Positions 1 through 15,854 of a DNA stretch of 15,854 nucleotides are shown here, one piece after another; the stretch's first letter is position 1; each line of letters starts with the position of its first letter. The stretch covers positions 1 through 15,854 of the forward strand of contig JACMLK010000070.1 in NCBI GenBank assembly GCA_014379665.1. The letters are read 5' to 3'. The position numbers were made by a program, and so were the translations under genes. The notes under the pieces are model-generated. The model worked only from the letters and a program-made list of their open reading frames with translations. It did no database searches and was not told the origin of the DNA. The stretch comes from Saprospiraceae bacterium (GTDB lineage: Bacteria > Bacteroidota > Bacteroidia > Chitinophagales > Saprospiraceae).

Positions 1-1045
1 GACTTGGATCATACCATGAATTGTTGATGACATCAGGCATGTCTTCTGTGGTTTCAGGATTATTGTCCGGATCCATGGCCCATTCAAATGCACCGATATT
101 GTCTTCTGTGCCGATGCCGCATAAAATCCCACCGGCTATCCAGTTTGCATTAAAGGCCACACCGATAGTGTCATTTGTTTTTCTGTCCAGACCAAGTATG
201 GTACCTGCTACATGCGTGCCATGCAAATCACAATCAAATGGTTTATCCCTGTCTGAAAAACTAAACCATGAGTCGTGATCATTAGTTAAAATGCCATTGT
301 ATTGGAATGCCAATGCAGGATGGGAAGGATCCACGCCGGTATCTGCTACAAATGCCTTTCGACCGTAACCGGTATACCCAAGAGCCCACATTTCCGGCGC
401 ATGGATCGCCGTCAGTCCTCTTTCTCTTGAATCAGGAGGCATGGTTGCAGCTGTGACATGAGTAGACTGATCCGTTTGTTTTAAAGTCACATTCTGCCCT
501 ATCCATCTGACGTCAGGTCGATCCATCAGCTGGCTTATCATATCTTTTCTAACTACACATGATATGGCATTTGCCAGCCAATGGCTCTTAATACCGTTTT
601 TTTGCACGCCATCACTTTGAAGTAAAAACCTGTATAAATCAATTTGGGATGTCTCAGCCTGATGTTTGAGATCTGATATCAGGGTGGTGGCCCGATGACT
701 GAAATCTGATCTTTTCTGATCCTGAGTATTTACCCAACTTTTATAATTAATCTGGTCTGCCAGCACAATATGAACGGATAACCATTCATCATTTGTTACA
801 GAGAGATAAGCTGCCAGTTTTGAAGATATTTTATCGGGAGCAGATAATGGTTGACTTTGCAGACAGGTGCCGGCAAATAACACAAATATCAAGATGGGTA
901 TAAGTTTTTTATTGACCACGAGTTTAGATTTAAATTGTAATGGAACCACAATATATTCATGTTTGACATATTCTTTCAGCATAATCATGATGAAGTTTGT
1001 AAAAAGCAGTAAAAAAATTAAAAATTCATACATAAGTCTTCTCAT
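1..1045 (-). CDS. Subtilisin-like serine protease (peptidase S8), 5' part only
   Basis: Reverse-strand frame read from an ATG at 1045 down to the window edge (348 codons visible), so the C-terminal part is missing. It should be a secreted or surface protease. The S8 signatures are clear: the aspartate motif VADTGVDP (D about 235) and the histidine motif HGTHVAGT (H about 275), followed by DVINNSW near residue 340, which matches the conserved segment after the active-site histidine. The serine motif lies outside the window. Residues about 85-187 look like an I9-type inhibitory propeptide. The start is uncertain. Residues 7-22 and 47-61 are both hydrophobic, and the second, ending CLQSQ, makes a normal signal peptide if translation begins at the GTG at 919 rather than the upstream ATGs (1045, 1033, 988). 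It is transcribed divergently from recF. Confidence 0.88.
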   Translation of the reverse strand, partial: MRRLMYEFLIFLLLFTNFIMIMLKEYVKHEYIVVPLQFKSKLVVNKKLIPILIFVLFAGTCLQSQPLSAPDKISSKLAAYLSVTNDEWLSVHIVLADQINYKSWVNTQDQKRSDFSHRATTLISDLKHQAETSQIDLYRFLLQSDGVQKNGIKSHWLANAISCVVRKDMISQLMDRPDVRWIGQNVTLKQTDQSTHVTAATMPPDSRERGLTAIHAPEMWALGYTGYGRKAFVADTGVDPSHPALAFQYNGILTNDHDSWFSFSDRDKPFDCDLHGTHVAGTILGLDRKTNDTIGVAFNANWIAGGILCGIGTEDNIGAFEWAMDPDNNPETTEDMPDVINNSWYDPS

Positions 1046-1080
1046 ATTTCAGTTTATAATCCCCTGAAGTTATGGTCTGC

Positions 1081-1116
1081 CAACAAATCCAACAAATCCA
1101 ACAAATCTATCAAATC
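1081..1116. repeat. Short 9-bp tandem repeat (CAACAAATC x3 plus a variant)
   Basis: Three perfect copies of CAACAAATC in a row, then a diverged fourth copy (TATCAAATC), lie in the divergent spacer between the protease gene and recF. It is a microsatellite-like tract with no evident function. Copy number may vary by slippage, which would change the distance between the two promoters. Confidence 0.7.
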
Positions 1117-1163
1117 CAGCAATTTTGCAAAGCACCTTAGCAATTCAGGTTAAATTTTTATTA

Positions 1164-1192
1164 TTGATTGGAAGTCAAACTTTATACCTTTG
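1164..1192 (+). promoter_or_regulatory. Predicted Bacteroidota-type promoter of recF
   Basis: A TTG at 1164-1166 (the -33 element) is followed after 18 nt by TACCTTTG at 1185-1192, a full match to the TAnnTTTG -7 consensus of Bacteroidota primary sigma factors. Transcription would begin near 1198, leaving a leader of only about 20 nt before the TTG start of recF. Predicted from consensus only. Confidence 0.6.
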
Positions 1193-1217
1193 CTTTGGCA
1201 AATAAATCTCCTTCATT

Positions 1218-2315
1218 TTGACAATCAAAACACTTAAACTTTTTCAATTCAGGAATTATGAATCGGTACAACTGACATTCCATGAGAAGTTTAATGCCCT
1301 GGTGGGACTTAATGGTATGGGCAAAACCAATATTCTTGACGCTTTATATTATTTATGTCTTGGCAAAAGTTATTTTTCATCGGGAGACAGAATGGTGATC
1401 ATGCAGGAAAAAGATTTTTTTCGAATTGAAGGTATATTTGAAACAGAAACGGACAAAGAAAGTGTGGTCATAAAATCACAATCAGGAAATCGAAAAGATA
1501 TAGAAGTTTCAGGTAAAAAAGTGGAGAGGATAGGGCAGCATGTAGGTAGATTTCTATGTGTGATCATAGCGCCGGCAGATATTCAGCTGATGATGGAAGG
1601 TAGTGAAGAACGACGCAGTTTTCTCAACAACACCATTGTACAGACTGACCGCCAATATCTGGAAGACATCATACTATATTCAGGATTACTCAAAAGGAGG
1701 AATGCACTGCTTAAAACCTTTGCTGAACAAAGATACTTTGATAATCTTTTGCTGGAGTCTGTGAGTGTGGGAATGTACGACCCCGCACAAAGAATTTTTG
1801 AGAAAAGAAAACAGCAGGTGGTTCAGATGCAATCTGTTTTTTCTGACACCTATGCAGAAATATCAGGACAAAAGGAAACATGTCAGATTGAATACGAAAG
1901 TCAGTTGGCTGTGGAGAACCTGCACCTCCTTATGCAAAAAAATCAGGATAAAGACCGTTTTCTTGCACGTACGTCCCATGGTATTCACAAAGACGATCTG
2001 CTATTTACGATGAATGGTGAACCGCTTAAACATTTCGCTTCGCAGGGTCAGCTCAAATCTTTTGTGCTTTCATTAAAACTCACCCAATACAAACTGCTTG
2101 AAGCGAATTCAGGCAAAAAGCCTATCTTACTGCTGGATGATATTTTTGACAAACTCGATCACAACAGAGTCAAGCATCTTTTAACTTTGCTCATGGACAA
2201 TAATTTCGGACAGGTATTCATTACAGATACGAATGAAGACAGAATCATTAAAATATTGGATGACATCAGGACGGAATATAGTATCTTTACTGTGGAGAAC
2301 GGAAAAATTGGGTAG
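1218..2315 (+). CDS. recF: DNA replication and repair protein RecF
   Basis: RecF is an SMC/ABC-type ATPase that works with RecO and RecR to load RecA at single-stranded gaps. The 365-aa length is typical. The start of the protein (TIKTLKLFQFRNY) is the classic RecF opening. Walker A is GLNGMGKT at residues 30-37. The ABC signature region SQGQLKS lies near residue 275, and Walker B with the D-loop is LLLDDIFDKLD near 300. The start codon is TTG. The frame has an upstream stop at 1203-1205 and no ATG or GTG between it and the conserved N-terminus, so TTG at 1218 is effectively forced. It is the first gene of a probable two-gene unit with the DUF721 gene 64 nt downstream, a pairing commonly seen in Bacteroidota. 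The predicted promoter is at 1164-1192. Confidence 0.96.
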   Translation: MTIKTLKLFQFRNYESVQLTFHEKFNALVGLNGMGKTNILDALYYLCLGKSYFSSGDRMVIMQEKDFFRIEGIFETETDKESVVIKSQSGNRKDIEVSGKKVERIGQHVGRFLCVIIAPADIQLMMEGSEERRSFLNNTIVQTDRQYLEDIILYSGLLKRRNALLKTFAEQRYFDNLLLESVSVGMYDPAQRIFEKRKQQVVQMQSVFSDTYAEISGQKETCQIEYESQLAVENLHLLMQKNQDKDRFLARTSHGIHKDDLLFTMNGEPLKHFASQGQLKSFVLSLKLTQYKLLEANSGKKPILLLDDIFDKLDHNRVKHLLTLLMDNNFGQVFITDTNEDRIIKILDDIRTEYSIFTVENGKIG

Positions 2316-2379
2316 CTTTTCCTAAAGAAAGACCAGACCAAACTTTTAACCTTTAACTTTTTACTTTAATCTTATCACA

Positions 2380-2673
2380 TTGGGACGACACAATGACAAA
2401 AGTATAAAGGATGTACTGAGTGATTTCATCACATCCAATCCAAGGGTATCAAAAGGATATCACACAGCGCAGCTCGAAGAAATATGGAAGGAACAAATGG
2501 GGCCGATAATAGCGGGATATACGCAGAAAATCTATTTTAAAGAAGGGGTACTGAAAGTGTATCTGACCTCGGCTCCGCTCAAAAAAGAACTGTTGATGGG
2601 AAAAGATAAAATCATGAGTATTATCAATGAAGTCGTAAATGAGACGCTGATTACACAGGTAGAGATATATTAA
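2380..2673 (+). CDS. DUF721 / DciA-like protein
   Basis: A 97-aa protein of the DUF721 (DciA-like) family, recognised from the core SIKDVLSDFI, the EIWKEQMGPIIAGYT segment near residues 33-50, and KVYLTSAPLKKELLMGK, which together give the KH-like fold of this family. DciA proteins of other bacteria interact with the replicative helicase DnaB and help load it. The short Bacteroidota form usually sits beside recF, as here, which fits a role in DNA replication or repair. The start codon appears to be TTG: the frame has a stop at 2347-2349 and no ATG before the conserved region. The 64-nt gap after recF contains an AT-rich, imperfectly repeated CTTTAAC/TTTACTTTAA tract and no terminator, so co-transcription with recF is likely. 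Confidence 0.85.
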   Translation: MGRHNDKSIKDVLSDFITSNPRVSKGYHTAQLEEIWKEQMGPIIAGYTQKIYFKEGVLKVYLTSAPLKKELLMGKDKIMSIINEVVNETLITQVEIY

Positions 2674-2765
2674 ATAAATTTTTTTATTCGGTTAGAGATG
2701 CGCATTACATCAAAGCCTGGTTCTCTACGAAACTACAATTCAAATCTGTAACATAGTTCGATTTA

Positions 2766-2833
2766 TCAGGCCAGTATCGGCCTGAATTATCAAACCAATA
2801 TCGGTTTGATTTATCAGGCCTGTAACGGACTGA
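2766..2833. repeat. Array of three 20-bp hairpins at an exact 24-bp period
   Basis: Three inverted repeats start at 2766, 2790 and 2814, each with 7-bp arms and a 6-nt loop, separated by ATTA or TTTA. Unit 1 pairs TCAGGCC with GGCCTGA. Unit 2 pairs TCAAACC with GGTTTGA, so both arms changed together and pairing is kept. Unit 3 pairs TCAGGCC with GGACTGA, with one mismatch. A decayed unit sharing the TGTAAC loop of unit 3 starts near 2740. The array lies between the convergent ends of the DUF721 gene and the membrane-protein gene, so it may act as a two-way transcription barrier. It lacks the T-run of a standard terminator. Confidence 0.8.
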
Positions 2834-2860
2834 CTTTTCTGAAGCCGAGCAAAGACTCGT

Positions 2861-3337
2861 TTAATAAATCGATTTTAACAATTGATTTTTTATTCGGACC
2901 AAAATGGATTTACGCCCCCAATTGGACATAATGAACACCAAAATCAATGTTAATACACCGGTAGTAAGGAATCCAAAGGAGTAGTTCCCGAATATTTCAC
3001 CAAGATATATGGATAAAGCAATACCAAAAAATGCAAATGCAAAAAACAACAAGCCTACCAGTATCAACACATAAACGAGCGAAGCAAAGATGACTGATGA
3101 CTTTTGAGCCACTATAGTAGTTAGATCATTTATCTGTTTTTTGACAAAACCAACTACATCATCCACCATTTCGTCTACCTGATCGAGCACGATGAATTTC
3201 AGAGAATTAAATACCGATTCGGCAAAATTATCCTGTTCACCATCCACACCACGTTTTTCATTAATACGACGTTCTATCTCTTCAATGATTTTAAGAAGAA
3301 TTAGTTTGATAATGGAAGGTAATTTGCTGAAGTTCAT
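2861..3337 (-). CDS. Two-helix membrane protein of unknown function
   Basis: A 158-aa protein when started at the ATG at 3337; the frame also extends five codons to a TTG at 3352, which I consider less likely. The N-terminal half is amphipathic and charged (EEIERRINEKRG, then VLDQVDEMVDDVVGFVKKQIND), suggesting a cytoplasmic coiled or membrane-peripheral helix. The C-terminal half has two strong hydrophobic segments, about residues 83-108 and 118-141, followed by a basic tail (NWGRKSILVRIKNQLLK). The architecture resembles small DUF1469/phage-holin-III-type (YqjE-like) membrane proteins, but I cannot assign it to a family with confidence. It lies 97 nt downstream of the 3435-4319 gene on the same strand, and its 3' end faces the hairpin array. 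Confidence 0.75.
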   Translation of the reverse strand: MNFSKLPSIIKLILLKIIEEIERRINEKRGVDGEQDNFAESVFNSLKFIVLDQVDEMVDDVVGFVKKQINDLTTIVAQKSSVIFASLVYVLILVGLLFFAFAFFGIALSIYLGEIFGNYSFGFLTTGVLTLILVFIMSNWGRKSILVRIKNQLLKSIY

Positions 3338-3434
3338 GTTAGTTATATTCAATTGTTATAAATGGACTCAAAGTATATTTAACACACTTATAAGTATTAT
3401 GTTCAGTCCGTGGCCCTGACTGTTTTAGAATCCA

Positions 3435-4319
3435 TCAAAATTCAGGAATTTGATTAAAAACAGATTTAAACGATGGCAACAATCCAACCGGGCAGGTTTT
3501 GTTTTTTATGGTAGTGACGATGGTTCCGTTAAGAAATTTTGTGATTTGTCCATGCCCGGTTGTGTACCATTGTGTGCGGCCATAATCTTTATAATGATTT
3601 TCAGAATCAAGCGGTCCTGTATCTTTGAAAAAATGCCAGTATCGGGCATTGGCACAACCAGTAATGATGAGCTCAGGATAATAGTTAAGTCTGAGGAAAT
3701 CATAAGGCATAAATCCCGGAATGGTGTCCCAAAACCATGATTCCATAAATGGCATCCTGCTATACGCGGTGTTTTGATATGTCTGACTTATTCCGGACAG
3801 AAACGAAAGCTGTTCTTCTGTAAGTGAAAGGTCAAAAAAAGCTTTTGAATCAGGTCTGAGCCTCATGAATGTAAATAAATAAGCACTGTACCTCGAATAT
3901 TCCATATAATGTTTATCTCTTTTGGACCATTGATCTCCACCATACTTATTCGGAATAAGAGCCGGAAGTGCTGTAAAAGATAACTTGTTAAAATCGGTAT
4001 CAGAGCAATAAATAAAATTGTTTTTTAAATCCCATTCCCCATTCTTAAAAAGAAAATCTCTGTGGTCGGGCATCCAGAATGGGGTAGTGCATGATTGATG
4101 ATCAAGACGGATGCCATGTAGTGCCCCATAGAAATACAATAATCCTTCTGCGATCTTTCCCTTGGTGATATTGATAACCCTGGACCGGATATCTTTTTTA
4201 TCCATTCTGTTGTAGGTAAAGGCAACTGAAATCAAAGCATATCTGGCGGCAGACATAGCAATGTCGAGGTAGGTTTGCTGAGGGACAGCATCTACGATAA
4301 TGATATCATGTTCGGTCAT
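3435..4319 (-). CDS. Uncharacterised protein with a possible PD-(D/E)XK nuclease core
   Basis: A 294-aa protein starting at the ATG at 4319, with no signal peptide or membrane helix, so probably cytoplasmic. I do not recognise its family. A segment near residues 54-100 has the order expected of a restriction-endonuclease-like fold: a helix with GKIAEGL (E58), then HRDFLF (D88) on a predicted strand, then EWDLKN (D97, K99) as the D-x-K half of the motif. The 8-residue gap between D88 and D97 is within the range of short hairpins in that fold. The remainder is rich in aromatic residues (KHYMEYSRYSAYLFTF, MESWFWDTIPGFMPYDF) and ends with a region around TTGHGQITKFLNG. The nuclease idea is an inference from motif spacing only; the ORF itself is convincing. 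It is divergent from the 4764 gene. Confidence 0.75.
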   Translation of the reverse strand: MTEHDIIIVDAVPQQTYLDIAMSAARYALISVAFTYNRMDKKDIRSRVINITKGKIAEGLLYFYGALHGIRLDHQSCTTPFWMPDHRDFLFKNGEWDLKNNFIYCSDTDFNKLSFTALPALIPNKYGGDQWSKRDKHYMEYSRYSAYLFTFMRLRPDSKAFFDLSLTEEQLSFLSGISQTYQNTAYSRMPFMESWFWDTIPGFMPYDFLRLNYYPELIITGCANARYWHFFKDTGPLDSENHYKDYGRTQWYTTGHGQITKFLNGTIVTTIKNKTCPVGLLPSFKSVFNQIPEF

Positions 4320-4406
4320 AACCTATCTTAATGAGAGTTCGGTATAATTTTGTCATGATTTTTGCAATTATGTGCAAAAATCTCGCCAAAATTGTGTCAT
4401 TTCATG

Positions 4407-4442
4407 ATTTATAACCCCGGGTTTTAACCCGGGGTTATAAAT
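4407..4442. repeat. REP-like perfect palindrome (15-bp arms)
   Basis: ATTTATAACCCCGGG at 4407-4421 and its exact complement at 4428-4442 are separated by TTTTAA, which can itself extend the stem by two pairs. A smaller hairpin follows (ACCC/GGGT at 4448-4451 and 4457-4460). The CCCGGG-centred stem flanked by TATAA is typical in appearance of dispersed REP-type palindromes in Bacteroidota, mobilised by REP-associated transposases. No transposase is in the window. It sits between divergent genes, so it is not simply a terminator. Confidence 0.8.
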
Positions 4443-4763
4443 ATTACACCCTTTCAGGGTTAATGAAACCAAGGCGTTAGTATTAAGTTACGGTGTTATA
4501 AATCAGTGCTTTGATTGTCGAACTCACGTAATTTTTAATAATTCCTAATACATTACAAAGATGCACCATTCGAATTAGTTCAGCATCACCGTGTGGATAA
4601 CAAATTTTACTTTTTGTTTAAGGTAGGGGATTGAATTATAGCGCCAAAGTAAAATAAGAAAAATTATATGTTAGTCTAAAGCAATTAAAATAAAATTATA
4701 TGTTACTTTGCGTCAATCAATTAGATTATTTGCTATGTAATCAAATATTAAACCCAATTAGAT
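4443..4763. other. AT-rich intergenic region upstream of the 4764 gene
   Basis: No coding frame is supported here. It contains a 14-bp direct repeat (AAAATTATATGTTA at 4660-4673 and 4692-4705) about 60-100 bp before the start of the secreted-protein gene. TTACTTTG at 4703-4710 is one base off the TAnnTTTG -7 consensus, but I see no good -33 partner. The repeat could be a regulator site or promoter duplication; nothing in the window decides this. Confidence 0.45.
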
Positions 4764-6302
4764 ATGAATAGAATGATTCCGGGGCTGCTCGCATGCGCGG
4801 CCTTATTGTTTATATCAGTTTCTCATTCATTTGGTCAGGTGACATACCGCATTGTCACGAGAGTGCTAAGTGAAGATCACGGTGAGCCTGTCATAGGAGC
4901 TACTTTAAAAATAATTTACTCCTTTTCGGAGGATTTTAAAACCACAGTAATGCGTTATGAAACCACAGATTGGGAAGGCATGGCATACCGTGAGTTTCTA
5001 AATTCCGGCTATTTTAGTATCATCGTTACACATCCGGATTTTGAAACTGAATCAGAAACCAAGTCCATGTTATATTGTGGTAAAAAAATGTGTGATATAA
5101 ATTTTGACTTTAAGTTGAGACGAAAGTCAAACTTGAAAGTGGTCACCATTGCAGTAACTGAACCGGGCGGTAATGGTGTTGTTTCTGATGCATCCATTGT
5201 AATGGATGGAGATAACGAACGCTTCACAACAAGTACCGACGTGGAGGGCAAAGCAATGATAAATGTTGAAAACGGAGGTAAATTCAGTATAACAGTCAGT
5301 CATGCAGGTTTTAAAACTGAGGATCAGGAACTTGTTATTGATAAATATTCCGATCAGAATGTATATGCGCTTCACTTTTCTTTGGTACCGACAAACGCGG
5401 GATTTCAACGGACTTTGCGTGTTTCTGTTGTAACACGCAAAGATGGGGAAATTATTCCTGTTGAGGATGTATTGGTCAGGATTGAATTTGAAGGCAGTAC
5501 ATCGATGCAAGCGACGGATGCAAATGGGAAAAGTGATTTTCTGCATTCTTACCCCGCAGGAGAAGAAGTAAAGGTGACCGTTGAAAAGCAGGGTTATAAA
5601 ACACAGACCGGAAAACTAATGATTACAACAAGGGGTGTAGGTTTAGGCACAAACATAGATGGCATTAATTTTACACTTGTCAAAGCAAGTACCGTATCAC
5701 ACAAAATGGTGATAAATATTACGGATCCTTCCGGAAATCCAGTGAAATATGCAGATTTGAATTTTCCGGACGGTACATTAAAAATTACAGATGGAAAGGG
5801 TATTTGTAATTATGAACACAACTATGCTGAGGGGGAGGATATTAATATAGAGGTTGAAAAAAAGGGATACAAATCTAAATCAGTTAAGGTAGATGCGACC
5901 AAACCTTACCTATCAATTATACTTGAAAAGGAAGAAGACGCTTCGACGTGGAATGGTACTTATACTGATGTTTATTCTACTTTAAATGTTAGTGGTAATG
6001 GAGGAAGCATCACAGCCTCATGGACATATACAGTAAATGATGCAACCGGCACAGGTAACTGGTTAAATTGCAAAATTTCAGGCAATACTGTTACCGGCGA
6101 ATGGCAGGTACAACATGCTGATGATACAAAAACCGGTGCAAGGAAAGGCACACTTAAGGCTTCATTAAGTGGAAACACCATTTCCGGAGAGTACCTGGAA
6201 GATACTCCAATATGGAACTACAAGGATGGTTTCAGCGCTGCTAATGTCTTTAGTTCTATGGTGAAAGGGAAGGTATGGCCTTTTAGCATGACAAAAAAAT
6301 AG
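4764..6302 (+). CDS. Secreted multi-domain carboxypeptidase-regulatory/Ig-like repeat protein
   Basis: A 512-aa exported protein. The N-terminus, with a hydrophobic core and cleavage after SFGQ (about residue 25), is a signal peptide. At least four repeats follow at roughly 28-115, 123-205, 217-310 and 314-390. Each contains a 'valid for sugar or peptide binding' type beta-sandwich pattern: GEPVIGATL, GNGVVSDASIVM, EIIPVEDVLVRI and GNPVKYADLNF at the start of each domain, then D-x-x-G-K/M turns, and endings such as VTHPDFETES, VSHAGFKTED, VEKQGYKTQT and VEKKGYKSKS. This is the carboxypeptidase regulatory-like (CarboxypepD_reg/PEGA-like) fold. Residues 394-512 form a separate beta-rich region with WNGTY and alternating SGNTVTGEW/SGNTISGEY segments, lipocalin-like in pattern. 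No T9SS sorting domain is evident. The function is unknown; binding or adhesion outside the cytoplasm is likely. Confidence 0.88.
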   Translation: MNRMIPGLLACAALLFISVSHSFGQVTYRIVTRVLSEDHGEPVIGATLKIIYSFSEDFKTTVMRYETTDWEGMAYREFLNSGYFSIIVTHPDFETESETKSMLYCGKKMCDINFDFKLRRKSNLKVVTIAVTEPGGNGVVSDASIVMDGDNERFTTSTDVEGKAMINVENGGKFSITVSHAGFKTEDQELVIDKYSDQNVYALHFSLVPTNAGFQRTLRVSVVTRKDGEIIPVEDVLVRIEFEGSTSMQATDANGKSDFLHSYPAGEEVKVTVEKQGYKTQTGKLMITTRGVGLGTNIDGINFTLVKASTVSHKMVINITDPSGNPVKYADLNFPDGTLKITDGKGICNYEHNYAEGEDINIEVEKKGYKSKSVKVDATKPYLSIILEKEEDASTWNGTYTDVYSTLNVSGNGGSITASWTYTVNDATGTGNWLNCKISGNTVTGEWQVQHADDTKTGARKGTLKASLSGNTISGEYLEDTPIWNYKDGFSAANVFSSMVKGKVWPFSMTKK

Positions 6303-6505
6303 ACGGTCATTAACAGGTGGAGTATTTCGCATGAAGATACCATGTTTCTACAAGTTCCTTTAGTTTTGTATTGACGTCACCACTGTTTCATTTAAGCCAC
6401 GATATAAAAATACGGCACCAAATTTTTACGGACATTAAATCAACATGCTTTAGTTTTTATTAATGACACCACCACACGAAGGGTGAAAATACCGGATATT
6501 TGTGT

Positions 6506-6513
6506 TATCTTTG
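6506..6513 (+). promoter_or_regulatory. Candidate -7 promoter element of the 6581 gene
   Basis: TATCTTTG matches the TAnnTTTG -7 consensus of Bacteroidota and lies 67 nt before the ATG at 6581. No TTG occurs at the standard -33 distance, so this is a weak call. The remainder of the 6303-6580 spacer shows no gene and no clear terminator for the upstream gene. Confidence 0.35.
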
Positions 6514-6580
6514 AGCGTAACCCTCTCTATTTTTCGCATCCTCAGCCTTCATTATTACACATTTCGGTTAAAAATACATC

Positions 6581-6940
6581 ATGAACAGAATATTAACAGT
6601 AGTCATTATCCTATTTATTTCAGGCCAGGTTTTTGGACAGAAGGAAATATCCATTGACAGTGTAGCGGGCAATATCGGACAATTTGTAAAAGTATGTGCA
6701 AAAGTGGTAAGTACTTATGTTACCACAGGAGTAAAACCAGTTACCTATCTGAATCTTGGAGAGCCTTTCCCTGAAAGCAAACTCAGGATAGTTATATTTC
6801 AAACAGATTTACCCAATTACTCATTTATACCTTCAGAACATTACAGAGATAAAAATATCTGTGTGACCGGTATGGCTGCTTTGTACAAAACCAATCATCA
6901 GATGATATCAAAATATCCTGATCAGATCGAGATACAATAA
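6581..6940 (+). CDS. Small exported OB-fold-like protein
   Basis: A 119-aa protein with a clean signal peptide (hydrophobic core, cleavage after VFGQ at about residue 20). The mature 99 residues follow a five-strand OB-fold pattern. It opens with 'GQFVKVCAKVVSTYV', continues with 'TYLNLGEPFPESKLRIVIFQ' and a loop ending in SEHYRDKNICVTGMAALY, and finishes with QMISKYPDQIEI. The LNLG...P...VIF and P(D/E)QI-ending motifs match the small OB domains found alone or joined to nucleases in Bacteroidota, but the nucleic-acid role of the fold is uncertain for an exported protein. The gene stands alone, faces the CotH gene convergently, and its 3' side runs into a hairpin-rich spacer. Confidence 0.8.
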   Translation: MNRILTVVIILFISGQVFGQKEISIDSVAGNIGQFVKVCAKVVSTYVTTGVKPVTYLNLGEPFPESKLRIVIFQTDLPNYSFIPSEHYRDKNICVTGMAALYKTNHQMISKYPDQIEIQ

Positions 6941-6959
6941 GCATTAGAGTCTGTTTAAT

Positions 6960-7164
6960 CAGTCATCCTTAAAAGACTACCGTTTACACACAAGTATCAA
7001 CAACTTGATTAATTCTGGGATTGTACAAAATATTGGGCATCAGTGCTTTCTTTTGGCGTTTTTTACCCATCCCTTGCTAACCCATCCACAAACGGTAGTT
7101 TGTGGTTCCTTCATTAAATCGTGATTTCGTATCACGATTTTGCTGCGCAACATTCAGTCATCCT
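6960..7164. repeat. Hairpin-rich intergenic element bounded by 10-bp direct repeats
   Basis: The spacer between the convergent 6581 and CotH genes holds two perfect hairpins: CCACAAAC/GTTTGTGG (7086-7105, 4-nt loop) and AAATCGTGAT/ATCACGATTT (7116-7140, 5-nt loop). CTACCGTTT at 6977-6985 is the exact complement of AAACGGTAG at 7090-7098. CAGTCATCCT occurs at 6960-6969 and again at 7155-7164, bracketing all of this. No coding frame is present. It may be a dispersed non-autonomous element, or simply a pair of convergent terminators beside an unrelated repeat. Confidence 0.5.
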
Positions 7165-7243
7165 CAAGAAGGAAGGGTGACTCGCATATCTGGCATTTGT
7201 TCGTAATTCTTTAATAAAGTGCTATTCTTTGATCAATGTATTC

Positions 7244-9568
7244 TTACCTCATCACTACCAATTTTTGGGAGACAGCCCCGCTTCTGACGATATACATGCC
7301 TGTCTTTAATTCAGAAATACCGATGGTCCCTAAGGGGTCAGGAGTGCTACATTGTACCATAGTGCCATTCATATCGTATATGCTGACATTTTCTTTCTGA
7401 TTTGGGACATAAATGACATCACTTGCCGGGTTCGGTCTGATGGTTTGTGTGATGTTTATCTCATCACCAGTGGCAGAAGTGCCGTCGTTATTTGCATTAA
7501 AAGTATGGTTACCTATGACAAACGGTCCGGTCCCATTGGGTATGCGCGCAGCAGTTTTGTCGGTGACCTGTGCGCCGTAAGCAATACTGTCGACTATAAC
7601 TTTATTCGGATCGAGCAACATGATGAATTCACCACCAGCTGACAATTTGAAGTTGACGTGGAGTGGTCCCTGTTCCTGATCCTCATCAGCCCATATAATC
7701 AGATAACTGTCCGGTGCCAACGTGGTCCCCGCAGGAAATTCAAATTTGGTAAGATTTAGAGGATTGTCGGTGATAAAGTAACCGCTTAGATCGATGTTCT
7801 GATTTGTGGTATTGTATAATTCAATCCAGTCTTCTGCTTCTCCTGCTTCGTCGAGTATTATGCCATCATTGGATGCCATAAACTCATTGACCACTACCGT
7901 GATCGCATTGGATGACCCTGTCTTTACTTCAAAAAATAACACCTGATGTTCTGAACCTGAAGGATAATACGATCTGCTCCCTGCACCGTCTGAACCGATA
8001 GCCTCAACATAGTATCTGATCATTGTGCCGGCGGAAAATGAAGGTAAAGACGTGGAATATACCCCGTCATTTGCAGTAATATCACCATGGGTGCCATCAT
8101 CATACATATCTGATGTATAAAATAATCCTGAAAATCCTTCTGCATAATGCAGCAGCACGTTATTCAAACCAGTAAAACTTATTTTCGCAGTGATCAGCGC
8201 TTCTTTATCGGGTGTGACATCGCCCCATTTGTTTCCATCCACGTAGTATGCCGCTTCGCTGATGGAGGGTGAGGCAGCTTTGACTTCTGTATTGGTCAGC
8301 AAATATGCTTTTCTGTTTTTGATAAAATTCTTAAGTGTGTTCTGTTCGTTGGTATAGGAGGTATTGGAGGTTGTTTTTTTAGTATCCGCAAATACGGCAG
8401 TGTTGATGAGTCCGTGGTACTGATCAATGAGTGCATTCACTTTGGATTCGTCAAATAGTTCAGCAATAATGGTACGCATATGGGCAAGGTATCGCTGTCT
8501 GAAAGAAGGAACCGCTAGCAGTTTGTTGAGCAGAGGATAATTGACTTTGTTGGCGTTATAAAATGGAGACCAGTTGACATGTGAGGTCACAAATGTACTG
8601 TTGGCATCGTAGTCGTAGGTAGACCATCTGCCGGTCTCCGCATCCTGGTACAGATAATAATCCATCTTTCCCTTAAAGACATAACTGTCATCATCACCGA
8701 AAGCTATTTCGCAGGCGAGATGCCACAGTATTTTGTCGATGTCGAAATATTCAGGCGCAATATTCGTAAGATTGGCTACCGTGGTGGTATTCAGAATATT
8801 ACATGCCTGGATCAATTGTTGCCACGGATCTTTTTGGTCTGAACTTTTCAGGGTATAGTATTTTTGATATTCCAGTGTGTCTGTACCCAGATAATTCAGG
8901 CCTGCAGTTCCGTCGCCCCATTGGCCTCCCGGACCTCCCGGTCCATTGGAACTGCCATCCGGTCTGTCGGCACGGATATTGATACCGTCATTGGTTTCAT
9001 ACCATTCTTCCAGAAAATCTTTGTTTAGTTGCTGCACATTCTGATACACCCCCCAATCCTGATCGTTGATATACAATCTTACAAAATTGGTTTTGGCAGC
9101 GGGTGTATGTTGTCTGATCAGTCGGTAGTATAATACCTCACGCATAAATGAAGGATCTGTCCATGAGTTGTTGAGATTCAGGGTCTTGTATCCTTCGAGT
9201 TTCTGGTCTGCACTGACATAATCCATAGAAATATTAAATGATTTTTTCTGGCTGGTATTCATGAAGTAAGAAGTCTGACCTTTGAATCTGACACCGACAC
9301 TATCATAATCTGTGCCTTTGTAATTCAATCTGGCGGGTATATCTGTTTTGCTGTTGTAATTCTGAGTCAACAGATTCCAGTAATTGGTTTGGGGGAAGTA
9401 CAACCTGATTTCTTCCATTTTTGATTCATCATACAGACCTTCGGAAAGCAGATCACCCGATCTGAGGATGTGTGTGTAATTATCTTTGTGCCACTGAGAA
9501 GGCAATGGCTGACTTGAAGCCGTAAACTGACAGACCACCAAAGCAATTAAAATGGAGAAAAATTTCAT
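7244..9568 (-). CDS. CotH-domain protein with lamin-tail and T9SS sorting domains
   Basis: A 774-aa secreted protein. I place the start at the ATG at 9568, which gives a good signal peptide ending TASSQ; an extension to a TTG at 9601 would only bury it. The CotH domain covers about residues 45-400, with GVRFKGQTSYF (92-102), KKSFNI (108-113), the DWGVYQNVQQ segment (171-180) and RWSTYDYDANSTF (314-326), the last two matching conserved CotH kinase-like positions. A glycine/proline-rich insert (PGGPGGQWGDG) lies near 209-221. An Ig-like domain with MYDDGTHGD spans about 455-550. A lamin-tail domain starts at VVNEFMASNDG (about 558-686). The last 68 residues, from RPNPASD to KLVVMR, are a T9SS type A sorting domain, directing outer-membrane export and surface anchoring. 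CotH proteins phosphorylate protein substrates; whether this one is active is not shown. Confidence 0.93.
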   Translation of the reverse strand: MKFFSILIALVVCQFTASSQPLPSQWHKDNYTHILRSGDLLSEGLYDESKMEEIRLYFPQTNYWNLLTQNYNSKTDIPARLNYKGTDYDSVGVRFKGQTSYFMNTSQKKSFNISMDYVSADQKLEGYKTLNLNNSWTDPSFMREVLYYRLIRQHTPAAKTNFVRLYINDQDWGVYQNVQQLNKDFLEEWYETNDGINIRADRPDGSSNGPGGPGGQWGDGTAGLNYLGTDTLEYQKYYTLKSSDQKDPWQQLIQACNILNTTTVANLTNIAPEYFDIDKILWHLACEIAFGDDDSYVFKGKMDYYLYQDAETGRWSTYDYDANSTFVTSHVNWSPFYNANKVNYPLLNKLLAVPSFRQRYLAHMRTIIAELFDESKVNALIDQYHGLINTAVFADTKKTTSNTSYTNEQNTLKNFIKNRKAYLLTNTEVKAASPSISEAAYYVDGNKWGDVTPDKEALITAKISFTGLNNVLLHYAEGFSGLFYTSDMYDDGTHGDITANDGVYSTSLPSFSAGTMIRYYVEAIGSDGAGSRSYYPSGSEHQVLFFEVKTGSSNAITVVVNEFMASNDGIILDEAGEAEDWIELYNTTNQNIDLSGYFITDNPLNLTKFEFPAGTTLAPDSYLIIWADEDQEQGPLHVNFKLSAGGEFIMLLDPNKVIVDSIAYGAQVTDKTAARIPNGTGPFVIGNHTFNANNDGTSATGDEINITQTIRPNPASDVIYVPNQKENVSIYDMNGTMVQCSTPDPLGTIGISELKTGMYIVRSGAVSQKLVVMR

Positions 9569-9743
9569 ATCAGATATTTTGTATTTAAAGAAGATCTTCA
9601 ACTAAGAGAAAATTCAGGTATACCTACGTTTTGGTACAGAAAACCTGAGTTTTTGTCTATAAAGTTACTAAGTCACAAAGATGGAGATTGTACTCCATAT
9701 TTTATGAAGTTTTTTTAATTTTTGCCGAAAGGACACCGGAGTC

Positions 9744-9953
9744 CTATAAATTTAAACTCCGCAATACTTCTTCTTCCGGTATACCCATATACTCACAAAA
9801 CTCTCCTACAGTAAGTATCTGGTGGCGTACTTTTCCAAGGTGTTTTTTGATTTTATTGTTCAACATCCAGGCACTTTTAATGCTTTTGCCGGTGATCATG
9901 GCTATATCTTTTGGATAGATGGCACAACGGTAATTTCTAATGTCATGTTGCAT
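9744..9953 (-). CDS. Small helix-turn-helix-like protein
   Basis: A 69-aa protein from the ATG at 9953. It resembles a short conserved type seen in Bacteroidota: an opening IRNYRCAIYPKDIAMITGKS, a basic helix (NKIKKHLGK), and a closing HQILTVGEFCEYMGIPEEEVL in which a second helix-turn-helix-like unit can be seen. The 'PKDIAMITGKSIKSAW' part reads like an excisionase/MerR-type winged-helix DNA-binding core. I infer DNA binding but cannot prove it. Its start codon abuts the long non-coding repeat tract (9954-10691), so it is divergent from the operon on the other side and is a natural candidate for a regulator acting there. The CotH gene lies downstream on the same strand after a 175-nt gap. 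Confidence 0.7.
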   Translation of the reverse strand: MQHDIRNYRCAIYPKDIAMITGKSIKSAWMLNNKIKKHLGKVRHQILTVGEFCEYMGIPEEEVLRSLNL

Positions 9954-10045
9954 TGGTGTTCATATTTTTTGGGGGTTCAATATGGTTAGTTCAGGTTTGT
10001 TCTGGCAGTGTTCGGGGTTCGGTTTTCGGTCAGGATATGCCTTCA

Positions 10046-10172
10046 GTGGGAGTCAGTGGGACTACGGTGGGACTCAGTGGGATCACAGTGGGAGCATCGT
10101 CGGAACGTGGTGGGAGTCTGGTGTTATTATCCCGGGAGGATCTCGGGAGGATCTCGGGAGGGTCATGGGAGG
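10046..10172. repeat. G-block array with about 10.5-bp periodicity
   Basis: GTGGG begins at 10046, 10056, 10067, 10077 and 10088, i.e. spacings of 10, 11, 10 and 11. Related GTCGG and GTGGG words follow at 10099 and 10110. After a short interruption, CGGGAGG or TGGGAGG begins at 10133, 10144, 10155 and 10166, spaced 11 apart. The blocks therefore recur once per DNA helical turn on the same face. Small open frames cross it in all three forward frames, as expected for a G-rich, stop-poor repeat, and none has gene-like composition. It could also form multi-loop G-quadruplexes. Confidence 0.75.
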
Positions 10173-10360
10173 GACTACGGAGCGTCTATGGCTCATCACC
10201 GTAAAATCGCGTGACGGATGACGGTAAAAAGGCAAAGGAAGATGACGAATGCTAAAAATAGGGTACGTACTCATGGCATTGGAATATTATAAGAATAACA
10301 ACCTACATTAACGATGAAGAGTGCTTTTTACGTATGCGATATTTGTTAATGTGGGGATGA

Positions 10361-10381
10361 TTTGCTAAAAATTTTAGCAAA
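10361..10381. promoter_or_regulatory. 21-bp perfect dyad, possible operator
   Basis: TTTGCTAAAA (10361-10370) and its exact complement TTTTAGCAAA (10372-10381) share a single central base, so this looks like a dimeric regulator site rather than a hairpin with a usable loop. It lies 20 bp before the phased A-tract array and 310 bp before the operon start. No T-run follows on the forward strand. Confidence 0.5.
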
Positions 10382-10400
10382 CGATGCCAGCGATGAGGAA

Positions 10401-10600
10401 GAAAAGCGGAAAAAAGGGGAAAAAACCGGTCAAAAATAGAAAAAAGCGGAAAAAACCGGTCAAAAATAGTCAAAACCGGTCAAAAATGGAAAAAAGCGGA
10501 AAAAAGCGGAAGAAAATAGTCAAAAGCGGAAAAAAGCGGAAGAAAACGGTCAAAAATACTCAAAACCGGTCAAAAATAGAAAAAAGCGGAAGAAAGCGGT
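10401..10600. repeat. Twenty consecutive A-tract decamers, predicted curved DNA
   Basis: The tract divides without any slip into twenty 10-bp units. Most start with a run of four or five A (forms such as AAAAAGCGGA, AAAAACCGGT, CAAAAATAGT). Unit junctions are almost always either AA or TC, so the array behaves like a string of two junction types. A-tracts repeated in phase with the helix are the established cause of intrinsic DNA curvature. The array ends 91 bp before the operon's first codon. A lysine-rich open frame (10384-10632) crosses it, which I regard as a by-product of the repeat. Confidence 0.85.
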
Positions 10601-10628
10601 CATTTATTCCCAAAATAGACCCAAGCTA

Positions 10629-10660
10629 TTGACAGGCAACAAATTACCCATGTACATTAC
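10629..10660 (+). promoter_or_regulatory. Weak candidate promoter of the four-gene operon
   Basis: TTG at 10629-10631 is followed after 21 nt by TACATTAC at 10653-10660, which matches four of the six fixed positions of the TAnnTTTG -7 element. It lies between the A-tract array and the ATG at 10692, the expected place for the operon promoter, with the array positioned like an upstream curvature element. Confidence 0.3.
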
Positions 10661-10691
10661 GGCATTATTTCACAATTTAAATTTTTAATTT

Positions 10692-11441
10692 ATGGCAAAA
10701 TTAAGTAGTTTATTCAAGTTTGAGGGTACAGTCGATGACTATACTGTGGTCAAAAACAGTAAGGGCACCTTCCTCAGACGAAAAGGCGGATTGTCTAAGG
10801 AAAGGATCGCTACCGATCCTAAACTTAAACGTATCCGTGAAAACAACATGGAGTTCGGTACGCTCGCTGCGGCGTCCAAACTCATTCGTACCACCTTCAG
10901 TAAACTGAAACAGAGTATCAGGGTGCAGTATCTTACCTCCCGCCTCACCAGTATCATCACCGGGATCAAAAACCAGGATGTGACTTCGGCAAGGGGATTG
11001 CGCAAAGTGGCCATTGGCATCGTCAGTGATGAAGGCAAGAAGCTGCTCAAGGGGTTTAATTTCAATGAATCCAAGGTGCTGAGTTCGGTATTGCAGAATA
11101 CCTACACGCTTGACTCTGCAACCGGCGCCATTACCATCCCCGGCCTGATACCCGGTCTGGACATTTTAGGTGGTGTGGGCGCCAATCGGGTAGGACTGCA
11201 GTCTTACTGGGCCAAGATTGATTTTGAAAACGGCGAGTCCGTTATGTCAGAAAGCAATCTGGTCAAGTTAGCCCTGGATGGTACCGCCACTGATGTGACG
11301 CTCAGTCATGCCGCCCCTCCTGCCGGAGACGGAGTGGACGTATTTGTATTGTCGGTCATTTTCTATCAGACGATGAACGGCAATGACTACGTCCTGCTCA
11401 ACGGAGCCCACAATGTTGCAGACATCATAGAAGTGGTGTAG
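10692..11441 (+). CDS. Conserved Bacteroidota protein of unknown function, first gene of operon
   Basis: A 249-aa protein with no signal peptide. The N-terminal third (FEGTVDDYTVVKNSKGTFLRRKGG, then RIATDPKLKRIRENNMEFG and LIRTTFSKLK) is the recognisable conserved part: this 'K-G-T-...-R-x-K-G-G' and 'R-x-R-E-N-x-x-E-F-G' pattern recurs in short Bacteroidota proteins, some near phage-like genes, and has a resemblance to DUF6266-type proteins. Residues about 60-140 are helical and basic. Residues from about 130 on are beta-rich (AITIPGLIPG, SYWAKIDFENGE, DVFVLSVIFYQTMNG) and could form a sandwich domain. The codon use is visibly GC-richer than in the genes after 12430. Its stop is 2 nt before the next start, so it is co-translated with the following gene. 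The function is unknown; a structural or surface-assembly role is only a guess. Confidence 0.82.
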   Translation: MAKLSSLFKFEGTVDDYTVVKNSKGTFLRRKGGLSKERIATDPKLKRIRENNMEFGTLAAASKLIRTTFSKLKQSIRVQYLTSRLTSIITGIKNQDVTSARGLRKVAIGIVSDEGKKLLKGFNFNESKVLSSVLQNTYTLDSATGAITIPGLIPGLDILGGVGANRVGLQSYWAKIDFENGESVMSESNLVKLALDGTATDVTLSHAAPPAGDGVDVFVLSVIFYQTMNGNDYVLLNGAHNVADIIEVV

Positions 11442-11443
11442 TC

Positions 11444-11839
11444 ATGTGTTGCGTGATCGAATTGTGCAGAACCTACCGGGATGAAGTGACCGCCGGACGA
11501 ATCTTCATCAATGATGTGGAAATATGCCGGAGTATCGAACTGCCATGGAGGCACAACATGCCGACCAGGTCGTGTATCCCCGAAGGGCAGTACAGCCTAA
11601 AACTGAGGCATACAGAGAAGTTTGGTGATCATGTGCTGGTAGAAGACGTCCCCGGCAGGAAATGGATACTGATTCATCCTGCCAATTATGCACAAAAGGA
11701 GCTCAGGGGCTGTATTGCACCTGTTATGGAATTGCATGGTGACAAAGGTCTGTATTCACGGGTAGCGCTCAATCTGCTGCTCAGGAATATCAGAAAATCA
11801 GGAATTCATTTATGTCAGTTAAAAATCAGTAGCGAATGA
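11444..11839 (+). CDS. DUF5675-like protein
   Basis: A 131-aa protein matching DUF5675 as I know it: the start VIELCRTYRDEVTAGRIFIND, the ELPW motif, RSCIPEGQYSLKL near residues 43-55, and the core RKWILIHPANYAQKEL followed by RGCIAPV. The conserved histidine in IHPAN and cysteine in GCI are 12 positions apart, in an arrangement that recalls the H...GC active site of L,D-transpeptidases (YkuD), though the spacing is shorter and I do not claim the activity. No signal peptide is visible. It is the second gene of the operon, and its stop overlaps the next start by ATGA (11836-11839). Sharing a unit with two small membrane proteins would fit an envelope-related job, for example cell-wall modification or lysis. 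Confidence 0.85.
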   Translation: MCCVIELCRTYRDEVTAGRIFINDVEICRSIELPWRHNMPTRSCIPEGQYSLKLRHTEKFGDHVLVEDVPGRKWILIHPANYAQKELRGCIAPVMELHGDKGLYSRVALNLLLRNIRKSGIHLCQLKISSE

Positions 11840-12081
11840 AATCATTTATGGAAAGGTGGGCAGCGCCCACACCGAAATTCTTCAAAGTGATCAGAAATGT
11901 TGGTTTAGTATTGGGGGCCGTGGGTACAGCGTTACTCACCGCACCGGTATCCATACCTGCGGTATTGGTCAGTATCAGTGGTTATCTGGTGACGGCAGGG
12001 GGTGTGATCACCGCCGTAAGTCAACTGACGATCCTGAATGATGAATCACCGGCACCTCAAGCAGCAGATGATGAAAAATGA
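11836..12081 (+). CDS. Holin-like two-helix membrane protein
   Basis: An 81-aa protein with an amphipathic start (MERWAAPTPKFFKVIRN) and two adjacent hydrophobic segments, about residues 21-41 and 43-63, separated by a proline-containing turn (APVSIPAV), then an acidic tail (DESPAPQAADDEK). The APTPKFFK...N.G motif and glycine-rich helices recur in small Bacteroidota proteins found beside DUF5675 genes. Size, two helices and charged tail are holin-like, but that is an analogy. Its start overlaps the end of the DUF5675 gene (ATGA) and its end overlaps the next gene, so translational coupling is likely. Confidence 0.75.
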   Translation: MKSFMERWAAPTPKFFKVIRNVGLVLGAVGTALLTAPVSIPAVLVSISGYLVTAGGVITAVSQLTILNDESPAPQAADDEK

Positions 12082-12250
12082 TCATCAGGCGGGCATGGCA
12101 GGCGGTTCCTTAACTGGTTTGCTGGCGAGTATCAGCACGGCAGATCTGTTGACGACTTGTCTGATGGCAGTGACAGGGACGGTGGTGAGTTACTTTGTTT
12201 CGATGATGCTGAAGCGTATTTTTAAGGAGAAGGCTTCAGATCAGGAGTAG
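12071..12250 (+). CDS. Small one-helix membrane protein, last gene of operon
   Basis: A 59-aa protein when started at the ATG at 12071 (others in frame: 12038, 12041, 12068 and 12095). I choose 12068/12071 because it gives a short overlap with the upstream stop (12079-12081), as for the rest of the operon. It has one hydrophobic segment, LLTTCLMAVTGTVVSYFVSMML (12149-12214), and a basic end (KRIFKEKASDQE). It is the smallest partner of the preceding holin-like protein. The function is unknown. The operon terminator begins 26 nt downstream. Confidence 0.6.
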   Translation: MKNDHQAGMAGGSLTGLLASISTADLLTTCLMAVTGTVVSYFVSMMLKRIFKEKASDQE

Positions 12251-12275
12251 GGATTTGATTAGGGTTTGAGTTTTG

Positions 12276-12316
12276 CAGCCCCGATGCCGGTAGCGGTGTC
12301 GGGGCTGGTTTTTTTT
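12276..12316 (+). terminator. Intrinsic terminator of the four-gene operon
   Basis: A perfect 9-bp stem, CAGCCCCGA (12276-12284) with TCGGGGCTG (12299-12307), is followed after one G by eight T (12309-12316). This is a standard Rho-independent terminator at the end of the operon. Confidence 0.9.
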
Positions 12317-12327
12317 ATATGGTTGTG

Positions 12328-12428
12328 CGGTCGGAAGGCTCGTCGCCGTCCCACCGCTATGATTTGGGAGGAGTCCATCCATTTACCGGTGGGATGCCTG
12401 ATAGTCATCCGACCGGGAGCCCAAATCA
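12328..12428. other. GC-rich element with three long complementary pairs, possible pseudoknot
   Basis: Three complementary pairs lie in 101 bases. CGGTCGGA (12328-12335) pairs with TCCGACCG (12408-12415). CGTCCCACCG (12347-12356) pairs with CGGTGGGATG (12387-12396; one G-U). TGATTTGGG (12360-12368), in the loop of the second stem, pairs with CCCAAATCA (12420-12428), outside the first. The topology is that of an H-type pseudoknot. It begins just after the operon terminator and ends where the AT-rich immunity array starts. It could be a structured RNA, a recombination site or a dispersed repeat. Small open frames on both strands are probably incidental. Confidence 0.55.
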
Positions 12429-12556
12429 AAGCCTGATTACTCATTGAACAATTATTTTATGTGTATTTAACTAGTCAATTCCTACAAAAGTCTTACTTAT
12501 GTGATAGTATAAAATAGTCACCAGAAAAAAGAATAGCATAGAGCATAAATAAATTT
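12429..12556. other. AT-rich spacer at the entry to the immunity-gene array
   Basis: No gene is supported in this 128-base stretch. Composition falls sharply compared with the sequence upstream. A minimal open frame from 12508 ends at a TAA (12550-12552), 4 nt before the next start; it encodes a lysine-rich stub, too short to interpret alone. Confidence 0.4.
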
Positions 12557-13174
12557 ATGGAAACAATAAAATTCGAAATAGGACAGTGGGTTTCTACTGA
12601 AGACGGTTATGGTCAAATTTTATACATTAGACCTTTTTATGTTGAAGAATATGAGATTAACAGGCTAGGTAGAAAAAATGGTGAATTCATGAGGTACATT
12701 TTTATTTGTAAAATATTATGTAATTTTCAAGGAAAAATTAAAAAAAGTAAAAGAATTATTGCTTTTACATCTATTTCTAAAATAGATAACGAAGGAATTA
12801 GAATTGTAAATGCTATAAAAAAAGATGATAATCAAGAATATATCAAATATATTTTTTATGATGACAAAATTGGAATTAGACGAGAATTGTTTTTGGGTTT
12901 CAGATTAGAAGAATTGAATTTTAACAGAGATATTTTGTTAAATAATATTTTAGAAATTAATAGAAGGTTATTTCCAAGTTTTACGTATAAAGAGTTTGCA
13001 ACAATGTTTTGTGAGTATGAAATGCCATTTAAGTTAAGTAACCTTATTGAATATGGTAGTGGGAATAAAGGATCTGTTGGATTAAGGTTTGATTCTAATT
13101 TATATAAAGTTAAAGATAAAGAAGCAGTCTTTGATGATGTTAGAATTTTTTTTCAAGGTGAATTAGCATCTTAA
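12557..13174 (+). CDS. Hypothetical protein, likely orphan immunity protein
   Basis: A 205-aa cytoplasmic protein with no signal peptide or membrane helix, from a markedly AT-rich, AAA/ATT-heavy gene. It opens with a beta-rich half (KFEIGQWVSTEDGYGQILYIRPFYVEEYE), has a middle helical part (LEELNFNRDILLNNILEINRR) and ends with a beta-hairpin (VGLRFDSNLYKVKDKEAVFDDVRIFFQGEL). I do not recognise a named family. The size, acidic and aromatic content, AT-rich base use and place at the head of a string of unrelated small genes are typical of immunity proteins of polymorphic toxin systems. That assignment is inferred from context. Confidence 0.7.
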   Translation: METIKFEIGQWVSTEDGYGQILYIRPFYVEEYEINRLGRKNGEFMRYIFICKILCNFQGKIKKSKRIIAFTSISKIDNEGIRIVNAIKKDDNQEYIKYIFYDDKIGIRRELFLGFRLEELNFNRDILLNNILEINRRLFPSFTYKEFATMFCEYEMPFKLSNLIEYGSGNKGSVGLRFDSNLYKVKDKEAVFDDVRIFFQGELAS

Positions 13175-13176
13175 GT

Positions 13177-13248
13177 TATAGTCTCGATCGTCGTAGCTTC
13201 CATCTGCGATATCACAGCAGAGGAAATCTAACACCCAAAGAAAATTAA
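13177..13248 (+). pseudogene. Possible 3' remnant of a toxin gene
   Basis: Between the 205-aa and 200-aa genes one frame reads SLDRRSFHLRYHSRGNLTPKEN and stops at TAA 13246-13248, one base before the next ATG. It is GC-richer than both neighbouring genes and looks like genuine protein sequence (aromatic/basic, with an LTPKEN end). Toxin genes of polymorphic systems end directly in front of their immunity gene, as here. No start codon is present, so it is not a gene today. I cannot identify the toxin family. Confidence 0.4.
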
Positions 13249-13249
13249 A

Positions 13250-13852
13250 ATGAAAGTCAAATATATAGTCGAAAATTTAAAAGAAAAGCTAAAAAATAAA
13301 TTGACAGAAAATGAGGAGAGATTTTTTTCAGACATTAGTGTAATGCCAAATAATTTGCATTTGACCTTTGGCAAGATATATATCGTTCTAGGAGTTGAAT
13401 ATACAGAAAATGGATTTGTTAATTTTATGATTTCAGATGATACAGATGTTACTTATCCAAGTTTTTATCCTTCAGAATTTTTTAAAATTGTAGACAATAG
13501 AGTATCTAAGTATTGGATTAATAGGCCTTCAAACTTTTATCCATTTAAAGAAATTCATTTTCCAAATCTTATAACTTTCTATGAAGCTATAAAAAATAGC
13601 TTTTTTTTTGATGACTTATTAAAATGTAAAAAAAAGGCTTTAGAAGCTTATGAAACTAACAAAGAATTAATGGAAAACGATTATCCAGAAGATCAAATTT
13701 TCTTTGCAGAAAGATTAAGTGACACTTGGGTAATGTGTGCATATTGTGATGACTCTTGGGAAACGGATAATGTTCAAGGTATTATTAAATGTCCTAAAAA
13801 CAGCCATAGAAATAATAATCCATTTTGGAATGATCCAGAAGTAAATAGTTAG
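13250..13852 (+). CDS. Hypothetical protein, likely orphan immunity protein with degraded zinc site
   Basis: A 200-aa protein without signal peptide or membrane helix. It has a helical start (KYIVENLKEKLKNKLTENEERFF), a beta-rich middle with LTFGKIYIVLGVEYTENGFVNFMISDD and YPSFYPSEFFKIVD, and a C-terminal segment CAYCDDSWETDNVQG followed by KCPKNSH. The latter resembles a zinc-ribbon (CxxC...CPxC) in which the last cysteine is replaced. The YPSFYPSEFF and 'SxYW' elements are reminiscent of immunity proteins that pair with secreted toxins. Together with its position 1 nt after a possible toxin remnant, I infer an immunity role. The precise family is unknown. Confidence 0.7.
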   Translation: MKVKYIVENLKEKLKNKLTENEERFFSDISVMPNNLHLTFGKIYIVLGVEYTENGFVNFMISDDTDVTYPSFYPSEFFKIVDNRVSKYWINRPSNFYPFKEIHFPNLITFYEAIKNSFFFDDLLKCKKKALEAYETNKELMENDYPEDQIFFAERLSDTWVMCAYCDDSWETDNVQGIIKCPKNSHRNNNPFWNDPEVNS

Positions 13853-13887
13853 AAACTGATTACCGTTGTTATTATATGAAACTATGA

Positions 13888-13977
13888 TCGTCGCGGTTAC
13901 AAAATACAGGAAAATCAAAGCAAAATATGAAACATCAGAATAGAAATAAGAAAACAAGAGATAATGATAATGAATAA
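13888..13977 (+). pseudogene. Possible remnant in the spacer before the TPR gene
   Basis: The 128-nt spacer holds a 29-codon open frame, in frame with the TPR gene, that ends at TAA 13975-13977, 3 nt before its ATG. It reads as a basic, asparagine-rich tail (GKSKQNMKHQNRNKKT). An 8-bp word, GATCGTCG, occurs at 13886-13893 and also in the previous spacer at 13186-13193. The evidence is weaker than for 13177-13248 and 15217-15477, since low-complexity sequence can give such a frame by chance. Confidence 0.25.
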
Positions 13978-13980
13978 ATT

Positions 13981-14553
13981 ATGAAAAAGAAGGAATTAAA
14001 ATTAAAATTAGAGGAATATTCAAATTATGAGTTTTCTTCTTTAGCTTTATACAATAAGGCTGGAGAAGATTTGTTAAATTCAGATTTCGAATTATTTTGC
14101 TTTGCCAATGATTTAATAAATTGTTGCAAATATAGTCATGCTGAAATAGTACTAAAAAAAATAAACACAAAAAATATCCCAAAAGATCATCTTTGGGAGT
14201 TTTATCAAACAAAGGGATTTCTGTATTTTGAATGGGGAAAGTACAAAAAGGCAAAAGGGAATTTTTTAAAAAGTATTAAACTAAATTGTAACTCAACAGT
14301 TCCTCATGTTTATTTGTCCAATATCTTAGGTAAAGAAGAAAAAGTTTTAGAATCGATTAAAGTCTTAAAAGAAGGGCTTTTAAAGAATGGTGATACAGAT
14401 GAAATTTATTTTAACCTAGGAACAAGGTATGCAATATTAGGAGATTATCAAAAAAGTTTGGAATATCTAAAGGAATGTCAAAAATTGGACCCAAATTTTG
14501 ATAATGTAGAGCACCTTTTAGAAGATATATCTCATTGTATAGAAATTATATGA
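13981..14553 (+). CDS. TPR-repeat protein, possible immunity protein
   Basis: A 190-aa all-helical protein. Tetratricopeptide repeats are visible at about residues 72-105 (WEFYQTKGFLYFEWGKYKKAKGNFLKSIKLN) and 141-174 (EIYFNLGTRYAILGDYQKSLEYLKECQKLDPN), with weaker units at about 38-70 and 107-140. The G-Y/W-x-x-A and L-x-P positions of the TPR consensus are present in the last copy. TPR proteins bind other proteins through their inner groove. In polymorphic toxin loci TPR proteins are known among immunity genes. No signal peptide is seen, so it is probably cytoplasmic. The gene is strongly AT-rich like its neighbours. Confidence 0.8.
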   Translation: MKKKELKLKLEEYSNYEFSSLALYNKAGEDLLNSDFELFCFANDLINCCKYSHAEIVLKKINTKNIPKDHLWEFYQTKGFLYFEWGKYKKAKGNFLKSIKLNCNSTVPHVYLSNILGKEEKVLESIKVLKEGLLKNGDTDEIYFNLGTRYAILGDYQKSLEYLKECQKLDPNFDNVEHLLEDISHCIEII

Positions 14554-14554
14554 T

Positions 14555-14620
14555 AAAACTCTGGGTGGGGTGGCAAATGCCCCTATAAAGCAATTTGAAA
14601 CTTGGATACGGAACACATAA
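14555..14620 (+). pseudogene. Possible 3' remnant of a toxin gene
   Basis: The spacer after the TPR gene is GC-richer than the genes around it and has an open frame reading LGGVANAPIKQFETWIR, stopping at TAA 14618-14620, 12 nt before the next ATG. The residues look like real protein sequence, and there is no start codon. This is the same arrangement as at 13177-13248. I read it as the tail of a toxin left in front of its immunity gene. The toxin type cannot be named from so short a piece. Confidence 0.4.
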
Positions 14621-14632
14621 AGTAGGTGCTTA

Positions 14633-15163
14633 ATGGCAGAAATAAATTTTTATATTAATGATCTTGAAAGAGGAGAGTTGTTTGATTTTCTATTTTCAAA
14701 TGAAATTAGATTATATCCAAGTAAAAAGTACAATTCATCAAATCTTGAAGTAGTGGAGAATCGTAAAAAATTTCTTGAAGCAATTGAAGAAGAAGCAATA
14801 AGGTTCTACTGTATATCTAAACATTTTTCAGTTTACACACTTTATTTGGAAAAGAATGAATTCTCAAAGAATGAGAATTCTTATTATATCAAAGACAAAT
14901 ATGGTGGCCCATATTTTGATATTTCTTTTTATAGAGGGTTTGCAGATGATGCAGGTTTAAGATATAAATGCACATCATTGTTTCACTACCCAAGATATAT
15001 TAAATTGCAAGAGGAATACGAAGAGTTTAAAGTAAATGATGAGTTAAAAGAATATTTCAGGAGAACTATTGAGTTCTTAAAATCAAAATGTAAAAAAGTA
15101 AAAGTGAATGATAGATTTTATTGGGTAAGTATTGATGTTTGCAAAGAGATTAATCTTTTATGA
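14633..15163 (+). CDS. Hypothetical protein, likely orphan immunity protein
   Basis: A 176-aa cytoplasmic protein. The start INFYINDLERGELFDFLFSNEIRLYPSKKY, the central FLEAIEEEAIRFYCISKHFS, and the GGPYFDISFYRGFADDAGLRYKCTSLFHYPRYI segment are of the sort seen in small immunity-type proteins: alternating strands and helices, many aromatic and acidic residues. It ends in a helical part (EYFRRTIEFLKSKCKKVKVNDRFYWVS) with a final strand. I do not recognise a named family, so the role is inferred from its position in the array and from the remnant 12 nt upstream. Confidence 0.7.
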   Translation: MAEINFYINDLERGELFDFLFSNEIRLYPSKKYNSSNLEVVENRKKFLEAIEEEAIRFYCISKHFSVYTLYLEKNEFSKNENSYYIKDKYGGPYFDISFYRGFADDAGLRYKCTSLFHYPRYIKLQEEYEEFKVNDELKEYFRRTIEFLKSKCKKVKVNDRFYWVSIDVCKEINLL

Positions 15164-15216
15164 ATCTTACAGTATTTTTATCTGCGACATATTTTGTTCA
15201 AGTTCGTTATTTTTAA

Positions 15217-15477
15217 AGATTTTTAATACGTTCGAATAGCTCGATTGTTTTTGTAGAGAAAGCTGAAGACTGGATGTATAGAAGCCAAAGAAATTATTGT
15301 GAATTGCAAAATTTATTAGAGAGAGATTTAATGTCCGTAAATACATTCAAATAAAAATTTGGCAACACTCTGAGCAAAACAAGAAAAGAAGTAATCAATG
15401 ATCAAAACAACCCAGAGATCTATCAATGGGAAAATATATCTAATAATATGAGTCGTAAATTTGAACAAAAAGGTTGA
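15217..15477 (+). pseudogene. Degraded toxin C-terminal fragment with an in-frame stop
   Basis: One reading frame runs from after a TAA at 15214 to a TGA at 15475-15477 with a single internal TAA at 15352-15354. The first part (46 codons) includes VEKAEDWMYRSQRNY and ELQNLLERDLM. The second part reads FGNTLSKTRKEV, then NNPEIYQWENIS and NNMSRKFEQKG. Both have normal amino-acid composition, so this is most likely one former gene interrupted by a nonsense change. It ends 1 nt before the ATG of the ankyrin gene, the spacing of toxin-immunity pairs. The 5' end with any start codon is missing. The toxin family is not recognisable. Confidence 0.55.
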
Positions 15478-15478
15478 G

Positions 15479-15854
15479 ATGTTAAAAAAAAATATTTTAA
15501 GTAAAAAAATTATTGATTTGATTGTAGAAAGCAATATTGTAAAATTGAATGAAGAAATAATAATTGATCGAACGATCCTATCTAAAATAAATAAAGATGG
15601 TCAAAATGCTTTAATTATTTCAATGATTTATGAAAAGTATGATGTTTCAATTTTTTTGATAAATAATTTTAAAATTGACATGGATATAAGAGACAAATTA
15701 GGTTGGTCAGCATTACATTATGCAGTTGCCAAAAGAAATGTTTTACTAATTAATAAATTAATTGAAAGAAATGCAGATATTGAAGTAAAAGATAATTATG
15801 GTAATACTCCTTTATGGAGAGCAACTTTTGAATCAAAAGGTTTTGGTGAAATCA
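15479..15854 (+). CDS. Ankyrin-repeat protein, likely immunity protein (3' end cut off)
   Basis: Open frame from the ATG at 15479 to the window edge (125 codons), C-terminus missing. After a helical start (ILSKKIIDLIVESNIVKLNEE) come ankyrin repeats: DGQNALIISMIYEKYDVSIFLINN, then DKLGWSALHYAVAKRNVLLINKLIE, and DNYGNTPLWRATFESKG. The second copy matches the G-x-x-x-L-H-x-A consensus best. Ankyrin proteins are known immunity partners of secreted toxins in polymorphic toxin loci. Here it follows a degraded toxin tail after a single nucleotide, which supports that reading. It is probably cytoplasmic. Confidence 0.8.
   Translation, partial: MLKKNILSKKIIDLIVESNIVKLNEEIIIDRTILSKINKDGQNALIISMIYEKYDVSIFLINNFKIDMDIRDKLGWSALHYAVAKRNVLLINKLIERNADIEVKDNYGNTPLWRATFESKGFGEI

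What the first reader, a model, noticed from the sequence alone, without database searches (positions are those of the whole stretch)
10401..10600. Perfect 10-bp A-tract array: a built-in DNA bend
Twenty decamers in a row keep exact 10-bp register, each carrying an A-tract, with two junction types (AA or TC). Helically phased A-tracts curve DNA (established). A 200-bp array with no indel out of register suggests selection for phasing or very recent expansion. It sits directly before an operon and after a dyad, so it could be an architectural regulatory or nucleoid-like element.
Basis: partly seen in the sequence, partly recalled or inferred. Interest (0 to 1): 0.75.

Follow-up and report, generated by a model that had tools for sequence, protein, structure and literature searches.

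The report
One-turn DNA repeat array at promoter
A run of twenty 10-base DNA repeats in front of an operon turns out to be an unusually long example of a repeat array, spaced about one turn of the helix apart, that recurs in front of related genes in other bacteria; it is most likely a landing strip for a control protein, and the DNA itself is predicted to be bent.

Summary
In detail: 10402-10601 is twenty decamers in exact register, and a wedge model ranks it the most curved of 313 window segments. It is not an isolated bend. It is the promoter-proximal member ("array 2", GGnCAAAA-like units) of a two-array layout that recurs upstream of homologues of the next gene. A matrix trained on three genus loci finds array 2 in 19 of 87 held-out loci against 1 of 86 downstream controls. 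A distal "array 1" (unit GTATGGATAGT, 11 bp apart) scores in 20 of 49 held-out order-level loci at gap 11, 0-2 at other gaps, 2 of 58 downstream. In relatives array-2 spacings are 9 or 10, not always 10. Array 2 lies just upstream of promoter-like boxes. Array 1 is only weakly curved, so the shared property is one unit per helical turn, not A-tract bending. Best reading: tandem operators for a cooperatively oligomerising regulator; the divergent 69-aa protein is the leading candidate but unproven, and 4 of 16 genomes with arrays lack it. New variant of a known kind.

The parts
10402..10601 (+). Array 2: 20 decamers, in GG-first register (G/A)G(A/T)(C/A)AAAA(G/A/C)(C/T/A), exact 10-bp spacing
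10598..10617 (+). Last two units GGTCATTTAT TCCCAAAATA, resembling the short form GTCATTTATT ACCATTTATG seen at the same place in L046 (and a similar one in L047)
   Evidence: resemblance read by eye
10629..10660 (+). Promoter-like TTGACA (10629-10634) and TACATTAC (10653-10660); several relatives have TTG and TAnnTTTG at this place, the window copy deviates from TAnnTTTG in its last two bases
   Evidence: the Bacteroidota -33/-7 consensus is recalled
9984..10180 (.). Array 1: degenerate 10-11-bp repeats (TCAGTGGGA..., CTCGGGAGGAT...), GC-rich, period 11 in its core
9744..9953 (-). 69-aa helical protein ('small69' in my notes), divergent; 27 of the 34 family-level matches of its profile lie beside a homologue of the 10692 gene
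10692..11441 (+). 249-aa first gene of the operon; multi-copy family in relatives; no Pfam match
11444..11839 (+). DUF5675 protein (PF18925, E 1.1e-27)
11836..12081 (+). 81-aa small protein conserved in the module (hydrophobic by eye)
12038..12250 (+). 70-aa small protein conserved in the module (hydrophobic by eye)
10361..10381 (.). 21-bp dyad TTTGCTAAAAATTTTAGCAAA between the arrays; not recognised by eye in the relatives that I read

Best explanation
The decamer run is an expanded promoter-proximal operator array. Each 9-10-bp unit (core GGnC or GGAA followed by a short A/T run) is one binding site, and successive sites fall on about the same face of the helix. A regulator binds cooperatively, one subunit per turn, and coats the DNA immediately upstream of the operon promoter, switching or tuning the operon and probably the divergent 69-aa gene. 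The A-runs would give each site a narrow minor groove that is read indirectly and would pre-bend the DNA; curvature is then a contributing property, not the whole function. The distal 11-bp array is a second operator array of the same layout, lying in the leader of the divergent gene where that gene is present. Shown: the arrays, their recurrent unit cores and spacings, and their place relative to promoter-like boxes. Inferred: that a protein binds, that it oligomerises, that it is the 69-aa protein, and the direction of regulation.
For: Array-2 unit and spacing recur beyond the genus: matrix chained at gaps 9/10 beats all 60 shuffles in 19 of 87 held-out loci and 1 of 86 downstream regions, Mann-Whitney p 8e-7. 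Motif G[GT][ACT]CA[AT][AT] is spaced 9 (8 times) or 10 (22 times) in 113 upstream regions and never in 110 downstream ones, though 28 of these 30 spacings come from seven loci with long arrays. In G539, 6 of 7 fetched array-2 places lie directly before a second family of 200-aa genes that shares its first 58 residues with the window's family (hhalign probability 95.5, E 1.6e-8). Array 1: period 11 best and above all 100 shuffles in 30 of 53 family loci; 29 arrays in 35.8 kb upstream vs 4 in 440 kb elsewhere, 3 of those 4 being further upstream of the same genes; held-out z > 3 in 20 of 49 at gap 11; pooled autocorrelation z 19.4, 12.7, 11.5 at 11, 22, 33. Position: of 21 array-2 loci listed by hand, 8 have an exact TAnnTTTG and 8 more a relaxed box 34-72 nt after the start of the last chained unit. 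24 loci have both an operon box and a reverse box for the divergent gene, 105-106 bp apart in 16 of them and 95-137 bp in 8. Copy number differs in whole units. [quoted passage not shown]
Confidence: 0.55

Rival explanations
1. Intrinsic curvature itself is the function: phased A-tracts form a bent upstream activating sequence or a nucleoid-protein landing site, with no unit-specific regulator.
For: Highest predicted curvature of 313 window segments; L042, L054 and L132 also 51-55 degrees per 30 bp against 19-26 for shuffles. 11 of 18 array-2 loci outside the training set have curvature z > 2 against 0 of 20 downstream segments, though these loci were chosen by a matrix that rewards phased A-runs.
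Against: Spacing is 9/10 in relatives; 7 of 18 array-2 loci do not exceed z 2; a GGnC core recurs; array 1 has the tightest period (11) and is only weakly curved, at most 22.9 degrees per 30 bp (window; shuffles 13.0 +/- 3.1) in six regions tested.
Confidence: 0.22
2. Neutral or selfish tandem-repeat growth: short repeats expand by slippage and whole-unit duplication without function.
For: Block periods of 30, 40, 50 and 90 bp within the array; whole-unit copy-number differences among similar elements; dispersed solo arrays in G000 and G641.
Against: Unit core, spacing and place before the gene recur in another family of the order; downstream regions of the same genes rarely show them (0 of 62 at periods 9-11; 1 of 86; 2 of 58); loci without strong arrays still show pooled peaks at 11, 22, 33 and 9.
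Confidence: 0.13
3. Recombination or attachment sites of a mobile element (integrase arm sites or excisionase sites).
For: In L043 and L046-L051 an integrase-like gene and an RteC-like gene stand next to the 69-aa gene (by eye; Pfam tested on L050 only).
Against: The arrays lie between genes; the window and other loci with arrays have no integrase-like gene beside them (by eye); in the integrase-bearing stretches the period-11 scan found only one other hit, a poly-T stretch in L048. Element ends were not mapped.
Confidence: 0.05
4. Part of a short lysine-rich coding frame (10384-10632, 82 aa).
For: The frame is open.
Against: Homologous arrays have mixed 9/10-bp spacing that shifts frame; the frame through the L054 array reads a different peptide.
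Confidence: 0.02

Closest known systems
BldC (Streptomyces) operators
   Same: Small regulator on head-to-tail 9-bp direct repeats of varying number, AT-rich narrowed minor groove, indirect readout, DNA bending (PMC5859096, passages)
   Different: BldC is a winged-helix MerR-like protein; the 69-aa candidate shows no detectable relationship. The BldC sites described there are short (recalled: two to four repeats); here up to 20 units, and two arrays of different pitch
RdfS / Xis recombination directionality factors
   Same: Small proteins coded by mobile elements that form filaments on DNA; RdfS also binds its own promoter region (PMC11963761, abstract and passages)
   Different: RdfS sites show no consensus; here unit cores are clear. 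No attachment-site role shown here
Phased A-tract (curved DNA) promoters (recalled)
   Same: A-runs at about the helical repeat upstream of a promoter, high predicted curvature
   Different: Recurrent GGnC core, 9/10 spacing and a weakly curved sister array
ParR/parC-type 10-11-bp centromere repeats (recalled)
   Same: Arrays of one-turn direct repeats bound by a small protein
   Different: Here before operons at several places of a genome; no parM-like partner was looked for

Membership tests
BldC family operator system | Tandem direct repeats of about 9 bp with an AT-rich element | tested here: met
   Array 2 spacings 9-10 with A/T runs; array 1 is 11 bp
BldC family operator system | Winged helix-turn-helix protein of the BldC/MerR type | tested here: inconclusive
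   69-aa protein: TIGR01764 excisionase only at E 0.08; no PDB sequence match below E 0.25; Foldseek and VIA without a clear match
BldC family operator system | Cooperative head-to-tail binding | not testable with these tools
   needs protein and DNA
Tyrosine-recombinase directionality factor (RdfS/Xis) | Gene linked to a tyrosine integrase | tested here: inconclusive
   Integrase and RteC models matched in L050; similar genes by eye in L043, L046-L049 and L051; none beside the window's copy
Tyrosine-recombinase directionality factor (RdfS/Xis) | Binds the attachment site and promotes excision | not testable with these tools
   attachment sites were not mapped
Curved-DNA upstream activating sequence | High intrinsic curvature upstream of a promoter | tested here: met
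   wedge model, parameters recalled; promoter-like boxes at 10629-10660; curvature predicted, not measured
Curved-DNA upstream activating sequence | A-tracts phased at the helical repeat in homologues | tested here: inconclusive
   9/10 mixtures; 11 of 18 array-2 loci curved, a selection biased towards A-runs

The most novel reading that the evidence does not exclude
A multi-locus regulon of an order of Bacteroidota is wired by helix-pitch arrays: two tandem operator arrays of different pitch (11 bp and 9-10 bp) flank or fill a divergent promoter pair, each nucleating a one-subunit-per-turn nucleoprotein filament, so that the number of whole units sets expression while register is held by the filament rather than by sequence.
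Probability: 0.25. Interest if true: 0.75.

Novelty: new variant of a known kind. Interest (0 to 1): 0.55.

Why it matters
It ties an eye-catching A-tract run to a recurrent, measurable layout that my few literature searches did not find described: about one unit per helical turn, two pitches, recurrent unit cores, in front of a multi-copy gene family of unknown function. If a protein filament reads it, nature offers a series (a few to 20 units, spacing 9, 10 or 11) in which cooperativity, helical phase and curvature can be separated experimentally.

Tried and rejected

Dropped rows: L137 (upstream too short) before the 53-locus count; L164 (contig edge, stop inside) left out; further order-level matches were not fetched. 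Redundant loci (20-mer sharing) were removed, 113 to 90. The 21 loci of the second part were listed by hand (three training loci, 15 of the 19 that passed, and L213, L166 and L159). One search used 18 of the 19 that passed; L123 was left out. One search used only 15 shuffles per locus and gap. In one search I fetched 7 of 15 array-2 places of G539 and 4 array-1 places of G641. In one search the window is counted among the 33 of 42 loci with a reverse box, but its matches lie inside array 2 and are not credible promoters. Of the 16 genomes, chosen because they showed arrays, G630 and G215 rest on weaker array evidence.

Full report
What is there. Junctions are AA in 11 units and TC in 9; all units but the last carry at least AAAA. 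TRF also describes the run with periods 30, 40, 50 and 90, so the array contains repeated blocks of whole units. A second, GC-rich array with 11-bp period lies upstream (about 9984-10180). Between a divergent 69-aa gene (9744-9953, minus strand) and a four-gene run (10692-12250: 249 aa, DUF5675, and two small proteins) the order is: 69-aa gene, array 1, dyad, array 2, promoter-like boxes, operon.

Curvature. With a wedge model (parameters recalled, after Bolshoy and colleagues) array 2 bends 68 degrees per 30 bp against 23.8 +/- 4.6 for 40 dinucleotide shuffles, and it ranks first of 313 overlapping segments of the window. The genus relatives L042 and L054 and the more distant L132 give 51-55 against 19-26. 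Six array-1 regions (window, L042, L047, L060, L116, L144) give 14-23 against 10-16; the window's own is the highest, 22.9 against 13.0 +/- 3.1 (all). So the strong bend, as a prediction, belongs to array 2; array 1 is weakly curved at most.

Relatives. The window lies in contig C203 of a 502-contig genome; its closest named relative locus comes from a Saprospiraceae genome. The profile of the 249-aa family matches 36 of 398 genomes sampled from the taxonomic family (E <= 1e-6) and 72 of 396 sampled from the order, the window's family included (E <= 1e-8), often in several copies. The profile of the 69-aa protein matches 20 of 398 family genomes (E <= 1e-5); 27 of its 34 listed matches could be paired with an adjacent divergent homologue of the 249-aa gene. 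In L043 and L046-L051 they are preceded by an integrase-like and an RteC-like gene (by eye; the Pfam test was run on L050 only). The window's copy has neither beside it.

Array 1. Of 54 loci, one was too short; in 30 of the other 53 the best period upstream of the gene is 11 and beats all 100 shuffles. More distant members of the family (L142, L143, L145, L146, L148, L151, L152) show no such array. Scanning all 475 kb of these loci, period-11 arrays number 29 in the 35.8 kb upstream regions and 4 in the remaining 440 kb; three of those 4 (L127, L128, L129) lie further upstream of the same genes, the one in L129 beyond the 69-aa gene, and one is a poly-T stretch. In 62 loci taken from other families of the order, 19 have a significant array upstream (15 at period 11, 2 at 10, 2 at 9) and 43 do not; downstream of the same genes none is at 9-11 and 5 are at 7-8. 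Over 90 non-redundant loci the pooled autocorrelation peaks at 11, 22 and 33 (z 19.4, 12.7, 11.5); the 44 loci without a strong array still give 4.6, 4.2 and 5.7, plus 5.2 at 9; the downstream regions give -2.0, 0.7 and 1.0 at 11, 22 and 33 and 2.8 at 9, with scattered values from -6.2 to 4.1 at other lags, so the null is rough. A matrix for the unit (consensus GTATGGATAGT) trained on seven loci of the family scores z > 3 in 13 of 35 other family loci and 20 of 49 order loci at gap 11, against 0-4 at gaps 9, 10, 12 and 13 and 2 of 58 downstream, with 15 shuffles each. Five similar elements carry 4, 4, 5, 5 and 6 units, the differences being whole 11-bp units.

Array 2. The window's run is the long form of a promoter-proximal array. 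A matrix (consensus GGACAAAAG) from the window, L042 and L054, chained at gaps of 9 or 10, beats all 60 shuffles in 19 of 87 held-out loci and 1 of 86 downstream controls (Mann-Whitney p 8e-7). A core motif G[GT][ACT]CA[AT][AT] recurs at spacings of 9 (8 times) and 10 (22 times) in 113 upstream regions and at neither in 110 downstream ones; 28 of these 30 come from seven loci with long arrays (window, L042, L054, L132, L178, L189, L199). Spacings are 10 throughout in the window, ten 10s and one 9 in L042, nine 10s and seven 9s in L054, alternating 9 and 10 in L132, six 10s and two 9s in L215. In G539, 6 of 7 fetched array-2 places (of 15 found) sit directly before a 200-aa gene of a second family, which shares its first 58 residues with the window family.

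Promoters. Exact TAnnTTTG boxes are concentrated in the last 100 bp before the gene (15 in 90 loci, against 0-4 per 50 bp further up and 1.6 expected from downstream regions). Of 21 array-2 loci that I listed by hand, 8 have an exact and 8 more a relaxed box 34-72 nt after the start of the last chained unit; 5, the window among them, have none (no control was run for the relaxed form). Of 42 loci with the divergent gene, 33 have a reverse box in the intergenic region (the window's are inside array 2 and not credible); 24 have both boxes, 105-106 bp apart in 16 and 95-137 bp in 8. Read by eye, array 2 then fills the space between two divergent promoters, and array 1 lies between the reverse box and the start codon of the 69-aa gene. 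In the window the operon box deviates (TACATTAC) and no clear reverse box was found between the arrays.

Mechanism. The common denominator of the two arrays is about one unit per helical turn with a recurrent core, beside promoter-like boxes, with copy number differing in whole units. That is what an operator for a cooperatively oligomerising protein should look like. BldC provides a precedent: 9-bp direct repeats, AT-rich narrowed groove, filament on DNA (PMC5859096, passages read); the RdfS paper summarises it as one DNA turn between bound molecules and describes a mobile-element protein that may act similarly by indirect readout (PMC11963761, abstract and passages). The 69-aa protein is the natural candidate because it is divergently coded and linked, and its model is compact and helical (pLDDT 87.6). 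But no relationship with these proteins was detected, and 4 of 16 genomes with arrays lack it at E <= 0.01. The direction of regulation is open.

What does not fit. In the window's own genome 7 of 8 places with a strict array-1 pattern (reversed-pattern control 0) lie away from the 249-aa family, most with flanking sequence shared among themselves by eye; similar dispersed copies exist in G641. tblastn with the family found nothing convincing beside them (best E 0.12). They may be leftover promoters, other members of a regulon or repeats that move. Most held-out loci (68 of 87) do not pass the array-2 test, and the loci are related to one another, so counts overstate independence.

Verdict. 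The corrections made on re-reading (concentration of motif spacings in seven loci, box counts, weak curvature of array 1) did not change my odds.

Noticed in passing
window 12500-15854: Sharp drop to 24-29% GC (from about 48%) with five ORFs: three without a convincing family, a TPR protein and an ankyrin protein (PADLOC PDC-M72A match, E 1.4e-7, probably only the ankyrin repeats); looks like a separate acquired block.
   Followed up: partly
L279-L285 (G000 contigs C70, C140, C294, C371, C419, C450, C467): Solo 11-bp arrays (ATAAAGTATGG-like units), most with shared flanks, in the window's own genome, next to unrelated genes, one of them atpD-like by eye.
   Followed up: partly
L294-L297 (G641): Dispersed intergenic elements with TTATAGAGCTC-like 11-bp units and similar flanks.
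   Followed up: partly
L055, between the 69-aa gene and the 249-aa gene: A 175-aa ORF, nuclease-like by eye (recalled), stands between the divergent genes; L120 has the same intergenic length.
   Followed up: no
L046, L048, L050: 12-bp period repeats (TTAAGATTAAGG-like): between the 249-aa gene and the DUF5675 gene in L046 and L050, about 6 kb upstream in L048.
   Followed up: no
window 10361-10381: Perfect 21-bp dyad TTTGCTAAAAATTTTAGCAAA between the arrays; no equivalent recognised by eye in relatives.
   Followed up: no
L287, L289-L293 (G539): A 200-aa paralogue family (six copies aligned, 68-90% identical to the first), each with a similar 9/10-bp array and promoter region.
   Followed up: partly
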